A DNA stretch of 64,000 nt from an uncultured Clostridia bacterium (GTDB lineage Bacteria > Bacillota > Clostridia > Christensenellales > Borkfalkiaceae): NCBI GenBank assembly GCA_947627065.1, contig CANQUN010000006.1, positions 1 through 64,000 on the forward strand. Reading direction: 5' to 3'. The notes below the pieces were generated by a model. That model made no database searches and was not told the DNA's origin. It saw only the letters and a list, made by a program, of their open reading frames with translations. Positions within the stretch are counted from its first letter, which is position 1. The number at the start of each line of letters is the position of its first letter. Of this stretch, positions 1 to 64,000 are shown piece by piece. A program made the translations under genes and the position numbers.

Positions 1-614
1 CGTTCGGTCCGTTTGACGTCCACGCCGAACATCTTCATGACGTCAATCGTTATATTGACATAATTTTGAGATAAAAGCCTGTCTTTTATCCTTATTTCCA
101 ACCCGCCCGCGAGCGGCGCGGCGAGCAGCAGCCCGCTGATGAACTGAGAACTGACGCTTCCGTCAATCTCGTAAACTCCGCTCGAAAGCCTGCCTTTCAT
201 ATTTATGGGAAAGGTCCCGCGGGTCTCAACGCCGCCACTTTCGAGCACGGCAAGCAGCGGCCCGTTGGGTCTGTCGCCGAGTCTGCCGCCGCCCGTAAAC
301 GTGTATTCTCCGCCCGCGGCGGCCGCCACCGCCAGCATGAACCGCAGGGTAGAACCGCTCTCCCCGCAGTCCAAAACGGCGTTTTTTGCGTGTTTTAGGG
401 GGTTAATTACAAATTTATCGCCTTGGCGAATCTCCGCGCCCATGGCCGCGAGACAGCCGAGCGTGGCGTTTACGTCGCCCGACGGAACGACTCCCTCCAC
501 CTCGGTCGGGCGGTCGGCAAACGCCGAACAGATGAGGATTCTGTGCGCGTAGGACTTGCTCGGCACGGCGTTGACGCGGCCGAACAGTTCGGCCCTTTCA
601 ATCACGGCGTTCAT
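1..614 (-). CDS. aroA: 5-enolpyruvylshikimate-3-phosphate synthase, C-terminus cut by window edge
   Basis: This enzyme joins shikimate-3-phosphate and phosphoenolpyruvate in the shikimate pathway. Translating leftward from the ATG at 614 gives an N-terminus with the substrate loop PSKSYAHRIL, then DCGESGSTLRFMLA, then GRLGDRPNGPLL, all diagnostic of AroA. About 204 residues are present of the roughly 420 usual for the family, so the gene runs off the left edge. A strong ribosome site (GAGGGGAGGAAG) precedes the start. It lies 57 bp downstream of aroB and is probably the last visible gene of the aromatic operon. A DR28 copy codes for residues around INPLKHAKNAV. Confidence 0.93.
   Translation of the reverse strand, partial: MNAVIERAELFGRVNAVPSKSYAHRILICSAFADRPTEVEGVVPSGDVNATLGCLAAMGAEIRQGDKFVINPLKHAKNAVLDCGESGSTLRFMLAVAAAAGGEYTFTGGGRLGDRPNGPLLAVLESGGVETRGTFPINMKGRLSSGVYEIDGSVSSQFISGLLLAAPLAGGLEIRIKDRLLSQNYVNITIDVMKMFGVDVKRTE
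378..409 (-). repeat. DR28 copy inside aroA
   Basis: Divergent copy with an AGGGGGTTAATT end variant. It codes for the residues just before the conserved DCGESGS segment. Confidence 0.55.
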
Positions 615-671
615 ATCTTCCTCCCCTCACGGCGTTCGTTTTTTCCATCAAGGCGTTCATGTTTGCTCCCC

Positions 672-1733
672 TCAAAGCGTTCCCGTCATCTGTTCCAGAC
701 GGGCGAAAGGCAGGTGTTCGAGCCTGAGCCTGCCCGCACTTTCGGCCACGACGAGGGTAACGCCGTCCCCGCTCGCCTTCTTGTCCGCGCGAACGGCTGC
801 CGCCAACTCCTTCATATCGAAGCCGATCGCGGGGTCGACGCCGAGGTTTGCGGCAATCGCCTCGAGTTCGGGCACGAGGGCGCCGCCGGACAACTTTTGC
901 ACGGCTATCATTCCTTTCATCACGCACACGCCGTGCGCGAGGGTGAAATGCGAAAGGGATTCGGCAGCGTGGCCGAACGTGTGCCCGAAATTGAGAAATT
1001 TCCTTATGTTTCCTTCTTTTTCGTCGCGTTTGACGACTTCGGCTTTAATGGAAACGCAGCGCGCGACGAGATCGGCCATGTCCGCAGGCTGCCCGCCGCT
1101 GAGTACCTTTCCGTTCTCTACGCGCAGGCCGCGCACGGTCTGCCACAGATTCCCGCCCGCAAGCACGCCGTACTTGACAATTTCGCCGAGACCCGAAAGA
1201 AGTTCCCGCTCGGGCAGGGTGGAAAACAGGCGGGTGTCCGCCAGAACGAGGCAAGGCTGGCAGAATGCGCCGACGAGGTTCTTGCCCCCGCCGAAGTCCA
1301 CGCCCGTCTTGCCGCCCACCGACGAATCGACGGCCGCAAGCAGGGTTGTGGGAAACTGAACGTAACGTATCCCGCGCATCCACGTGGCGGCGGCAAAGCC
1401 CGCAACGTCGCCCACGACGCCGCCGCCGACGGCGACGACCGCGTCCTCACGGTTAAAGCCAAATTTCAAAAGATGAGCGTAAATATCTGACACGGTGGCA
1501 AGCGTCTTGCTGCCCTCTCCCGCGGGGAAAATATAGTGAAAAACCTCGAATCCTTTGCGATTCAGGGCACTTGTTACAAAATCGAGGGCGGCGCGGGGAA
1601 CGCCGCTGTCCGAAACCGCAAGCACTTTTTTGCCACGCAGCACGGCGGAAAGTTCGTCCGCCGCGTCCGCCTCGGTCGGGTTTTCCCACACCACCGCGTC
1701 GTAAGGCACGGAGGTTTCAACGCTTATTCTCAT
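672..1733 (-). CDS. aroB: 3-dehydroquinate synthase
   Basis: AroB converts DAHP to 3-dehydroquinate, the second shikimate pathway step, using NAD and a divalent metal. At 353 residues it has the usual family length. Visible signatures are AVGGGVVGDVAGFAA (nucleotide binding), FPTTLLAAVDSSVGGKTGVD, the metal-site stretch GEIVKYGVL and the histidine region NFGHTFGHAAE. Its ATG overlaps the tyrA stop codon (ATGA), so the two are probably translationally coupled. No DR28 copy interrupts it. Confidence 0.96.
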   Translation of the reverse strand: MRISVETSVPYDAVVWENPTEADAADELSAVLRGKKVLAVSDSGVPRAALDFVTSALNRKGFEVFHYIFPAGEGSKTLATVSDIYAHLLKFGFNREDAVVAVGGGVVGDVAGFAAATWMRGIRYVQFPTTLLAAVDSSVGGKTGVDFGGGKNLVGAFCQPCLVLADTRLFSTLPERELLSGLGEIVKYGVLAGGNLWQTVRGLRVENGKVLSGGQPADMADLVARCVSIKAEVVKRDEKEGNIRKFLNFGHTFGHAAESLSHFTLAHGVCVMKGMIAVQKLSGGALVPELEAIAANLGVDPAIGFDMKELAAAVRADKKASGDGVTLVVAESAGRLRLEHLPFARLEQMTGTL

Positions 1734-2599
1734 GTCTTGTCCTCCCCGTCCTTGATGAATTTACGGTAAGCGTTTTCAACCGTATTCTTCCTGTCCGAAC
1801 CTTCGGCGAGCAGAAGCCGCAGCCTCTTCCCGTCGCCCGCGGCGAGCGCAGCGCGATATTCCGCAAGTTTTTGGCCGAAAAAGTCAATTTCCGTCAATAA
1901 ATTGTCGGAATTTTCAAAGAACAATTCCGTCCACATGTCCGCGTCGAGTCGGGCGACGCGCGACAGATCCCTGAAACTACCCGCCGTGTAACCCGTGCCC
2001 TCCGCCTCGGGACTTTTGATATAAGCGTTTGAAAGGACGTGGCACATTTGCGAAGTGTAGGCGATTTTGCGGTCGTGCTCCTCGGGCGTGGAGTAGACAA
2101 CCCGCCTTGTCCCAAGCGAGCGGACGAGGCCTTCAAGATGCAATAAGTGCCCTTTTTCGCACATTATCGGGCAAAAAATCCAAAAGCAGTTTTCAAAGAG
2201 AGTAGCTGTGGAATGCTCCGCCCCGCTGAATTCCCGCCCCGCCATGGGGTGGGTTGCAACGAACGAAACGTCTCCGCGGACGGCCGCCTGCCTTGCCATT
2301 TCAGCGGCGACGCGGCGCTTTGTTCCACAGCAGTCGGCGACTACCGCCCCGCCCTTCAAGAGCGGAAGCAGCCAATCGGTTGCCGCGGCGTAAGCCGACG
2401 GCCTGACGCACACGAACACCACGTCCATGTCCGCGGCGTTGCTCATGTCAAGTTCGCCCGTAAACGCCCCCGCGGCAAACGCCTTGTCCAACGCCTCGCG
2501 CGAGACGTCTCTTCCGAAAGTGCGGTGGGGCGTCTTTGCAAGAACCGCACGCCCGACGGACGCGCCGATAAGCCCCGTGCCGATTATACCTATGTTCAC
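1730..2599 (-). CDS. tyrA: Prephenate dehydrogenase
   Basis: TyrA oxidatively decarboxylates prephenate to 4-hydroxyphenylpyruvate for tyrosine synthesis. It is 289 residues with an N-terminal Rossmann motif GIIGTGLIGASVG, then THPMAGREFSGAEHS and the helical C-terminal domain typical of the family, without an ACT domain. Translation probably starts at GTG (2599), giving MNIGIIG. The ribosome site (AGGACAG) is weak. The segment FCPIMCEKGHLLHLEG is encoded by a DR28 copy, yet the distance between WI(F/L)(C/T)P and the following helix is normal for the family. Confidence 0.93.
   Translation of the reverse strand: MNIGIIGTGLIGASVGRAVLAKTPHRTFGRDVSREALDKAFAAGAFTGELDMSNAADMDVVFVCVRPSAYAAATDWLLPLLKGGAVVADCCGTKRRVAAEMARQAAVRGDVSFVATHPMAGREFSGAEHSTATLFENCFWIFCPIMCEKGHLLHLEGLVRSLGTRRVVYSTPEEHDRKIAYTSQMCHVLSNAYIKSPEAEGTGYTAGSFRDLSRVARLDADMWTELFFENSDNLLTEIDFFGQKLAEYRAALAAGDGKRLRLLLAEGSDRKNTVENAYRKFIKDGEDKT
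2144..2170 (+). repeat. DR28 copy inside tyrA
   Basis: Near-consensus AAGTGCCC form with the ATTATCGG end. On the minus strand it codes for PIMCEKGHLL. Confidence 0.85.
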
Positions 2600-2757
2600 A
2601 CTCTGTCCTTCTTGCCGACCCGCGGCAATTTTTTAACCGCAATGGGTAAATCCCTTTGCAAATTTTTTTCTTAAATATACGCGCCGCCCGCCGCGCCGAA
2701 CCCCGACCGCAAGCGGGATATTACCAAGCCCGCAAATCCCCGCCAAGCGGCAATTTT

Positions 2758-3774
2758 TTACTTTATATCTTTCTTGCCCACGAGCGGAAGCATCACCCTT
2801 ATCTTTTCGGCAAGGGCGGCAAACTGTTCGGGCCTGAGCGACTGCGCCCCGTCGCACAGCGCGTGTTCGGGGTCGTTGTGGACTTCTATGATGAGGCCGT
2901 CCGCCCCCGCCCCCACCGCGGCGAGCGACAGCGGGCTGACGAGGCGCGAAAGCCCCGACGCGTGCGACGGATCCACAAAGATGGGCAGGTGCGTCTTTTC
3001 CTTGACGAGCGGAACGGCCGACAAATCGAGCGTGTTGCGGGTGTAAGGCTCAAAGGTGCGAATCCCGCGTTCGCACAGAATGACCTGTCCGTTGCCCTCG
3101 CTCATTATATATTCCGCGCTCATCAGCCATTCTTCCACGGTGTTGGCAAGGCCGCGTTTGAGAAAGATGGGTTTTTTAAGCCTGCCGAGTTCGCGCAGAA
3201 GTTCAAAATTCTGCATGTTTCTGGCACCCACCTGAATTATGTCCACGTCCTCAAACAGGTCGAGGTGCCTTATGCTCATGATTTCGGTAATTATGGGCAT
3301 GCCCGTGGCCTTTTTAGCCTCGAGCAGCAGGTGAATGCCCGTGTCCCTCAGCCCCTGAAAGGCGTAAGGAGAAGTGCGGGGTTTGAAGGCTCCACCCCTC
3401 AGCACCGTGGCGCCCGCGGCCTTTACCGCACGGGCAACGGCAATAATCTGTTCTTCGGACTCCACCGAACACGGCCCCGCTATCAGCTGGAAATTGTCGC
3501 CCCCTATAAGGTGCCCGCCCACGTTTATGACGGTGTCGTCGGGGTGGAATTTTCTGTTTGCAGCCTTATAAGGCTCCTGAATGCGGCGGACCTGCTCCAC
3601 GATTTCAATGGAATTTACAAGGTCTATGTCTACCTTTGAAGTGTCGCCTATAAGCCCGAGAATGGTCGTGTTGTTTCCGCGGCTGACGTTTACGTCAAGC
3701 CCGAGGCTCTTGACCCATCTGACGAGGTTGTCAATCTGTTTCTCTCCGCTGTCCTTCTTTAAGGTGATTATCAT
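2758..3774 (-). CDS. aroF: 3-deoxy-7-phosphoheptulonate synthase (DAHP synthase), FRL type
   Basis: This enzyme condenses phosphoenolpyruvate and erythrose-4-phosphate, the first step of aromatic amino acid synthesis. It has 338 residues. About 80 N-terminal residues form the ferredoxin-like regulatory (FRL) domain seen in Thermotoga and Firmicutes enzymes, followed by the barrel with [36 protein letters not shown] and DPSHASG. The FRL domain suggests feedback control by an aromatic end product (family knowledge). The start is set by GGAGGG upstream of the ATG. A strong promoter lies immediately upstream, so this is the first gene of the leftward aro operon. Confidence 0.95.
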
Positions 3775-3816
3775 GTGCCCTCCGTTTTGCCTTTAACGTA
3801 TACTGTTCCTTTTAAT

Positions 3817-3845
3817 AGTTTAGCACAATAAAAGCAAACAGTCAA
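3817..3845 (-). promoter_or_regulatory. Sigma-A promoter of the aroF-tyrA-aroB-aroA operon
   Basis: The minus strand carries TTGACT (3840-3845), a 17 bp spacer and TAAACT (3817-3822). The start point would be near 3810, about 35 bases before the aroF ATG. Confidence 0.85.
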
Positions 3846-4131
3846 CTTTTTGTATCCCCCCGCCCCTCGCCGCGGATATTTTGAACCGCAGTTTCAACCG
3901 CAGGCGTCGCGTTGGCGGCGTGCGGTGATGAACGGCGCGGCGGGAACGCACGGCGGCACGGCGGGTGTGATGTGTTGTTGAAAGCGTGGCGGTTTACGGG
4001 TGCGTTTGCGAGTGCGTCTGCCCGACCGTGCGGCGGGCGGGGTCGGGTGCGGTAAAAGTAACGGCCGGGCGCATTCGCCGTCCAAATCCTTGAAAATCAC
4101 CCGAAAACAGGCAATATATCGGCGATTATCA

Positions 4132-4160
4132 TTGACTGAAAGGCAATAATATGATATACT
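4132..4160 (+). promoter_or_regulatory. Sigma-A promoter of the hybrid sensor kinase gene
   Basis: TTGACT (4132-4137), 17 bp spacer, TATACT (4155-4160). It predicts a leader of about 220 bases before the kinase start, holding the direct repeat at 4279-4377. It diverges from the aroF promoter. The DNA between the two (3846-4131) shows no gene. Confidence 0.8.
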
Positions 4161-4278
4161 GTTAAAGTATTTATTACCATAATCCGCCACCGCGGATTGT
4201 TTGCGGCAGACCGTGCGGGGCGCTTTTTAACGCCGCGGGTCGCCTCGGACAAAACCGAAACCGACCGTGCAACGCCCC

Positions 4279-4377
4279 CGTTGACAACAAAAACCAACCC
4301 GCAAACAAAAATTTAACGCCGCGGGGCGTTTCACCCGCAACCGTTGACAACAAAAACCAACCCGCAAACCAAAATTT
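4279..4377 (+). repeat. Two 36-bp direct repeats in the kinase leader
   Basis: A 36-base unit (CGTTGACAACAAAAACCAAC, then CCGCAAAC and an A/T end) occurs at 4279-4314 and 4342-4377, differing by one base. The period is 63 bp, about six helical turns. Each unit contains a TTGACA hexamer but has no matching -10 element. Confidence 0.85.
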
Positions 4378-4390
4378 CCGGAAAGATATT

Positions 4391-7300
4391 ATGAGAATTA
4401 AAAGATTGATTGCCATAACGCTCATACTCGCCGCGCTTCCCCTCACCTCGGCCGTGCTCGGCGGGCGTGGAATGACGGCCGCAGCCGACGCAGCCGCAAC
4501 CGACAAGATTAAGGTTGGCTTTTTTGCTTTTCCGGGATATCACGAAGAAGAGCGCGCCGCCGACGGCACCGTGCATGGGCGCAGCGGCTACGGTTACGAC
4601 TTTGTGCAACTCGTTGCGTGCTACACCGCGTTCGAGTACGAATACGTGGGTTACGACAAGCCGTTTGACGAATGCCTTGCCATGCTCGACAGCGGCGAGG
4701 CCGACATAGTAACCTCTGTTTCCGACAAGCCCGAGCGGCGTGAAAAATACCTGTTTTCGGATAAGAAAATAGGAGATAAATCCACCATTTTCACCGTTAA
4801 GGCGGGCAACACAAAGATCAAGAAGGGCGATTACCGCACCTACGGCGGCATAACGGTGGGCATGCTCAAAAACAATTCGAGCAACGCCGTTTTTGAAGAA
4901 TTTTCCCAAAATCCCGACCGCAACGACGACACAGACGACGGTTTTGTTTACACGCCCGCAGAATACGACACCGAGGCCGAACTTGCAAGCGCGCTTGCCG
5001 AGGGCGAGGTGGACGGAATTGTAACGAGCGATCTGCGTAAACTCAAGGACGAATGGGTTATAGAAAGCCTTTCGCCAAACCCCTTTTACGCATGCACGAG
5101 CAAAGATAACCCCGAACTGATGGCAAAGATAAACGCCGCCATTGAAGGGCTGGACGCGGCGCGCCCCGATTGGAGGGACGAGTTGCACGACAAGTATTAT
5201 TCCACCGACGCGCAGGGCAACGTGGTGTTCACGCTGGAGGAGGAAGAGTACCTGCAGCGCCTGAGAGAAGGCGAAAAACTGAAAGTCATCGTGAATCCCG
5301 ACCGCGCACCCTATTCCTACTACAGAGACGGACAGGCGGCGGGCATATTCCCCGCCATATTCGACAAGATCTGCGCGGGCATGAACGTTACCGTGGATTA
5401 TGTGCCCATTGCCGACCGCTCGGAATACTACCGCCTGCGCGACGGCAAACAGGCCGACATAGTCATAGATTTCAGCGACGACTACTTTATAGCCGAACAG
5501 AGCGGCTACAAGATAAGCGAAATTTATTACACCACCACCCACACCATGATAAAGCGGCGCAACCTCAAGGGAGACCCCAAAAAGTTTGCCGTAATCGGTT
5601 ATGTGGACAATTCTTATTCTTCGGGCTATCTCGACCGGTACGTATCGTCGGGCACGTCCACCCGGACATTCAACTCCATCGACGAGAGCGTGGCGGCCGT
5701 GAGGGACGGCGTGTGCGACGCCACCATCACCCTCTCCTACGTTGCCGAACGCTTCATGTGGGCGGACGAGAACAGCGAACTTGTGTCCGAACTCATAGGC
5801 GAGGCCGCTTCCGCTTACACCGTGGGCGTAAAGAACGGCGCGGATACTCCCCTGTTGCTTTCGGTCATAAACAAGTGCATAGATTCGCTTGACCGCAGCA
5901 CCATAAACGCCCTTGTCAGCGACGAGGTTACCGTGTTCCGCCCCACGGGTGCGGGCGGGCTTTGGTACTTCCTCCGCCACAACCCCGCGTACATTGCGGT
6001 AATATCCACCGTCGTGCTCGTCTTGATATTCGCAATCGTGCTCGTGGTGCTCAGGGCGTACAACCGCCGCAACCTCAGGCGCAAGGTTGACGAGGCGACC
6101 GAAATGCTGAGAAAGCAGACGGACGAACTGTCCGAAGCGCTGCACGCGGCAGACGCGGCCAACCGTTCCAAGACCACCTTCCTCAACAACATGTCGCACG
6201 ACATCCGCACCCCCATGAACGCCATCATCGGTTTCACCGCGCTTGCCACGACGCACCTTGACAACAAGGAACGCGCCCTCGATTACCTCGGCAAGATATC
6301 TCAGGCTTCCAACCACCTGCTGTCGCTCATAAACGACGTGCTTGACATGAGCAGGATAGAATCGGGCAAGACCCGCATAGAGAGCCGCCCCGAAAATTTA
6401 GCGGACATCCTGCAGGGACTGAGGAACATAATCCAGTCGGACATTCACGCCAAACACCTCGAACTGTACATCGACACCGTGGACATCACCGACGAGGAGA
6501 TCTATTGCGACAAACTCCGCCTCAACCAAATCCTCCTCAACCTCACCTCCAACTCCATAAAGTTCACCAAGAGCGGCGGCGCCGTTTTCGTAAAGGTAAC
6601 GCAAAAGCCGTGCGACAAGCCCGGCTACGGCAACTACGAGTTCAGCGTTGCCGACACGGGCATCGGCATGAGTCAGGAGTTCATAAAGGTGATATTCGAC
6701 CCCTTCACCCGTGAACACACCGCCACCGTCAGCGGCATTCAGGGCACGGGCCTCGGCATGGCGATAACCAAAAACATCGTCGACATAATGGGCGGCACCA
6801 TCTCCGTCAAGAGCGAACAGGGCCGCGGCAGCGAATTTACGGTGAACCTTCAGTTCAAACTTGCCGAATCGCAGCCCGAACTTGCAGCCCTCACAGAACT
6901 GCACGGTCTCAACGCCCTCGTCGTGGACGACGACGTCGTGTCCTGCCAGAGCGTTTCCAAAATGCTCCGCCGCATCGGCATGGTAACGCAGTGGACGGTT
7001 ACGGGAAAGGAAGCCGTCATCCGCACGACCGAGGCCGTGGAACTCGGCCATCCGTTTGAAGTTTACATAGTGGACTGGTCCATGCCCGACATGGACGGCA
7101 TTGCCACCGTAACCCAAATACGTTCGATAATAGGAGACGATTCGCCGATAATTCTCATGTCCGCCTACGATTGGACGGACATCGAGCAAGAGGCGCGCAA
7201 GGCGGGCGTTACGGGATTTTTGAGCAAGCCGCTGTTCGCTTCCGACCTGCACCGCGCACTCGAACTCAGCCTTGGCAAACTCCCCAAAAAACAGCCCGAA

Positions 7301-7873
7301 GAAAAGCAAAAACCCGACTTTGGCGGCAAGCGCCTGCTGCTCGTGGAGGACAACGAACTCAACCGCGAAATAGCCGTGGAACTCTTGAGCGAATCGGGCT
7401 TTACGGTAGAAACGGCCGAAAACGGCAGCGTGGCCGTGGACATGGTGGCAGACTCCGAAGAAGGGTATTACGACCTCATTCTGATGGACGTTCAGATGCC
7501 CGTTATGGATGGGTACGAAGCGTCCCGCCGCATCCGCGCACTTCCAAACAAAGCCCTCTCTTCCATTCCCATAATCGCCATGACCGCCAACGCCTTTGAA
7601 GAGGACAAAGCCAACGCTTACGCCGCCGGGATGAACGGCCACCTTGCCAAACCCATCGACGTGGAAGCCATGCTCTCCGTCCTCGGCAGCGTGCTGAGCG
7701 GTAAACCCCTCACGGGATTCATAGACTCCGAAAAGGCCGAAGAAACGGCAACCGCCACTGACGGCACGGAAAATACGGGTGCCGACGGCGTTGGAGGCTC
7801 GTCCGACAGTAATACCGAAGGCTCGTCCGACGGTGCCGATAACGGCGCTCCCGACGGCGGAACGGGCGCATAA
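4391..7873 (+). CDS. Hybrid sensor histidine kinase with two periplasmic-type binding domains and two receiver domains
   Basis: A 1160-residue membrane sensor. A signal peptide (1 to about 35) is followed by two extracellular solute-binding (SBP_bac_3-like) domains at about 40-255 and 285-500, a membrane helix at about 533-556, and a short coiled coil. HisKA follows with MSHDIRTPMNAIIGF near residue 600, then HATPase boxes (NLTSNSIKFT, DTGIGMS, GTGLGMAIT). Two receivers have acceptor aspartates in VDWSMPDMDG (about 893) and LMDVQMPVMDG (about 1031). The last 60 residues are a low-complexity Thr/Ser/Gly/Asp tail, and no HPt domain is visible. The ligand is unknown, though amino-acid-like ligands are common for such domains. 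No response regulator gene adjoins. Confidence 0.93.
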   Translation: MRIKRLIAITLILAALPLTSAVLGGRGMTAAADAAATDKIKVGFFAFPGYHEEERAADGTVHGRSGYGYDFVQLVACYTAFEYEYVGYDKPFDECLAMLDSGEADIVTSVSDKPERREKYLFSDKKIGDKSTIFTVKAGNTKIKKGDYRTYGGITVGMLKNNSSNAVFEEFSQNPDRNDDTDDGFVYTPAEYDTEAELASALAEGEVDGIVTSDLRKLKDEWVIESLSPNPFYACTSKDNPELMAKINAAIEGLDAARPDWRDELHDKYYSTDAQGNVVFTLEEEEYLQRLREGEKLKVIVNPDRAPYSYYRDGQAAGIFPAIFDKICAGMNVTVDYVPIADRSEYYRLRDGKQADIVIDFSDDYFIAEQSGYKISEIYYTTTHTMIKRRNLKGDPKKFAVIGYVDNSYSSGYLDRYVSSGTSTRTFNSIDESVAAVRDGVCDATITLSYVAERFMWADENSELVSELIGEAASAYTVGVKNGADTPLLLSVINKCIDSLDRSTINALVSDEVTVFRPTGAGGLWYFLRHNPAYIAVISTVVLVLIFAIVLVVLRAYNRRNLRRKVDEATEMLRKQTDELSEALHAADAANRSKTTFLNNMSHDIRTPMNAIIGFTALATTHLDNKERALDYLGKISQASNHLLSLINDVLDMSRIESGKTRIESRPENLADILQGLRNIIQSDIHAKHLELYIDTVDITDEEIYCDKLRLNQILLNLTSNSIKFTKSGGAVFVKVTQKPCDKPGYGNYEFSVADTGIGMSQEFIKVIFDPFTREHTATVSGIQGTGLGMAITKNIVDIMGGTISVKSEQGRGSEFTVNLQFKLAESQPELAALTELHGLNALVVDDDVVSCQSVSKMLRRIGMVTQWTVTGKEAVIRTTEAVELGHPFEVYIVDWSMPDMDGIATVTQIRSIIGDDSPIILMSAYDWTDIEQEARKAGVTGFLSKPLFASDLHRALELSLGKLPKKQPEEKQKPDFGGKRLLLVEDNELNREIAVELLSESGFTVETAENGSVAVDMVADSEEGYYDLILMDVQMPVMDGYEASRRIRALPNKALSSIPIIAMTANAFEEDKANAYAAGMNGHLAKPIDVEAMLSVLGSVLSGKPLTGFIDSEKAEETATATDGTENTGADGVGGSSDSNTEGSSDGADNGAPDGGTGA

Positions 7874-7897
7874 ACCCCCTGAATCGCACAAAAACCC
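7870..7897 (+). repeat. DR28 copy after the kinase stop codon
   Basis: CTGAATCGCACA form. It begins at the kinase stop codon. Confidence 0.7.
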
Positions 7898-7928
7898 ACG
7901 TTGGTAAAACCCGAACAACTTAAAAACC

Positions 7929-7955
7929 AAGCCGCAGGTTTTCCTGCGGCTTTTT
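7929..7955 (+). terminator. Rho-independent terminator after the sensor kinase
   Basis: GCCGCAGG (7931-7938), TTTT loop, CCTGCGGC, then TTTTT. It sits between the convergent kinase and lysC genes. Confidence 0.9.
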
Positions 7956-7971
7956 CATACTTCAACATGCC

Positions 7972-9192
7972 TTACCCCGCGGGTCGGTTCTCACTTTCGA
8001 TGAGGGCGGAGTACAGCGCACGCACGGCGGCGGAATAATCGCCGCTCTCCAAGACAAACGCCGCGTATCCGCAAGCGGGCGAGAGAAAGACGGCGCAGGG
8101 CACCACGGGCAGGGCGGACAGGGCGCGGGCGGCCGCCGCGTTGAAATTCCGGCCGAGCACGGCGGCAACGACGGCGTGTTCCCCCTCTCCCGTGCGGAAG
8201 ATTCGGGCGCATTCGCCCGCCGCGAGATACATCGATCCGTGGTCTCCAAGCGGCTCCGCGCCAAGCCCGTCAAAGGGGTTATGTACGGGACTGTTCGGGG
8301 CAAAAACCGCCTTTTTCACACAAAAACCGCACATTCCCGCAATGCCGACAACGTCCTTGCAGGGCGGCTCAGCCGACACCAGCGTGCCCTTGCACTCGGG
8401 CGTGAAGGTGCCCCGCACGGCAAGCGGAATGCCCCGTTCGGCAAGCGGGGAAACGGCGCACTCGTGCATGACTTTGGCGCCGAAATAGGACAGCAGGCCA
8501 AGTTGCGCGTACGTCATCTTTTCCACGGGCGCGGGATTTTCCACCACCGTCGGGTCGGCGGACAGCACGCCCGGAACGTCGGTGAAGTTCTCGGCAAGGT
8601 CGGCGGACAGCGCAACCGCGGCTTCCGCCCCCGTTATGTCCCCGCCGCCCCGCGGAAACAGGCGGATCCGTCCGTTAGGGTACCCGCCGTAAAACCCGGG
8701 CAGCACGAATCCGCCCGTTTTTTCAAGCGCGGCGGTCAGCGCGGCGCGGGTGGCTTCCCTGTCGAACCTGCCGCAGTAAGAAAAAACCATGCCCTCCGCC
8801 GCGTCCACGAAAGGACGGCCTACGTACTCGGCAAAAAGGCGGGCGTTTATGTACTCGCCGCGGCTCACGGCGTACTCCTCGGGCAGGGCGGGGAGATTCT
8901 CCGCAAGCCTTGCAATCTCCCCCTCAACGTCGAATTTCAACCCGAATCCCCGCTTTATTTCAAGGAACCGTTCGAGCACCGCTTCGAGCGTTTTTCGGTA
9001 ATCAGTCCCCTTTTTCGCACAAAAACAGGCCTTTATCAGTAGGTCGGTAACCTTCTCGCCGCCACGTCCGCCGGGCGCCGAAACCACGGTCACCTTCCTC
9101 GCCCCGTCCGCCGTAAGCAGAGCCGCCGCCTTTTGAAATTCCTCCGCCCCCGCCAGCGACGAACCGCCGAACTTGCAGACCGAAAGCGTCAT
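7972..9192 (-). CDS. lysC: Aspartate kinase
   Basis: Phosphorylates aspartate, committing it to the lysine, threonine, methionine and diaminopimelate branch. It is 406 residues, the usual length of a monofunctional enzyme. The catalytic domain begins VCKFGGSSLAGAEEF and carries GGGDITGAEAAVALSADLAE and DVPGVLSADPTVV. The C-terminal ACT region (about 290-400) is quite divergent. Its ATG overlaps the asd stop (ATGA). Two DR28 copies lie within it, coding for KACFCAKKGTDY near residue 60 and CGFCVKKAVFAP near 295. Lengths around both sites look normal for the family. Confidence 0.92.
   Translation of the reverse strand: MTLSVCKFGGSSLAGAEEFQKAAALLTADGARKVTVVSAPGGRGGEKVTDLLIKACFCAKKGTDYRKTLEAVLERFLEIKRGFGLKFDVEGEIARLAENLPALPEEYAVSRGEYINARLFAEYVGRPFVDAAEGMVFSYCGRFDREATRAALTAALEKTGGFVLPGFYGGYPNGRIRLFPRGGGDITGAEAAVALSADLAENFTDVPGVLSADPTVVENPAPVEKMTYAQLGLLSYFGAKVMHECAVSPLAERGIPLAVRGTFTPECKGTLVSAEPPCKDVVGIAGMCGFCVKKAVFAPNSPVHNPFDGLGAEPLGDHGSMYLAAGECARIFRTGEGEHAVVAAVLGRNFNAAAARALSALPVVPCAVFLSPACGYAAFVLESGDYSAAVRALYSALIESENRPAG
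8302..8330 (+). repeat. DR28 copy inside lysC (regulatory domain)
   Basis: CCGCCTTTTTCACACA form, encoding CVKKAVF on the minus strand. Confidence 0.65.
9004..9030 (+). repeat. DR28 copy inside lysC (catalytic domain)
   Basis: AGTCCCCTTTTTCGCACA form, encoding CFCAKKGTD on the minus strand. Confidence 0.8.
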
Positions 9193-10154
9193 ATCGCCCC
9201 CCGCCCGATGAGGGCCATGGCCGTCTGAACGGCGTTTGCCGCAGCGCCCTTGCGCACGTTGTCGGCCGTGCAGAAGAAAGCCGCCCCATTCGCAGCCGCC
9301 CTGTCTCGGCGGATTCTGCCCACAATCACGTCGTCCCGCCCGTCCGCCGCCGTTCCGAGCGGAAAGCCCACCTTAACCCCCTTGGCCCTGCCGAGGGCCT
9401 CGGCGAACGCCTCTGGCAAAAACTCCCTTTCGGTCTCGGCAAACACCGCCACGCCGTGGCAGTTGGGCACGGGCACGCGCACGCACGTTGCCGAAACGGC
9501 CAGCCGCGGCAGGTGCAGAATCTTTCTCGTTTCAAAGGCCATCTTTTCCTCTTCTTCGGTGTAACCGTCCCCGCCAGCGCCGCCAATCACAGGCAGGCAC
9601 GCGGCCGAGATGTCGCAGGGGTAAAACCCGTCCAAAACCCCGTTTAATGCGTGATAAAGGGCACTTTTCCCCTTTTGGCCGCTTCCGCTCACCGCCTGAT
9701 AGGTGGCGTATCGGACGCTCACAAGCCCGAATTTATCCCTGAGAACGGCAAGCGGCAGAACGGCCTGAATGGTCGAACAGTTGGGGTTTGCAACCAGCCC
9801 GCCGCCGTCGTAATCGCCGATGTTTATCTCGGGAACTATGAGCGGCTTTTCCTTACGAAAGCGCGACGAATTGTCCACGACAAGCGCGCCGTCCTCTGCC
9901 GCCGCGGGCGCAAACCTCGCCGCAACTTCCGCTCCCGCGGTGAAAAACACGATGTCCGAACCCGCAATCCCTTCCTCGCACGCCTCGTGAACCGTCGCCT
10001 CGCCGAACGCCGTCGCCAGCCGCGCCCCCTCGCTCCGTCCGCTCGCAAACAGCCTGAGTTCCTCCACGGGAAAGGCGTATTCGCCGAGTATGGAAACCAG
10101 CGTTCTGCCGACCAGCCCCGTCGCCCCCACCACCGAAACTTTGTACTTTTTCAT
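9189..10154 (-). CDS. asd: Aspartate-semialdehyde dehydrogenase
   Basis: Reduces aspartyl phosphate to the semialdehyde with NADPH. It has 321 residues, with N-terminal VGATGLVGRTLVSIL, the active-site cysteine in NPNCSTIQAVLPLAVL, and QAVSGSGQKGKSALYHALNG, where the second half is written by a DR28 copy. It forms a two-gene operon with lysC through a 4-bp overlap. The start (ATGAAAAAGTACAAAG) is preceded by AAGGAG. Degenerate tandem copies of this same start region lie upstream (10155-10305). Confidence 0.94.
   Translation of the reverse strand: MKKYKVSVVGATGLVGRTLVSILGEYAFPVEELRLFASGRSEGARLATAFGEATVHEACEEGIAGSDIVFFTAGAEVAARFAPAAAEDGALVVDNSSRFRKEKPLIVPEINIGDYDGGGLVANPNCSTIQAVLPLAVLRDKFGLVSVRYATYQAVSGSGQKGKSALYHALNGVLDGFYPCDISAACLPVIGGAGGDGYTEEEEKMAFETRKILHLPRLAVSATCVRVPVPNCHGVAVFAETEREFLPEAFAEALGRAKGVKVGFPLGTAADGRDDVIVGRIRRDRAAANGAAFFCTADNVRKGAAANAVQTAMALIGRGAI
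9641..9670 (-). repeat. DR28 copy inside asd
   Basis: AATGCGTGATAAAGGGCAC form, encoding KSALYHALN. Confidence 0.75.
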
Positions 10155-10305
10155 TTTATTCTCCTTAACTCTCCACCCTAAACTTTATACTTTTTCTCCA
10201 TCACCGCGCCCTTGCGGTAATTTGTTTTTCATTTTCCTCTCCATTGCTGCCCTTTCGGTATTTTGTATTTCTCATTTTCGCCTCCATTATTATATATTCC
10301 CCCGC
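10155..10305 (-). repeat. Tandem degenerate copies of the asd start region with two decoy ORFs
   Basis: Reading leftward, the block GGAG...AAAATGARAAAYACAAA recurs about every 43 bp before asd. One copy opens a 24-codon ORF at 10275-10201 (SD GGAGGCGAAA, starting MRNTKYRKGS). The next opens a 15-codon ORF at 10232-10185 (SD GGAGAGGAAA, starting MKNKLPQG). A third copy, AAAAAGTATAAAGTTTAG, resembles the asd start AAAAAGTACAAAGTTTCG. The real asd start is the copy nearest the gene. Confidence 0.75.
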
Positions 10306-10490
10306 GCCGCAAACGTTCACTTTTTGTCCTTTCCCCGCTCGGCAAAGCCCGCAGCGCACCCAAAACTTGCCGCACCCTCGACACCCGCCGCCCGCAGCGC
10401 ACCCAAAACCCGCCGCTCACCCAAAACTTGCAACACACCCAAAACCCGCCGCGCAAAATCTCCCTTCCGAACCCCTCTTTTTTCTCTTTT
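10306..10490. repeat. C-rich short repeats between asd and the M18 peptidase
   Basis: The words CGCACCCAAAACYYGCCGC and ACCCAAAACTTG recur at least four times between about 10355 and 10460. No gene is seen. Confidence 0.6.
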
Positions 10491-10496
10491 TACCTA

Positions 10497-10525
10497 TTGA
10501 TTTATATAACCGCGTATGATATAAT
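10497..10525 (+). promoter_or_regulatory. Sigma-A promoter of the M18 aminopeptidase gene
   Basis: TTGATT (10497-10502), 17 bp spacer, TATAAT (10520-10525). Predicted leader of about 160 bases. Confidence 0.85.
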
Positions 10526-10691
10526 ATAATGGGGAGTGGGTCGTTCGCTGCTAAACAGACCGCGGCCGACACCGACGCCCCGTTCATCAAACACACAAGC
10601 GCGGCCACAACACCAACCACAACGCAAACGCGGCCACCGCACCGATTACAACCCAACGACACACCCCATAAAAGACGCAAAAGGAGAAAAA

Positions 10692-11942
10692 ATGAAGGAC
10701 ATAAAACAACTGCTCAAAGCCTCGCTCACCCCTTACCACGCCGTGGCCCAAGCCGCGGAAATGCTGAAAAACGCGGGATTTACCGAACTTTTCGAGCACG
10801 AACGCTGGCAGGTGAAGAAGGGCGGCAGGTACTTTACGGTGCGCGGCGGCAAGGCGCTTGTCGCCTTCCGCACGGACGGGGAAATTTACGCTTACTCCAT
10901 AGCGGCCGCCCACGCCGACTCCCCCTGTCTCAAGATAAAATACAATGCGGAAACGCCCTCCGCGGGCTGCATGCGGCTGGCTACCGAAGGTTACGGCGGC
11001 GGGCTGCGTTACACATTTTTGGACAGACCCCTCGCGATTGCGGGCATGGTTGCCGCCGAGACCGACGGCCGCATTGAATACAAGACCGTTACGCTCGACG
11101 AGCGGTTTGTCATCCCCTCGCTCGCCATACACTTTAACCGCAAGGCCAACGAGGGCGTCAAGTTCGACCCCCAGACCGAAATGCAGGTGCTGTCGGCCTT
11201 GGGTGGGGAAGCCGCGTTCATGAACGCCGTCCGGAACAAGGCGGGCGGCAGGGTTATCGACTACGACCTGTACGCCGTGCCCGCGGACGAACCCTGCCCC
11301 ATCGGCTTTGGCGGCGGGCTGATACTCTCCCCCCGTGCGGACGATCTGACCGACGTTTTCGCCTCCGTCCGCGCCATCACGCAAGCCGCGCCCGCGGCCG
11401 TTCCCGTCGTGTTCATAGCCGATAACGAAGAAGTGGGCAGCAGAACCCGTGTGGGAGCGGGTTCGGCGTTTCTGAAGGACGTGATCAACAGAATAAACGC
11501 CTGTCTCGGAAAGGATGCCGAAGATCTCAACGTTGCGCTGTCCCGTTCGTTCATGCTGTCGGCGGACAACGCGCACGCCGTTCACCCCAACTTTGCGGCG
11601 TTTTCCGACCCGAACGTCCCCACTCTGCTGGGCGGCGGCGTGGTGATAAAGCACCACGGCAACATGAATTACACGACAGACGCGGCCGCCTCCGCCGTCA
11701 TCCGCACGGTGTTCGAACGGGCGGGCGTGGCCACGCAGGACTTCTTCATGCGGTCCGACCTGCCCTGCGGCGGAACGCTTGGCGCCATTAGTTCGGCGCA
11801 GTTGTCGGTGCGCTCGGCGGACGTGGGAATCCCCCAACTCGCCATGCACTCGGCGGCCGAAACCTTTGCCGAATCCGACTACGAGCAACTCGTCAAGGGC
11901 ATAACCGCCTTCTTCTCCTCCCCCCTCACGGCCGAGATTTAG
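10692..11942 (+). CDS. M18 family metalloaminopeptidase (aspartyl aminopeptidase-like)
   Basis: A cytosolic dinuclear zinc aminopeptidase of 416 residues that probably removes N-terminal acidic or other residues in peptide turnover. M18 marks are AAHADSPCLKIK (first metal histidine), FIADNEEVGSRTRVGAGS (catalytic glutamates), MRSDLPCGGTLG and the C-terminal MHSAAETFAESDYEQL. I chose the ATG after AAGGAGAAAAA. The same frame is open further upstream from a GTG at 10536, but that part is unlike the family. It is transcribed alone from a strong promoter. Confidence 0.9.
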   Translation: MKDIKQLLKASLTPYHAVAQAAEMLKNAGFTELFEHERWQVKKGGRYFTVRGGKALVAFRTDGEIYAYSIAAAHADSPCLKIKYNAETPSAGCMRLATEGYGGGLRYTFLDRPLAIAGMVAAETDGRIEYKTVTLDERFVIPSLAIHFNRKANEGVKFDPQTEMQVLSALGGEAAFMNAVRNKAGGRVIDYDLYAVPADEPCPIGFGGGLILSPRADDLTDVFASVRAITQAAPAAVPVVFIADNEEVGSRTRVGAGSAFLKDVINRINACLGKDAEDLNVALSRSFMLSADNAHAVHPNFAAFSDPNVPTLLGGGVVIKHHGNMNYTTDAAASAVIRTVFERAGVATQDFFMRSDLPCGGTLGAISSAQLSVRSADVGIPQLAMHSAAETFAESDYEQLVKGITAFFSSPLTAEI

Positions 11943-12172
11943 CCGCACCGCACGGACGGCCGCACAGACACCCACACGGGTAAACACGGACAAACCCACG
12001 GGCAACCACGCGGATAACCACGGATAACCGCGCCGCCCGCAAATGGCGGCGGCACATAAAACCCCGCATAAATAAAAGGATTTGCGGGTTGCGCCCGCCC
12101 CGTTCCGCGGGCGGCACACCCCACCCGCAACGACCCGCACGAACAAAATCCAAAAAATTCTCGTGAAAACGA
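11943..12172. other. Gene-free spacer
   Basis: C-rich DNA with short echoes (ACGGACAAACCCACGGGC, AACCACGCGGATAACC). An imperfect CCCGCA/TGCGGG stem near 12062-12090 could act as a weak terminator for the peptidase gene. Nothing else supported. Confidence 0.4.
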
Positions 12173-12201
12173 TTGACATTCGCAAGAATGTGTGTTATGA
12201 T
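12173..12201 (+). promoter_or_regulatory. Sigma-A promoter of ispDF
   Basis: TTGACA (12173-12178), 17 bp spacer, TATGAT (12196-12201). A palindrome occupies the spacer and a related one lies at the start point. Confidence 0.87.
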
Positions 12202-12223
12202 ATATACGCATTCAGATGAATGC
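12176..12223 (+). promoter_or_regulatory. Pair of related palindromes, candidate operators for ispDF
   Basis: ACATTC-GCAA-GAATGT (12176-12191) lies between the -35 and -10 boxes. GCATTC-AGAT-GAATGC (12208-12223) lies at the predicted start point. Both fit RCATTC-N4-GAATGY, and their centres are 32 bp apart, close to three helical turns. Confidence 0.6.
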
Positions 12224-12254
12224 GTGAACACTTCAAGTGTTAAACGGAGAAAAG

Positions 12255-12329
12255 ATGAAAGTTACGGCCAAACCCGCGGCGGCGGGCAAAAGTTCCCGCC
12301 TGACCGAATACCCAAACACCAAACGTTAA
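12255..12329 (+). CDS. 24-codon leader ORF, a copy of the ispDF start
   Basis: The stretch TTAAACGGAGAAAAGATGAA with the first codons of ispDF occurs twice, 86 bp apart. The upstream copy opens MKVTAKPAAAGKSSRLTEY, parallel to MKVTAIITAAGKGTRA of the real protein, and ends at a TAA 11 bases before the ispDF ATG. It has a full ribosome site (CGGAG) and should be translated. It may couple to ispDF or be a duplication relic. Confidence 0.55.
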   Translation: MKVTAKPAAAGKSSRLTEYPNTKR

Positions 12330-12340
12330 ACGGAGAAAAG

Positions 12341-13477
12341 ATGAAAGTTACGGCCATAATCACGGCGGCGGGCAAAGGCACGCGCGCCAAACTCAACAGG
12401 AACAAACTGCTTGAAAAGATTGGCGGCAAGACCGTTCTCGAACTGTGCCTCATGCCCTTCGATTACGACGACCGCATAGACGAGATAATCATTGCCGCAA
12501 GCAAAGAATATTATGAAGATTACAAGCGCATTGCCGAAACGGTGGTCAACACCCCCATCCGCCTTGTCGTTGGCGGGGCCACGCGCACGTTCTCGGTGCT
12601 CAACGCCCTCAACGAATGCGACGGCGACATCGTTATTATCCACGACGGGGCGCGCCCGTTTGTAACGACGGACCTAATCGACCGCTGCCTTGACAGCGTG
12701 CTCACCTTTGGCAGCGGCGTGGCGTGCGTTGCGCCCGTGGACACGGTTGCCGTAACCGACGGGGACAGCATAATCGCCACCCACCGCACCGACTGCTGCA
12801 CCGTTCAGACCCCGCAGGCCTTCCTGCTCGAGGAGATACTCGAAGCCTATTCCCACATCGGCGTCAACGACACGTTCAGCGACGACGCGGGCGTTTACAG
12901 CAAGTACATAAAGCCCGCGCACATAGTCGAGGGCGACAAGCGGAACATAAAACTCACCTTTAAGGAAGATTTCGAAAAGTACCCCGACCTCTACTGCGGA
13001 ACGGGTTACGACATACACCGTCTGGCGGCGGGGCGCAAACTGCGGCTTGCGGGCGTGGACATTCCCCACGACAAGGGGCTTGAAGGCCACAGCGACGCCG
13101 ACGCCGTTCTGCACGCAGTGATGGACGCCATGCTCTCGGCTGCTGGTCTTAAAGACATCGGCCACCTCTTCCCCACCGATGACGAACGGTACGAAGGGGC
13201 GGACAGCACGGCGCTTTTTGCCACCGTCATGCGCACTATGCAGGATCTGCGCCTTTCGGTAAAAAACGTCTCCGTTGCCATAATCGCCGAAAAGCCGAGG
13301 CTGTACCCTTACGTGGACGCCATGAAATCGTCCATTGCACGTCTCGCGGGGATAAGCGACGGAGCCGTCGGCATAACCGTAACCACCTCCGAAGGCGTGG
13401 GCGACATAGGCCGTGAGGAAGCCATAGCCTGTCAGGCTTACGTGCTCATGCAAAAGGACAGAGACCTGTTCAGATAA
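12341..13477 (+). CDS. ispDF: Bifunctional IspD/IspF (MEP cytidylyltransferase / MECDP synthase)
   Basis: Carries out two steps of the non-mevalonate isoprenoid pathway in one 378-residue chain. The IspD half (1 to about 220) has ITAAGKGTRAKLNRNK (nucleotide loop) and HDGARPFV. The IspF half starts near 223 with GTGYDIHRL (zinc ligands), GHSDADAVLHAVMDA and TTSEGVGDIGREE. Fused IspDF is known in alpha- and epsilonproteobacteria and in some Firmicutes. The start is set by CGGAGAAAAG. Its initiation region is duplicated just upstream as a 24-codon ORF. Confidence 0.95.
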   Translation: MKVTAIITAAGKGTRAKLNRNKLLEKIGGKTVLELCLMPFDYDDRIDEIIIAASKEYYEDYKRIAETVVNTPIRLVVGGATRTFSVLNALNECDGDIVIIHDGARPFVTTDLIDRCLDSVLTFGSGVACVAPVDTVAVTDGDSIIATHRTDCCTVQTPQAFLLEEILEAYSHIGVNDTFSDDAGVYSKYIKPAHIVEGDKRNIKLTFKEDFEKYPDLYCGTGYDIHRLAAGRKLRLAGVDIPHDKGLEGHSDADAVLHAVMDAMLSAAGLKDIGHLFPTDDERYEGADSTALFATVMRTMQDLRLSVKNVSVAIIAEKPRLYPYVDAMKSSIARLAGISDGAVGITVTTSEGVGDIGREEAIACQAYVLMQKDRDLFR

Positions 13478-13539
13478 CGCGCCCGCCAAGGCAATACACA
13501 TAAAAAACCATGTGCAAGGAAAAGGCGACGACGCCCCTC

Positions 13540-13596
13540 AATAATGTGTGTTTTAGGCCACTAATTGAAATTAGTCCCCTTTTTTCCACAAAAACA
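13540..13596. repeat. Inverted pair of DR28 copies downstream of ispDF
   Basis: A minus-oriented copy (13540-13566) abuts a plus-oriented copy (13569-13596). The join forms ACTAAT-TGAA-ATTAGT followed by a T-run, so the pair could act as a weak terminator. Confidence 0.75.
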
Positions 13597-13640
13597 CGAA
13601 AATCCAAAAACCCCATATTTCTCACAAAAACGGAGCAACC

Positions 13641-14414
13641 ATGAATCAAGCGGCAGTAGTGTGCAAGGACCTTGAAAAGTCCTTCAGGCTTTCCAAAAAA
13701 CAACAGAAGATTGAAAAGACGCCCGACCGCGTAAAGCGTGCGGTGCGCGGCCTCTCCTTCGAAGCCTACCCCGGGGAGATATTCGGCCTGCTCGGGTCCA
13801 ACGGCGCGGGCAAGACGACGACGCTCAGGATGATAGCCACCCTGATAAAGCCCGACGGCGGAAGCGTGGAGATTTTAGGAAAAGACGCGGTTGCCTTTCC
13901 CGACTTCGCCCGCTCCAACCTCGGCTTTCTGACAAGCGAACTTAAACTCGAGGACTACTTTACCCCCAACTACCTCTATAGATATTTCAGCGAACTGCAC
14001 GGCCTTGACGAAAACGCCGACCGCAAGCGGATGCTGTTTGAAAAATTCGGGATAGACAAGTTTGCCGAGGTGCGCGTGGCAGACCTTTCCACGGGCATGA
14101 AGCAAAAACTCTCCCTCGTCATCTCCCTCGTACACGACCCCGCGGTCATCGTGTTTGACGAGCCGACCAACGGCCTCGACGTGATAACCGCAAAGGCTGT
14201 TACCGACTACCTCGGCGAACTCAAAAACGAGGGCAAGGCCATAATAATTTCCACCCACATCTTCTCCCTTGCCGAAAAGTTGTGCGACAGGATAGGCATA
14301 ATCGTCGACGGGCGGATGGCCGCCCTCTCGGACAAGCAGACGCTCGTGGGAGACAGAAGCCTCGAGGACGTGTTCTTTGACATTTACAGCATGGCCGCAC
14401 CCGCCGAGACCTGA
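13641..14414 (+). CDS. ABC transporter ATP-binding protein, NatA type
   Basis: 257 residues. Nucleotide-binding subunit of an ABC-2 exporter with Walker A GLLGSNGAGKTTTLR, signature STGMKQKLSL, Walker B VIVFDEPTNGLD and H-loop STHIFS. The ribosome site is CGGAG. It pairs with the permease gene starting 174 bp downstream. Sodium efflux (NatAB) is the classic role of the nearest family, but the substrate cannot be told from sequence. Confidence 0.9.
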   Translation: MNQAAVVCKDLEKSFRLSKKQQKIEKTPDRVKRAVRGLSFEAYPGEIFGLLGSNGAGKTTTLRMIATLIKPDGGSVEILGKDAVAFPDFARSNLGFLTSELKLEDYFTPNYLYRYFSELHGLDENADRKRMLFEKFGIDKFAEVRVADLSTGMKQKLSLVISLVHDPAVIVFDEPTNGLDVITAKAVTDYLGELKNEGKAIIISTHIFSLAEKLCDRIGIIVDGRMAALSDKQTLVGDRSLEDVFFDIYSMAAPAET

Positions 14415-14588
14415 CCCAAAGCGAGCAAAGCGCGGACATAGCGGCCAAGATAAAAAGGTCATGCGGCTATATATAATAATGATACCGCGTGCCTTTCACC
14501 CCAAGCCGACACAAGCCGGAAGCAACCAAAACACAGCCAACAACGCAAACCCCAAAACAGACAAAACCCACGGCAACGGGACACAGAC

Positions 14589-15869
14589 ATGAAAAAGATT
14601 GCGGCAATAATAAAAAAGGACCTTAAAAGGTATTTCAACGACCCGAGAATACTCGTTTCCCTCTTCCTCCCGGGCATCATAATCTTTGTTATCTACTCCA
14701 TCATCGGCGGGATAATCGGCGACATGACCGATTTGTCCGACGAAGAATACACCGTTTACACCCTGAACCTGCCCGAGCCGCTCGCATCCCTCTTCACGCC
14801 CGAAGGCATGAACGTTCACCTCGTGGACGCGGCCGAACGCGGGCTTGGCGACGAGGCCGTGCTCGAGGAGATTCACGAGGGTAAGGTTTCCGTTTACGTA
14901 AAGTTCGACGAGAATTTCAAAGAGAACCTCAACCTCTGGCTGTTGGGTCAACTCGCACAAAATTCACCAACCGACGGCGCCCAAACCCCAACCGACCCGT
15001 CGCAAACACCCGCGGACAATACACCGCAAGACCCCGCGGACGAACCAAGCGGACAGCCGACGCCCGCCCCCGCGGTCCCGCAGGTCAAGATATATTACGA
15101 TTCGTCGGACGTGGGGTCGCTCGCCCTGTACAACGTTTACGCTTCCGCCCTCGACGCGCTCGAGGACGGCCTGTCCAACCTGTTTGACGTCAACGGCGGA
15201 AACGAAACCTTTGACCTTGCCGAAGTGGAAACGGCGGCCGACATCATGTCCGCCTTCATGCCCATGATTATGATAGTGTTCCTGTGGTCGGGTGCCATGA
15301 TGATTTCGGCGGAGAGCATCGCGGGCGAAAAGGAACGCGGCACCATGGCCACGCTGCTGGCTACCCCGATACAGCGGTCGCACATCGCGCTCGCAAAGGC
15401 GGTGTCGCTCAGCGTGCCCGCGCTCATCAGTTCCATGTGCAGTTTTGCGGGGCTTATGCTCTCGCTGCCCGGCCTCATGCCCGGCGTTACGCTGGCGCAC
15501 TACGGCTTTGGCGAATACGCAGCGCTGTTCCTGCTCAACGCTGTAACCACGGTGATGTTCACCGTGATACTCACCGTCGTGTCCACCCTTTCGAGAAGCG
15601 TCAAGGAAGCCTCGGGCTATTCCTCCGCCCTCATGGTCGGCATCATGGTGGTGGGCATGGCAAATTCCATAGCCCCCGAAACGGCCTCGCCCGCCGCCTT
15701 CCTCATCCCCGTTTTCGGCGCGGGCAGGTGCTATTCGCAGATAATGAGCCTGTCCTTCAACCCGCTCAGTTTTGCCATAACCATCGCCGCGTCCCTGTTC
15801 TACATCGCCGTCGGCGTGTTCGCCCTCTCCCGCCTGTTCTCCAACGAACGCGTCATGTTCGGCAAGTAA
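14589..15869 (+). CDS. ABC-2 type permease, NatB-like
   Basis: 426-residue membrane subunit partner of the preceding ATPase. One N-terminal helix (about 20-42) precedes a large outside domain, followed by five to six helices from about residue 220, containing GEKERGTMATLLATPIQRSHI typical of NatB/ABC-2 permeases. The outside domain holds an inserted Pro/Thr/Asp/Gln-rich stretch at about residues 125-158 (SPTDGAQTPTDPSQTPAD and onward). No clear Shine-Dalgarno site precedes the ATG, so the start is less sure. Confidence 0.85.
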   Translation: MKKIAAIIKKDLKRYFNDPRILVSLFLPGIIIFVIYSIIGGIIGDMTDLSDEEYTVYTLNLPEPLASLFTPEGMNVHLVDAAERGLGDEAVLEEIHEGKVSVYVKFDENFKENLNLWLLGQLAQNSPTDGAQTPTDPSQTPADNTPQDPADEPSGQPTPAPAVPQVKIYYDSSDVGSLALYNVYASALDALEDGLSNLFDVNGGNETFDLAEVETAADIMSAFMPMIMIVFLWSGAMMISAESIAGEKERGTMATLLATPIQRSHIALAKAVSLSVPALISSMCSFAGLMLSLPGLMPGVTLAHYGFGEYAALFLLNAVTTVMFTVILTVVSTLSRSVKEASGYSSALMVGIMVVGMANSIAPETASPAAFLIPVFGAGRCYSQIMSLSFNPLSFAITIAASLFYIAVGVFALSRLFSNERVMFGK

Positions 15870-15971
15870 CCTATCCTGCAACGCGCCTATCCGCCGTCCC
15901 CCGACAGCAATGGAAAGCCCTCCGAACGCGCGGGATTTATGACGGCGCGGATTATATAATAAGTTTTAATT

Positions 15972-16001
15972 ACGGCGTGCGTTGAAGCCAACGCACGCCG
16001 T
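15972..16001 (+). terminator. Perfect 13-bp hairpin downstream of the NatB-like gene
   Basis: ACGGCGTGCGTTG, AAGC loop, CAACGCACGCCGT. There is no immediate T-run, but a T6 lies 10 bases further. The same stem recurs at 16378-16407 with loop AAAC. Likely a terminator of the exporter operon, not certain. Confidence 0.55.
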
Positions 16002-16008
16002 AAAAATG

Positions 16009-16035
16009 CCTTTTTTGTGTGATTTAGGCCACTTA
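16009..16035 (-). repeat. DR28 copy, intergenic
   Basis: TTGTGTGATTTAGGCCACTT form, in the first half of the duplicated block. Confidence 0.85.
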
Positions 16036-16415
16036 TCACAGAATTCTCCTATCCTCACCTACCCGACAACATTATCTGACAACGCGGTTATCCTATGTCC
16101 CCGACGGTACGACTACCCAACAACACGGCTACCCGACTGCACGACGGTATGACTACCGCCGTCGCCCGACTGTATTGCTACCCGACAACACCGCTATCCG
16201 ACGGTGCGCGTATCTTGCAACGCGCCAACCCGCCGTCCTCAACGTTCGGGTAAGCCCCGCGAACGACGAATGCGCACTCCTCTTTGACACCCGTTCAGCC
16301 CCGCGCAAATTATACAACGATGTAGACAACCCCACACGGATTTTATAACGGAACGGATTATATAATAAGTTTTAATTACGGCGTGCGTTGAAACCAACGC
16401 ACGCCGTAAAAAATG

Positions 16416-16443
16416 CCTTTTTTGTGAGAAAAAGGCCACTTAT
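16416..16443 (-). repeat. DR28 copy, intergenic
   Basis: TTGTGAGAAAAAGGCCACTT form. The A/T core differs from the 16009 copy although the flanks are duplicated. Confidence 0.9.
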
Positions 16444-16454
16444 CTCAAAATCCA

Positions 16455-16830
16455 ACCTCTCGCACACCGACCGACGAGCGCCCATTTTCTTCCCCACTCT
16501 TCGGTAGCCGCAAGCCAATTCACCCCCGCTCATTTTCATCCCTCGCACGCCGCGGATATACACCCATTTTCTCCCCCACTCCTCGGCAGCCGCAAGCCAA
16601 TTCACCCCCGCTCATCTTCATCCCTCGCACGCCGACCGACGAGCGCCCATTTTTTCCCCACTCCTCGGCGCCAACGCACCCATTCGCCCCCGCTCCTTTT
16701 CACCCTCGCGCCACGACCTACGCACTTATTTCCCTCCGCTCCTCGGCGGCCGCGCGCCCATTTTTTCCACTCCTCGGCGGCCACGCACCCATTCCACCCA
16801 CCCGCGTACACCAAAAAATCTCGAACAGCG
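16455..16830. repeat. Degenerate tandem repeats, about 75-85 bp period
   Basis: Words such as CCGACCGACGAGCGCCCATT, CCCCACTCCTCGGC, GCCGCAAGCCAATTCACCCC and TTCATCCCTCGCACGCCG recur in order three to four times. No conserved reading frame. The rest up to 17010 is C/A-rich with no gene. Confidence 0.75.
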
Positions 16831-17015
16831 CACCACACCCAACAAAAAAGTCTAAAAATCGCCGCGCCGCACACATAACAACAAGCCATTACCGACGAGC
16901 AACCCGCACACACGCCCCGCCATTGCCCACGGGCACCCGCACGTCGATTCCGACAAAAAAAGCGCACCCCGCCATTATCCACAGACAGCCTCGCACAACA
17001 ACTCCGACAAAAAAG

Positions 17016-17045
17016 AACCAATCAAAAGATTGGTTCTTTTTTCGT
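17016..17045 (-). terminator. Bidirectional terminator after rnpB
   Basis: AGAACCAATC / GATTGGTTCT stem flanked by A6 and T6. On the minus strand it directly follows the rnpB 3' end. Confidence 0.9.
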
Positions 17046-17049
17046 TTTA

Positions 17050-17386
17050 AGGCGGACCTGTAAGCCGGGTTCTGTCTTTTAATGCGGTTATCTATCTTGG
17101 CGCAACGTTGCCGCTGCGCTCGAGCGATGTAAACTTATACCGCGGGTCGGGAGCGGCAGTCCCGCGGTTCAATCTTGCTTCGGGCGGGGTTTACATGGCA
17201 CGGGGCGTTACCGTCCCGTCGGTGAGCTCTTACCTCCCCTTTCCATCCTTGCAGCGATGCTGCGGTTTATTTCTGTTGCACTTTCCTTGAAGTCGCCTTC
17301 ACCGGTAGTTAGCCGGCGCCCTTGCCGCTGTGAAGCCCGGACTTTCCTCGTGAACGTAGTAGTTCCCGCAACCGCACAGTCCGCTT
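17050..17386 (-). ncRNA. rnpB: RNase P RNA
   Basis: Catalytic RNA that matures tRNA 5' ends. The minus strand starts AAGCGGACTGTGCGGTTGC, carries the universally conserved GAGGAAAGTCCGGGCTTC about 35 bases in, and ends ACAGAACCCGGCTTACAGG with TCCGCC, the P1/P4 3' signature. Length of about 337 is normal. A promoter and a terminator bracket it. The ends are estimated to within a few bases. Confidence 0.96.
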
Positions 17387-17773
17387 AAAACACAAATATT
17401 ATACCACCTTTAACTCCGTTTGTCGAATGTTTTTTACTGAAATCGCCGATTTCGCCGACCGGCAAGGCCGAAGCAACCCGCGCCGTCCAAAGCCCGACCG
17501 AAGCAACTCGCGCCGCAACGGGGCATACCGTCCAATCGCCAACGCGCCAAGACGCCGCACCACACAAAAAAGCATAGCAGCCCTAAACGTCAACGTGCCA
17601 AAACCAAACAAACAACGCAGCACAATGCGCGGCCGCCCGCCGAGCACGGCGGGCGGCCTGACTGAAATCAAACAAAAACCATAACCCAAAAGGCGGGCGG
17701 CCTGCTGCCAAAACCAAACCCAAAATCATAACCAAAACCGCGGACAACCCAAAAGCCGAACCCTGCCCGAGGT
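17387..17773. other. Spacer between ddl and rnpB with a GC hairpin
   Basis: Contains the rnpB promoter and a perfect 12-bp hairpin GGCCGCCCGCCG-AGCA-CGGCGGGCGGCC (17631-17658), whose right arm is echoed at about 17691-17702. No gene. Confidence 0.6.
17398..17426 (-). promoter_or_regulatory. Promoter of rnpB
   Basis: Minus strand TCGACA (17421-17426), 17 bp spacer, TATAAT (17398-17403). The start point is within about five bases of the mature RNA 5' end. Confidence 0.85.
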
Positions 17774-18907
17774 TTACCTCGCCTTGCTCTTGCCTCCCAG
17801 CGCGCTTGCCGAACCGAGCACGCACGACGGATAGGTGAAGGCGCAGGCCTCATATTCGCGGTGGGCGCGCATCCCCTCGCGTATCAGCTCGCCGATGAGT
17901 TCGCCGTAAGCGGAGATCTTATCCCTGAACATGTAGAGCGCGAGCGACCCGGGCACGGTGTTCACCTCGTTGAGATAAACGCGGCCCCCGGAGAGGAGAA
18001 AATCGGCGCGGACGACGCCCGTCATCCCCAGCGAACGGTAGACGAGCGCGGTGATATTCTTGACCTTTTCCGCCGTTTCCTCATCGGTAAAATCGGGCGT
18101 TTTTGTGCGTTTTACGGCACTTATGTACTTTTCCTCAAAGGTGAACAGTTCGCCTTGAAAGGACGGGGCGACGCATTCGGACAGCACCACTCCGCCCCCG
18201 CTGCCGTAAGCCGCGCAGTTGATTTCGGTAAAATTTTCGAGAGCGCGTTCGGCAACGATCTTGCGGTCGAACCTGAAAGCGTAAGCGATGGCTTCGCCCA
18301 GCCCTTCGCGGTCGGCCGCCCGCTTTATGCCGATGCTCGAACCGAACCTTGCGGGCTTTACGATCACGGGATAGCCGATGTCCGCCTCTATGCGGGCGAG
18401 GGTGGCCTGCGGGTCGGCGAAATATTCGCCCTTCATCAGCGTAACGCCCTCCACCACGTCGATGCCGAGTCCCTTGAAAAAGATCTTTGCGGCGGCCTTA
18501 TCCATGCACACGGATGAGGACAGGATGTCGGGCGAAGCCAGCGGAATGCCCGCCAGACGGAAGAAGCCCGCAATGCTCCCGTCCTCGCCGTTAAGCCCGT
18601 GGCAGCAGTTTACGGCACAGCAGATGTCGGCGATGCGCCTGAGTTTGCCGCCCGCAAGGCGGTAGAGCGAAGTGTCCCCGGGCAGAATAACCACGCGTTC
18701 GGCCTTCGGCTCGCCCTTGCCGAAACCCGACAGGTCAAACAGGTTCTTGCCCGTAAACCACCCCTCGTCGTTTATGTAAAGGGGAATGGGGTCGTAACGC
18801 TCCTTGTCGATGCAGTTGAGCGTCAGCACCCCGGTGATGACTGAAACGTCGTGCTCGGACGACCGCCCGCCGAACACCACCAACACACTCTTCGATTGTT
18901 TTTTCAT
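17774..18907 (-). CDS. ddl: D-alanine--D-alanine ligase
   Basis: ATP-grasp enzyme that makes the D-Ala-D-Ala dipeptide for peptidoglycan. It is 377 residues with VVFGGRSSEHDVSVITG, CCHGLNGEDGSIAGFF, PVIVKPARFGSSIGI and the metal and catalytic end FLLSGGRVYLNEVNTVPGSL. The start ATG follows GGAGGG. A DR28 copy encodes AVKRTKTPDFTD at about 270, a variable loop before the C-terminal domain. It lies downstream of murF on the same strand, whose product uses this dipeptide. Decoy copies of its start region lie upstream. Confidence 0.95.
   Translation of the reverse strand: MKKQSKSVLVVFGGRSSEHDVSVITGVLTLNCIDKERYDPIPLYINDEGWFTGKNLFDLSGFGKGEPKAERVVILPGDTSLYRLAGGKLRRIADICCAVNCCHGLNGEDGSIAGFFRLAGIPLASPDILSSSVCMDKAAAKIFFKGLGIDVVEGVTLMKGEYFADPQATLARIEADIGYPVIVKPARFGSSIGIKRAADREGLGEAIAYAFRFDRKIVAERALENFTEINCAAYGSGGGVVLSECVAPSFQGELFTFEEKYISAVKRTKTPDFTDEETAEKVKNITALVYRSLGMTGVVRADFLLSGGRVYLNEVNTVPGSLALYMFRDKISAYGELIGELIREGMRAHREYEACAFTYPSCVLGSASALGGKSKAR
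18095..18124 (-). repeat. DR28 copy inside ddl
   Basis: GTTTTTGTGCGTTTTACGGCAC form, one base off AGG in the core, encoding KRTKTPD. Confidence 0.75.
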
Positions 18908-19232
18908 TTTACCCTCCGAAAATCCGTTTTATTGACATCTACTCCAATCGATATCAACGCATTTTTCCATTTTTGCCTCTCACCCCCGTCTCGTCAAGCA
19001 GTCCGCCCCGCGCCGCGGTAAGTTTTTTGTTTTATTCATTGTATTCTTGAAAATCCTCTTTTGTCCCCGCTCCGCGCCGCCGAGCGCACGGATTTTGCCT
19101 TTTCCATTTTGTTCTCCGAGAACTGTTTTATTGACCGCGGCACATCTGACATTCGTACGTGATTTTCATCATTTTATTCTTTGAGAACAGTTTTATTGAC
19201 TGCGCCGCACCGAACGAACTGACGTGATTTTT
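18905..19232 (-). repeat. Degenerate copies of the ddl start region with two decoy ORFs
   Basis: The segment GTCAATAAAAC, about 18 bases, AAAATG occurs at the true start (18907) and twice upstream (units 19105-19167 and 19170-19230). One copy opens a 23-codon ORF (19106-19035, MEKAKSVRSAARSG, SD GGAG), compare MKKQSKSVLVVFGG of Ddl. The other opens a 14-codon ORF (19172-19128, MMKITYECQMCRGQ). Confidence 0.7.
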
Positions 19233-19660
19233 TCTCCTCAGTAAAAAAGACGCCCCTGTCGGAAGCGTCCCTCGCCTCCATTCATCGGGAGTGTCTCTTT
19301 TCATTCTTCTGTCCGCCCGCCTCGTTCGGCGGCAAGCGTTTGTTTTGTCCGTCTCGTCCGGCGGCAAGCCTTCGTTTCCGCTCGGCAAGCGTCTTATATT
19401 TTACTCTGTGCCGTGCCCGTTTTCTACCCGCACGCCTTTACGTTTTTGGGCTTTTTTGTGAGAAACAGGCCACTTTTACACCGAGCCGCGCTCAAAGCGT
19501 CGCCTCTGCAACCCGTTGCGACCAATTCGGCAACGCACGTCTCAACCCGTTGCAACCAAGCGGTATCACTCGCTCGGCAACCCGTTGCAATCAACCCGCG
19601 CCGCCCCAGCGTCAGCCCATCAGAAGCAAGTCCAAACGTCAACGCAACAGACCCGAAAAA
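19233..19660. other. Spacer between ddl and murF
   Basis: Holds one DR28 copy and short degenerate repeats: TCGGCGGCAAGC twice near 19325-19370 and CAACCCGTTGCRACCAA three times near 19508-19590. An imperfect stem GACGCCCC/GGAAGCGTC lies near 19250. No gene. Confidence 0.5.
19448..19477 (-). repeat. DR28 copy, intergenic
   Basis: TTGTGAGAAACAGGCCACTT form, downstream of murF. Confidence 0.85.
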
Positions 19661-21307
19661 TCAGTTGTATTTATCGGGCAGGTCGTTTTCAAAGATCACG
19701 ACGTCGCCCTTCTGGACGAGGCCCGAGAGCAGGCGGGTGGCACTGTCGAGGTCCTTGACGGTGTGGATGTTCTCCTTGGGAAAATCCACCGAAATCAACC
19801 CTTCATTGATCTTATCGATTCTGCGCTTACCCACGAGAATCACGACGTCGGCGTGCGCGCCGAGCCTTCTGCCGAGTTCGTAATTTTCGTAATCCTCAAT
19901 CTTGCCAAGTTCGACAAGGCCGGGCGTAATCACGATTTTCCTGCCGCTGAAGTGGTCGAGGACTTCCATGGCGGCAATCGTTCCGTTGACATTGGAGTTG
20001 AAACTGTCGTCGATTATGGTAAAGCCCTTGTCGGTGGGCACCGTTTCCAGCCTGTGCTTTATGGGCTTCAAGCGGTTGACGCCGGCGGCGATTTCGGCGG
20101 GCGTCAGCCCCAGCCTGAACGCGACCGCGGCGGCAAGGCAGATGTTGGAAACGTTGTGCGTGCCGATGAGCACCGTGGAACAGGCGACCTCCTGCCCGCC
20201 GACGTGCAGGGTGAAGGTGGAGCCTGCGGCGGTTATCTTAAGCCCGTCGGCGTACACTTCGGGCGAAACCGTCCTGTCCAGCCCCGCAAAGATGTGCGGC
20301 AGGGCGCACCCTTCGGCAAGCGAATAGGTGTTTTCATTATCGGAGGTGAATACGGCAAAGCCCTTGTCCCCCATGCTTTCAATCAGTTCGTACTTGGTCT
20401 TTTTTATGTTGGTTATGGAACCGAAGGTCTCGATGTGCTGGTTGGTAATGCCCGTCATCACGGCTATGTCGGGGCGGACGATGGCGGCAAGTTCGGCAAT
20501 GTCGCCCACGTTGCGCGCGCCCATCTCGGCAATGAACACCTCGTGCGTGGGCTTGAGCCGCTTGACCGTCTTGCATATCCCCATGGGCGTGTTGTAAGAG
20601 TAAGGCGTGGCGAGCACCGAGAATTTTTCGGAAAGAATGGTCGCGAGAATCTCCTTGACGCTCGTCTTGCCGTAACTGCCCGTTATGCCGATCTTCACGA
20701 CGTCGGACGCGGCGAGCGCGGCCGTGCACCCCGCAACGTACTTGCGCTTGTTGTACCGCTCGAAGGGTTCGTTTACGTAAAAAGCCGAAATGACCGTAAC
20801 AGGCAGCAGCAGCGGCGACAGGCACACCACGCCGTAGCGCAGTTTGTAAAGCAGGCCGTCCACGCCGAACTCCTTTGACCAAAGCCGCGCGGGCAGGTTG
20901 ACGAGTGCGATGAGAAGGAGCGTCATTAAAAAGGAAATGAGCACAAAAGTGATGAGCAGCCGCTTGACCCGCGCCGTCTTTACGAGCGGAACCTTGCTCT
21001 TGACCGTCCTGTCCTTTTTTATATACACGGCCATGAACACGGCGTAAAAGGCAAAGCCCGCGTAGATGACGTAGCGGCTCTCCACAAAAATCATTATGGC
21101 AATGTTGAATATGAGAAAGGCGAGCACGCTGAGTATGGAAACTATGGCAAGGCGCAGCATGTAAATGTTGTCCTTTCGCTTGAGCCAACTCATGTAACCG
21201 CGCCCGTCGTAGCCCGACTGCTGGAGGGTCTGCATGAATTTGAAAGAAGCAAAAAACATGAGCACCGTGTTTGCAAGCGCCAATAAAATTACTTCGAGTA
21301 TGTCCAT
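19661..21307 (-). CDS. murF: MurF-like Mur ligase with N-terminal membrane domain
   Basis: Probably adds D-Ala-D-Ala to the UDP-MurNAc-tripeptide. It has 548 residues. The first about 190 form five or so membrane helices instead of the usual soluble MurF substrate domain. The ligase core follows: GITGSYGKTSVKEIL (ATP loop), FIAEMGARNVGDIAEL, ITNQHIETFGS and IDDSFNSNVNGTIAAM. Membrane-tethered Mur ligases occur in some Clostridia, so substrate identity is inferred. The start follows AAAGGAGGAG. The next gene downstream on the same strand is ddl. Confidence 0.85.
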   Translation of the reverse strand: MDILEVILLALANTVLMFFASFKFMQTLQQSGYDGRGYMSWLKRKDNIYMLRLAIVSILSVLAFLIFNIAIMIFVESRYVIYAGFAFYAVFMAVYIKKDRTVKSKVPLVKTARVKRLLITFVLISFLMTLLLIALVNLPARLWSKEFGVDGLLYKLRYGVVCLSPLLLPVTVISAFYVNEPFERYNKRKYVAGCTAALAASDVVKIGITGSYGKTSVKEILATILSEKFSVLATPYSYNTPMGICKTVKRLKPTHEVFIAEMGARNVGDIAELAAIVRPDIAVMTGITNQHIETFGSITNIKKTKYELIESMGDKGFAVFTSDNENTYSLAEGCALPHIFAGLDRTVSPEVYADGLKITAAGSTFTLHVGGQEVACSTVLIGTHNVSNICLAAAVAFRLGLTPAEIAAGVNRLKPIKHRLETVPTDKGFTIIDDSFNSNVNGTIAAMEVLDHFSGRKIVITPGLVELGKIEDYENYELGRRLGAHADVVILVGKRRIDKINEGLISVDFPKENIHTVKDLDSATRLLSGLVQKGDVVIFENDLPDKYN

Positions 21308-21314
21308 AACTCCT

Positions 21315-21342
21315 CCTTTTTGCGAGATTCAGGCCACTTTTT
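21315..21342 (-). repeat. DR28 copy in the murF leader
   Basis: TGCGAGATTCAGGCCACTTT form, adjoining the murF ribosome site. Confidence 0.85.
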
Positions 21343-21400
21343 TATTTTTGCGGTCTTTACCGTGCTGCAAAAATGCCGCAAAAGCGGATTTTTACACATC

Positions 21401-21430
21401 ATTATATCGTCTTTAATTTGTATTTTGCAA
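21401..21430 (-). promoter_or_regulatory. Promoter of murF
   Basis: Minus strand TTGCAA (21425-21430), 18 bp spacer, TATAAT (21401-21406). Leader of about 85 bases that includes a DR28 copy. Confidence 0.7.
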
Positions 21431-21487
21431 CCGATATTTACATGTCAATATGTACGGTTTGTCTCGTTTTCCGCTCTGCGGAAAAGT

Positions 21488-21516
21488 GCGTTTTTTGTGA
21501 GAAAAAGGCCACTTAT
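21488..21516 (-). repeat. DR28 copy, intergenic
   Basis: TTGTGAGAAAAAGGCCACTT form, upstream of the murF promoter. Confidence 0.9.
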
Positions 21517-21664
21517 CGTATTTTTGCCCTCTTTCCCTCGTCGTCTCCCGTCCTCTTCCGCGTCGCCTTTTATCATCATTCGCGGCAATCGCTCGGCCGT
21601 TTATATCACCGTTTTGTCTCCGTTCGGCGTTGTTTGCCACGGCGTTTTTGTTGCTTTGCGGCGT

Positions 21665-22459
21665 TCAGGACAGAAATTCGTCGAGCACGGACAGAACGAA
21701 CCTCGGCTTTTCCAGAAAGCAGAAGTGCCCCGCGTCCTTCACGGTAACGAGCGCCGCCCCCGCAATTCCGTCCGCGATCCGCCGAGCCATGTAGGGCGGG
21801 GTTTCGGCGTCGTTTTCGCCTACGATGACGAGCGTCGGGGCGGAGATTCTCCCGAGACACCCTTCGAGATTTTCCGAAATTATCTTTACAAAACTCTCCC
21901 GCATCACGCCCTTGGCGGCGAGGTAATCGGGAGAAGCGTGCCTTTCGCCAAACCTTGCGGCAAGCGAAGGCGCCGTGCGCTTCAGCAGTTTGTACGTCCC
22001 CACCTTGAGATAGTAAGCGGGTTTCCGCTTGGGTTTCATGCCCGCCGCGCCGATGAGGGCGAGTTTACCCACGCACCGCGGACACTCGGCGGCGAGTTTT
22101 ATGGCGATTCGCCCGCCGAAAGAATGGGCGACGACGTGCGCCCGCCCGCCGACGTTTGAGATGACCCGCCGCACGAACGCGACGTAATCGTCGAGACAGT
22201 ACGCCGTTTTCGGAGAGGGCGTTCGGCCGAAACCGGGCAGGTCAACGGCAACCGTCCTGAACCCCGCCGCGAAATGTTCGGCCGCCGCGGCAAAGATACC
22301 GCCGTCGCACATGTAACCGTGGAGAAACAGGATTGGAAAGCCCTCACCCCTCTCCTCGCAATAATAATCTTCCACTTTCCAAACCTCGGCCGTTTTTTCG
22401 ACCAGGCCGTTTTTACGCGTTTTAGGCGGGTAATTCGGCCCGCCCGTCATTTTAAGCAA
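21665..22459 (-). CDS. Alpha/beta hydrolase
   Basis: 264 residues with an alpha/beta-hydrolase fold: oxyanion-region HGYMCDGGIF, nucleophile elbow HSFGGR (serine near residue 127), acid TLVIVGENDAETP and catalytic histidine in KDAGHFCFLEKP. Substrate unknown. The annotated ATG has no ribosome site, and a DR28 copy encodes PPKTRKNGLVEK at residues 11-22, so the true start may be further in, near VEDYYCEERGEG. It stands alone between murF and the rimI cluster. Confidence 0.82.
   Translation of the reverse strand: MLKMTGGPNYPPKTRKNGLVEKTAEVWKVEDYYCEERGEGFPILFLHGYMCDGGIFAAAAEHFAAGFRTVAVDLPGFGRTPSPKTAYCLDDYVAFVRRVISNVGGRAHVVAHSFGGRIAIKLAAECPRCVGKLALIGAAGMKPKRKPAYYLKVGTYKLLKRTAPSLAARFGERHASPDYLAAKGVMRESFVKIISENLEGCLGRISAPTLVIVGENDAETPPYMARRIADGIAGAALVTVKDAGHFCFLEKPRFVLSVLDEFLS
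22408..22436 (-). repeat. DR28 copy at the 5' end of the hydrolase gene
   Basis: Divergent TTTACGCGTTTTAGGCGGG form with a TAATT end, like the aroA copy. Confidence 0.55.
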
Positions 22460-22795
22460 GCCAAGACCGCGCGTAATTCGGCCCGCGTTTTATGCCCGCG
22501 TTTCAAACAACCCGTTTTCAAGCAATCCGATTTAAGCCGTTGGGTAACCGAAAAGTTTAATTATAGCCTTCGGTTCCCTCGGCTGCAATTTGTCGCCTTT
22601 TGTTCCCTCGGTCTTTCGGCGGCCGCCTTATATCATTATATAATATGCGCCGCCCCTCGGTTTTGCCCACCGAAATTTTATGGCACGGTTCGGTTTTGCC
22701 CACCGAATTTCACGGCAAGTCTGCCAAGCACCAAAATCACGGCCTGAAAATTCACGGCAAAGCACGCCCGCAAGGTTTGGAATCACCGCCAAAAT
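22460..22795. other. Spacer with short degenerate repeats
   Basis: GGTTTTGCCCACCGAAWTT twice (about 22660 and 22692), GGTTCCCTCGG twice, CACGGCMWR words. An AT-rich TATAAT on the minus strand at about 22634 may belong to the hydrolase promoter, without a convincing -35. No gene. Confidence 0.45.
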
Positions 22796-23272
22796 TTAGG
22801 ACACGTCGGGGCCGACCCTCTTGTATTTCGGGCGGGGTTTGACCCCGGGCACGAGGTCCTTTTTCATGAGATAGGCGTCCTCGTCTCCGTAATACTTCTC
22901 GCGGACGGACACGTCCTCATAGCCTGCCTTGATGTAGAGCGACCGCGCCGCCGTGTTTGACACGCGGACTTCGAGAAACATCCGTTCGCTACCCGCGGCC
23001 ACGGCTTCGGCCTCGACGGCGGCAAGCAGCGCGGCGCCGATTCCCCTGCGGCGAAACTTGGGCGCCACGGCAATGAGCGCAAGGTCTGCGTCAGGCCCCG
23101 CGAGCACGCCCGCGTAACCCACCACGACCCCGTCAATTTCCTCGAGCACCCCGCGGAACACCTTGAGTTCAAACGTGCGTTCCAGCGACCAAAGGTGCCA
23201 CGGGTTCTCGAAACATTCTCTTTCAAGTCTGTAGATGCGCGGAATGTCATCCGCCGTCCAATTGCGTATCAT
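22796..23272 (-). CDS. rimI: Ribosomal protein S18 alanine N-acetyltransferase
   Basis: GNAT acetyltransferase of 158 residues. It carries the motif RRRGIGAALLAAVEAEA (acetyl-CoA loop) and the C-terminal TAARSLYIKAGYEDV typical of RimI, with the N-terminal ECFENPWHLWSLE. It overlaps tsaB by 4 bp and is the last gene of tsaE-tsaB-rimI, a widespread bacterial cluster. Confidence 0.9.
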   Translation of the reverse strand: MIRNWTADDIPRIYRLERECFENPWHLWSLERTFELKVFRGVLEEIDGVVVGYAGVLAGPDADLALIAVAPKFRRRGIGAALLAAVEAEAVAAGSERMFLEVRVSNTAARSLYIKAGYEDVSVREKYYGDEDAYLMKKDLVPGVKPRPKYKRVGPDVS

Positions 23273-23904
23273 AGTTTTTCCTCCGCTTGGCTTTTTCTCA
23301 AGTATAGCGGAACGAGCGTCTCCGCGTCGTAGGTCGCCAAGGACAACTTGGCTTCCACTGCGGCCTTAAGCCCTTCCGCAAGCGAGATCCGCGGGGCGTC
23401 CGTGCCCTGCGATTCGCCTTTTGACAAATCAAATTTTTCGGCATTTCTTGCCGAAAGCATGACGTAACCTCTGCCAAGCAGCGCGGTTTCTTCCGCCGAC
23501 CTGTAGGCGGGCGGCACGACTACGGCGCCGTTTTCGTAACCCGCGCTGTACACAAACCCGTGGCCGGCGTCTACCGACGCCATGACCCTACCCTTTGGCA
23601 TATTGTATGCGATTACGTCAAACGAAGTTACCCCCAGCACCTTTTTTCCGAGGGCGTAGGCCAGCCCCTTGACCGTGGCAATGCCGATTCTTATGCCCGT
23701 AAACGAACCGGGGCCTACGGTGCAGCAGAAAACGTCCACGTCATTTTTGTCGAGTTTTGCGCGAAATAGGGCACTTTCCACTTCCTGCATGAGAATCACC
23801 GAGTGTCTCAGCGCACAATCTTCACGGTAAACGGTCGCCGTCGTCGCCCCCTTCGCAATGACCGTCAGGTGCGGCCCCGAAGTGTCAATCGCAAGGTAAT
23901 TCAT
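23269..23904 (-). CDS. tsaB: tRNA threonylcarbamoyladenosine synthesis protein TsaB
   Basis: Partner of TsaD in forming the t6A modification at A37 of ANN-decoding tRNAs. 211 residues, actin-like ATPase fold, with LAIDTSGPHLTV at the N-terminus and CTVGPGSFTGIRIGIATVKGLAYAL. A DR28 copy encodes ESALFRAKLDKND near residue 45, a surface region between conserved blocks. It overlaps both tsaE and rimI by 4 bp. Confidence 0.94.
   Translation of the reverse strand: MNYLAIDTSGPHLTVIAKGATTATVYREDCALRHSVILMQEVESALFRAKLDKNDVDVFCCTVGPGSFTGIRIGIATVKGLAYALGKKVLGVTSFDVIAYNMPKGRVMASVDAGHGFVYSAGYENGAVVVPPAYRSAEETALLGRGYVMLSARNAEKFDLSKGESQGTDAPRISLAEGLKAAVEAKLSLATYDAETLVPLYLRKSQAEEKL
23752..23779 (-). repeat. 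DR28 copy inside tsaB
   Basis: TTTTGCGCGAAATAGGGCAC form, encoding ALFRAKL. Confidence 0.65.
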
Positions 23905-24416
23905 ACTCTCCTCCCGCTTTGTCCGTCCTCGTTTTTTCCTCCGCCGTTCGCGTCGTTTTTATCGGAAGCACGCCCGTTGTCCCCGTCGGCGCGGGCACAA
24001 TCGGAAAAGGGTTCGGTTTCGTCAAAAAATACAATCTCACGCTTGTCGCCGTCGGCCGAAAACACCACGCGGCGGACGGTCTGCGGCAGGGCTTGGGCGA
24101 TGTTTTCGGGCCATTCGATTAGGCAGATTCCGTCGCCGAACAGGTCGGTAAGCCCCAGCGCCTCGGCGTCCTCGCCCGACGACAGGCGGTAACAGTCAAA
24201 GTGGTGCAGCCTGCCGTAATCGTTCATGTAAGCGTAAGTCGGGCTTGTTACCTCGGCGGTTATGCCAAGCCCGCGGGCCACGCCCTTGACAAAGGTCGTC
24301 TTGCCCGCGCCGAGACCGCCCGACAGCAGCACCACGTCGCCGTCTTTAAGTTCTTTTGCATATTCCGCGCCGGCCGCTTGGGTCTCCTCCGCGCTGAATG
24401 TAACAATTTTTTTCAT
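23901..24416 (-). CDS. tsaE: tRNA threonylcarbamoyladenosine synthesis ATPase TsaE
   Basis: Small ATPase that drives the TsaBDE t6A complex. Walker A GGLGAGKTTFVKGVA, then ITAEVTSPTYAYMNDY and HFDCYRLSSGEDAEALG, and IEWPENI. 171 residues from the ATG at 24416, with an Asp/Gly/Asn-rich tail. A GTG at 24476 in the same frame would add MRRVLDIKKDNA and so on. That peptide start is itself a repeat unit, so I prefer the inner ATG, where a tiny ORF ATGAAAAGATGA overlaps the start. Confidence 0.92.
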   Translation of the reverse strand: MKKIVTFSAEETQAAGAEYAKELKDGDVVLLSGGLGAGKTTFVKGVARGLGITAEVTSPTYAYMNDYGRLHHFDCYRLSSGEDAEALGLTDLFGDGICLIEWPENIAQALPQTVRRVVFSADGDKREIVFFDETEPFSDCARADGDNGRASDKNDANGGGKNEDGQSGRRV

Positions 24417-24440
24417 CTTTTCATTCTTTCCGCTCTCGCA

Positions 24441-24547
24441 CGCGTTGTCTTTTTTAATATCTAAAACTCTCCGCACACGGTGTCCGTATTAAATATCTAA
24501 AACTCTCCGCATCCGTTGTCTGTATTAAATATCTTAAACTCCCCGTC
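24441..24547 (-). repeat. Three tandem 35-37 bp repeats upstream of tsaE
   Basis: On the minus strand each unit reads about GGAGAGTTTTAGATATTTAA, then TACGGACACCGT. Units are at 24441-24477, 24478-24512 and 24513-24547. One opens ATGCGGAGAGTTTTAGATAT with a stop right after (MRRVLDI). Further degenerate echoes (TTTAATATCTTCCAYTCT) continue to about 24945. Confidence 0.8.
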
Positions 24548-24580
24548 TGATGTTTAATGGTCGAAAATGTTATTTTTAAT

Positions 24581-25105
24581 GCCCCCTCCCGAGGAGGGGG
24601 ATTCAGGGGGGTGGGCAACGAAAAATCCATGTTACCCTCTGCCTTATTGTCTTTATCTAATATCTTCCACTCTTTATCAATATTTCGATGTCGTGAATGT
24701 ATATCTTTTTATCTTTATTTAATATCTTCCATTCTCTTCCAACGTTTCGGTGTCGGAAATATTGTTTTAATGCCCCCGAGGCTTTTCTTTTCCTGTCCCT
24801 CTCCGCAAGGCTTGTCTCTCTCTGCCCCCTCCCAAGGATTTTCCTTTCCATGCCCCCTCTCGAGGAGGGGGATTCAGGGGGTGGGCAACGAAAAATCCAT
24901 GTTACCCTCTGCCTTATTGTCTTTATCTAATATCTTCCACTCTCCGTCCACTGTTTTGTTGTCGGAAATATTGTTTTAATGCCCCTCTCCGCAAGGCTTG
25001 CTCTCTCCTTGCCCATTCCATGAACCTTGTCTCTCTCTGCCCCCTCCCGAGGAGGGGGATTCAGGGGGTGGGCAACGAAAAATCCATGTTACCCTCTGCC
25101 TCATT
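24581..25105. repeat. REP-like repeat, three long copies
   Basis: A unit of 65-95 bp begins with the hairpin CCCCCTCCCGAGGAGGGGG, then ATTCAGGGGGTGGGCAACG, AAAAATCCATGTTACCCTCT and GCCTTATTGTC. It occurs at 24581, 24852 and 25039. The core hairpin recurs at about 48919. Between units are CT-rich words. No gene in this stretch. Confidence 0.85.
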
Positions 25106-25145
25106 ATCTCCGCGTCTGTCCTTTCCGCCCGCGGCTTCTAAAACT

Positions 25146-25760
25146 TTATTTTTCCTCTTCGGATTTCTTTTCAAAACATTTGTTTCGAGAATATTCGCAG
25201 CCACAGTAGTTCTGGCGGTACAGCCCGTACTGCCGCGAAAGTTCTATTGAATGCGCGTAGCCGTTTTTCTTTTTGAAGTCGCTCGCGAGATACACGCTCC
25301 CCCCGTTTTCGCACGCCGCACCCGCACGGTTGACGGCTTCGCTCCGCTTGTGTGGACTGACGGTCAGCGTGGTCGCAAAGTAGCAAAAGTGGCCTTTTTC
25401 AGCGATTTCGCGCGTTTTTGCAAGGCGAAGAGCGTAACAGTCCAAGCAGCGCGCCCCGCCTTCGGGCAGGTTCTCGCGCCCCCGCGCCATCTCGTAAAAC
25501 GCCTCGGGCGCAAAGCCTCCGTCGATCACTTCGACATCGTAACCCGCCTCTTTGACAAACCGCTCAAGTTCGGCGAGGCGGTGGAAATATTCCTCCCTGT
25601 CGGTGATGTTGGGGTTGTAGAAAAAGCAAGTAACCTCAAAGTGCGATGTAGCGACGGACAGACAGTGAGAAGCGCACGGCGCACAGCAGCAGTGCAGCAG
25701 CAGGCTCTTCTTTTCGCCGCCCGCCTCGTGAATTTCAATCGCCTCTCCAATCGTCATCAT
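25146..25760 (-). CDS. queH: Epoxyqueuosine reductase QueH
   Basis: Last step of queuosine synthesis in tRNA, in the cobalamin-independent enzyme family (DUF208). 204 residues from the ATG after GAGGACGAT. Cysteine motifs are LLHCCCAPCASHCL at the N-terminus, GARCLDCYALRL in the middle, and NYCGCEYSRNKC at the end, together the iron-sulfur ligands. A TTG further upstream lies inside a DR28 copy and is not favoured. Another copy encodes AEKGHFCYFATTL near residue 125, just before the conserved TTLTVSPHK. Confidence 0.93.
   Translation of the reverse strand: MMTIGEAIEIHEAGGEKKSLLLHCCCAPCASHCLSVATSHFEVTCFFYNPNITDREEYFHRLAELERFVKEAGYDVEVIDGGFAPEAFYEMARGRENLPEGGARCLDCYALRLAKTREIAEKGHFCYFATTLTVSPHKRSEAVNRAGAACENGGSVYLASDFKKKNGYAHSIELSRQYGLYRQNYCGCEYSRNKCFEKKSEEEK
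25385..25411 (+). repeat. DR28 copy inside queH
   Basis: AAAAGTGGCCTTTTTCAGCG form with a GATTTCG end, encoding EIAEKGHFCY. Confidence 0.7.
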
Positions 25761-25813
25761 ATCGTCCTCATTCGCCGCCCGTTCGGTCCGTGCGGCAAGC
25801 GCCGTAAAATCCA

Positions 25814-25842
25814 AAAAGTGGCCTTTATCTCACAAAAACGGG
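25814..25842 (+). repeat. DR28 copy, intergenic
   Basis: AAAAAGTGGCCTTTATCTCA form, between queH and the sirtuin gene. Confidence 0.9.
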
Positions 25843-25897
25843 GTTTTTTGCCCTTCCGCCCGCGCGGCGCGGAAAGCACAACCCCAAGCCGTGATTT

Positions 25898-26641
25898 TCA
25901 AATTTTATCGTCGGGAGGCGTGAATGCCTCGCCTATTTTTCCCTGAATGACAAGCCCCGCCGAAGCGTCAAACGGCGTGGGCGTCTTGTTTATGACCACC
26001 GTCCTGTCGCCGCCGAAGTAGGACACCAGCCCCGCGGCGGGATAGACGCTCATGGAAGTTCCGCCCACAATCAGCAAATCCGCGCGGGAGAGTTCGGCGA
26101 CGGCCGCCCGCAGAACGTCCCCGTCGAGGCTTTCGCCGTAGAGCACGACGTCGGGCTTGATAATCCCGCCGCACCCGCACGCGGGCACGCCCGTTTTTTC
26201 ATAAAGTTCGCGCGTTTTTTCAAGCGTAAACGCCCTGCCGCACCGTGTGCAGCGGTAAGAAAACACGCTTCCGTGCAGTTCGTAAACGCGGCTGCTGCCC
26301 GCCGCACGGTGCAGCCCGTCGATGTTTTGGGTGATCACCGCCACGTGCTTGCCCGACCTTTCAAGCGCGGCGAGCCGCAGGTGCGCGGCGTTGGGTTTTG
26401 CGCTTTCATAGACCATTTTATCAAAATAAAAGCGGTAAAACTCCTTTGTATGGTCAAAGAAAAATTCCGAGGAAAGCACCGTTTCGGGCGGGTAGACGTA
26501 ATTTTCGGCATAGATGCCGTCGGCCGAGCGGAAGTCGGGAATCCCGCTCTCGGTAGAAACGCCCGCGCCCCCGAAAAAGGCGATCCTCCTCGCCTCCGCC
26601 AGCCATTTTTCAAGTTTGTCTTTGGACACTGCGTCAATCAT
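25898..26641 (-). CDS. cobB: NAD-dependent protein deacylase (sirtuin)
   Basis: Removes acyl groups from lysines using NAD. 247 residues with FFGGAGVSTESGIPDFRSAD, TQNIDGLHRAAG, catalytic ELHGSVF, a Cys-x2-Cys ... Cys-x-Cys zinc site (CTRCGR and ACGCGG), GGTSMSVYPAAGL and VVINKTPTPFD. The ATG overlaps the stop of the preceding membrane-protein gene, so the two are coupled. The frame is open further upstream but outside family similarity. Confidence 0.95.
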   Translation of the reverse strand: MIDAVSKDKLEKWLAEARRIAFFGGAGVSTESGIPDFRSADGIYAENYVYPPETVLSSEFFFDHTKEFYRFYFDKMVYESAKPNAAHLRLAALERSGKHVAVITQNIDGLHRAAGSSRVYELHGSVFSYRCTRCGRAFTLEKTRELYEKTGVPACGCGGIIKPDVVLYGESLDGDVLRAAVAELSRADLLIVGGTSMSVYPAAGLVSYFGGDRTVVINKTPTPFDASAGLVIQGKIGEAFTPPDDKI

Positions 26642-27246
26642 AACAGTTGTTTGGTCTTGCTCTCGGCGGCAGGTTCGGCCTTGGCAAGGCATTCCTTGAG
26701 GTTGTACGCGGACTTGCGGAACTCCTTGCCGAGCGAGTAACCGAGGGAATATTCCACCCCGCCCTCCGCCACGAACAGCAGCAGCGCCTCGACGACGTTT
26801 TCTATAACCTGATAATATGTAACGGTCTTGCCCTCCACCTCGGCGGTTACGCCAAGCGACCCGGTCATCTCCGTCGGCGGGGCAGAAGCCGCGCATTTCT
26901 CGAGAAATTCCCTGTTTTCAACGAGGTTGCCCACCGAACCAAGGTACACGATGGCGTTGACGGCCTTGACCGAACTTAACGGAAATTGCTTGCCCCCCAC
27001 GGTTACCGTGTCGCCGATCTTCACCACGGGGATACGCCTGACGGGATTTTCCGCCAACGCCTTGGGCGTGAGGAAGAGGAAGAACACCAGAATGAGGTTG
27101 ACGAACAGAAGATAGTACATCCGTTCGGTAACGAACCACGCGTCCATGGAAATGAGCAGCACCGCGAGAATGGCAAACATGACGTAATAACGCCTGCGCC
27201 TCTTGCGGTTGTAAGCGATGTTTGGGTAAAATTCTTCGGTTTTCAT
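26638..27246 (-). CDS. Membrane protein of unknown function, coupled to the sirtuin gene
   Basis: 202 residues. Basic N-terminus (NRKRRRRYY), two membrane helices at about 23-62, then a domain of about 130 residues carrying VVKIGDTVTVGGKQFPLSS, with no family I recognise. The frame ends in an ATGA overlap with the sirtuin start. A weak ribosome site (AAAGGACGG) precedes it. Confidence 0.75.
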   Translation of the reverse strand: MKTEEFYPNIAYNRKRRRRYYVMFAILAVLLISMDAWFVTERMYYLLFVNLILVFFLFLTPKALAENPVRRIPVVKIGDTVTVGGKQFPLSSVKAVNAIVYLGSVGNLVENREFLEKCAASAPPTEMTGSLGVTAEVEGKTVTYYQVIENVVEALLLFVAEGGVEYSLGYSLGKEFRKSAYNLKECLAKAEPAAESKTKQLL

Positions 27247-27345
27247 AAAATTCCGTCCTTTGTCCGTCTTGATTTTGGTATCGGTGCGCTTATTTATATA
27301 GACGTAACCTGCCCGTCCACAGCGTCAAGTTGCTCCAAAAAATGG

Positions 27346-27372
27346 GGTTTTTGTGAGAAAAAGGCCACTTTT
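27346..27372 (-). repeat. DR28 copy, intergenic
   Basis: TTGTGAGAAAAAGGCCACTT form, between the membrane-protein gene and the DeoC-like gene. Confidence 0.9.
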
Positions 27373-27425
27373 GAGTTTTTTGCCGCATATCGCATAATGA
27401 CGTTTACAAGGCGGTTTTTGTTGTA

Positions 27426-28235
27426 TTATATGAGGTCGATTCCGTCGAGAGCCGAGCGCGAAAGCGCGAGGTAATCGGCCGTGATCAGCCTGTCCGCACC
27501 AGCGAGAAAGAGCCGTTCGGCCTCTTCCGCCGTGGATATTTTACCCGCCACGCGTACGGGAATCTTATCCCCGAGCGCGTCGCACAGCAGTTTGACCGCG
27601 TCGGCGGTGGCGTTCGGCTCGCCGTAGGTTACGGCCACCGCGCCGAACCCTTTGGACTTTATCATGAGGGCGAGTTTGCCTATCTGTTCGGCGCCAAGCC
27701 CCGCAGCAGAAAACACGGGCGTCAGCGTTTTCTTGCGCGAGAGCCGCCTTAAAACGTTGAGCGTCTTTTCCAAAGCGCGCACGTTGCCCGAGGCGAAAGC
27801 CGAAACCGAAACGCACACCAAAACCGACGCTTTCAGCCGAAAAGCCGCCTTTATCTCACATAAAACGGCTTTTTTGGGTCCGCCCGCAAACGGGTAATCG
27901 ACGAGAACTTCCATCTTTTCGGAATCTGAAAGCGCCCGTTTTGCGGCCTTGGCAAGGCGGGGCACGACCACCGCGCGCGCACCCGAAGCGACGCTGCGAA
28001 TCTCCTCCCTCACGTCGTCCAACGCGCCCTCGCCCGTGATGAGGCGGTCGATTTTGGAAAGGACCTTCCTTTTCCGGTAGTCCTCAAATTCCCGCTCCAT
28101 GCGGCGGTAACGCTCGTTTTCCTCGGCGGCGATAAATGGGTTTTCCTCCGCCGTCTCGGTCTGGGGCGTTTGCGCGTCGTTGTCCTCACGGCGTTTGAAA
28201 AGGAATTTTTTAATTTTTTGTTGACTGTCCTGCAT
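27426..28235 (-). CDS. DeoC-like TIM-barrel protein, probably lacking aldolase lysines
   Basis: 269 residues. A charged coiled-coil-like N-terminus (about 1-75) precedes a barrel resembling deoxyribose-phosphate aldolase: VLVDYPFAGGPKKAVLCEIK and VRVAGKISTAEEAERLFLAGADRL match the DeoC pattern (VKPAGGVRT ... GADRIG). At the usual Schiff-base lysine the protein has VTYGE instead of KTSTG, and the second lysine position is Arg (VRVAG). So it is likely not a standard aldolase. A DR28 copy encodes EIKAAFRLKASV near residue 130. Assignment to the superfamily is inferred. Confidence 0.6.
   Translation of the reverse strand: MQDSQQKIKKFLFKRREDNDAQTPQTETAEENPFIAAEENERYRRMEREFEDYRKRKVLSKIDRLITGEGALDDVREEIRSVASGARAVVVPRLAKAAKRALSDSEKMEVLVDYPFAGGPKKAVLCEIKAAFRLKASVLVCVSVSAFASGNVRALEKTLNVLRRLSRKKTLTPVFSAAGLGAEQIGKLALMIKSKGFGAVAVTYGEPNATADAVKLLCDALGDKIPVRVAGKISTAEEAERLFLAGADRLITADYLALSRSALDGIDLI
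27840..27868 (+). repeat. DR28 copy inside the DeoC-like gene
   Basis: AAAAGCCGCCTTTATCTCAC form, encoding EIKAAFR. Confidence 0.8.
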
Positions 28236-28447
28236 GACACTCCTCCTTGAGATTATGTATCATGCAGCGGCCGCAACATGCAGCGGCAACAATATGCGGT
28301 TGCCGTTGCGGCAGCCGAACAGAGCCGCGTTCGCTCGCCTTTCATTTTAACCCGATGACGGAATGGATAAAGACGGCGTTATTTCGTCAAAATAAGTCAA
28401 TTTACACGTTTTTCCGTATGTTATAATGGGAAAAACGGAGGTTTGTC

Positions 28448-28840
28448 ATGGTTAATTTTCTCGCGGGGCTGGCCGCGACGGCAGCGTTGTTTGCAGCGTG
28501 TTTTTTGATTTCGGCGGCGATATCGGTGCTTAAAAGGTACGCTTCCGCCGCAAGTGAAAACGATGGTGACGAGCCGCCCGCCAAGGAAGTTACCCAAGCC
28601 GCCCCGCCCAAGCGCAAGCGGCGCAAGAGGACGGCGAGCAGGTTGGAAAAGGCGCTTGCGGGCGCCGAAGGCACGGTTGTGATTGCCGACAAGGCCATAA
28701 TTACGAGCGCGGAATTGCCCCTGCCCGAACAGCCGCCCGCGGCCGTCAAAAACAGAAAAGCCGCCCAAAACGCACAAAAACGGGCAAAAACCATAGTTTC
28801 CAACGCCTCGCACAAGCCGTCGGCGCGCACCCGCAGATGA
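28448..28840 (+). CDS. Small basic membrane-anchored protein, unknown
   Basis: 130 residues. One N-terminal membrane helix (about 3-27), then a highly basic linker (PPKRKRRKRTASRLEKAL) and an Arg/Lys-rich C-terminus ending SARTRR. The start is set by CGGAGGTTTGTC, and a TATAAT lies at 28419-28424. No known family recognised. The topology suggests a cytoplasmic basic tail that could bind nucleic acid or acidic lipid, which is speculation. Confidence 0.65.
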   Translation: MVNFLAGLAATAALFAACFLISAAISVLKRYASAASENDGDEPPAKEVTQAAPPKRKRRKRTASRLEKALAGAEGTVVIADKAIITSAELPLPEQPPAAVKNRKAAQNAQKRAKTIVSNASHKPSARTRR

Positions 28841-28939
28841 CCCGTCTGCACCTTATTGCCCAACGCAAACGGGCACGCCAAAACAGCAAAAATGCACGGC
28901 CGCGCAGACGACCGAACCCGAACGCCTACGGGGCAAAAC

Positions 28940-29275
28940 TTACTTGTCCTGTTTTTCGCCTTCGCCCCACAGCCTTTCGAGGTGGTAGAACAGCCTCTGC
29001 TCGTCGTTGAAGATGTGGATCACGTTGCCGTAATCGAGGACGGCCCAGCGGCCTTCGCGCACGCCCTCGCGGCGCTTGACAGTAACGCCCCTCTCCTCGA
29101 GAGCCTCCTCGAGATTTTCGGCGAGGGAGCGGACCTGCGTGGTGGACCTGCCGCTGGCAATCACGAAATAATCGGCAAGAACGGTCTTTTCGGCAACGTT
29201 TATCTTAACGATGTCGTACGCCTTCTTGCCCGAAAGGTACTCGCATATAAAATCGACAGTTTTGATGTTTTCCAT
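28940..29275 (-). CDS. rsfS: Ribosome silencing factor RsfS
   Basis: Binds ribosomal protein L14 and blocks subunit joining under starvation. 111 residues with KKAYDIVKINVAEKTVLADY, IASGRSTTQVRSLAENLEE and the conserved GRWAVLDYGNVIHIFNDEQRLFY. The start ATG follows AGGAGAAGT. It lies downstream of nadD-yqeK on the same strand, the usual Firmicutes order. Confidence 0.95.
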   Translation of the reverse strand: MENIKTVDFICEYLSGKKAYDIVKINVAEKTVLADYFVIASGRSTTQVRSLAENLEEALEERGVTVKRREGVREGRWAVLDYGNVIHIFNDEQRLFYHLERLWGEGEKQDK

Positions 29276-29287
29276 ACTTCTCCTGCC

Positions 29288-29316
29288 CCGTTTTTGTGAG
29301 AAAAAGGGGGTTTTTT
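29288..29316 (-). repeat. DR28 copy upstream of rsfS
   Basis: TTGTGAGAAAAAGGGGGTTT variant, with GGTT in place of CACT at the core. Confidence 0.7.
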
Positions 29317-29556
29317 GTTTGTAAGTGTAATTTTCCGTCCCGAGCCGCCCGCCCCAAAATGCGTCCGTACACGCCCCGAAAAGGCGGCCGTATACACACC
29401 AAAGGTGCGGCCAATCAAGGACGGAATAGCCCCAAAATAGCAGCCGATCAAAGCGGCAAATCAAGGCACACGCCCAAGCCACACGCGGCATTACCCAAGG
29501 CCGCCCAACGCGGCAAAACAAAGCAGCCAACGCGGCAACCCAAGGCAACCGACGGT

Positions 29557-30675
29557 TTATTTATAATAGTTGTACGCTTCCTCGCTGAGGTAGTAGATGT
29601 TGCCCGAGACGATGGACTGTTTAAGTTGCTTTACCCCCGCGAGCACGCATTCGCGAAAGCCCGCTTCGAAATCGGCGTAAGCGATCTCCCTGAGCCTCGA
29701 CACCCCCGAAAAGGTGCGGTTTCGTTCGATGAGATCGGCTGTGTAAATGAGTTTTTCGAGCGGAGCCATGCCCGCCCTGCCCGTGGTGTGGTAACGGATG
29801 GCGTCCAGCACCCCCTCGTCCTTCACTCCGAGAATCTCGCGCGCGACGTATTCGCCCACAAAGGCGTGCCGCACGGATGTGGGCATGTCCTCGGGCAGTT
29901 TAAGCAAGGGGAAGTTCTCCGCGGGCATGTACTTTGCCACGTCGTGCAAAAGGGCCGCAAGCCTCACGCGGGCGGGGTCCTCACCCACCTGACGGTTGAG
30001 CGCAAGCGCGCAGTCGATGACACCCGCGGTGTGAACGCGGCGGCGCGCGGGCAGCGCTTCACGCACGTAAGCGCAGATGTCGTCCCCGCGATAAAGCCCC
30101 TTTTTCGCGATAAATTCGGCCACTTGGGGGGGAAGGTTGGCGGGCGTTTCGCCAAGCGAGAGAAGGGCGCGGATGTAGGTGGAGGACGTGTCGTCCCCGT
30201 TGAAGGACAGAATGGCAGCCTTGCGCCCGTACTTCCTTTCAAAAGCGGAGTTGGCCTTGACGAGGTCCTCCCCAAACCTGCCGCGCGCCACGACGGCGAC
30301 GTTCATGAGCGAAACGATAACCTCGGGCCTAACCCACTTTTCAAAGGAGATGAAGGAGTCGCCCCCGATGACGAGATACAGCGCGTCCTCGGGATAACGT
30401 TCCTTGAGATGCTGTGCGGTGAGGTAGGTGTAACTTTCGCCCTGCCGCTCGGCCTCGTAGGCGGAAATCTCAATCCGCTCGTCAAAGGCAAACGCAAGCC
30501 TGCACATCTCCAGCCTGTCGGCAAAAGACGCTTCCGCCCCCGCCTTGTGCGGAGGGCAGAACGCGGGCATCACGATGAGTTTGTCGGGGTTAAGCTCTTT
30601 GAGCGCACCGCGGACAATCCTCAGGTGTTCGCCGTGCACGGGGTCGAACGTCCCGCCGAAAAGCGCAATTTTCAT
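29557..30675 (-). CDS. nadD: NadD-YqeK fusion: nicotinate-nucleotide adenylyltransferase plus HD hydrolase
   Basis: One 372-residue chain. The NadD half (1 to about 190) has IALFGGTFDPVHGEHLRI, PAFCPPHKAG and the ISSTYIR-like DTSSTYIRALL, and makes NaAD from NaMN and ATP. The YqeK half (about 200-372) has HTAGVIDCAL, ALLHDVAKYMP, VRHAFVGEY and IRYHTTGRAGM, the HD ligands of the symmetrical Ap4A hydrolase family. The two genes are usually adjacent but separate in Firmicutes. A DR28 copy encodes FIAKKGLYRGDD at the domain junction. The start is nearly at the predicted transcription start, without a ribosome site. Confidence 0.94.
   Translation of the reverse strand: MKIALFGGTFDPVHGEHLRIVRGALKELNPDKLIVMPAFCPPHKAGAEASFADRLEMCRLAFAFDERIEISAYEAERQGESYTYLTAQHLKERYPEDALYLVIGGDSFISFEKWVRPEVIVSLMNVAVVARGRFGEDLVKANSAFERKYGRKAAILSFNGDDTSSTYIRALLSLGETPANLPPQVAEFIAKKGLYRGDDICAYVREALPARRRVHTAGVIDCALALNRQVGEDPARVRLAALLHDVAKYMPAENFPLLKLPEDMPTSVRHAFVGEYVAREILGVKDEGVLDAIRYHTTGRAGMAPLEKLIYTADLIERNRTFSGVSRLREIAYADFEAGFRECVLAGVKQLKQSIVSGNIYYLSEEAYNYYK
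30091..30118 (+). repeat. DR28 copy at the NadD-YqeK junction
   Basis: TAAAGCCCCTTTTTCGCGAT form, encoding IAKKGLY. Confidence 0.65.
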
Positions 30676-30681
30676 ATCTAT

Positions 30682-30710
30682 ATTTTAGCACATTCCGCCG
30701 TAATTTACAA
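30682..30710 (-). promoter_or_regulatory. Promoter of nadD, predicts a leaderless mRNA
   Basis: Minus strand TTGTAA (30705-30710), 17 bp spacer, TAAAAT (30682-30687). Only six bases separate the -10 box from the ATG, and there is no Shine-Dalgarno sequence. Confidence 0.7.
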
Positions 30711-30796
30711 GTTTAATTAGCAATATTTAAGTAAATAATAATGTCGGTGCCCAAAATTTAAGAAAAAGAAGATATCAGGGCTGAAAGGAGGGCGCG

Positions 30797-31600
30797 ATGA
30801 AGGGAAAATTCCTGCCCGCCGTTATAGACGCGGTTTTTGTTTTTGTCGGGACTTTTGCGGCCGTATTTGCCGTTTTAAGGTTTTATGTTGACGGGGTGTG
30901 GGTGTGCGCCGCCGTTTCCGCCGTGGTGGCGGTATCCGTGGCGGCGGCCTTCCGCGCCTTGTCAAAGCGCCGCCGCAGGGTTTACGCGCTGAAAGCCGCC
31001 GACCGCGAAAGGCTGGAAAACGCCCTCAATTCCCTCTCTCTCATGACCGACGAGGAACTTTGCGCTTACTTTTTAAGGCTTTTTGAACTCATGCGCCTGA
31101 GCGCCCGCGCCGAAAACGGCAGGATTTTCCTTGAAGACCGCAATGCCGAAGTGCGGTTTTACTTCACCTTTTCGCCCGCGTACGCAGGCAGGGTGATAGA
31201 CTTTTACAAGGAAACGGGAAAGGGCCGCAACCTCATAGTGCTCGGGCGGGAGTTTACGGAGGAGATAACCTCGCTTGTGGGTCGGTTTGCGGGCAGAATC
31301 ATCCCCGTGGACGGCGCCGAACTTTACGCCCTGATGAAAAATTACGAATATTTCCCGCCCGTAAAGGCCGAACTGAAAAAGGAGAGACCCGCCCTGTCGC
31401 TGCCGCGGGCGCTGCTTTCCAAAAAGCGGGCGAGGCAGTATTTCCTGTACGGGCTGACCCTCGAATTCTTCGCCCTGTTCGTGTTCTATCCCCTCTACTA
31501 CGCCGTGTTCGGGGCGACGCTGATGGCGCTGTCGGTGGCGTGTTACTTCTTCGGCTTTGCCGAAGCGCCCGCTCGCCCCAACCCATTCAGGAAAGAGTGA
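30797..31600 (+). CDS. Membrane protein of unknown function
   Basis: 267 residues. Two N-terminal membrane helices (about 8-30 and 35-55), a cytoplasmic middle domain (about 65-205) and two C-terminal helices (about 212-258). The ribosome site AAAGGAGGG is excellent. No family recognised. The last codons (NPFRKE and stop) are echoed twice downstream. It is divergent from nadD and convergent with the lipoprotein gene at 31825. Confidence 0.75.
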   Translation: MKGKFLPAVIDAVFVFVGTFAAVFAVLRFYVDGVWVCAAVSAVVAVSVAAAFRALSKRRRRVYALKAADRERLENALNSLSLMTDEELCAYFLRLFELMRLSARAENGRIFLEDRNAEVRFYFTFSPAYAGRVIDFYKETGKGRNLIVLGREFTEEITSLVGRFAGRIIPVDGAELYALMKNYEYFPPVKAELKKERPALSLPRALLSKKRARQYFLYGLTLEFFALFVFYPLYYAVFGATLMALSVACYFFGFAEAPARPNPFRKE

Positions 31601-31680
31601 ACGGCTACCAACCCTTTCGGGAAGGAATGAGCGGCCGCCCTCAACCCTTTCGGAAAGGAATGAGCGGCCGCCCGCAACGC
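31577..31680 (+). repeat. Tandem copies of the 3' end of the preceding gene
   Basis: The words CAACCCWTTCRGGAAAG and WGTGA/ATGA recur three times at a 31-34 bp period, followed in the later units by GCGGCCGCCC. The first unit contains the true stop codon. Confidence 0.75.
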
Positions 31681-31762
31681 GGCAAGATGCCCCCGTTTTT
31701 ATGCGGCGGAGGGCTTGGGAAAAGGCAAAAATCCCTCGGCAACAAATAGGTGCGGAGGACGG

Positions 31763-31797
31763 AAAAGTCCCCGTTTTCGTGAGAAAACGGGGACTTT
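31763..31797. terminator. Bidirectional terminator built like a DR28 inverted repeat
   Basis: AAAAGTCCCCGTTTTC, GTGA loop, GAAAACGGGGACTTTT. 16-bp perfect arms ending in T4 on both strands, between convergent genes. The right half reads CGTTTTCGTGAGAAAACGGG, a DR28 variant. Confidence 0.92.
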
Positions 31798-31824
31798 TGT
31801 AGTTTTTGGTTGTTTGCGGATTAC

Positions 31825-33894
31825 TTATTTGGTGAGGTCAAAGTATTCGCACATGACGCCTATTACGCCGTTGGTGTCGCCGGTGTTGTAATAGATGTTG
31901 ATGTAGTCGCCCTGCAGCATGCGCAGTTGTCCCGGCAGGCTGTCGTCTACGAACTGAATATTTTCGCCACCGAGATAAGCGCATATTCCGCCGCCCGAGG
32001 TTTCGAGAACGGGAGCGCCTTGGCCGCAATAACCGGTTAAGGCACCCGCGAGCGCGGTTCTGTAAGTCGCGGCGTCCGCGCCGTAAGCGGTGCCGTTGCT
32101 CTTGTATTCGCGGCCGTCGGTCTCGGCGGTGCGGAAGGCCTTGCCGTAGTCGAGGACGGCGCCGTTGATTTCGATGTAAGGAGCCATCTTGCCCGCTTTC
32201 CACACGTCTGCGCCGTCATCCTTGACGACGATTATGATGTTCATAGCGTTAATGCCGCTGCCTTCTTCGCCGTAGGTCTTTAAGAAACCGCGGTTAAAGG
32301 TCGCACCGGCAACCTGAGAGGCAGTCTTGGAAATTCCCTGAGGAACGGCGTTGAGCGCTTTGAATCCTTCAACTATAGCGGAGGCCTTTGCCATTTCGGT
32401 AAACCAAACTTCGTTGCCCGCAACGGGGTTGTCGAACACGCAGTTGGTGGCAACCACCTTGGGGCCTACGGCGTCGCCGCCGTCCATGTAAGCGTCGGCT
32501 ATGATGGCGGGACCGCCCGAATCCTTTATTATGCAGTTGTCGAGTTTCATGTCCTCGTTACCCCAGTTGTAGATGGGGGCGTTGAGGGAGTCGTAGCACT
32601 TCATGTTTTTGAACTCGACCGAGCCGTAGCGGCCGCTTGCCATGGTGGTTATGAAGAAGCGTCTCGACACAATGTTGTTTGCAAGCATATCCACCGTGTC
32701 CGATTTGAAGAAGATTACGCCGCCCTGTCCCGCAAGACCGCCGTCCTTGGGCGAGTTGCCGACCAGCGCGATGTCCTCTACCTTGGCCTTGGCGTTGTTA
32801 TCTTTGTTGCGCGAGTCAAAGCGGAAGAGAGAAGCGTGGCTGATGATGTGGTTTTCTATAAGGTTGCCCTCTTCGTCAAACGTGGCTTCCTGTCCGATGT
32901 ATTCGTTGACGCCGTGGCAGATTTCGAGAACGACGGGCAGTTTGTTGAGGTCGAGCGTGAAGTAGTTGCCGTAAATGGCAAACTCTTCATCTTTGCCTAT
33001 ATCCCTGTGGTAGATGGCGGTGCCGAGGCCGTCCTTGAGGGAGCCGACCTTGAACTTGCCGTCCTTGAGTTCCTTGGCCTCTTCTTCCGAATAGAACATG
33101 GTGTCCACTATGTCGTCGGCGGTCAGCAGCATGTCGCTGTGGAAGATGAACGCGTGAACGCTGTCGGGGTCGGGCAGGTCATGCTCGGCGCGGAATGCGG
33201 GCCAGGCCGCGTGCATGGCTTTGGAATCGTGGTCGTCGGGGAGATCCCTTTCGGTAAAGTTGCAGACAACGGCAAGTTCGTAGGGCTTGTACGCGTTGTA
33301 ACCGTCTATAACCTCAACTTCAAAGGAAACGGTGTAGTCCTCAACGTGCGTCTGCTGGTTGGCGGTGAGCGCGTTGGGCCAAGCCGAAAGGCGGAAGGTG
33401 CCGCCCTGCGCCTCGTCGGTGAAGTCTACCGTGCAGGTCGTCTCGTCAAAATCTTCAACGTAAGCCGAACCGTCGGTGTAATCCTCGCCTTCCTTCTTTT
33501 CAACCTTGTAACTGTAGGTTCCCTCGTCGGCGGGTGCGTCGACGGAGTCGCCCTCACTGTCCATGTACAAAACGTAAGGCTTGAAAGTGAAGCCGTTCAT
33601 GGTGCCTACCTTGTAGGACTTGCCAAGTTGGAAAAATTCGTTGGTTTCGTCGTATTTCTCCGCGGAGTTGACGTTGAACTCGGTTATGCCCGCGGGCAGT
33701 TGTACGCTGCTGACAAAAACGTCGGTAAGCAGCGTGCCCGAAGAGTCGCCCGTGTTGCCCGAATCCGTAGAATCGGACGATGTGCCCGAGCCGGACGATC
33801 CCGAGGTGTTGTCCTCGAATACGTTGCCGCAGGCGGTTAGCGACATACATGCCGCAATTGCAAGACAAAGAAACCAGATGAGTGTTCTTTTCAT
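31825..33894 (-). CDS. Surface lipoprotein with beta-helix-like region
   Basis: 689 residues. A lipoprotein signal ends in the lipobox LTAC (Cys 22), followed by a Ser/Gly/Thr/Asp linker (about 30-55). The C-terminal half has features of a right-handed parallel beta-helix, with short strands and asparagine turns such as LDNCIIKDSGGPAIIADAYM and VVATNCVFDN. No catalytic motif recognised. Ribosome site AAAGGAGG. Probably cell-surface exposed, perhaps binding polysaccharide, which is inference only. Confidence 0.8.
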   Translation of the reverse strand: MKRTLIWFLCLAIAACMSLTACGNVFEDNTSGSSGSGTSSDSTDSGNTGDSSGTLLTDVFVSSVQLPAGITEFNVNSAEKYDETNEFFQLGKSYKVGTMNGFTFKPYVLYMDSEGDSVDAPADEGTYSYKVEKKEGEDYTDGSAYVEDFDETTCTVDFTDEAQGGTFRLSAWPNALTANQQTHVEDYTVSFEVEVIDGYNAYKPYELAVVCNFTERDLPDDHDSKAMHAAWPAFRAEHDLPDPDSVHAFIFHSDMLLTADDIVDTMFYSEEEAKELKDGKFKVGSLKDGLGTAIYHRDIGKDEEFAIYGNYFTLDLNKLPVVLEICHGVNEYIGQEATFDEEGNLIENHIISHASLFRFDSRNKDNNAKAKVEDIALVGNSPKDGGLAGQGGVIFFKSDTVDMLANNIVSRRFFITTMASGRYGSVEFKNMKCYDSLNAPIYNWGNEDMKLDNCIIKDSGGPAIIADAYMDGGDAVGPKVVATNCVFDNPVAGNEVWFTEMAKASAIVEGFKALNAVPQGISKTASQVAGATFNRGFLKTYGEEGSGINAMNIIIVVKDDGADVWKAGKMAPYIEINGAVLDYGKAFRTAETDGREYKSNGTAYGADAATYRTALAGALTGYCGQGAPVLETSGGGICAYLGGENIQFVDDSLPGQLRMLQGDYINIYYNTGDTNGVIGVMCEYFDLTK

Positions 33895-34200
33895 GTTGTG
33901 CCTCCTTTTTTTCCTTCTTTTTTTGTTTTTTATTTCGGCGGCTCGGGCTTTCGGCCTCGCGCCGCTCGTAAACTTAAAGTTGTTTTGGGTAAGTATGTTT
34001 TGTTGTTGTCGGCGGGTTTTTCGCCCGCTCGGATTGCGTTGCGTTTTGGTCTGCGGGCTGTTTTTATTTGCCCGCTCGGGTTGCGTTGCGTTTCGGCTCG
34101 GTGTGCGGTCGTCGCGGTCTTTGGTCGGCGTCCGCGTCTGTCGTCCGCGGCCTTGGTTTGCTTGCCGTCCCGCCGCGCCGGTCTTCCCTCGTTCTCGGTC

Positions 34201-34229
34201 AAAAGAGCCCTTTTTCTCACATTATCGGG
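34201..34229 (+). repeat. DR28 copy, intergenic
   Basis: AAAAGAGCCCTTTTTCTCAC form with ATTATCGG end. Confidence 0.85.
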
Positions 34230-34277
34230 GTTTTTTATGTTTTTCGGCTCTTCCGCCGCCCATGCGCGCCGTTTTAT

Positions 34278-34306
34278 CAAAAGTGCCCTTTTTCGCACAT
34301 TATCCG
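34278..34306 (+). repeat. DR28 copy, intergenic
   Basis: AAAAGTGCCCTTTTTCGCAC form with ATTATCCGG end, 77 bp from the previous copy. Confidence 0.95.
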
Positions 34307-34335
34307 GTTTTTGCCCTCGGCTGCGGTTGCATTCG

Positions 34336-34950
34336 TCAGATACCTAAATTTTCGGGATCGAAGTAGTTGATGAGGATACTCACGCTCGCCTTTTTGGCGT
34401 CCTCGCCCGCAATGCTCGTGTCCGCCTCGAAGGTGAACACGCATTTGTCGGGTTTGTAAAAGGTTATTTCAAACACGGTATCTTCGCCCCTGCCGAAGGT
34501 GTCCGTCGCCCTCGCCCACTCTATGTTTCTCTTGCCTATCTCCTCTTGGGGAGTGCCTCTTTTGTAACATTTGCCGGCGTCGGCCCGTATGTTGATGTAC
34601 CTTGACGAGGGCTGGTCGGGTTCTACAAGAAGTTCAACCACAAATACGCCCGGGACAAAACCGCCGTCCTCCAGCCTGTCGCCGTCCTGAACGGTCTTGC
34701 GCAGTTCTATGCTGTAACCCAACTTTTCCGCCCGCTCGGGTTTGTACATGCGGGTGTCGAAGGACAGACCCTTGTATTCGGTAAATCCCTTGGCCGTGTT
34801 CTCGGTTCCTTCGTCCGTCTCGGGCAGGTAATAAACCCGCGTTACGTACTCGGTGTGGGTGAGACTCTGCGGGTTGATGCCCAACTTGCCCACGAGGTAA
34901 ACGGACGCCACGTACAGAGCGGCTATTATGAGTATAACCGATTTCTTCAT
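34336..34950 (-). CDS. Membrane-anchored extracellular protein, unknown
   Basis: 204 residues. One N-terminal signal-anchor helix (about 4-22) and a soluble, probably outside domain rich in beta strands. No lipobox and no family recognised. It starts three bases after the stop of the ABC permease gene at 34954, so it belongs to that operon and may be an accessory of the exporter. Confidence 0.72.
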   Translation of the reverse strand: MKKSVILIIAALYVASVYLVGKLGINPQSLTHTEYVTRVYYLPETDEGTENTAKGFTEYKGLSFDTRMYKPERAEKLGYSIELRKTVQDGDRLEDGGFVPGVFVVELLVEPDQPSSRYINIRADAGKCYKRGTPQEEIGKRNIEWARATDTFGRGEDTVFEITFYKPDKCVFTFEADTSIAGEDAKKASVSILINYFDPENLGI

Positions 34951-34953
34951 ATC

Positions 34954-36627
34954 TTATTTACCCCCCTGTTTCTCGTAATAATACGCCCTTATGCTCTTGA
35001 TGAACAGGATGAGCGTTATTGTCATGAACACCGCTCCCATGCACGCCAACTTTACGAGTGGCACCGTTACTTTAAGCCCCGATTCGCTGAAGAACAGGTA
35101 GGAGAACACCGCCGCGATGAAACTTACCGCAAACGCCACGAGGGTGGAAGAAGTTTCGTTTGGGTTCCTCGCGCTGTCGCCCACGGTGGCGTACTGCTCG
35201 TTCTGCGGGTTCATGAGATCGAGCATGGACGAGAGGATGATGTGCCCGAACTGGAAGAAGATGAGCATGAGCGCAAGCAATATGAGGTCGTGCACCTTGA
35301 ACGTTCCGTAAGAGAAACTGCCGAACACCGCGACCGTTGCGGCGATCGACGGCACGCTCATCACCATGACGAAGAAGAGTTTTGCGCCTATCGGCAGGAG
35401 AATGTCCACGGGTTTGGTCTTTTTCATGTAGCCCGCGCGGCCCTCTCTGCTGAACAGCGTTGAGATTATGCTGTTTGAGGAGAGCATGGGCAGCAGCATG
35501 ATGAGCACGTTGCACGCGTAAGCCATGGTGAAGCCTCTGCCGTTTATGCCCTCTATCGCGTAGTACATCTTGTTGAGTAGATACACGAGCAGGGGCACCG
35601 CAACGTAGGTTGCAAGGTAGCCCGCCGAGATTTCGGTATCCATTACACACAGGCGGAATTCCTTGTTGAGAAAGGCGAACACCTTGCCGTGCGCACGGTT
35701 GGGGCGGCTCTTGACGGCCCGCTTTTCAAACTCGAACGACTTGCTCATCATGGTGAAGAACAGCGGCCTTGACACGGCAAACACCGTGAAGAACAGCACG
35801 GCCACCGCTCCCACCACTATTCCGAATATCAAAAACACCCGCCCCGACAGAATGGTGTAATGCACGTAGTCGGTAGTCGTGCCCACCATGAGGGTTACGA
35901 GATAACTGAACGGCGGCACGTTGAAGGTGGTAATCACCCACTTTACGGCGTTGGAAATGACCGCGCCCGTGTTGGTGAAAAAGTTGAGTTTTTCCGGGAT
36001 TTGCATTCCCACGGCGATACACGCCCACACGGCAAGCCCCACGACGCCCGCAAAGGTCAGAAGTTTGAGGGGCGGAACGCGGTTGTACGCCTTGCCTATG
36101 TACAGCGCGGGTATTGAGAGCAGCGCGCCCAAAAGCACGGGCAGCGCGGGCAGAATGGCGGTTACCACCATAGTCCACGGAATGAACCAAAGCCCGAACT
36201 GCTTGACGCTCGTCAGCCCCACGCCGATGATGACGGGCGTTATGAACATGTATTCCCTAATCAGTTCGTACAGATAATACACTATCATCTTGGAGATGAA
36301 GATGAGGTTGTTGCCCACGGGCAGGGTTATCAGCACGCGGTTGTCGTCGGCAAGGTAAAGCGTCTTTACCAGCCCCACCGTGCAAGAGAGCACGGACAGA
36401 ACGTACAGCCCGCACAGCAGCGTGCCGAGCAGGGTGGGCGTTTCGTAAACGTTGAGCGTGGTTATCAGCGTGAGCACGTACCTCACGCCGAACGCCGCCG
36501 CCGCCACGATTACAAACTTTAAGAGCGTGAACACAATCTTGCGTATCAGCGTCTTTTTGGAATTTGCAAAACTGAAATCGATCTTGTCTTTCAGCTGCAT
36601 GAGTATCAGCGTACCTAAGTGCTTCAT
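34954..36627 (-). CDS. ABC exporter permease (ABC-2 superfamily, large form)
   Basis: 557 residues with about twelve membrane helices and the two-half layout of the large Firmicutes ABC permeases. Its ATG overlaps the stop of the preceding ATPase fusion gene (ATGA), so ATPase and permease form one operon and probably one transporter. Substrate unknown. Confidence 0.82.
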   Translation of the reverse strand: MKHLGTLILMQLKDKIDFSFANSKKTLIRKIVFTLLKFVIVAAAAFGVRYVLTLITTLNVYETPTLLGTLLCGLYVLSVLSCTVGLVKTLYLADDNRVLITLPVGNNLIFISKMIVYYLYELIREYMFITPVIIGVGLTSVKQFGLWFIPWTMVVTAILPALPVLLGALLSIPALYIGKAYNRVPPLKLLTFAGVVGLAVWACIAVGMQIPEKLNFFTNTGAVISNAVKWVITTFNVPPFSYLVTLMVGTTTDYVHYTILSGRVFLIFGIVVGAVAVLFFTVFAVSRPLFFTMMSKSFEFEKRAVKSRPNRAHGKVFAFLNKEFRLCVMDTEISAGYLATYVAVPLLVYLLNKMYYAIEGINGRGFTMAYACNVLIMLLPMLSSNSIISTLFSREGRAGYMKKTKPVDILLPIGAKLFFVMVMSVPSIAATVAVFGSFSYGTFKVHDLILLALMLIFFQFGHIILSSMLDLMNPQNEQYATVGDSARNPNETSSTLVAFAVSFIAAVFSYLFFSESGLKVTVPLVKLACMGAVFMTITLILFIKSIRAYYYEKQGGK

Positions 36628-39600
36628 CTCGCCTCTCCGTCCGCGGATACGTCCGTTCCGTCGCCCGTCAGATTGTCTTGTTCGGTTGCATAAGTGCCCT
36701 TTTTCTCAGCGGAATCGCCGTTTTCGGCATTTTCGCCGCCTTCGCTCTTTGCGGCCGTTCCGCCGTCGTGCCCCGCCGTCTTGTCCGCGTCGGGGCCGTT
36801 GATCATCCTGAGGTAATAATCTTCAAGCAGACCCTCTTTCTCTATGTCGGCAACGTCTCTCGTAACGAGTATCTGCCCCTTCTTTATTATCGTAATCCTG
36901 TCGCAGATGCGCTCCACCACGTCTATTATGTGGCTGGAGAAGAACACGATGTTGCCGCGGGCGGCGTGCTCCTTCATGCACTCCTTGACCTGGAAAATGC
37001 TGTTGGGGTCGAGACCGGTGAGCGGTTCGTCGAGTATCCACAGTTTGGGGTCGTGCACGAGGGCGGCCATTATGGTAATCTTCTGTTTCATGCCGTGGCT
37101 GTAAGTCTTTATGGGGTTGTCTATGGCCCCCTCGAGTTCAAACATGGCCACGTACTTGTTTATCCTCTCGTTGCGAAGGTCCTCGCTGATTCCGTAAATA
37201 TCTGCGATGTAGTTGATGTATTCCCGCCCCGTGAGTTTTTCGTAAAGGGCGTAGTGGTCGGGCACGTAACCGATGAGCCGTTTGGCCTGCACGGGCTGGC
37301 GGGCGCAGTCGTAACCGCACACTTCGATGGACCCTTCGGTTATGGGCTGAATGCCCACTATACTCTTTATTATAGTGGACTTGCCCGCACCGTTCGGCCC
37401 GAGGAAGCCGAAGATCTCCCCGCCGTGCACTTCGAGATTGGCGCCGCGCACCGCGTACACCTTGCTGGTGGAATATTTCTTGGAAAAGTTTTTGAGTTGG
37501 AGGGTAACGCCCGCGTTTTCGTTCATGGGTTCTTCTATGCTCCTTCCGTCAAGGGCGGACATGAGCGCAAGCCTGTCAACCCTGATTTTTCTGTTTCTTT
37601 CGGTAAGCCGTCCGTGCGCGTCCGCAAGCGAAAAGCCGAGTTCGTACACAAACCACACCGCAAACCCTATTCCTATGTACACCACAAAGAATATGGATTG
37701 GTAAACCGGTCTTATCAAAAATTCATGCCCCGCAATGGTAAAGGGCAGTTTTATGTCGTAAAGGTTCTTCGCCCAGTCGCCCAGCGTGCTCGCCACGTGG
37801 TCGCCGTACAGGAAGAAGTAGTCCGCCCCGTACCCAAAGCCGTTGAGCACCACGTTCATGACGAATACCAAAAGGAAGTACATCAAAAATCCTATTATGG
37901 AATACTTGAACTGCTTGATCGTCGGCCTGTCGAAAACGCCGAGCGCCACCAGCAGCACGGGCATGAAGAACGCGCAATAGTGGTTGTACCAGAACCTCAC
38001 TATGTTCTGGCTGTACATCATCTGGTTCACGTCGTAGTTGGGTATGAGCATGGCGATGAACGCGCCGCAGACGTTGATGAAATAGGTGAAGTAAAACAGC
38101 CTGTTCGTGCGAAAAACGAGGCATATCGGCACGAGGAACATGGCCGTGTTGCAAAGGTGGAGCGGCCACGACGCGGGGTTTTTGACAAGTTGCACCGCCG
38201 TTATGTTGCCGCAGTAAACGGCCATTGCCATCAGCGAGAACGCCAGAAGGTTCAGCCGCCTGTTATCCTTGGAAAATCCCCTCAGCGAAAAGTACGCCGC
38301 CGCGGGTATCACCGCCCCGCCGTAGATGAGCAGGCGGTGGTTGAGACCAAAACCCTTAACGCCGTTTTCGGCCACCTTCTTCAGCGTGTCGCCGAGAAAG
38401 AACTGCCACGTGTACACGGGCATGGCGGGCACGAGTGCCAAAACCAGCATTCCAAAGAACAGCGCCCACGACTTCCACCCGTCAAACCGCGGAAATTTCC
38501 CCGCTATCGCCTGCGCCCAGGCGTAACCCGAAAGCGCCGCTGTCAGGCCGATCTCCAGCCCAAACAGCACCGTTGCCGCGGACATTCCGCCGCTTTGCAT
38601 GGATATGGCGCTCACGTCGTTGTACATCACGGCCGCAAACACCACGTAAACGGGCACGGCGTACATCACAAGGCGGTCGAGCGTAGCCGATTTGAAAAAT
38701 CCCCTCAGCGTAACCAGCGTTACCGCCATAACCGAAAACCATTCCGTCAGGTACACCAGAACGTACTTGACCTTGTCGGGCGCCACGGTAAGCGGGTTGG
38801 TCAGCCCGAGATGCTTGACCCTTATTGTAACCGAAGTCAGCGCGCTCACGTACGCGAGCGTGCGTGCAAAAAACAGTATAAATAAAAGGGCAGACAGCAC
38901 CTTTACGGTTACCGCCAACGCTCTTTGTCCTTTCTTTTCGGAATCTTCTGTTTGGGAACTTTCTCCCGCACATGTTTGGGAACTTACCCCCGCACAGGCA
39001 GTCCTTCCGCCTACTCCTCGGGTCTCCCCCTCGGCGGAACCTGTGCCAATGCCTTGGCTCGTCCTTTCTGCGGAATTTTCTGTGCCGAAGCCCTCATTTT
39101 GGCTCATGTTTATATCTTTGCCAAATTCCGGATTTTTGCCCGCGGTCGTTCCCTCGGCAGTCATTGCTCCAACGGCCTCCTCGCCGTCAAAGCCCGATGT
39201 CCGATGTTCCGTATCCTCTTTAATATACCCCGAAGCCTCGCACCCCACAGTTTGGCTCGCTCCCGATTCCGCGGTTTTTTCTGCGTTATAGGCCACTTTT
39301 TGGGAATTTCCGCCCTCATCGCCGGCCCTTGCTCCCTCTTGGTTCGCGTCCGCCTCGTCGGAATAACTTGCTCCCTCATCGTCGGCCTTTGCGCTTGCAT
39401 TTTGAAAGTCCGCACCCGTTCCGACGGCTTGTGTTCCGCCAAAGCCCGATGCCTGAGAATATGCTCCAACGGCCTCTTTACCGTCAAAGCCCGGTGTCAG
39501 GAAATTTGCTCCGACAGTCTCCTTTCCAAAGTCCGATGTTCTGGTCTCTGTATCCTCTTTAATATACCCCGAAGCCTCGCACCCCACAGTTTGGGAACTT

Positions 39601-39821
39601 ACTCCCGTCCCGTCAGACCTTGCGCCCATTCCTTGGGTAGTCCCACCGACAGAACTTCCGTCCACTCCTCGGGTCTCCACTTCGGCGGGCTTCCCGCCCT
39701 TTTGGGTCGCTGCACCGCGCTTGCCGAACACCTTGTTCAGGCTCGGTATATTTATAAGATATATCGCTGCAATTACCGCGGCGGCCGCTATCGCCCCTGC
39801 CGCCACAAACAAATAATTCAT
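36624..39821 (-). CDS. Fusion protein: membrane anchor, repetitive linker, YwaF-like membrane domain and ABC ATPase
   Basis: 1065 residues. One helix (about 5-27), then about 260 residues of Gly/Ser/Glu/Thr-rich low-complexity linker. Next comes a membrane domain with many helices (about 300-745) resembling the YwaF/TIGR02206 family (LHLCNTAMFLVPICLVF, NVCGAFIAMLIPNYD). A complete ABC ATPase follows (about 765-1005) with GFLGPNGAGKSTIIKS, YSHGMKQKITI, LWILDEPLTGLDPN and FFSSHIID. The linker holds a 45-bp perfect direct repeat (39211-39255 and 39550-39594) encoding QTVGCEASGYIKEDTE. DR28 copies encode AEKKGTYATEQ (tail) and QKVAYNAEKTAESG (linker). First gene of the exporter operon. Confidence 0.85.
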   Translation of the reverse strand: MNYLFVAAGAIAAAAVIAAIYLINIPSLNKVFGKRGAATQKGGKPAEVETRGVDGSSVGGTTQGMGARSDGTGVSSQTVGCEASGYIKEDTETRTSDFGKETVGANFLTPGFDGKEAVGAYSQASGFGGTQAVGTGADFQNASAKADDEGASYSDEADANQEGARAGDEGGNSQKVAYNAEKTAESGASQTVGCEASGYIKEDTEHRTSGFDGEEAVGAMTAEGTTAGKNPEFGKDINMSQNEGFGTENSAERTSQGIGTGSAEGETRGVGGRTACAGVSSQTCAGESSQTEDSEKKGQRALAVTVKVLSALLFILFFARTLAYVSALTSVTIRVKHLGLTNPLTVAPDKVKYVLVYLTEWFSVMAVTLVTLRGFFKSATLDRLVMYAVPVYVVFAAVMYNDVSAISMQSGGMSAATVLFGLEIGLTAALSGYAWAQAIAGKFPRFDGWKSWALFFGMLVLALVPAMPVYTWQFFLGDTLKKVAENGVKGFGLNHRLLIYGGAVIPAAAYFSLRGFSKDNRRLNLLAFSLMAMAVYCGNITAVQLVKNPASWPLHLCNTAMFLVPICLVFRTNRLFYFTYFINVCGAFIAMLIPNYDVNQMMYSQNIVRFWYNHYCAFFMPVLLVALGVFDRPTIKQFKYSIIGFLMYFLLVFVMNVVLNGFGYGADYFFLYGDHVASTLGDWAKNLYDIKLPFTIAGHEFLIRPVYQSIFFVVYIGIGFAVWFVYELGFSLADAHGRLTERNRKIRVDRLALMSALDGRSIEEPMNENAGVTLQLKNFSKKYSTSKVYAVRGANLEVHGGEIFGFLGPNGAGKSTIIKSIVGIQPITEGSIEVCGYDCARQPVQAKRLIGYVPDHYALYEKLTGREYINYIADIYGISEDLRNERINKYVAMFELEGAIDNPIKTYSHGMKQKITIMAALVHDPKLWILDEPLTGLDPNSIFQVKECMKEHAARGNIVFFSSHIIDVVERICDRITIIKKGQILVTRDVADIEKEGLLEDYYLRMINGPDADKTAGHDGGTAAKSEGGENAENGDSAEKKGTYATEQDNLTGDGTDVSADGEAR
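36690..36716 (+). repeat. DR28 copy in the tail of the ABC fusion gene
   Basis: TAAGTGCCCTTTTTCTCAGC form with an AATCG end. Confidence 0.75.
39211..39594. repeat. 45-bp perfect direct repeat inside the ABC fusion linker
   Basis: Copies at 39211-39255 and 39550-39594, 339 bp (113 codons) apart, in frame. Looser repeats of CGGCCTC, CCGTCAAAGCCC and GATGT lie around them. Confidence 0.9.
39271..39301 (-). repeat. DR28 copy in the ABC fusion linker
   Basis: TTCTGCGTTATAGGCCACTT form, encoding KVAYNAEKT. Confidence 0.7.
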
Positions 39822-39859
39822 CCGTCGTACCGAAAACAGTTATTTATTATGATTATTGC

Positions 39860-40110
39860 CTTACTATGATTGCCTTATTATGCCTATCGCCTTTTTGTTG
39901 CACTTGTTGCCTTTTTGTTGCGAGTGTTGTTTTTTTATCGCGCTTGTTGTTTTTTATTGCACTTGTTGCCTATTGCGCTCGTTGACTTTTATTGCGCTTG
40001 TTGCCTTTTTGTTGCGAGTGTTGTTTCTTATTGCACTTGTCGCCTATTGCGAATATTGACTATTGTGCTTGTTACCTTTTTATTGCACTTGTTGCCTTTT
40101 TGTTATCTTT
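39860..40110 (-). repeat. Short tandem repeats in the exporter leader
   Basis: The word TTGCCTTTTTGTTGC(A/G) with RCTTGTTG recurs about every 30 bp from 39890 to 40105. In the transcribed (minus) direction it reads AAGGCAACAAGTGCAAYAAA. Confidence 0.75.
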
Positions 40111-40387
40111 TACGCTTTGAAGCCGTCTTTTCTTTCCGTCTTACACTTCGCAGCCGTCTTTTCCGGCCACGCGGTCGTATTCTTTATCGTTTTAACTGAA
40201 AAGCCGTCTTTATCGCCTCACGCCTGTCTCCCTCATTCGAAGAACCTGAACGCAAGCCTCGCAATTCTCCAATCAATTGCCGCCTTTTCTCGCTCCGCGC
40301 CACTGTTTCGCCGTTGTTATTGCAATTTCGTTAATGTAATTTCGCTCCACGTCGCTACTTTAACGCCGCCACAGCAATGCCGTTGTT

Positions 40388-40845
40388 CTAACCATCGCGC
40401 ACCGCTGTTGCCTTTCTGTCAAGTACCGCGCACGTAAATTTTGGTCTCTCTCGGCGCCTTTTTTCGTCGCCGTCTTTGCTCTAACCATCGCGCACCACTG
40501 TTGCTTTTCCGTTGCAACCCCGTACACGTTACTTTTGCTCTCTCAGCACCGTTTTTCCGTCGCCGTCTTTACTCTAACCATCGCGCACCGCTGTTACCTT
40601 TCTGCTGCAACCCCGTACACGTTACTTTTGCTCTCTCTCGGCGCCGTTTTTCGTCGCCGTTTCTACTCTCATCATCGCGCACCGCTGTTGCCTTTCTGCT
40701 GCAACCCCGCGCACGTTACTTTTGGTCTCTCGGCACCGTTTCCGTCGCCATTTCAACTCGTCATCGCGCGCCGCTGTTGCTTTTCCGTTGCAACCCCGCG
40801 CACGTAACTTTTGGTCTCTCGCGGCACCGTTTTCGCTGTACGCCT
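40388..40845 (-). repeat. Five tandem repeats of 89-95 bp in the exporter leader
   Basis: Units start at 40388, 40479, 40574, 40668 and 40757. Each contains CATCGCGCACC, CTGTTGC, TGCAACCCCG, GCACGTTACTTTT, CTCTC and GCACCGTTTTCCGTCGCC. No consistent reading frame. The copies are too similar throughout to be a CRISPR array. Confidence 0.9.
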
Positions 40846-40852
40846 GTCTCTT

Positions 40853-41106
40853 AATTATTGACGTCTATACCGCACGCGGCCCGTATCGCCACGAAAGAAG
40901 CGGTTTTTCTTTATCGTATATCGCCTTTTTTAGCCGCGAAAAGCCCGTTTTACCCCTCGTCGGAGCGCCGAAACGATCACTTTATTATTGACGTCTTAAC
41001 CGCACGTGGCCTGTGTCGCCGCAACTGAAGCGGTTTTTCTTTATCGTATATCGCCTTTTCCCAGCGCAGTCAGCGGTTTTTCTCCCTTGTCGGAGCGCAG
41101 AAACGC
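40853..41106 (-). repeat. Two tandem copies of about 130 bp at the start of the leader
   Basis: Both copies contain TTATTGACGTCT, CCGCACG, GAAGCGGTTTTTCTTTATCG, TATATCGCCTTTT and GTCGGAGCGC. Period 130 bp. Confidence 0.85.
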
Positions 41107-41131
41107 ACACATTACTACGATGTTCTTCACT

Positions 41132-41160
41132 ATATTATCACACAAAAATCATATTGTCAA
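41132..41160 (-). promoter_or_regulatory. Sigma-A promoter of the ABC exporter operon
   Basis: Minus strand TTGACA (41155-41160), 17 bp spacer, TAATAT (41132-41137). The only gene downstream starts at 39821, giving a leader of about 1.3 kb. Confidence 0.8.
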
Positions 41161-41313
41161 CAATTTTTTACCCTAATTTTCAGAATTCTCAAGTTTTATT
41201 TAGCATTTTCTTTATCGCATTTTGTCAAATCCCCCTCCCCACCCGTTTTTCCAATTGGCGGCACGGCATTTGACGGGGAATTCATGACAAATCTCCCCAA
41301 TAAACGCACCCGC

Positions 41314-41350
41314 CAACAAAAAAACCGAGAGAGGCAAATTCTCGGTTTTA
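41314..41350 (-). terminator. Terminator of the restriction-modification operon
   Basis: AAAACCGAGA, nine-base loop, TCTCGGTTTT. The minus strand ends in a T-run, 20 bases past the nuclease stop. Confidence 0.88.
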
Positions 41351-41370
41351 TCGATAGAAATATCGGGGAG

Positions 41371-42534
41371 TTATTTGTTGCCTTTTGCCCGGTTGTGCGT
41401 TACGCACAGCATGGTGCAGTTGGAAACATCGGTCGCCCCGCCTCTGCTCCACGCGGTAACATGGTCAGCATCCATTTCCTTTAATTTATAAATCCGGCGT
41501 CTGTTGCTGTCGTGGCCAATGGCGCACAACGGGCAGTTGGAAACGCCTTTTCCTTTTGCTCCCGCCGTCTGCCGTTCATAAACAACCTGCTTTGTACGGT
41601 CGTCAAAGATGCGTATTTCGAGAAGTTTCGTGTCTGTGCATCCGCCTAAAATATACTCGAAAATGCCCTTGGGGTTACTGACTGCAAAGTCGGCAAATAA
41701 TTTCACCGCTTTTTCGTGTATATCGTTGGGGTCGTAGGCGTTAGCGTGGAACCGCTCGTACAATCCGCCCCAATCAAGGCCGCGCATCTGAGGTTTTACA
41801 TCAATAAAAACACTTGAAACCCAATCAATTACGCTGTTAAAATATGTTTTTAATTCGTTGATATCCGTATCGTATCTATGACGTGCCATGTAATCATCGA
41901 TACTGCCCTTGCTTACCCACATGAGTGCGGTGCGCAAAAAATCCTGCCGTTTTACGTCGCCGCCGATATACGCCGACCACTTTTGAATATTTGCATTCCG
42001 GCTGTTTGAAAATTCCGCCTTTGCAAGAGTAACGAACGGGCCGGAAAAGATAGCATTCAAAAGTTCTTGATCTTTGAGAGCAACGCCCGCGATATTTATG
42101 GTGCGGAACCACTCTTTTATTTCGCTCTCCGTGCCGCTGCATTCGTAAACCGTCAGTTTTGTGTCAAGAATCTTGCGTTGCAAATTTTCGGCCAGACCTC
42201 GGAAATACTGTTGCAGTCCGTTATCGTCAATGATCGGAAATTTTCCCGTCAGAAAGCGGCCGATGCTCGTAATACGCTGCTGCCCGTCAAGAATTTCAAA
42301 CTTATCCTCGGAAACCTTGTTGAAATAGATGAGGCCTATCGGGTAGCCCTTTAATAAAGATTGTATTACCGCAACGTCTTTCTTGCCGTCCGCATAAATA
42401 TAGTTGCGCTGATATTCGGGCTGGATTACAAGTTTCCCCGCAAGCCCGAAAAGCCCCTTGCCCTCATATTCGTTATAAACAAAGCCCTCGCATACCTTTT
42501 CCACCGTCAAGTCAATGTTCAATTTCGTAATCAT
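41371..42534 (-). CDS. DUF262 / HNH endonuclease, probable restriction enzyme
   Basis: 387 residues. The N-terminal DUF262 (ParB/Srx-like) domain has [17 protein letters not shown] and the hallmark [14 protein letters not shown]. The C-terminal HNH domain has [31 protein letters not shown] and [13 protein letters not shown]. The start overlaps the methylase stop (TAATG). DUF262 proteins with C-terminal HNH-type nuclease domains include GmrSD-type modification-dependent enzymes. Here the pairing with a methylase and a controller suggests a type II-like role, which is inference. AT-richer than the flanking genes and without DR28. Confidence 0.85.
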
Positions 42535-43715
42535 TATTTTTTTGTTCTCCTGCGTATAAGAATCCTTCCATAAGGCAAGCGGCCGGGTTTGCCGTTTTCA
42601 TTCAAACGCAGCCCGTTTCCCGCTTTGCATTCCGCCACCGTATACGGGGTTGTCCATAACACCTCTCCATCCGCTTCGTAACAAATTATGTTTTTGCTTT
42701 TATAGGCAACATGCTCTGATGTTTTAGGTGCGGACGCGCCGCTATCGATTATTTCAAACTGTTCGGGATTGTATCTGTCAAGGAAAGACGACGGTACCCC
42801 CATAACGCCGTCGTAATCACTCGGAATAGCGTCAACGTACGGGACGTCTATGCCGTCGTAATTATAATATCCGTAATAGCCGTTTTCTCTTATATCTTTA
42901 TGTCTGCTGTATCTCATATTATCCGCCATGGTCATGAGGTCTAACGGCTGGTGTCTGCGCCCGTGATCAAGATTGGTGTACCACGTGCAATTACGGAATT
43001 TTACCAACTTGGTAACGGGGTCATAAACGCCGTCTGCATACTCATTTTTAGCACCTTCCGGAATACCGAAATAAGCATTTCCCGCTTGAAACCCGCGCCC
43101 TATCCATATCTTATTGTCTTTTATCAGCGGGAATATTTCTTTATATGTAGCCATGCCTATTTGGCCTATGATCAAAAATTTCTTGTCAGCCTCCAAAATC
43201 CACGCGACAAAATCTCTGAAAAGCGAAAATGGCGGGTTTGTAACGATAATGTCCGCCTCATCTCGCAGTTTGCAAACTTCTTCCGTTTGAAAATCGCCCG
43301 TTCCGTCTAAATAAGACCACTCCAGATCGTCATAGTCGACGTTTCCCGATTGGTTGGCGTCCCTCGTCAGAGTAAATATCTTCCCCTTTGTAACGGCTTT
43401 CTCTTCGTCGTACTGCGGAGACGCGGTTTCAAAAAAAGACACCTGATGATATTTTTCATATTTTTCCTTTTTCACTTCTATGGCATAACTTGTACTGATG
43501 AGTTTTTTAAGCCCGAGGTTTTCAAAATTCTGTGCGAAAAATTTTGTGAAATTGCTCCACTCGGGATCGTCGCAAGGACACAAGACGACCTTGTCCCGAA
43601 ATGTGTTTGGATCAAATTCCAAATAAGCGTTGATTTCACGTTGTATATCATCAAATTGAGTATAAAACTCATCGTTTTGCCGTTTCTTCGCCTTCAATAA
43701 CGCATCGTTCGCCAT
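42534..43715 (-). CDS. Adenine-specific DNA methyltransferase, EcoRI-methylase family
   Basis: 393 residues from the ATG after AAAAGGGCGG, where [19 protein letters not shown] begins the family similarity. A GTG start at 43769 would add 18 residues. DNA adenine methylase motif IV is [10 protein letters not shown], and [15 protein letters not shown] also fits the M.EcoRI family (PF13651). Specificity cannot be read from sequence. It is coupled to the downstream nuclease gene and driven by a promoter with built-in operator boxes. Confidence 0.88.
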
Positions 43716-43798
43716 TTTTACCGCCCTTTTCAGCGCATTGTCAACCGTCCGCGCACGTCCTTCTTCCACCGCGCCCGCAGACCTGCCTTGCCGCTATT

Positions 43799-43902
43799 TT
43801 AGTCTTATACTTTATAATTATAGCACTATAAGACTAATAAAGCAACTCTATAAGACTAATTATTTTGAAAACAATGCATTAAAATATTCTTATAAGACTA
43901 AA
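43799..43902. promoter_or_regulatory. Four operator boxes in the controller-methylase divergent region
   Basis: TATAAGACTAA occurs at 43827, 43849 and 43891 on the plus strand and inverted at 43799-43809. Plus-strand starts are 22 and 42 bp apart. The boxes cover the leftward methylase promoter, and one lies just upstream of the controller start. Confidence 0.88.
43817..43845 (-). promoter_or_regulatory. Promoter of the methylase-nuclease operon
   Basis: Minus strand TTGCTT (43840-43845), 17 bp spacer containing an operator box, TATAAT (43817-43822). Start near 43810, inside the inverted box. Confidence 0.8.
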
Positions 43903-43916
43903 AAAGGTGTTTTAAC

Positions 43917-44198
43917 ATGGACGTTGGAGAGAGAATAAGATTTTTAAGGAACAAAGCCGGGCTTTCGCAAAATTCGCTTGCGGAAAGAGCGGGCGTTGCC
44001 CAAACCCACTTGCGCCGCGTGGAACTCGGAGAAGCGGACATCACCGTCGGCCATCTGCAACTTATCTGCGACGCTCTCGGCGTTTCCTTAAATGATTTTT
44101 TCAATGTAGGCGGAGATGCAGAAGAAATTTCGGTTGCCCTGTCAAACCTGACGCCCCGTCAAAAGAATCTGCTGATTGAATTTTTGAAAAGTTTATAA
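43917..44198 (+). CDS. XRE-family controller protein of the R-M system
   Basis: 93 residues. Helix-turn-helix LSQNSLAERAGVAQTHLRRV and GVSLNDFFNV place it among Cro/C1-type regulators, the family of R-M controller (C) proteins. It diverges from the methylase gene across a region with four identical boxes, so it probably controls both directions. The start follows AAAAAAGGTGTTTTAAC. Size is at the upper end for C proteins. Confidence 0.85.
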   Translation: MDVGERIRFLRNKAGLSQNSLAERAGVAQTHLRRVELGEADITVGHLQLICDALGVSLNDFFNVGGDAEEISVALSNLTPRQKNLLIEFLKSL

Positions 44199-44548
44199 AA
44201 CCATAAGCAGCCCCTCACCCTTTTCTCATACCCCACCTTCCCGCCCTCTTTTTTTTTCATTTCTTTTCTTTCGCTTTTCCCCTTTCCCAACACCCAAAAA
44301 TCTCCTCTTTTCCCTTCCATTCTTCCGTTCTTCAACTATGCGCAAAACCCAACTTGCCCCACTTTTGTTTTCATTTCACCCCTCATCGCCTCACCGCGAC
44401 GCATAGCCGGCCCTTCCAACAGGCCGCGCCCATTCGGCAGCAACCACCCTTGGCGGAGGGCAAAAATCTTTTGCGAGGCGGACAATTTCGCCTCAAAATC
44501 CTCGCCAGAAGGAAAAGTTTGTGTTATAATATAAAAAAAGGAGAAACG
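44199..44548. other. Gene-free spacer at the right border of the R-M island
   Basis: C/T-rich up to about 44330, then GC-rich. A TATAAT at 44525-44530 lies 19 bases before the next ATG, without a clear -35. No integrase, transposase or obvious direct repeat marks the border. Confidence 0.45.
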
Positions 44549-45277
44549 ATGAAAGCCAGAAAGAGAGCCGAGGAGATACTCGCGTATCTCGAGAGCATGA
44601 AGGATGACGAAGGCCACATTGCGATCGACGTGAACATTTCAAACACGCCTCTTTACGACGAGTTGTCGGTGGGCAGCAACCTTGACCTGAACGGTGCCAT
44701 TTACGATTTCATCGACCGCGAGGCCAACCTGATTCCGGCCAAGATTCCGCTTAAAATCCGCTTTGTGGGGCGGGACGTAAGCCCCGAAGAACAGGCCGAA
44801 ATCCGCCGAATCATGCACAAGCACTACACGCTCAAGTCGCTCGACATCACGTGGGACAAGGCGGCCAACTTCAAAAAGATGGTGGGGCTGTCGCTGTTCG
44901 GCGTGGCGATGCTGGCGGCCTACTTCCTGCTTTCGGTGTTCGACGGCAACCCGATGATAACCGAAATCCTTTCCATAATCGGCTCGTTTTCTCTGTGGGA
45001 AGCGACCGGCTCGTACCTCTTGGACCGCCCGCAACTCAGGCGCGAACACGCCAACGTCATGCAGAACATAAACCAGAAAATCGAGTTCATCGGCACCTCA
45101 CAAACGCCCGCGCAAGAACAAAAAGTGGCCTATATCGCACAAAATAGCGGCATTTCATCATCGTCGGACGCGCCGCGCACAAACGCCGAAGTGGCCGCTT
45201 TGTCGGACGCGGAAGCCAACGCAAACGCCCCTACTCTTGCGGCGGACAACGATAAAAACGCCCCGCCCGCAGAGTAA
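44549..45277 (+). CDS. Membrane protein of unknown function
   Basis: 242 residues. A soluble N-terminal domain (about 1-110) is followed by two membrane helices (about 112-130 and 137-155) and an Ala/Asn/Asp-rich tail. The ribosome site AAAGGAGAAACG fixes the start. A DR28 copy encodes QKVAYIAQNSGIS near residue 195, the same peptide start (QKVAY) as the copy in the ABC fusion linker. No family recognised. Confidence 0.7.
   Translation: MKARKRAEEILAYLESMKDDEGHIAIDVNISNTPLYDELSVGSNLDLNGAIYDFIDREANLIPAKIPLKIRFVGRDVSPEEQAEIRRIMHKHYTLKSLDITWDKAANFKKMVGLSLFGVAMLAAYFLLSVFDGNPMITEILSIIGSFSLWEATGSYLLDRPQLRREHANVMQNINQKIEFIGTSQTPAQEQKVAYIAQNSGISSSSDAPRTNAEVAALSDAEANANAPTLAADNDKNAPPAE
45121..45150 (+). 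repeat. DR28 copy inside the membrane-protein gene
   Basis: AAAAGTGGCCTATATCGCAC form with AAAATAGCGG end. Confidence 0.85.
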
Positions 45278-45394
45278 GGCACCAAAAACGCAGACAAAAA
45301 CAAAAACAATAAACAATCATTAAAACAAACACAAAATAACGTATAAAGCAATAAAATACGGCGCAGAATGCTCCAACCAAAAAAACATCAAATC

Positions 45395-45424
45395 GGCCGC
45401 CCGCGGCCAAGGCCGCGGGCGGCC
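45395..45424. repeat. Perfect 14-bp GC hairpin
   Basis: GGCCGCCCGCGGCC, AA, GGCCGCGGGCGGCC. No T-run. Related to the hairpin at 17631-17658 (GGCCGCCCGCCG stem). Confidence 0.8.
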
Positions 45425-45513
45425 AGCACGACAAAAACACAACACAAAACCCGATAAACCACAACAGTAAACTCGACAAAAACACGATAAAAAAACGACG
45501 GAGGCAGTTAACC

Positions 45514-46239
45514 ATGAAACCAAAAAGTGCCCTATTTCTCACAATAATCGCGGATATCTGCGAAGGAATCATCGCAGGCGTGCTCATTTCGCTGGGCGGG
45601 GCGGTGTACCTTGCGTGCAGCGGCACGGCTCTGCCTTACGCGCGGTACATCGGCGCCTTTCTGTTTCCGCTCGCGCTCGTGTGCATCTGCCAGCGCGGCT
45701 ACGCGCTGTACACGGGCAAGATAGGTTTGATTTTGGAAAAGCATTCCAAAAACGACGTGTCGGTGCTGCTGCTCAGCTTGCTCGGCAACGTTTTGGGGAC
45801 GGCGGCCATGGGCTTTCTCATCGCGGCGGTCATCCCCGGTCTCAAGGAAACGGCGGCAAGCCTCGTCTCCGCCAAACTCGCGCAGGGCTATCCCAACGGG
45901 CTGGCGCGCGGCTTTCTGTGCGGAATACTCGTTTTCCTTTCCGTTGACCTTTACAGGAATAATAAGTCGTCTCTCGGTATAATCCTTTGTATTCCCGCGT
46001 TCATACTCAGCGGTTACGAACACTCCATTGCGGACATGTTTTATTTTGCCGCGGCCGCAAACGTCTCGCTGCAATCGTTCGGCTATATAATGATGATAAT
46101 CATCGGCAATTCGCTCGGCGGGCTGCTCATCCCACTGCTCCGCGCCATCCGCCCCGTGCAAAAGCCGCAGGCGGCCGAAGCCAAACAGCCTGAAACCGCG
46201 CCCGAACCCGACGCCAAAGACGACAAGGCCGCCGCCTGA
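45514..46239 (+). CDS. Formate/nitrite transporter (FNT) family protein
   Basis: 241 residues with six membrane helices and an Ala/Lys/Asp-rich tail (about 212-241). FNT features are FLCGILVFLSVDL and the late GNSLGGLLIPLL. FNT channels move formate, nitrite or hydrosulfide, and the substrate is not decided here. Ribosome site GACGGAGGC. A DR28 copy begins nine bases into the gene and encodes KSALFLTIIADI, the start of the first helix. Confidence 0.88.
   Translation: MKPKSALFLTIIADICEGIIAGVLISLGGAVYLACSGTALPYARYIGAFLFPLALVCICQRGYALYTGKIGLILEKHSKNDVSVLLLSLLGNVLGTAAMGFLIAAVIPGLKETAASLVSAKLAQGYPNGLARGFLCGILVFLSVDLYRNNKSSLGIILCIPAFILSGYEHSIADMFYFAAAANVSLQSFGYIMMIIIGNSLGGLLIPLLRAIRPVQKPQAAEAKQPETAPEPDAKDDKAAA
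45523..45553 (+). repeat. DR28 copy at the 5' end of the FNT gene
   Basis: AAAAGTGCCCTATTTCTCAC form with AATAATCGCGG end. Confidence 0.85.
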
Positions 46240-46287
46240 ATAACCGCCCGCAACCCGCACCGCGGCCAATCGAATATTACCCCAACG

Positions 46288-46322
46288 AAAAAAGAGGATG
46301 AAAGTTCATCCTCTTTTCTTTT
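46288..46322 (+). terminator. Terminator after the FNT gene
   Basis: AAAGAGGATGAA / TTCATCCTCTTT stem then TTCTTTTT. The A-run on the left makes it usable from both sides. Confidence 0.9.
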
Positions 46323-46441
46323 TGCCCGTTTTTCAGGGCGGCTGAACCGCGCCTTTGGGGTAGCCAATCCGCGCCTTTCGCGGCGGGCGGAACGCTCAAT
46401 TTCGGGTCATAAGCCGTGCTTTTCAGGGCTGCGTATTTTAG

Positions 46442-46470
46442 CAAAAGTGCCCTTTTTCGCACATTATCGG
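46442..46470 (+). repeat. DR28 copy, intergenic
   Basis: Consensus AAAAGTGCCCTTTTTCGCAC with ATTATCGG, just past the 3' end of the lipoprotein gene. Confidence 0.95.
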
Positions 46471-46497
46471 CCATTTTGCGCTTAAGCGTTCGGCAAC

Positions 46498-48444
46498 TCA
46501 ATCCTTGAGCAAATCGACGATCTCCTGCGGAATTTCAACCTCTGTCGTACCAATGTCGGAGAATACAAGTTTATTGCCACCGGTCTCATACTCGGATGTG
46601 TTGAGTGTTGTAATCTCTTTGATGTGTCCGTCGGCAACCGTAGCCGTTAAATCATATCTCAGGAAATCGTTTTCATCCACGCCGATTATCGTGCCGTTCT
46701 CGCCAAAATGCATTTCGTACGACATAAGGTCTGATATGAGACGACTCATGACTGTATAACGACCGTACGTGTAAATCAAGCAGAGATCGCCTACAGGCAT
46801 ATAAACAGGACCGTCGAAATTGCCGTTTTGTGAATACCAACTATCGTTCCTGTACTCGAAGCAACTCACCCATCCATCCGATTCACGGACATAACATTCG
46901 CTGTCATTATAAATAAAAACATCTCCGCTCGATTTGATGTCGAGATATTTTTCTTCTTCATCTTCATTTTTTTGATAACCTTCAATCGTGTAATTATCGC
47001 CCACGTTGAAAACTTTTTCGGCATAACTCTCGGGCACGCGGTTGCCCTCGGCGACTACCGAAGAAGGCGTGCAGAAGTAATACGGGCTGTCCGCGTCTGT
47101 TGTTCTCGCAACCCAGAAATCGACTGATTCTCCCCAATCGAGAAGGCTGGCGGTGTAAACGTCCACGGTTGCAATTTCAAGACCCGTATTGCCAAACGTC
47201 TCGGCAATCTCTTCCTGAGACAGCGAACCCGTCTTTTCATAATCGGCAGGGCTTACCTCACCGTCGTAACGGTATTCTTCCCTCAAGTATTGACCAATCC
47301 CATCGTCAAATGTACTATAATCGTTTACGTCTTTACCCTTGCGCGGGTAAACGGCAAGCAGTTTGTCGCCAAGTTTCTCGTCGGGAACCAAGGGATTTTC
47401 CAAAGCGAGCAACTCTGTAACTTCCTGCGGAATCTCCACTTCGGTGGTACCGATGTCGGAAACAACTATTCGGGCGACCATAGCATCTCCCTGATCTGTT
47501 CCACTGGCTTTTATCTCACTGAGATAACCATTTGACAATTCACTCTCAAGTGTAATTTCGTCAACGTAATCGCTCCCTTCACCGTTTATCGTGCCGCCTT
47601 TGCCAAAATAAACTTTATTCACCGATTGAGTAAAAGCAGATGCAAGATATTCACTGATAGTATAGTTTCCGCGTGCATCGTAGTAAAAAAGGTCTTCTTC
47701 ACCAAAATATGGCGAGGGGCCCCAACTTACCCATTCTTCGTTTTCATAAGCAAACAAATACACAAGTATGTCTGCACCCCTAATAAAGCAAATGGGTTCG
47801 TAGGACAATACATTGTCTATAAGCACTTTACCATCCGATTTAATTTCTCCTCTCCTTAATTCCACGCCGTTCGCTTCCTCACAAATGGTAACCGTGTAAT
47901 TCACACCTATGTCGCAAATTTTTTCGATATAACTCGTCGGCACAAGGTTGCCTTCGGCAATGACGGTGGACGGGGTGCAGAAGTAGAACATTCCGCCCTC
48001 CCTTTCCGTGGCAAGCCAGAATTCGATTTTGTCCGTGCCCTTGTTGTCCTCGCCGAGAAGGTTTACGGTGTAAACATCCACGGTGGCAACATCGGGATAA
48101 GTATCGCCGAATACCTTTGTTATCTCCGCTTTAGACAGCGAACCCGTCTTTTGATAAGTAAATGTGGGCGAGGAACCGCTGCCTGAACTGTCCCAGGAAC
48201 TGTCGGAAGAAGTAGAAGGATCGTAACGATATTCCAGCCTCAGATAATAAGAAATCAAACTGTCAAATTTAATATACGGATACCACTGCATTGCATATCC
48301 CATTTCAGAATAAACCGCAAGCGTGTACAGTTCATCGTCGGGGTTGCCGTGAGTGCCCGAGGACGGATTGTCGTTCGGAGTGCACCCGCCGAACACCGCC
48401 GCGGCCATGACCGCAGCGACCAAAAGTGCCAAAAGTTTCTTCAT
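46498..48444 (-). CDS. Lipoprotein with two tandem domains of about 300 residues
   Basis: 648 residues from the ATG seven bases after GGAGG (an ATG two codons earlier is too close). Lipobox FGGC (Cys 21). Two halves repeat the same order: YLRLEYRYD / YLREEYRYD, KTGSLSKAEITKVFGDTYP / KTGSLSQEEIAETFGNTG, YFCTPSTVIAEGNLVP / YFCTPSSVVAEGNRVP and VVSDIGTTEVEIPQEV / VFSDIGTTEVEIPQEI. So an internal duplication. Function unknown. Expressed from a strong promoter with a 19-base homopolymer upstream. Confidence 0.82.
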   Translation of the reverse strand: MKKLLALLVAAVMAAAVFGGCTPNDNPSSGTHGNPDDELYTLAVYSEMGYAMQWYPYIKFDSLISYYLRLEYRYDPSTSSDSSWDSSGSGSSPTFTYQKTGSLSKAEITKVFGDTYPDVATVDVYTVNLLGEDNKGTDKIEFWLATEREGGMFYFCTPSTVIAEGNLVPTSYIEKICDIGVNYTVTICEEANGVELRRGEIKSDGKVLIDNVLSYEPICFIRGADILVYLFAYENEEWVSWGPSPYFGEEDLFYYDARGNYTISEYLASAFTQSVNKVYFGKGGTINGEGSDYVDEITLESELSNGYLSEIKASGTDQGDAMVARIVVSDIGTTEVEIPQEVTELLALENPLVPDEKLGDKLLAVYPRKGKDVNDYSTFDDGIGQYLREEYRYDGEVSPADYEKTGSLSQEEIAETFGNTGLEIATVDVYTASLLDWGESVDFWVARTTDADSPYYFCTPSSVVAEGNRVPESYAEKVFNVGDNYTIEGYQKNEDEEEKYLDIKSSGDVFIYNDSECYVRESDGWVSCFEYRNDSWYSQNGNFDGPVYMPVGDLCLIYTYGRYTVMSRLISDLMSYEMHFGENGTIIGVDENDFLRYDLTATVADGHIKEITTLNTSEYETGGNKLVFSDIGTTEVEIPQEIVDLLKD

Positions 48445-48511
48445 ATTCATGCCTCCTTTTTAGTGAAAAATCCCGCCGAAACAGCGGAAATTTCCTCAAA
48501 ATTACCGTGAT

Positions 48512-48540
48512 ATTATACCGCACCCGTCGAATTTTGTCAA
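48512..48540 (-). promoter_or_regulatory. Sigma-A promoter of the two-domain lipoprotein gene
   Basis: Minus strand TTGACA (48535-48540), 17 bp spacer, TATAAT (48512-48517), a consensus promoter. Confidence 0.9.
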
Positions 48541-48569
48541 ACGTTAAAAGCCGAAATCCGCAAAAAATC

Positions 48570-48588
48570 AAAAAAAAAAAAAAAAAAA
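48570..48588. repeat. Homopolymer of 19 A (T on the minus strand)
   Basis: It begins 29 bases upstream of the -35 box of the lipoprotein promoter, where an UP-type element would act. A length-variable tract is possible. Confidence 0.85.
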
Positions 48589-48656
48589 GGGTAATATTAA
48601 CAATTAAATCATTCAACGTACGCCCTCCGCCGCAAAAGCCCCGCCAAAACAAAAAC

Positions 48657-48687
48657 CCCCGTTTTTGTGCGTTTTAGGCCACTTTTG
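48657..48687 (-). repeat. DR28 copy, intergenic
   Basis: TTGTGCGTTTTAGGCCACTT form. Confidence 0.95.
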
Positions 48688-48779
48688 AGGGTTTTGGCGG
48701 GGTTTGGGGAGCAGGCGGCTGCGCTTTGCGTTTTGCGGGTTTTAGTGAGAAGTTGTTAGCGGCTGTGGATTGGTTGGCG

Positions 48780-49165
48780 CGAGTGTATGCGCCTCTCCCG
48801 AGGAAGGAGATTCCTTTAACCTGCCCCGTCTGTTGTAAGGGGATTCTTTTCTTCTGCTCCTGTGTTATAAGGGTATTCCCCTCATCTACCTCTCCCGAGG
48901 AAGGGATTTCTTTCTTCTGCCCCCTCCCGAGGAGGGGGATTCAGGGGGTGGGCAACGCGTCCAGATTGGCGTTTGCTCCCTTCTCCCCCTTGCATTTTGT
49001 CCCTTTGCCCACCTCAGGCGCTTACGCGCCGGCCCCTCCTCAGGAGGGGCCAAGAAAATGAAAATGGACAATTCCTCCTCAGGAGGGGCCAAGAAAATGA
49101 AATTGGACAATTCCTTCTCGGCAGGGGCCAGGAAATAAAATGAAACAGCCCTTCTCGGGAAGGGC
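48780..49165. repeat. REP-like repeat cluster
   Basis: Hairpins CTCCCGAGGAAGG, CCCCCTCCCGAGGAGGGGG (about 48919) with ATTCAGGGGGTGGGCAACG as at 24581, and CCCCTCCTCAGGAGGGG at 49030. A TCCTCAGGAGGGGCCAAGAA unit with AATGAAAWTGGACAATTCC recurs at about 49033, 49075 and, decayed, 49113 and 49150. No gene. Confidence 0.8.
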
Positions 49166-49173
49166 CAAATAAT

Positions 49174-49203
49174 GAGATTTTGTGCGATTTAGGGGACTTT
49201 TGA
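49174..49203 (-). repeat. DR28 copy, intergenic
   Basis: TTGTGCGATTTAGGGGACTT form, downstream of fabG. Confidence 0.9.
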
Positions 49204-49240
49204 GGGTTTTACAAACATTCGTTCGGAAACAAAAGCGGGA

Positions 49241-49972
49241 CTATCTGCCAAAGCCGCCGTTTACGCCAAGCACCTCGCCCGTTATGTAATCGGCGGCGGA
49301 AGAGGCGAGAAAGAGGATGGCGCGGGCGACGTCTTCGGCCGTGCCGAACCTGCCCAGCGGAATTTCCTCCATTACGGCGCGGCGCTCCTCTCGGGTGAGG
49401 CGGGCGTTCATCTCGGTGTCGATGACGCCGGGCGACACGCAGTTGACGTTGATGCCCGAGGGCGCAAGTTCCTTTGCGAGGGCGCGGGTGTAGCCGATGA
49501 CGGCGGCCTTGGTTGCCGAATACGCCGCCTCGCACGAAGCGCCGACCTCCCCCCAGACCGAAGCGACGGTTACGATTTTGCCGCTTTTTTTGTCAATCAT
49601 GTCGGGCAAAACGCACCTTACGGCGTTGCGTACGCCGCGAACGTTGACGGCAAACAGCCTGTTCCACTCGTCGTCGCCCATGTCGGCGGCAAGGCCGAAA
49701 GCGGAAATCCCCGCGTTGGCGACGAGGACGGACGGCCGCCCCAGCCTGCGCCCGATCTCGGCGGTCATGCGCTCCGTTTGGGAAAGGTCGGCCACGTCGG
49801 CGCGGAAGGTCTCGGCGACCCCGCCCTCCGACAGAATGGCATTTTTAACTTGTTCGGCCGCGTCGCCATGCGACAGGTAATTAACCGCCACCGCATAACC
49901 CGCCTTTGCAAAGGCGAACGCGGCGGCCCGCCCTATTCCGCGGGAAGCGCCCGTTATCAAAACTGTTTGCAT
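49241..49972 (-). CDS. fabG: 3-oxoacyl-ACP reductase-like short-chain dehydrogenase
   Basis: 243 residues, NAD(P)H-dependent. TGASRGIGRAAAFAF (cofactor loop), NAGIS, catalytic Ser/Tyr/Lys in VASVWGE and AAYSATKAAVIG, then SPGVIDTEM and the C-terminal ITGEVLGVNGGFGR. A FabG role in fatty acid elongation is likely, but no other fab gene adjoins and other SDR substrates cannot be excluded. No Shine-Dalgarno site. An AT-rich TTATATATTGAT immediately precedes the ATG, so the mRNA may have a very short leader. Confidence 0.85.
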   Translation of the reverse strand: MQTVLITGASRGIGRAAAFAFAKAGYAVAVNYLSHGDAAEQVKNAILSEGGVAETFRADVADLSQTERMTAEIGRRLGRPSVLVANAGISAFGLAADMGDDEWNRLFAVNVRGVRNAVRCVLPDMIDKKSGKIVTVASVWGEVGASCEAAYSATKAAVIGYTRALAKELAPSGINVNCVSPGVIDTEMNARLTREERRAVMEEIPLGRFGTAEDVARAILFLASSAADYITGEVLGVNGGFGR

Positions 49973-50110
49973 ATCAATATATAATCAAAATATAGTCGGT
50001 TGTTTGTCGGCTGCTTGAAGTCGGCCGTCTTTTTGTCCGCCGCTTGAATTATCGGCTGTTGGGTGTCGTCCGAACGTCGGCCGTCTTGTTGCCGGCAGAC
50101 TGCCGAAAAT

Positions 50111-50139
50111 GCCGTTTTTTGTGAGATTTAGGCCACTTC
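50111..50139 (-). repeat. DR28 copy, intergenic
   Basis: TTGTGAGATTTAGGCCACTT form. Confidence 0.93.
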
Positions 50140-50352
50140 TTGCATTTTGCGGCGTTCCATGCCACAGACACCCTCAGCAACAAAAAACGCACCACGGGCA
50201 AGTAGCCCAAAACCCGCGTTCATCAAAAAAACGCGCGTCAGGCAAGCCGAGCCAAACCCGCAGGCAAGACGAGCCAAACCCGCAAGCGGCAACCGCCGCG
50301 CCTTTCCGGCAGACAAATCCAAAAAGCGGCAGTCCTTACCTCAAAACGGAAA

Positions 50353-50382
50353 GAAAAAAGGGACCCGAGCAGGTCCCTCTTT
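50353..50382 (-). terminator. Terminator of efp
   Basis: AGGGACC / GGTCCCT stem with a six-base loop. T6 follows on the minus strand. Confidence 0.9.
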
Positions 50383-50387
50383 CAGGT

Positions 50388-50948
50388 TTACTTTTTAACT
50401 CTTTCCATGTATTCGCCCGTTCTGGTGTCGACCCTGATGGTCTCGCCCTCGTTGACGAACATGGGCACCTGAATGGTAATGCCCGTTTCGAGTTTGGCGG
50501 CCTTGGTGGCGTTGGTGGCGGTGTTGCCCGCGACGCCCGGTTCGGACTCGACGACGAGAAGTTCCACAAAGTTTTCGCATTCTACGGAGAAGGCCTCTCC
50601 CTTGTAGAACTTGACGAGCACGGGGTCGTTTTCCTTGATGTACATGAGGGCGTCCTCCACCTGGTCGTGGTTGAGGGGAATAAGTTCGTAATCCTCATCC
50701 ATGAAGTAATACAGACCCCCGTCGTTGTACGAATAGGTCATCTTTTTGGTTTCGATGTGGGCATTTTCAACCTTTTCGGTAGGGTTGAAGGTCTTTTCGA
50801 GAACGGCGCCCGTAACGATGTTTTTGAGTCTCGTCCTGACAAAAGCCGCGCCCTTGCCGGGTTTAACGTGCTGAAACTCCACTACGGTGTAAATATTACC
50901 CTCGTACTCGATGGTAACGCCCTTTCTGAATTCGCCTGCTGAAATCAT
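50388..50948 (-). CDS. efp: Elongation factor P
   Basis: Relieves ribosome stalling at polyproline. 186 residues with [15 protein letters not shown], the tip loop [14 protein letters not shown] with its lysine, and C-terminal [31 protein letters not shown]. The start ATG follows AAAAAGGAG. The frame is open 15 codons upstream but that part is non-family. It lies downstream of the peptidase (pepP-like) gene with a membrane-protein gene between. An upstream ATGATTTGTTTCCG echoes the start region and opens a small ORF that ends at the efp ATG. Confidence 0.96.
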
Positions 50949-51047
50949 AAAAAAACTCCTTTTTGCCGTAACGACAAGGCGGTACGGAAACAAATCATAA
51001 ATTGCGGTGCCGCCCGTAATCGCGCCGGGCGGACAACCCTGTATGTA

Positions 51048-51077
51048 ATTATATCATAATATGATACAATTTGTAAA
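51048..51077 (-). promoter_or_regulatory. Promoter of efp
   Basis: Minus strand TTTACA (51072-51077), 18 bp spacer, TATAAT (51048-51053). The rest of the 346-base spacer (50949-51294) shows no gene. Confidence 0.75.
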
Positions 51078-51294
51078 GTGTTTGGCACACAAACGCCGCA
51101 TTTTCGCTATTTTTGCGCAACTTTTGCCAAAAACACGGCCGGGCAAGCGGGTTGCGGGCGGCTGTTGCGGGCAAAACCGCGGATTTTTTGTGCTTTTTTT
51201 GCTTTTGTTAATGCCCCGTTTCGGTAAGCCGTCTGCTTTGGTGCGGGTTGGGTGGCCGCATATTTTTAGGCTTGCACTTGCTTTTTCGCGGCGC

Positions 51295-52173
51295 TTATTC
51301 CTTCACGCCGTTTTCGGCCTCTTGCCCGTCGGGGTTTTGTGCGTTTATATCATGCACATTTTCACCTTGCCCGTCGGGGTCTTGCCCGCTGTCTTGTGCA
51401 TTTTCATTATTACGCGCGGGCGCTCCCCTCTTGGCTTTGGACTTTATGCGGACAAAACAGAGAAAAGCGGCGATGTACGCCGCGGCGAGCAACAGATAGG
51501 TCGCGGCGAGCAAAACGGCGGCCGCGGCGCCCTTCACCCCGAGCAGCGAACCGAAGGATTCGAGGTCGAATATCGGATAGGGAAACCACCTGATGACGTA
51601 AGCAAATTCGCCCGCCAACTTGACGGCCGCGCAGTAGACGGCGAGGTAACCCACGATTACGGGGAGCGCAAGCCTGACGTTGCCCCGCTCGGCGGGCACG
51701 CGCACGAACATCGCCGCGCAGCACGCAAACATCACGTAGTGGGCGAGGATGTTGGTGCCGAGGTTGTGAACGGCAAGCGGCGTTTTCGCGTACAGGCCGA
51801 AGGTGATGGGACGGGCTGCAAGTTCAAACGCCGTGTACATGACGACGGTCAGGCAGTAATTGCAAAAGATGAACGACAGCACCGTGCTCTTTCGCAAAAA
51901 GGCGACCAGCCGCCCCGCCCCCGCCAGCGAACCCGCGCCGTACAGCACGCACCACGTGGAAAAAAACACGAGCGTGTGGTAGGTGAAATAACTGAAATCC
52001 GCCCACCTGCTCACTATGTTCGTGCCGCTGTAAAGGGGATTTTTCTCGTAGATGCCGTAAAAATATTCTTCGATTTCAAAGTGGGCAACGTGGCTTATAA
52101 ACAGCCACCAGCCCACGGCTCCCACCGCTATGCACAGCACGAAAAGTGCCCTTTTTCTCACATTATCGCCCAT
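51295..52173 (-). CDS. Pr6Pr-like (FAR-17a/AIG1-type) membrane protein
   Basis: 292 residues with about six membrane helices. The pattern FSYFTYHTLVFFSTW, LGTNILAHYVMFACC, and IRWFPYPIFDLESFG in the late helix region resembles the Pr6Pr family. Function unknown. The tail (about 255-292) is Asn/Asp/Gln/Glu-rich. The start codon and first ten residues (MGDNVRKRALF) are written by a DR28 copy and lack a good ribosome site, so a later start is possible. Confidence 0.65.
   Translation of the reverse strand: MGDNVRKRALFVLCIAVGAVGWWLFISHVAHFEIEEYFYGIYEKNPLYSGTNIVSRWADFSYFTYHTLVFFSTWCVLYGAGSLAGAGRLVAFLRKSTVLSFIFCNYCLTVVMYTAFELAARPITFGLYAKTPLAVHNLGTNILAHYVMFACCAAMFVRVPAERGNVRLALPVIVGYLAVYCAAVKLAGEFAYVIRWFPYPIFDLESFGSLLGVKGAAAAVLLAATYLLLAAAYIAAFLCFVRIKSKAKRGAPARNNENAQDSGQDPDGQGENVHDINAQNPDGQEAENGVKE
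52141..52169 (+). repeat. DR28 copy forming the 5' end of the Pr6Pr-like gene
   Basis: Consensus AAAAGTGCCCTTTTTCTCAC with ATTATCG, encoding DNVRKRALF. Confidence 0.95.
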
Positions 52174-52396
52174 TTTTCGAGGCCAGCCCTCTTTGTAATC
52201 GGTTAAAATTTTTGCCCTTTTTTATCCCGCTCCGCACCGAAGTGCGGCACGGTTTTTTTATTGTTTCGCACCCGCGTGCGGCAGTGCGGTCTGCAAACAT
52301 TGTATTATAACCGCGCACGCCCTGCCGCCCAAATCAAAACGCGGAAAACGACGACACCGCACATCGTGTGCGGTTCGCAGTGCGGGCATAACCCGC

Positions 52397-53515
52397 TTAC
52401 TTTTTCTTCCTCTTGCCCGCGGCGGTCTGCGGTTTCTTCCTTTTAGCGGCGGGCGGGTTCTTCGGCCCGGGCAGGTAACGCAGCACGCCGTTGGTTACGG
52501 CCATGAGTTGTTTGTTGGCCTTCATCAGCGTCTTGGGTCTGCCGTTTTCCATAACCACGGTGTCCTCGATGCGGATGCCGAACCGCCCGTTTATGTACAC
52601 GCCCGGTTCAATGGAAAAGATCATTCCGTCGGCAAGGCGGTCGGAACTGCGCGGTCCGACGTAGGGCGCTTCGTGAATGTTGACGCCGATTCCGTGGCCG
52701 AGCGAGTGGGTGAACTGCGTGGGGTAACCCCGAGAAGTGAGCAGTTTGCGGGCAATGCCGTCGGCCTCCGCACCCGTCATGCCGGCGCGGATGTTTTCGT
52801 AAGCGGTGGTGTGCGCTTCGAGCACGGCGGCGTAAGCCGTGCGGAAGGCGTCCGTCGGGTGTCCGAAATATACCGTCCTCGTCATGTCCGAACAATACCC
52901 CTCGTACACGCAGCCGAAGTCCATGAGTATGGGCATGTTTTTCCTGAGGCGCGTCTTGCCCGTCTCGTGGTGGGGAACGGCGGAGTTGGAGCCGAAGGCG
53001 ACGATGGTGTCAAACGACTTGCCCGAAGCGCCCCGCATTCCGAAATTGTATTCGAGGAACGCCGCAACCTCCCTTTCCGTTACGCCCTCGTCCACCACTT
53101 TAAGGGTGTCCATGTAGGCTTTTTCTGCGATATCGGCGGCTTTTTTGACAAGCGCAATCTCCCTTTCGGTCTTTATTATCATGTCCGCCACGATCTCATC
53201 GCCGACGTCCGCAAGTTCGGCGCCGAGGGAGCGGAGGGTGTTTGCCAAGGCCATGGACGTAACCTTAAAGTCCACGCCGAGCACGGCGCCCCCACCGAGC
53301 ATCTCCTTGAGCAAGGAATAATCCGCCCCGGGAACAACCTCTATCCCGCTGTTCCACAGTTTATTGTGCGCCGCGTAATAATAACGGTTGTCAACCACGA
53401 AGATAGTTTTCGATTCGGTCAATATAACGTGCCCGTCCGTCGAATAAAACCCCGTGTAGTACAGCCGTTGCTTGTCGTCTGTAATGAGTACGATCTTCGC
53501 CTTTTCAAATTTCAT
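52397..53515 (-). CDS. M24 family Xaa-Pro aminopeptidase
   Basis: 372 residues, dinuclear metallopeptidase that removes a residue before proline. Metal ligands are visible in MDFGCVYEGYCSDMTRTVYFG, HSLGHGIGVNIHE, FSIEPGVYINGRFG and RIEDTVV. The C-terminus is a Lys/Pro-rich tail (PPAAKRKKPQTAAGKRKKK). The start follows AAGGAGATAGATC. A peptidase of this type upstream of efp is the common Firmicutes order. Confidence 0.93.
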   Translation of the reverse strand: MKFEKAKIVLITDDKQRLYYTGFYSTDGHVILTESKTIFVVDNRYYYAAHNKLWNSGIEVVPGADYSLLKEMLGGGAVLGVDFKVTSMALANTLRSLGAELADVGDEIVADMIIKTEREIALVKKAADIAEKAYMDTLKVVDEGVTEREVAAFLEYNFGMRGASGKSFDTIVAFGSNSAVPHHETGKTRLRKNMPILMDFGCVYEGYCSDMTRTVYFGHPTDAFRTAYAAVLEAHTTAYENIRAGMTGAEADGIARKLLTSRGYPTQFTHSLGHGIGVNIHEAPYVGPRSSDRLADGMIFSIEPGVYINGRFGIRIEDTVVMENGRPKTLMKANKQLMAVTNGVLRYLPGPKNPPAAKRKKPQTAAGKRKKK

Positions 53516-53574
53516 GATCTATCTCCTTATATAAATTGCGGTTTTTAGTGTTGATTTTCGGATTACTCGTATGT

Positions 53575-53700
53575 CGAAGGTTATGATTTTTATGTAACCC
53601 CGTCCTCCGAAAAAACGCCGTATGTGTTTCGGTTTCTCGGGTCTGCCGTCCGCCCAAAGTTACGGATTTTTACATACCCGCACCCTCTGAAAACACGTCT
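53575..53700 (-). repeat. Direct repeats upstream of the Xaa-Pro peptidase
   Basis: Copies at about 53575-53617 and 53656-53697. On the minus strand both read GAGG-N3-G-GGGT, TATGTAAAAATC / TACATAAAAATC, and TAACTT / TAACCTT. One includes an SD-like GAGGG and an ATG followed at once by TAA. Confidence 0.6.
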
Positions 53701-53740
53701 TTTATGTCGCGGATTGGGCAATCACAAACGGCCGAAAACT

Positions 53741-53770
53741 GCCGTTTTTGTGCGATTCAGGGGACTTTTT
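53741..53770 (-). repeat. DR28 copy, intergenic
   Basis: TTGTGCGATTCAGGGGACTT form. Confidence 0.93.
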
Positions 53771-53885
53771 GTGTTTTGCGGCTCGGGAGAATCACGCACG
53801 CGGGTGCGGTTTAACCGTCCCAAAATTCGCCATCAAAACATCTGCATTTTCCAATCGGTCAGACCTATCCAAACCGTCCGATGTT

Positions 53886-54746
53886 TTACCCGACGCGGTT
53901 TAGCACCGAAAGATACATCTCTTTCATCGTTGCGGCGTCCTCGGCCTGCGTTCCGCTCGACTCGCAGACAACCACGGGTTCCAGCCCGCGCTTGACAAGC
54001 GCCTCGGCAAGCGGCGGAAACTCGGGGCCGTACACATTGTCCTCAAATGTCAGGTGCCTGATTTCGCCCTTTTCGGAGTATTGAATCTTGGAAAAATGCA
54101 CGTGGAAATGCTTCATGCGCTCAAACCCGAGTTCGGAAATGAGATAATCGAGCCTCTTTCCGTAATCGGCTTCGGTTTTCAGACTGCCCTGTTCGCGGGC
54201 GTTGACGTGGCCGAAATCCACGGTGGGCACGAACACGCGGTCGATGGCCGAAAGGGCGGCAATCTCCTCCACGGTGCCAATCTGGCCGAGTTTGCCCATG
54301 GTTTCGGGGCAGAACAAAATGTCCTCAAAACCGTTGTCGTAAATCATGTCGCAAAGGGCCTTAACCCGCTCTTTTGTGCGATAAAGGGCACTTTCTCTGT
54401 CCGACTTGCCCTGCGCGGCGGGGTGAAAGACCACGCGGTTTCCGCCCATGGCGCGCACGGCGGCAGCGCTTTCGAGAACGTAGCGGAAGGAATTTTTCGC
54501 CTTGTCCTCCTCGGTGGTGGCAAAGTTTATGTAGTAGGGCGCGTGGACGCTTATGGCAACGCCGGCTTTCCTGAACGCCTCGCCGATCTGCCACGCCTTG
54601 GTTTCGGAAAGGTTGACGCCCCTGCCGAAACTGTATTCGTAACAATCAAGCCCCCTCTCCTTAACCCAGAGGGCGGCCTGTTCGGTGCCCGAATGCCCCT
54701 CGAGGGCGAAAGATTCGGAGTTCCCGCTCGGTCCGAAAAGCGTCAT
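53886..54746 (-). CDS. Endonuclease IV (Nfo)-like TIM-barrel protein
   Basis: 286 residues. AP-endonuclease-2 fold with likely zinc ligands in ISVHAPYYINFA, VVFHPAAQG, CPETMGKLGQ, TVDFGHVNAR, HFHVHFSK and VVCESSGTQAEDA, close to the Nfo set. It probably cleaves at abasic sites, although a sugar isomerase role cannot be excluded from sequence alone. A DR28 copy encodes SALYRTKERVKALC after the second ligand. It overlaps ribF by 4 bp. Confidence 0.82.
   Translation of the reverse strand: MTLFGPSGNSESFALEGHSGTEQAALWVKERGLDCYEYSFGRGVNLSETKAWQIGEAFRKAGVAISVHAPYYINFATTEEDKAKNSFRYVLESAAAVRAMGGNRVVFHPAAQGKSDRESALYRTKERVKALCDMIYDNGFEDILFCPETMGKLGQIGTVEEIAALSAIDRVFVPTVDFGHVNAREQGSLKTEADYGKRLDYLISELGFERMKHFHVHFSKIQYSEKGEIRHLTFEDNVYGPEFPPLAEALVKRGLEPVVVCESSGTQAEDAATMKEMYLSVLNRVG
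54368..54394 (-). repeat. DR28 copy inside the Nfo-like gene
   Basis: TTTTGTGCGATAAAGGGCAC form. Confidence 0.85.
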
Positions 54747-55627
54747 TTTATCACTGCCTCCACGTCCTCCGCAAGCTGCTTTTTAAGAAGCAGAGCAGAA
54801 GCAAATTTTTTCTGTTCCCGCAAGAGCGCGTCGAACGCGACGGTTATCCTGCGGCCGTAAATGTCCCCGTCAAAACCGATGATGTGCGTCTCGCAAAGTT
54901 CCCGAAAGACGCCGAAAGTGGGAGCCGCGCCCACGTTTGTAATCCCGCGGAAAGTGCGCCCCTCAACGGTAACCGTCGTGGCATAAACCCCATTTTTCAC
55001 GCAAATTCGGTCGTTCGGCCACACGAGATTGGCGGTGGGAAAGCCGAGTTTGCGCCCCTCTTTCCGCCCCTCGACGACGGTTCCCGAAACGAAATACGGG
55101 TACGACAGCAGCCGCGCCGCTCCCGCAACGTCGCCCTCGGTTAAGAGTTGTTTTATCAAAGTGGAAGAAATCCGCCTGCCGTCCGCGGTAACGTCGCCCA
55201 CTACCTCGAGCGCGATGCCGCGTGAGGCACAAAACCCTTCAAGCAGGCCGACGTCGCCTCCGCGCTCCCGCCCGAAGCGGAAATCTTCACCGCACACGAG
55301 CCCCCTGACGTCCATCGACGAGGTAAGCCCGAGCAGGAAATCCTCCGCCGACGTATTCATGAACTCGGGAGTAAAATCCACCGCCATCACGGCGTCCGCG
55401 CCGAGGGCGGAAATCGCCTGCGTTCTCTCGCTGAAATTGAGCAAAAGCCGCCCAAATCGCACATTATCGCGCTCATCGTAGGTCATCACGGCGACCTTGG
55501 CGCCCCGTTCGGCGGCCATGGAACAGGCCCTTTTTATAATTTCGCGGTGGCCGAGGTGCACGCATTCGTAACGCCCGAGGCAGACGACCGCCCCCCCGAA
55601 CTTCTCGCCGTAGCCGAAAATCTTCAT
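54743..55627 (-). CDS. ribF: Bifunctional riboflavin kinase / FAD synthetase
   Basis: Makes FMN and FAD from riboflavin. 294 residues. The FAD synthetase half has LGRYECVHLGHREII (nucleotidyl-transferase motif, with Arg-Tyr-Glu instead of the usual FDG/FDGVH), CGEDFRFGRERGGDV and RRISSTLIKQLL. The kinase half has VVEGRKEGRKLGFPTANL and GVYATTV. One clear DR28 copy encodes ERDNVRFGRLLLNFS near residue 60, and a doubtful one lies at 54985. Overlaps truB and the Nfo-like gene. Confidence 0.95.
   Translation of the reverse strand: MKIFGYGEKFGGAVVCLGRYECVHLGHREIIKRACSMAAERGAKVAVMTYDERDNVRFGRLLLNFSERTQAISALGADAVMAVDFTPEFMNTSAEDFLLGLTSSMDVRGLVCGEDFRFGRERGGDVGLLEGFCASRGIALEVVGDVTADGRRISSTLIKQLLTEGDVAGAARLLSYPYFVSGTVVEGRKEGRKLGFPTANLVWPNDRICVKNGVYATTVTVEGRTFRGITNVGAAPTFGVFRELCETHIIGFDGDIYGRRITVAFDALLREQKKFASALLLKKQLAEDVEAVIK
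55442..55470 (+). repeat. DR28 copy inside ribF
   Basis: AAAAGCCGCCCAAATCGCAC form with ATTATCGCG end. Confidence 0.8.
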
Positions 55628-56466
55628 GCGAGGAAACTCCTCATCCGCATTCTGCCGCCCGCGGCCTCGCCCACGCCGACGAACGCGCCGTCGCCGTACA
55701 CGAGAAAAAGCCCCCTTCCTTCAAAGGGCAGCCCCACTCCGTTTTTGAGTTTGAAAAAGTCCTGCCCCCAAAATTCCGCACGCGGAAAGGAAAGCGCCGA
55801 TTCGGTAGGCAGCAAAAAGGAAAACGGGTCGAGCGAGGCGCAGAAGTTTCCCACGGTAACCGCACGCTCCAAAGTGAACACGCCCGCGGCGGTCCTGACA
55901 AGGCGGGTCATGTACGCGCACGTGCCGAGCGCGGCGGCAATGTCGCGGGCAAGCGCGCGGATGTACGTTCCGCCAAGGCAGTCGATTTCAAAGGTGAACG
56001 CGCCGCCCTCATGCCCCACAAGTTCAAGCCGCTCGACGGTTACTTTTTTAGCGGGAATGGAAAATTCCACCCCCTTGCGGGCGAGCCGATAGCCGCGCTG
56101 CCCGTCTATGAGTTTGGCCGAATAGTTGGGCGGAACCTGTTCGATTTCACCCAAAAAGTGGCCTAAAACGCGCAAAATCTCGCTTTCTTCGGGTACGCGG
56201 CCGCCCGTTTTGGTAAAGGCGCCGCCTCGGTCGAGCGTGTCGGTTTCGGACCCGAAGGTGAACTCGGCAACGTAAGTTTTGCGCTTGGAGAGCAGGTAGT
56301 CGAACGCGCGCGTGGCCTTGCCTACGGCAACGGGCAGAACCCCTTCCGCCAGCGGGTCGAGCGTGCCCATGTGCCCGCACTTTTCGCCGAGTTTTCGCTT
56401 GACCTTGGCGACGGCGAGGGCCGAACTCTCCCCTTCTTTCTTGTATATGTTGATGAATCCGTTCAC
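55624..56466 (-). CDS. truB: tRNA pseudouridine-55 synthase
   Basis: 280 residues. INIYKKEGESSALAVAKVKRK, then GTLDPLAEGVLPVAVGKATRA with the catalytic aspartate, YVAEFTFGSETDTLDRGG and YIRALARDIAAALG. Forms pseudouridine 55 in the T-loop. A DR28 copy encodes RVLGHFLGEIEQVP near residue 100. Overlaps the ribF start, as usual in the nusA-infB cluster of Firmicutes. Confidence 0.96.
   Translation of the reverse strand: MNGFINIYKKEGESSALAVAKVKRKLGEKCGHMGTLDPLAEGVLPVAVGKATRAFDYLLSKRKTYVAEFTFGSETDTLDRGGAFTKTGGRVPEESEILRVLGHFLGEIEQVPPNYSAKLIDGQRGYRLARKGVEFSIPAKKVTVERLELVGHEGGAFTFEIDCLGGTYIRALARDIAAALGTCAYMTRLVRTAAGVFTLERAVTVGNFCASLDPFSFLLPTESALSFPRAEFWGQDFFKLKNGVGLPFEGRGLFLVYGDGAFVGVGEAAGGRMRMRSFLA
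56154..56182 (+). repeat. DR28 copy inside truB
   Basis: AAAAAGTGGCCTAAAACGCG form, with the A-core and CGCGCA. Confidence 0.85.
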
Positions 56467-56519
56467 AGATACAACTCCCGTTCAACCTCACAAGTTATTG
56501 CCCCGCTCACCCGAAAATG

Positions 56520-56548
56520 CACGTTTTTGTGAGAAAAAGGCCACTTTT
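56520..56548 (-). repeat. DR28 copy, intergenic
   Basis: TTTTTGTGAGAAAAAGGCCA form, between nrnA and truB. Confidence 0.95.
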
Positions 56549-56549
56549 C

Positions 56550-56700
56550 GATTGCGGCGGCCTCGCCGACAATTATAAAAATCTGTTACGGCGGCCTCGC
56601 CAATCATTATAAAAATAGGCTGCAGCGGGCTTGGCGATTATTATATAATATCGGCTGAGGCAAGACCCGACAGCCATGCCCAAAATCCGACGGCCGCAAA
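56550..56700. repeat. Short tandem repeats between truB and nrnA
   Basis: GGCGGCCTCGCC-RAY-AATTATAAAAAT with TGTTAC/GGCTGC occurs twice and decays in a third copy (about 56555-56650). No gene. Confidence 0.7.
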
Positions 56701-56723
56701 CAAGACCCGAGGCAGGCGATGGA

Positions 56724-57677
56724 TTACAGATACTGCCCGACGGTGTAGACGAGTTTGTCAACCACGTCCTCGTAGTAGCCGTTAATCATGCAGCCGCTGG
56801 CAAGTTCGTGCCCGCCGCCGCCGAACACCGAGGCGACCTCGTGAACGTTGACGTTACCCGACGAGCGGAAACTTATCTTAAACTTCTTGTCCCCCGCTTC
56901 CATTATGCTCACGCCGACCTCGACGCCCGTTATGGTCATGGGGAAGTCGATGAACCCCTCGGTCATGTCCGGCGTGGCGCCCGTTGCGGCAAAGTCCTTC
57001 TCCCTTGTGGAGATAATGGCGAGTTTGCCGTCGTGATAAAACTTGAGCGACGAGACGGCCGCGGCGTAAAGCGCGGCGCGCTCGCGCGGCTGTTCCTTGT
57101 ACATCTTGAACGCCAGCTTGTGCAGGTCCGCCCCCGCGGTAACGAGGTCGCCCGCCACACCGAGGGTGTAAGGATAGACGTTGCTTTGGGTAAAGCACCC
57201 CGTGTCGGTGATGATGCCGAGCAGCAGCAGTTCCGAAATCTGCTTGTCGAGTTTGACGCCGAAGGCGCGCAGGAGCCTGAACACCGTTTCGCAGCACGCC
57301 CCGGCCTCGAGCACGATGTTGGTGCGGGCGTACTTGGTATTGGAAAGGTGGTGGTCAATATTGTACGTTCTGTGGCATCTGAAAAAATCCTTTTGCAGAT
57401 AGCCGAGCATAAGTTCCGTGCTGCAGTCGATTGCAATGTGCACGTCAAACCTGTCCTCGGGCATGGCAAACTCGATCTTCATGGTGTCGGGCAGAAAGAA
57501 AAATTTTTCGGGAACGGGCGAAGCGCAGAACACGGTGGATTTTACGCCCATGCGCTTGAACGCCTCGCACAGCGCCGTCGCCCCGCCGATGGTGTCGCCG
57601 TCGGGACGGACGTGGCAGAATATCGCGGCCGAACTGATCTCCCCCAGATCGCACGCAAGTTCTTTCATTGTCATCAT
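56724..57677 (-). CDS. nrnA: DHH-family oligoribonuclease / pAp phosphatase NrnA
   Basis: 317 residues. Degrades nanoRNA and dephosphorylates pAp. The DHH domain has FCHVRPDGDTIGGATAL, AIDCSTE and TYNIDHHLSNTKYA. The DHHA1 domain ends SVFGGGGHELASGCMI. The start is the first of three close ATGs, eight bases after GAGGAGG. It lies between rbfA and truB, the typical position. Confidence 0.95.
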   Translation of the reverse strand: MMTMKELACDLGEISSAAIFCHVRPDGDTIGGATALCEAFKRMGVKSTVFCASPVPEKFFFLPDTMKIEFAMPEDRFDVHIAIDCSTELMLGYLQKDFFRCHRTYNIDHHLSNTKYARTNIVLEAGACCETVFRLLRAFGVKLDKQISELLLLGIITDTGCFTQSNVYPYTLGVAGDLVTAGADLHKLAFKMYKEQPRERAALYAAAVSSLKFYHDGKLAIISTREKDFAATGATPDMTEGFIDFPMTITGVEVGVSIMEAGDKKFKISFRSSGNVNVHEVASVFGGGGHELASGCMINGYYEDVVDKLVYTVGQYL

Positions 57678-57846
57678 AATAATACCCTCCTCAATGTCAT
57701 GTTCAGGTTAACTATGCGCCCCGTCAATCGAGCCGCCCGACGAGCCGTTCTTGTGCCGTTCGGTAAGCCGTTCGTTACCGTTCGGCGGCCGTTCATCGAA
57801 CCGCCCGTTCGGCCGTAATACAGTCCATTCTTTGGCCGACAAACTC

Positions 57847-57874
57847 AAAAAGTGCCCTTTTTCTCACAAAAACA
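57847..57874 (+). repeat. DR28 copy, intergenic
   Basis: AAAAAGTGCCCTTTTTCTCA form. Confidence 0.95.
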
Positions 57875-57913
57875 GCCTTTTTGCAATTCACCGCCCAACG
57901 GACGGCACAAGCC

Positions 57914-57941
57914 GAAAAGTGCCCTGAATCGCACATTATCT
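57914..57941 (+). repeat. DR28 copy, intergenic
   Basis: AAAAGTGCCCTGAATCGCAC form with ATTATCTC end. Confidence 0.93.
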
Positions 57942-58078
57942 CAATTTTTTCATTTGAACACCGCCGCCGCAGAATCCAACGGCAACAGCCGAGCCACGGG
58001 GACAAATTCCAACGGCTGCAGTCTTACCGCCGCCCGAAAAGCGGCGCACGGTACAACCCAAGCCGCCCGACAGACGCA

Positions 58079-58108
58079 AGAAGTGCCCTTTTTCTCACAA
58101 AAAACGGG
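58079..58108 (+). repeat. DR28 copy, intergenic
   Basis: AAGTGCCCTTTTTCTCACAA form with ACGGG end. Last copy seen in the window. Confidence 0.95.
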
Positions 58109-58202
58109 CCTTTTTGCAATTCACAGTCCCGACGGCCGCCGCCCGAGCCATACAAAAGTACAACCCGAGCCGCACAAAAACACAACCCAAGCGCAGCCCG
58201 CG

Positions 58203-58610
58203 TTACTTTCCGCCGTTACCGGAATTGTCGTCCGAGGTTCCGTCGGGGCCGTCGGCGTTGTCGCCGTAGGTTATGCCGCTGAGCAGTTTGTCTATCTTTG
58301 CGCCGTACTCGTAAGACTCGTCGAGGATGAAATGCAGTTCGGGCACGGCCCTGATGTGCATGCGTGCGCCAAGTTCCTTCCTCACGGCGGGCGCGGCCTC
58401 TTTGAGCGCGGCGAAGGTGGCGGCCTTGCCCTCGGCGGTCCCCGTGAACACGCTTATGTAAACCTTGGCGTGTTTAAGTTCGCCGTCAGGCTCTACGCTC
58501 TGCACCCCGAACATCTCCGTAACGCGCGGGTCCTTGATTCTCGTGGTCAATATATCGTAAATTTGCCTGCGGAATTCCCCCGCGAGGCGCCGCTCGCGAA
58601 CCATCTTCAT
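58203..58610 (-). CDS. rbfA: Ribosome-binding factor A
   Basis: 135 residues. Binds 30S precursors and 16S helix 45. VRERRLAGEFRRQIYDILTT, IKDPRV, AKVYISVFTG, and IRAVPELHFILDESYEYGAKID are family marks. The tail is Asp/Gly/Asn-rich. It starts four bases after the infB stop. Confidence 0.95.
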   Translation of the reverse strand: MKMVRERRLAGEFRRQIYDILTTRIKDPRVTEMFGVQSVEPDGELKHAKVYISVFTGTAEGKAATFAALKEAAPAVRKELGARMHIRAVPELHFILDESYEYGAKIDKLLSGITYGDNADGPDGTSDDNSGNGGK

Positions 58611-58614
58611 TTTG

Positions 58615-61320
58615 TCAGTCCTTCACTTCCTCGGTGATGTAGCACTCGATGAAGTCGCCAATCTTGATATCGTTGAAATTCTCTATGGAAATGCCGCATT
58701 CAAAGCCCTGCTGCACTTCCTTGACGTCCTCTTTGAAACGCTTGAGTTGCAATACGTTGCCCTCGCAGATCATGACGTCGTTGCGGTATATGCGCAACTT
58801 GCCGTTACGCACGATCTTGCCGTCGGTAACGTAGCCGCCCGCGACGGTGCCCACGCCCGTGATGTTAAAGGTGTTGCGCACTTCGGCCTTGCCGAGGTAA
58901 ACGTCCTGGAACTTGGGCGCAAGCAGACCCTTCATGGCCTTCTGCACGTCCTCGATTGCCTCGTAGATTATCTTGTAGAGTTTTACGTCAATGTGCTGGC
59001 GTTCGGCCATGGCCTTGGCGTTGGCGTCGGGACGGACGTTGAAGCCGATGATTACGGAGTTGGAAGAATCGGCAAGGCTCACGTCCGTTTCGCTTATCGC
59101 GCCGACGGCTGCGTGAATGACGTTTACCTTAACCTCGTCGTTGCTGAGTTTGACGAGCGACTGCTTGACGGCTTCTACCGAACCCTGCACGTCTGCCTTT
59201 ATTATGAGGTTGAGGGAAAGTTGCTTGCCCTCGGCAATCTTGTTGAACAGGTCGTCGAGCGAAACCCTCTGGGTCTGGCGGATCATGTCCTCACGTTCTC
59301 TGTTCTTTCTCTCCTGCGCCACGAGTTTGGTGAGTTTTTCCTGCTCCACGGCGTAGATGTTGTCGCCCGCGTTGGGCACGTCCTCAAGCCCGAGGATGGA
59401 AACGGCAGCCGACGGTCCCGCGCTCTTTACGGTGCGTCCCTTGTCGTCTATCATGGCGCGGACGTGGCCGACCACCGTGCCCGCAACAATGTTGTCGCCG
59501 GTGTGAAGGGTGCCGTTCTGGATGAGCACGGTTGCCACGGGGCCTTTGCCCTTGTCGAGTTTTGCTTCTATAATCGCGCCCTTTGCCATCCTGTCGGGGT
59601 TGGCCCTGAGGTCGCGCATTTCGGCAACCAGCTGAATGGTCTCCAGAAGTTCGGGTATGCCCTCGCCGGTCTTGGCGGAAACGGGTGCAAGTATAACGTC
59701 GCCGCCCCAGTCCTCGACGAGAATGCCCTGCTCGGTGAGCTGCTGGCGAATCCTGTCGAGATTGGCTGTGGGTTTGTCTATCTTGTTGGCGGCCACTATA
59801 ATTGCAACGTTTGCGGCTTTTGCGTGATTTATGGCCTCAATGGTCTGGGGCATAACGCCGTCGTCGGCGGCGATTACTATGACGGCAATGTCGGTAACCT
59901 GCGCGCCGCGCGCACGCATGGCCGTGAACGCCGCGTGCCCAGGCGTGTCTATAAAGGTAATCTTTCCGCCCGCGACGGACACCGAATACGCACCTATGTG
60001 CTGGGTTATTCCGCCCGCTTCGCCCGCGGTAACGTTGGTTGAACGTATCTTGTCGAGAAGAGACGTCTTGCCGTGGTCGACGTGCCCCATGACCGTTACG
60101 ACGGGAGGACGGCGGACGAGCGAAGCCTCGTCGTCGTGTTCGTCGCCCGCAAGGTCGATGAGCATATCCTCTGCGGTCTTTTCGAGTTTAAGTTCGAGTT
60201 CCACCCCGATGTCCGCGGCTATGTAGGCGGCGGTGTCAAAGTCGATGGTGTCGTTTATGGTCTTTATTATACCCTCGCGGAAAAGTTTTTTGGTTATCTC
60301 CACCGCCGATATGCCTATCTTTTCGCTTAGCGTCTTGATGGGAATAATCTCGGTTGTGATAACGGCTTTTTCAATCCTTACGGTCTGGGAATTGGACTCG
60401 GTTTTCTGCTTTTTGACGCGCAGTTTTCTGTAACCCGTCTTGTTCTCGTCAAAGTCGTCAACCGAAATCTGCGTCTTGATGAGCGCGCGCTTGTTGACGG
60501 CCTTCTTGTCCTCAAAATTCTTTTCGGTTTTCTTCTTGGCGGTAAAGTTCTTGGCGGGTGCGGGAGCGGGACGCGGCATCTCCGTGTAAACGCGCACCTT
60601 GCCGTCGGCGGGCTTTTTGGCGCCGCCCTGCGCAAACGGCGGTTTGGGCGGAAGAGGCTTGCGTTCCCTTCTCGTGTCGGCCGTGGGAATGTACTCCTTT
60701 TTGACGGGACGCTTGGGAGGCTCTGCGTTGGGATCGGCCTTTCTGACTATGAACGAAGGAAGCTCCGGCTGAGAGGGCTTTTCCGTTCCTTTGGCGGCTT
60801 CGGTTTTTTCATTAGCCGCCTTTTTCTCAGGTTTTTGAGGCTTTTCGGGTTTTTCCGCCGCCTTTTTCTCCTGCGGTTTTTCCTCGGGCACAGGCTCGGA
60901 ATCCACGGCTTCCGCCTTGGCCTCGGCGGGCTTTTCCGCCGCCTCTTCGGCAGCGGGCGCGGTTTTTTCGGCTTTTTCGGCTTTCTCGGCTTTTTCGGCT
61001 TTGGCAGGCTCGGCTTCGGCCTCCTTTTTGGGCTGTTCGGCCTCGGCCGCGGGCGCGGCTTTGTCGGCTTTTTCGGCCTCGGCTATGGGCGCGGCGGGCG
61101 CCTGTTCCGCCGCTGCGGATTCGGCCTCTGCCTCTTCGGCAAACTCTTCAAAGAACTTTTCGTTGAGTTCCTTTGTCCTTTCGCCGATCACGCGGATAAC
61201 GTCGGCAAGGTCCTTTTGCCTGCGCCTTATGTCGGCGAGGACGGAACCAATCTCATCCTCTCCCAAAAGGTTGCCGATGTTTTTGATGTTGTCGAATTGA
61301 ACTTCCTTTTTTTCAGCCAT
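58615..61320 (-). CDS. infB: Translation initiation factor IF-2
   Basis: 901 residues. The N-terminal half (about 1-390) is Ala/Glu/Lys-rich with short [13 protein letters not shown] runs. The GTPase core begins near 400 with [33 protein letters not shown] and NKIDKP, followed by domains II to IV including the fMet-tRNA-binding end ([28 protein letters not shown]). No DR28 copy over 2.7 kb. Confidence 0.97.
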
Positions 61321-61324
61321 TTAA

Positions 61325-61645
61325 TTATTTGCCTCCGGTTCTTAATGTAAAATTGTCGTCCAGATTGTCGAGCACGGCCTTGGCGAGGTTCGGCTCGGTG
61401 AGGACGGCCAGCTTGCAGTTTTCCTTGTGCGCTATCTCCGCCACGGGTATCGAACAGACCACCAGCGGGCAGGACAGCCTGCGCGCGAGTTTTTCGGCCT
61501 CGGCGGCGGTGTCCGCCCCGGCAGTGGCGCAAAGCAGCACGAGATAACCCTCTTTGAGCGTGGCGGCGGTGTTCACCCCGGTCCTCAGCGTGCGGGATTT
61601 AAGCGCAAATCCGAGATATCTAAGAGCCTTGCTTGCGTCCTTCAT
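61325..61645 (-). CDS. ylxQ: L7Ae-type RNA-binding protein YlxQ
   Basis: 106 residues from the ATG after GGAAAGGGCC. L7Ae/L30e fold pattern, ALKSRTLRTGVNTAATL, LVLLCATAGADTAAEA and CPLVVCSIPVAEIAH. Probable K-turn RNA binder. It overlaps ylxR by 26 bp and lies four bases before infB. Confidence 0.9.
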   Translation of the reverse strand: MKDASKALRYLGFALKSRTLRTGVNTAATLKEGYLVLLCATAGADTAAEAEKLARRLSCPLVVCSIPVAEIAHKENCKLAVLTEPNLAKAVLDNLDDNFTLRTGGK

Positions 61646-61892
61646 AGGCCCTTTCCATCTCACGGTAAATCTCGTCGGGCACGGGAACTTTGAACACCTT
61701 GCCCAAAAGTTTGCCCCTCGAGAGTTTTTTAACGCAATCGGCGTTGTCGCAAAGGTAAGCGCCCCTGCCCGCCGCCTTGCCCGTAAAGTCGAGCATTATG
61801 TTCCCTTCGGGGGTGCGCACGGCCCTTATAAGAGAAGTTTTGGGCATCTTCTGCCTGCACGCCACGCACATTCTCACGGGTACGTTCTTCAT
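61620..61892 (-). CDS. ylxR: RNA-binding protein YlxR (RnpM)
   Basis: 90 residues. RMCVACRQKMPKTSLIRAVR and GRGAYLCDNADCVKKLSRGK are the YlxR signature. In B. subtilis this protein (RnpM) binds RNase P RNA and modulates it, and rnpB is also present in this window. It sits between nusA and ylxQ in the standard operon. Confidence 0.95.
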   Translation of the reverse strand: MKNVPVRMCVACRQKMPKTSLIRAVRTPEGNIMLDFTGKAAGRGAYLCDNADCVKKLSRGKLLGKVFKVPVPDEIYREMERAYEGRKQGS

Positions 61893-61908
61893 CGTTCACC
61901 CCAAAATC

Positions 61909-63033
61909 TCATTCTTCCGCGGGAGCGTCGTCCTCGGCTATTATCCGTTCCGCCTCGGCAGAAGCGGCCGCCATCTCGGCGTCCATCTCGGCCATGGCCT
62001 TGGTTTCGCTCTTCACGTCTATCTTCCAGCCCGTAAGCCGCGCCGCAAGGCGGGCGTTCTGCCCGTCCCTGCCTATGGCAAGCGAAAGTTTGTCGTCGGG
62101 CACCACGACGGTGGCCACCTTTTCGCCTTCTATGGCGGAAACTCTCAGCACCTTTGCGGGGGAAAGCGCCTTGGCTATGTATTCCAGCGGATCCTCGCTC
62201 CAAAGAACAATGTCTATCTTTTCGCCGTTGAGTTCCTGAACTATGGCGTTGACCCTCGCGCCCTTGTTGCCCACGCACGCGCCCACGGCGTCCACGTTGG
62301 GGTCCACCGAACGTATGGCAATCTTGGTTCTGTGCCCCGCCTCGCGCGAGATGGCCTTTATTTCCACGAGTTTCTGGCGGATTTCGGGCACTTCGTTTTC
62401 AAACAGCCGCTGCACCAGCCCCGCCGCCGCACGCGACACGAGAATCTGCGCGTTCCTGCCGTTGCTGCGCACGCGTTTTACGTAAACTTTGAGTTTCTGG
62501 TTTACTTCGTACTTCTCCCCGGGCACCTGGTCGGACGGGAGCATCACGCCCTCTATGTCCCCCTTGCCTATCTCGACGAACACCGTCTTGTCCTCTATTC
62601 TCCTGACGATGCAGTTCATAATTTCGTTTTCTCTGTCGCAGAACTCGGTGATGGTGTTGTCGCGTTCGGTCTCGCGCAGTTTCTGCATGATTACCTGCTT
62701 GGCCGTCTGCGCCGCAATGCGGCCGAAGTCCTTGGGGAATATCTCCTCGCTTATAACGTCGCCCGCCTTGGCGTTCTTTTTGATGAGACGGGCTTCTTCT
62801 ACGGTAATCTCCTTTTCTCTGTCCTCCACCTCGTCCACCACGTTACGCACGGAAAATATCTGTAACTTGGCCTTTTCGGGATTTATCTTTATCTCAATGC
62901 CCCCGGCTATGCCCGAATTGCGCTTGTACGCAATGGTCAGCGCGTTTTCAAGCGCGGATATGAATACCTCGCGGCTGATGCCCTTCTGCTCTTCGAGATC
63001 GTCGAGTGCCAAAAAGAAATCCTTGTTTACCAT
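61909..63033 (-). CDS. nusA: Transcription termination/antitermination factor NusA
   Basis: 374 residues. N-terminal domain, S1 (EKYEVNQKLKVYVKRV), KH1/KH2 (VDAVGACVGNKGARVNAIV, LAIGRDGQNARLAARLTGWK), and a short acidic tail without the extra acidic repeats of E. coli. Start after AAGGAGCAGCAAG. Second gene of the rimP operon. Confidence 0.97.
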   Translation of the reverse strand: MVNKDFFLALDDLEEQKGISREVFISALENALTIAYKRNSGIAGGIEIKINPEKAKLQIFSVRNVVDEVEDREKEITVEEARLIKKNAKAGDVISEEIFPKDFGRIAAQTAKQVIMQKLRETERDNTITEFCDRENEIMNCIVRRIEDKTVFVEIGKGDIEGVMLPSDQVPGEKYEVNQKLKVYVKRVRSNGRNAQILVSRAAAGLVQRLFENEVPEIRQKLVEIKAISREAGHRTKIAIRSVDPNVDAVGACVGNKGARVNAIVQELNGEKIDIVLWSEDPLEYIAKALSPAKVLRVSAIEGEKVATVVVPDDKLSLAIGRDGQNARLAARLTGWKIDVKSETKAMAEMDAEMAAASAEAERIIAEDDAPAEE

Positions 63034-63210
63034 CTTGCTGCTCCTTATTATTTTTCTTGTTTGTTGTTTGTTTTTTTGTTATTTGTGTTGTTGTGATGTT
63101 GAATTTGGTTGTTGTTATTCGGTTTACTTTTATTTGTATAAGTTTTATGCCGTACACGCAGGTGCTCGGGCAGTTGGTCAATCGTTCACGCAAGCGGGCG
63201 GTAAAAAAAG

Positions 63211-63672
63211 TCAGTCGAATTTGATTGCCTTGTTTATCTTGGCGACGCGGGTAAGTTCTATCTTCAGCTCCTGTCCGCCGCAGTCGAGGGTTACGGAATT
63301 GCCGTCGTAGTCCGCCAGAAACCCCTCGTAGAGTTTCTTGCCCTTGAGGGGCGAATAGAGGCGGACTTCCACCTCCTCGCCGATGGCGCGCTCGAAATCG
63401 CGCGGGGTCTTGAACGGCCTGTCAAGCCCGGGGCTGGAGACGTTGAGCGTGTACGGTTCGCCGAAGGTCGGGTCGAGTTCGTCGAGCGCGGCGTCGAACG
63501 CGCGGTGGAATTTCTCCAGCGTGTCGAGGTCCACGCCGTCCTCGGTGTCCACGGTAACGTTGAGTTCTGCGCGCGGGCTCGTCCTGAACTCCGCCTCGAG
63601 AAACTCCACGCCCGTCAAATCGGCGATTCGCCTTGCAACTTCTTCGATTTCGGCAATGGGTTTAACCTTCAT
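63211..63672 (-). CDS. rimP: Ribosome maturation factor RimP
   Basis: 153 residues from the ATG six bases after GGAGG. ARRIADLTGVEFLEAEF, VDLDTLEKFHRAFDAALDEL and LNVSSPGLDRPFKTPRDFERAIGEEV are RimP marks. Needed for 30S maturation. First gene of rimP-nusA-ylxR-ylxQ-infB-rbfA. A spacer of 177 bp separates it from nusA, T/G-rich and without a gene. Confidence 0.95.
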   Translation of the reverse strand: MKVKPIAEIEEVARRIADLTGVEFLEAEFRTSPRAELNVTVDTEDGVDLDTLEKFHRAFDAALDELDPTFGEPYTLNVSSPGLDRPFKTPRDFERAIGEEVEVRLYSPLKGKKLYEGFLADYDGNSVTLDCGGQELKIELTRVAKINKAIKFD

Positions 63673-63692
63673 TGAAAGCCTCCACATAAGTT

Positions 63693-63718
63693 GAGAGCGG
63701 AATTAAAATTCCACTCTC
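63693..63718 (-). promoter_or_regulatory. Leader hairpin before rimP
   Basis: On the minus strand GAGAGTGGAA, TTTTAA loop, TTCCGCTCTC, ending nine bases before the GGAGG of rimP. Possible autoregulatory site. Confidence 0.6.
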
Positions 63719-63748
63719 ATAACTTAACCATCATCATCAATTATATAT

Positions 63749-63777
63749 ATAATAACATAGTTTTGGATAAATGTAAA
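63749..63777 (-). promoter_or_regulatory. Promoter of the rimP-nusA-infB operon
   Basis: Minus strand TTTACA (63772-63777), 17 bp spacer, TATTAT (63749-63754). DNA from 63781 to the window end shows no gene. Confidence 0.82.
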
Positions 63778-64000
63778 GCGTTTATCCCGATTTTTTTTGT
63801 TCGTGTAACTTTTCGCCCCAAAATCCGCCTTTTGCCTTGCGTTTACGCAGCTTTGCGGTAAAATGCCCGTTTTTTGGCTTTGCGTTTCCGCCGCTTTTTG
63901 GCGGGCGGTGTCCTTTTGGGAATTTCTCCGTTTTGCTTGGGTGCGGCTTTACGGTAAAAATCTGCCTTTTGTCATCGGCGGCCGTCTTTTATGACGTTCC

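Follow-up and report, generated by a model that had tools for sequence, protein, structure and literature searches.

A TMEM164-type membrane domain and an ABC ATPase joined in one polypeptide, within a conserved four-gene cassette of gut Clostridia and Bacilli

How acyl donors reach acyltransferases that work outside the cell is an open question, as for the Bacillus enzyme LhaT (PMC12345273). The locus described here raises a related one: what could a single polypeptide accomplish that joins a TMEM164-type membrane domain to a complete ABC ATPase? The gene lies in the window, by which we mean the whole 64,000-nucleotide stretch analysed (positions 1 to 64,000 of contig CANQUN010000006.1, assembly GCA_947627065.1), from an uncultured Clostridia bacterium of the Borkfalkiaceae. 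It occupies positions 36624..39821 of the minus strand, which also carries all features of the fusion and its partner genes given below. The frame opens with an ATG, is stop-free throughout in the ORF list and encodes 1065 residues. Together, the ORF, the Pfam matches and an AlphaFold2 model define a membrane unit, in which 13 transmembrane (TM) helices are counted in the model, with a TMEM164 domain and an ABC ATPase.

A preliminary description of this DNA, made from the letters and their reading frames, had proposed that one chain holds a YwaF-like membrane domain and a full ABC ATPase, and the domain searches agree. TMEM164 (PF14808) matches residues 491-688 at 78.1 bits (E 8.8e-22), exceeding the gathering score of 25 bits, and ABC_tran (PF00005) matches residues 792-934 at 92.1 bits (E 6.2e-26); the TIGR02206 (YwaF) score of 69.1 bits falls below the NCBI curated cut-off of 75. 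Both Pfam families were matched in 54/54 aligned fusions. The presence of PF14808 in every one of them rejects the alternative, named in that description, that the membrane part is an ordinary ABC permease. From the N-terminus, the chain consists of TM1 (39750..39818, residues 2-24), a model helix also seen in hydropathy and aligning with TM1 of relatives; TM2-TM6 (38433..38930, residues 298-463), the N-terminal half of the membrane unit by model and topology; the TMEM164/ATGY-type domain formed by TM7-TM13 (37554..38366, residues 486-756), which carries the conserved H495, C557 and H614; the ABC ATPase domain (36792..37514, residues 770-1010), with Walker A and B, signature and H-loop intact; and an acidic low-complexity C-terminal tail (36627..36791, residues 1011-1065), delimited by alignment, composition and model. 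The ABC motifs are invariant across the 54 fusions at residues of 808-816, S908-K912, D931-E932 and H964. Profile comparison of TM2-6 with TM7-13 found no internal duplication of the membrane unit, and that idea was rejected. A structural search with the whole fusion returned a list filled by ABC ATPases, and no solved structure related by sequence to the membrane unit or to the neighbouring permease was found.

The most conspicuous part of the chain is a low-complexity insert of 266 residues (38937..39734, residues 30-295), rich in G (18%), A (12%), E (10%), T (10%) and S (10%), with a net charge of -21 and pLDDT < 50 over residues 34-288 of the AlphaFold2 model. The preliminary description had read it as a linker behind a separate membrane anchor. 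The stretch itself is real, whereas the anchor is TM1 of the 13-TM unit and the linker lies within that unit's TM1-TM2 loop, on the cytosolic side. Nor is it an architectural part of a transporter, a role we reject since none of the relatives seen has one: it is missing in all 10 aligned relatives, four of them from the same genus (G001, G002, G003 and G005), which have a short TM1-TM2 loop instead. Among the 80 relatives whose loci were fetched, at most 270 residues precede the HRxxIY motif, versus about 494 in the window protein, and the longest fused chain has 892 residues. The insert is thus dispensable for the family's function, given the relatives that lack it; it is a private disordered cytosolic loop of this genome, outside the family architecture.

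Its recent growth is plausible. A perfect 45-bp in-frame duplication, already recognised in the preliminary description, lies within the insert (39211..39255 and 39550..39594). The two copies are not tandem, being 339 bp apart from start to start, and exact repeats reached at most 13 bp when the insert region was shuffled 20 times, versus the 45 observed. GC content by codon position is 0.61/0.57/0.52 in the insert versus 0.53/0.37/0.74 in the rest of the fusion, a difference expected if the insert is young or under weak constraint. An origin by copying from another protein of the genome was rejected: no protein matched, and the sole overlap was a short dispersed DNA motif, a 24-bp copy of which was located by motif search at 39277..39300 on the minus strand, within the coding insert.

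Leaving the insert aside, the fusion is old and conserved. When 61 related genomes were searched for TMEM164, fused-length frames of 735-839 residues appeared in 11 genomes besides that of the window, with shorter frames of stand-alone proteins elsewhere. Run against a genome collection, a membrane-unit profile yielded 255 relatives, of which the best 80 were fetched; most of these belong to metagenome assemblies from gut or rumen that carry the labels Clostridia, Christensenellaceae, Bacilli or Erysipelotrichales. Membrane unit and ATPase share one frame in 80/80 of these best 80 of 255 relatives, a count biased towards fusions since the loci were found with peptide patterns from fused proteins. 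In a sample of the order, a homolog occurs in 34/248 genomes and 19/116 genera, nearly always as a fused-length frame. A phylum-wide sample of 398 genomes gave the window's own copy alone, indicating that members of the family cluster in certain orders. In a tree whose root is arbitrary, the fused proteins form one clade, separate from AT3-paired and split relatives, with support of 100/100.

The fusion does not stand alone. The next gene encodes a separate permease of 557 residues (34954..36627), which the preliminary description had also placed there; it overlaps the end of the fusion by 4 bp, and a homolog follows the fusion in 80/80 fetched loci. Judged by its relatives, the permease probably belongs to the ABC_tran_2 family (PF16949): 23/40 aligned permeases match it with E<=0.1, 3.9e-13 being the best value, and the window permease itself has no match. 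Two further genes, which that description left out, complete a conserved cassette, and profiles support the homology of both slots. The third slot holds a protein of 130-200 residues starting MKK or similar in 72/73 loci with long enough contigs. Its member in the window is a TM-anchored Ig-like (Big_2-type) protein of 204 residues (34336..34950), assigned by a profile match; Big_2 itself was matched in 4/28 members of this small family. The fourth slot holds a lipobox protein, mostly of 640-1440 residues, in 70/72 loci with long enough contigs, and here it is a surface lipoprotein of 689 residues (31825..33894). The lipobox cysteine, C22, is invariant in 35 aligned lipoproteins and sits behind an N-terminal signal; Big_3 was matched in 15/35 and Flg_new in 4/35. 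The structure model of the window lipoprotein (pLDDT 85.8) predicts a beta-helix; its matches, at Z 12-16, include pectate lyases, alginate epimerases and tailspikes. None stands out among these many carbohydrate enzymes and tailspikes, so no functional assignment was made: the matches to the model give a probable fold and no function. Unusually large lipoproteins, of 1440 and 1443 residues, end the cassettes of loci L077 and L121.

The same set of parts also occurs without the fusion. In genome G007 (locus L124), a TMEM164 protein of 472 residues and an ATPase of 244 residues are encoded by separate genes, followed by a permease, a Big_2-like anchored protein and a lipoprotein of 1669 residues. 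The small anchored protein matches the cassette profile, and the lipoprotein does so weakly, with filters off. That the cassette set is kept here without the fusion argues that the TMEM164 and ATPase domains belong together. The 1669-residue lipoprotein contains repeated Ig-like segments. A different arrangement is seen in loci L026, L027, L029, L030 and L031, where a long TMEM164 protein (about 480-520 residues) without an ATPase is followed by a gene for about 335-365 residues, which matches Acyl_transf_3 (PF01757) in the three loci scanned (L026, L027 and L029). The long TMEM164 protein and its Acyl_transf_3 neighbour are a second conserved two-gene pair. In these unfused long paralogs, too, an N-terminal part of similar size to TM2-TM6 precedes the TMEM164 domain.

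Which residues might act, and on which side of the membrane? With the ATPase set inside, the density of K+R per residue over 53 relatives is 0.232 in loops predicted inside versus 0.048 outside. These densities would place the insert inside and H495, C557 and H614 on the outer side of the membrane. Of the polar residues, these three recur most consistently in AT3-paired TMEM164 proteins and in those stand-alone ones that can be aligned: all occur in all fusions, and among the alignable stand-alone members C557 is found in 8/8, H614 in 7/7 and H495 in 7/8. Sharing does not extend to H555 in the HLC motif, a position where the split-locus and AT3-paired forms have Q; the Q in the split-locus protein indicates that H555 is dispensable in the wider family. 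By analogy with that family, C557 and H614 may be catalytic.

The closest functional guide is the ATGY superfamily of membrane enzymes, to which TMEM164 and LhaT belong, both being bimolecular acyl transferases (PMC12345273). LhaT (YpjA, DUF1405) is the Bacillus lipoprotein N-acetyltransferase; it acts on lipoproteins outside the cell, and the route of its lipid donor across the membrane is unclear (PMC12345273). The fusion resembles LhaT in superfamily, in being an integral membrane protein and in its presumed outside acceptor, and differs from it in that LhaT is single-domain as described (PMC12345273). LhaT is a distant comparison, too: DUF1405 (PF07187) had no match in the fusion by Pfam scan or in any of 29 genomes, the window genome included; PcrB is absent from the window genome and has one weak match among the 29. 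The LhaT donor, acetyl-heptaprenylglycerol, is therefore unlikely here, and we rejected a donor pathway of the LhaT type. Lgt is present in 28/29 genomes, that of the window among them, so lipoproteins are made in these bacteria. Compared with stand-alone TMEM164/YwaF proteins, the fusion shares PF14808 and the residues H495, C557 and H614 and differs in its six extra N-terminal TMs, its ABC ATPase, its four-gene cassette and its score under the TIGR02206 cut-off.

We used these observations to outline a working model. Our leading reading, which we hold tentatively and at slightly less than even chances, is that the cassette encodes an ABC machine in which an acyltransferase of the ATGY (TMEM164/LhaT) type is built in at the outer leaflet and serves the dedicated surface lipoprotein or its lipid. 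It is favoured because of the ATGY kinship of TMEM164 and LhaT, the presence of Lgt and the position of long paralogs beside Acyl_transf_3 genes. Two fusion chains would presumably pair with two permease chains. ATP hydrolysis by the fused ATPase, together with the permease, would flip, extract or deliver a hydrophobic donor or acceptor. The TMEM164/ATGY domain would transfer an acyl group at the outer leaflet, where its candidate residues H495, C557 and H614 are predicted to lie. On the outside, the machine would have two dedicated parts, the anchored Ig-like protein and the large lipoprotein with its beta-helix. Judged solely from the gene neighbourhood, the acceptor is most likely the cassette lipoprotein or its anchoring lipid; we infer catalysis, the chemistry of donor and acceptor, and the direction of transport. 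A more specific version is possible yet doubtful: one polypeptide would unite the motor of an ABC flippase with an outer-leaflet acyltransferase of the TMEM164/LhaT superfamily, delivery of donor or acceptor would be coupled to acyl transfer with the lipoprotein as acceptor, and the whole would be an ATP-driven envelope machine of a kind not described before.

Two other arrangements, both improbable in our estimate, would give the TMEM164 domain or the ABC pair a different part. NosDFY consists of a beta-helix periplasmic protein acting with an ABC ATPase and a permease, so the cassette has a similar layout in its ABC pair and extracytoplasmic beta-helix protein. By mechanotransmission of this kind, the ABC pair would reshape the lipoprotein, with the TMEM164 domain as a non-catalytic structural coupler. 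The likeness extends to the lipoprotein model, which resembles right-handed beta-helix proteins, and to the ATPase domain, some of whose better structural matches come from NosDFY (7o0y, Z 28.6); yet many unrelated ATPases match equally well, NosD is not among the 50 structural matches listed for the lipoprotein, and the putative catalytic residues are kept in the fused domain. The cassette differs further in that its outside protein is a lipoprotein with an Ig-type stalk and no known copper-site context, and to our knowledge NosDFY has no TMEM164 domain.

The other arrangement likens the ABC pair to EcsAB, which works with the protease RasP: the pair would supply or clear hydrophobic substrates for the attached TMEM164 enzyme. 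In structure, the ATPase matches EcsA from a RasP-EcsA model best (Foldseek E 1.2e-16; VIA Z 31.4, rmsd 1.6, 239 aligned residues, 32% identity), and the shared feature would be an ABC ATPase of one structural group that works with a membrane-embedded enzyme. This rank is shared, however, within 1 Z by other ATPases (ABCA4 at 30.9 and 4rvc at 30.8), and the enzyme in EcsAB-RasP is a separate protease. The permeases probably also differ in family: that of the cassette is placed in PF16949 by its relatives, and no EcsB family is among the Pfam matches of 40 permeases at E<=0.1.

Less probable still is a conventional ABC transporter exporting a lipid or small molecule, with the TMEM164 domain as a scaffold in decay. 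A generic, DrrA/GldA-like ATPase fits this reading, as does a permease that its relatives place with the uncharacterised ABC_tran_2 (PF16949) exporters. In the cassette this permease is paired with a fusion, and a diverse clade has kept both the entire cassette and the residues H495, C557 and H614, which speaks against decay. An assembly or frameshift artefact, conceivable in a draft of 104 contigs with 4% contamination and, as an assembly error, listed in the preliminary description as a possible source of the fusion, is refuted for it by recurrence in all 80 independent records and made scarcely credible for the insert by two flanks that remain in frame.

The component families of the acyltransferase-type machine favoured here are known; in the open-licence literature searched, neither their combination nor the four-gene cassette seems to have been described. 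No account of either turned up there, which accords with the preliminary statement that no transporter of this order is known; one could exist elsewhere. Nor did that literature yield a functional paper on bacterial TMEM164 proteins. If correct, our reading would provide a first function for these proteins and for a permease family named only 'putative'. An ATGY domain fused to an ABC motor and accompanied by a surface lipoprotein, conserved across a broad range of gut Clostridia and Bacilli, makes ATP-coupled donor delivery directly testable.

The surroundings of the cassette contain further repeats. The dispersed motif noted in the insert, AAAGTGGCCTA(A/T)AACGCACAAAA, is 23-24 bp long and has 54 copies in this genome at <=2 mismatches; its reversed control has 0 copies, and five congeners have 2-4 copies each. 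Copies are found inside as well as between long frames (39277-39300, 45121-45144, 48663-48686, 56154-56177 and others), one of them in the coding insert. The intergenic region upstream of the fusion (39889-41105) holds several degenerate tandem arrays with periods of 20, 74, 93 and 130. In the ORF list, the frame at 42534-43769 shows the NPPF motif known from DNA methylases, and an HNH-like frame at 41371-42534 overlaps it; the region 41371-43769 is possibly a defence or mobile locus.

Follow-up and report, generated by a model that had tools for sequence, protein, structure and literature searches.

Controller proteins are known for allowing restriction systems to enter a new cell without harm. 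As portrayed in the excerpted part of a review, they are activators when scarce and repressors when concentrated, some of them repress the methylase gene, and the C-controlled systems named there are of Type II, with one Type I case (PMC12707154). Their usual operators consist of paired inverted GAC/GTC half-sites, according to the abridged text of PMC3758141. Three departures from this scheme bear on the locus described here, each drawn from part of the respective paper. Proteins of the C.Csp231I/C.EcoO109I class have about 98 residues and two extra C-terminal helices, and their operators are widely spaced (PMC3115060). HsdC of Mollicutes and the controllers of Acholeplasma have direct-repeat operators for restriction-modification (R-M) control, among them triple repeats at a period of about 19 bp (PMC5282649). 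Finally, in Kpn2I the genes of the controller (C) and the methylase (M) diverge with overlapping promoters, and C represses the strong M promoter (PMC6237814).

A small regulator gene divergent from a methylase-nuclease operon

The window, by which we mean the whole 64,000-nucleotide stretch of DNA analysed, holds a locus with the following features.

41371 to 42534, minus strand: predicted nuclease with GmrSD_N and HNH domains (R; PF03235, PF01844; PADLOC REase_II)
42534 to 43715, minus strand: EcoRI-family adenine methyltransferase (M; PF13651, E 1.5e-116)
43799 to 43809, minus strand: box 1, exact match to TATAAGACTAA; inverted copy, at the predicted start site of methylase-nuclease transcription
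43817 to 43825, minus strand: predicted extended -10 of the methylase promoter, TGC + TATAAT, 17 bp from TTGCTT
43827 to 43837, plus strand: box 2, exact match to TATAAGACTAA; within the 17-bp spacer of the methylase promoter, position conserved
43840 to 43845, minus strand: predicted -35 of the methylase promoter, TTGCTT; TTG kept in relatives
43849 to 43859, plus strand: box 3, exact match to TATAAGACTAA; directly upstream of the methylase -35, over the expected place of a regulator -35
43880 to 43885, plus strand: predicted -10 of the regulator promoter, TAAAAT; box 4 begins 5 bp further on
43891 to 43901, plus strand: box 4, exact match to TATAAGACTAA; at the predicted start of the regulator transcript
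43917 to 44198, plus strand: 93-residue XRE-type controller protein (C), from HTH_3 and PADLOC matches and a fold model

We consider it likely that the 93-residue protein is an autoregulated C-type controller with the four boxes as its operator, and that the two make up a burst-then-cap switch on an exchangeable cassette. The 411-residue frame of M opens with GTG at 43769, and its start is probably the ATG at 43715, because relatives (L015, L020) begin there. R, whose protein is 91% identical to its counterpart at L020, overlaps the end of M on the same strand, so that the two form one operon divergent from C; the C gene is thus outside any operon with R, which lies on the other strand. A C gene that adjoins R-M genes and has its own putative operator upstream is found in the window and in 15 other rows that were assigned to R-M and had upstream DNA available. 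The methyltransferase is of the EcoRI type by its PF13651 match, and its partner is the GmrSD_N + HNH protein instead of an EcoRI-like endonuclease. To the left of the operon, at 40360-40990, the same short phrases recur in the translations of both strands, which suggests a repetitive stretch.

Comparison with described controllers

The 93-residue protein is small and consists mainly of an XRE helix-turn-helix, as controller proteins do (HTH_3, E 1.9e-14; PADLOC Control_protein, 8.3e-11). Its AlphaFold2 model, with a pLDDT of 89.6, is all helical: a five-helix XRE core is followed by two extra C-terminal helices at residues 66-76 and 80-92, seven helices altogether. C.BclI is its best solved relative both by sequence profile (E 2e-11) and by Foldseek. 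In a second fold comparison, which covers mainly residues 1-69, C.AhdI, SinR, C.BclI and DdrO tie at the top, the first three with Z of 12.4-12.5 and rmsd of 1.0-1.3 over 62-64 residues. The protein is therefore homologous to solved controller proteins, but the match is not exclusive to them, as the tie with SinR indicates; SinR and other XRE repressors resemble the fold roughly as closely as the controllers.

With C.BclI, C.AhdI, C.Esp1396I and C.PvuII the window protein shares a small single-domain XRE architecture and a gene adjoining an R-M system, and with Type II C proteins in general an operator, here a predicted one, over its own and the methylase promoters. It differs from them in several respects: the usual paired half-sites are replaced by single long boxes, three direct and one inverted; the usual C genes precede R, whereas this C gene stands alone and diverges from the M-R operon; and the modelled protein has two additional C-terminal helices. 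The latter feature is shared with the C.Csp231I class, whose operators are CTAAGN5CTTAG palindromes that were not found in the window sequence; a C.Csp231I entry was not among the matches listed in the PDB sequence or fold searches. The direct-repeat operator is shared with Mollicutes and Acholeplasma, whose motifs are GTGTTA or AACGAAT; in M. gallisepticum, in contrast to the divergent arrangement here, the controller is in an operon with hsdMSR, and an inverted fourth box over a divergent promoter is not described in the part of the source considered (PMC5282649). The divergence of C and M is shared with Kpn2I, itself an exception to C being in an operon with R; according to the part of the account used here, however, R is separate in Kpn2I and the site for C is within the C gene itself, whereas here R follows M and the boxes lie between the genes (PMC6237814). 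We found no Type III system under a C protein in a literature search that included the excerpted review (PMC12707154).

Since paired inverted half-sites and a C/R operon are both missing, we do not file the locus as a classical C-box system. Its arrangement nonetheless fits a controller, because there is a complete divergent promoter to repress and an incomplete promoter of its own with sites at the -35 place and at the start. The system is controller-like and differs from those described by its operator, by having the M-R operon as target, and by the exchange of cargo.

Four exact boxes between the two genes

The earlier note had claimed four identical 11-bp boxes, three of them direct with starts 22 and 42 bp apart and one inverted, and this proved exact: TATAAGACTAA occurs four times within 103 bp (43799-43901), box 1 being inverted and boxes 2, 3 and 4 direct at those distances. 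A search of the own genome for the box, which the note had proposed, likewise bore it out, returning no exact copy outside the window: in 1.945 Mb the four copies are the only exact ones, and the eight further matches have one mismatch each and are scattered. The window has a single cluster of at least four identical 11-mers (either strand) within 110 bp, and 60 dinucleotide-preserving shuffles of it had none; for the 127-bp intergenic stretch, none of 2000 shuffles gave even three identical 11-mers. Allowing up to two mismatches gives 9 matches in the window against 5.45 expected, so that the motif as such is not rare and the signal lies in the exact cluster. Chance or low complexity as a source of the cluster is ruled out by the shuffles together with the genome-wide count. 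A host-wide regulon is ruled out as well, since the own genome has no further exact copy and a reversed-pattern control gave 24 matches at up to one mismatch against 12 for the pattern itself.

The boxes are not paired inverted GAC/GTC half-sites. Neither the flanks nor the logos reveal a second half-site adjoining boxes 1-3, each of which has a single strong half-site, and box 4 has a partial inverted partner. The description of the operator as unusual thus survives insofar as paired inverted half-sites are concerned, but direct repeats have already been published for R-M controllers, as the part of PMC5282649 used here reports. A text search, with hits judged by title and the start of the abstract, found no published operator with this box sequence; one R-M paper, PMC10745947, has a 10-mer of it in a cloning primer at the start of a coding sequence, in the portion examined, and no operator.

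Two viral contigs hold clustered boxes of another spacing: at L017:8998-9041 and L018:668-714 there are two exact boxes and one near-exact box in tandem, with starts 17 and 16 bp apart or 24 and 12 bp apart (L017/L018). No regulator was recognised among the listed open reading frames alongside this double-box pattern.

Predicted promoters and their conservation

Consensus hexamers and start-site distances were taken at their textbook values. Box 1 begins at the expected start site of the methylase promoter, and the earlier claim that the inverted box lies across the methylase start point holds for the predicted transcription start (about 43810) and not for the start codon (likely ATG 43715). 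For the regulator, no -35 was found at 16-18 bp from the predicted -10, and box 3 occupies that place.

Conservation was scored in a register fixed from the window, leaving out L039 and L060, with L031 too short. In the divergent promoter, the TTG of the -35 is present in 17/17 R-M-type rows, 23/23 others and 14/14 rows of the sister subfamily described below, and full TTGACA in 0/17, 16/23 and 8/14, respectively; a -10 with at least five of six matches is found in 17/17, 22/23 and 14/14. Among the R-M-type rows and the others, TATAAT is reached in 12/17 and 16/23 and an extended TG in 17/17 and 17/23. When the spacing was left free, 17 bp was picked in 23/23 rows of the non-R-M set, 13 of which scored 12/12, and in 13/18 of the R-M set, where sometimes a different hexamer pair was chosen. 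The regulator promoter contrasts with this: its best -35 matches only 2-4 of six positions in all 41 rows.

Layout in relatives

The regulator family was found in 22 of the 201 genomes of the family that were searched, and the scan of genome contigs for the regulator gave 56 loci. The close family comprises L019-L061 (43 loci) and the viral-contig locus L075, with regulators at 55-82% identity; L062-L074 and the other viral loci (L076-L139), all at 50% identity or less, were dropped, and L060 (45%) was retained as an outlier. Box tables hold 43 rows from 45 sequences, window included, after removal of L058, which ends at the gene start, and L049, which has lost its 5' end. The position of each box is that of its best match within a wide search range, and exact distances were not imposed.

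Measured from the C start, the boxes of relatives lie at about -117 (the inverted one), -89, -67 and -25. Boxes 2 and 3 are exactly 22 bp apart in 41/43 rows (L060 being counted despite its poor boxes), and boxes 3 and 4 are 41-43 bp apart in 40/43. The layout is lost in L039 and L060, box 3 is shifted or degenerate in L046, and it is degenerate, with 3-4 mismatches, in L043, L048, L050 and L052. Box 1, at up to two mismatches, is present in 15 of the 16 R-M loci with enough upstream DNA and absent in L041; the R-M group as a whole also takes in L026 and L031, which are cut off and were placed by regulator kinship, and L021, placed by eye from the start of its cut-off partner gene. A clade of 20 regulators with a non-R-M divergent partner (tree support 99/96) has box 1 in 0/20 and retains the three direct boxes. 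Box 1 is also present at five loci where no R-M partner was recognised (L028, L029, L039, L059, L150), and it therefore tracks regulator lineage as well as cargo. These conserved positions and the predicted promoters around them lend good support to the view, already taken in the earlier note, that the boxes form a controller operator over both promoters, and the sister subfamily, where box core and recognition helix have both changed, adds to it.

At L028 (3860-4000) the regulator and all four boxes are retained while the divergent gene is down to a few codons, giving the appearance of an orphan cassette.

One cassette, several kinds of cargo

The operator is not private to one R-M system: the cassette is common to several R-M types and to non-R-M genes. 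R-M partners of no fewer than four kinds, one of them Type III, and many unrelated genes stand behind it. An EcoRI-type M with a GmrSD/HNH partner is found in the window, L020, L030 and L032. Type III Mod and Res genes stand at L022, L023, L024 and L034 by Pfam (N6_N4_Mtase or ResIII) and at L019, L025 and L061 by similarity. Eco57I-like split methylases were recognised by Pfam at L027 and L037, by similarity at L041 and by the protein start at L021 and L149. L045 has an N6/N4 methylase at the contig end, and the partner at L152 is probably a cytosine-5 methylase, judged by eye from its first residues.

In DNA identity the window cassette is closer to that of the Type III locus L061 (79%, from -118 on) than to that of L020 (70%), although L020 is of the same R-M type as the window and 82% identical to it in R and 79% in M. 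The gene downstream of the regulator is the same in the window and in L019, with different R-M types. At L055, L056 and L057 the regulators are identical or one residue apart and both flanks are alike, while the cargo differs, and homology stops between -95 and -100, where the divergent promoter has its -10. To judge from these comparisons, the C gene, the operator and the core M promoter behave as one exchangeable cassette behind which the cargo is swapped.

Some of the non-R-M loci adjoin genes of mobile elements: a resolvase gene at L038 (Pfam), with homologues at L033, L040, L051, L053 and L075, and a phage integrase gene at L033 (Pfam), with homologues at L040, L043 and L075. Among the non-R-M cargo are lipoprotein-like proteins that carry Listeria-Bacteroides or BspA repeats (L043, L059), membrane proteins with coiled coils, a protein at L151 that by eye resembles a glycosyltransferase, and unknowns. 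As to its function, Pfam, PADLOC and NCBIfam searches with 10 proteins each gave nothing firm, a sub-threshold SLATT_6 match at L051 included, and one family that was modelled (mean pLDDT 71.9, 5 sequences) had no PDB match at E <= 0.001. Some combinations recur as if drawn from one pool: the 138-residue protein of L040 is encoded further along at L051 and L053, and the second gene of L051 has a counterpart in the L055 protein.

The regulators of L030, L031 and L032 are nearly identical, and the EcoRI-type methylases of L030 and L032 are similar; the records belong to a Christensenella MAG and to Candidatus Scatousia (NCBI: Bacteria incertae sedis), and the likeness may reflect distant transfer or a binning error.

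Box core and recognition helix change together

Besides close relatives, the search of 201 genomes brought to light a sister subfamily of 14 loci (L155-L168), of which L163 belongs to the same genome as the window. An iterative search gave the boxes of this subfamily, with 91 mismatches in total; the window's box has 194 in these sequences, and 20 shuffles had a mean of 224.6 and a minimum of 215, a generous control given that the seed was read off these same upstream regions. Flanks, spacings and the divergent promoter are common to both groups, whereas the core is AGAC in the window group and GTTT in the sister group. At box positions 5-8 the window group has A in 111/123, G in 99/123, A in 116/123 and C in 107/123, and the sister group G in 40/42, T in 42/42, T in 33/42 and T in 36/42. 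The recognition helix is SQTHLRRVE in most of the window group and SPTYIYQLE in 9/14 of the sister group, with variants in the rest. In L059, where the helix reads QAHLRR, A replaces C8 in each of the four boxes, inverted box 1 among them. Core and helix thus change together, which implies that protein and boxes evolve together; this joint change, as read from aligned sequences, is the strongest evidence we have to suggest that the regulator reads the boxes, the inverted one included.

How might the switch work?

The boxes, their conserved spacing, the putative promoter elements, the joint change of box and helix and the exchange of cargo can be read in the DNA, and together they suggest a course of binding, repression, activation and timing along the following lines. 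In the absence of C, the complete methylase promoter (TTGCTT, 17 bp, TGC-TATAAT) would fire at once. C binding to box 2 in the spacer and to box 1 at the start site would then repress the M-R operon. No -35 accompanies the extended or weak -10 of the C promoter; C bound at box 3, two turns downstream of box 2, would probably occupy an activator position touching RNA polymerase and thereby raise C transcription, and C at box 3 might also, or instead, do so by clearing the competing M promoter. At high C, box 4 at the start site would turn the C promoter off, and the outcome would be burst-then-cap control of the methylase-nuclease operon. The activation step is proposed solely because the -35 is missing and because of the position of box 3, and the degenerate box 3 of four relatives weakens any claim that this box is essential. 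Given that R lies behind M and C outside the R operon, the classical logic of delaying R after M is not directly applicable, and the many relatives without any R-M partner count against a controller reading. So do the absence of a clear second half-site at boxes 1-3, in which they differ from the usual operators of dimers, and the comparable fold match of SinR and other XRE repressors.

Alternatively, the protein might only repress, with the regulator promoter acting as a weak extended -10 and box 3 repressing the methylase promoter from upstream. In its favour, each of the four boxes coincides with or borders on the M promoter or the C start, a TG extension of the regulator -10 is frequent in the non-R-M group, and some relatives have a degenerate box 3. 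The M promoter does not, however, demand the nearly constant distance between boxes 3 and 4, and the regulator promoter never has a -35, so that we regard pure repression as rather doubtful. A related scenario, which we hold to be unlikely, is modelled on Kpn2I: C would repress only the overlapping M promoter, and the polymerase so freed would raise C transcription without direct activation. The divergence of M and C and the overlap of their promoter regions resemble the part of the Kpn2I account drawn on here (PMC6237814), and in the window the M promoter elements are far better than those of C; yet box 4 at the C start is conserved as well as the others, which implies direct control of C. 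It is very unlikely that the helix-turn-helix protein is antitoxin-like or phage-repressor-like and acts also through protein contact with the cargo: CapH, HipB-type and phage repressor models give weaker or sub-cutoff matches in PADLOC and NCBIfam, but the cargo is unrelated between loci, which leaves no common protein partner. That the boxes serve a different host regulator, or are repeats with no relation to the neighbouring protein, is hardly credible, for although one-mismatch copies are scattered over the genome and binding by the protein is a prediction, the exact box has no other copy there, travels with the gene across many genomes and changes with the recognition helix.

If the protein is indeed an autoregulated controller acting on the four boxes, a wider role may tentatively be envisioned. 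The C gene, the operator and the strong divergent promoter core might constitute a portable burst-then-cap cassette serving several R-M types, Type III included, as well as non-R-M cargo, some of it on mobile elements. In a newly entered cell that lacks C, the near-consensus promoter would fire fully until accumulating C capped it, cargo would be exchanged at the -10, and the recognition classes, at least two in number (AGAC and GTTT), would be exclusion groups for incoming cassettes, without cross-regulation. One controller lineage with its operator on several R-M architectures and on non-restriction genes makes the real purpose of the switch directly testable, and the two natural specificity classes, whose helices match their boxes, are material for studies of recognition and mutual exclusion.

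The sister-class locus of the own genome (L163; contig C78, 1200-5000) holds a second regulator with GTTT-core boxes. Next to it, an EcoRI-type methylase is reduced to a short carboxy-terminal remnant while the GmrSD/HNH nuclease gene looks intact, so that the nuclease has a broken methylase of its own.
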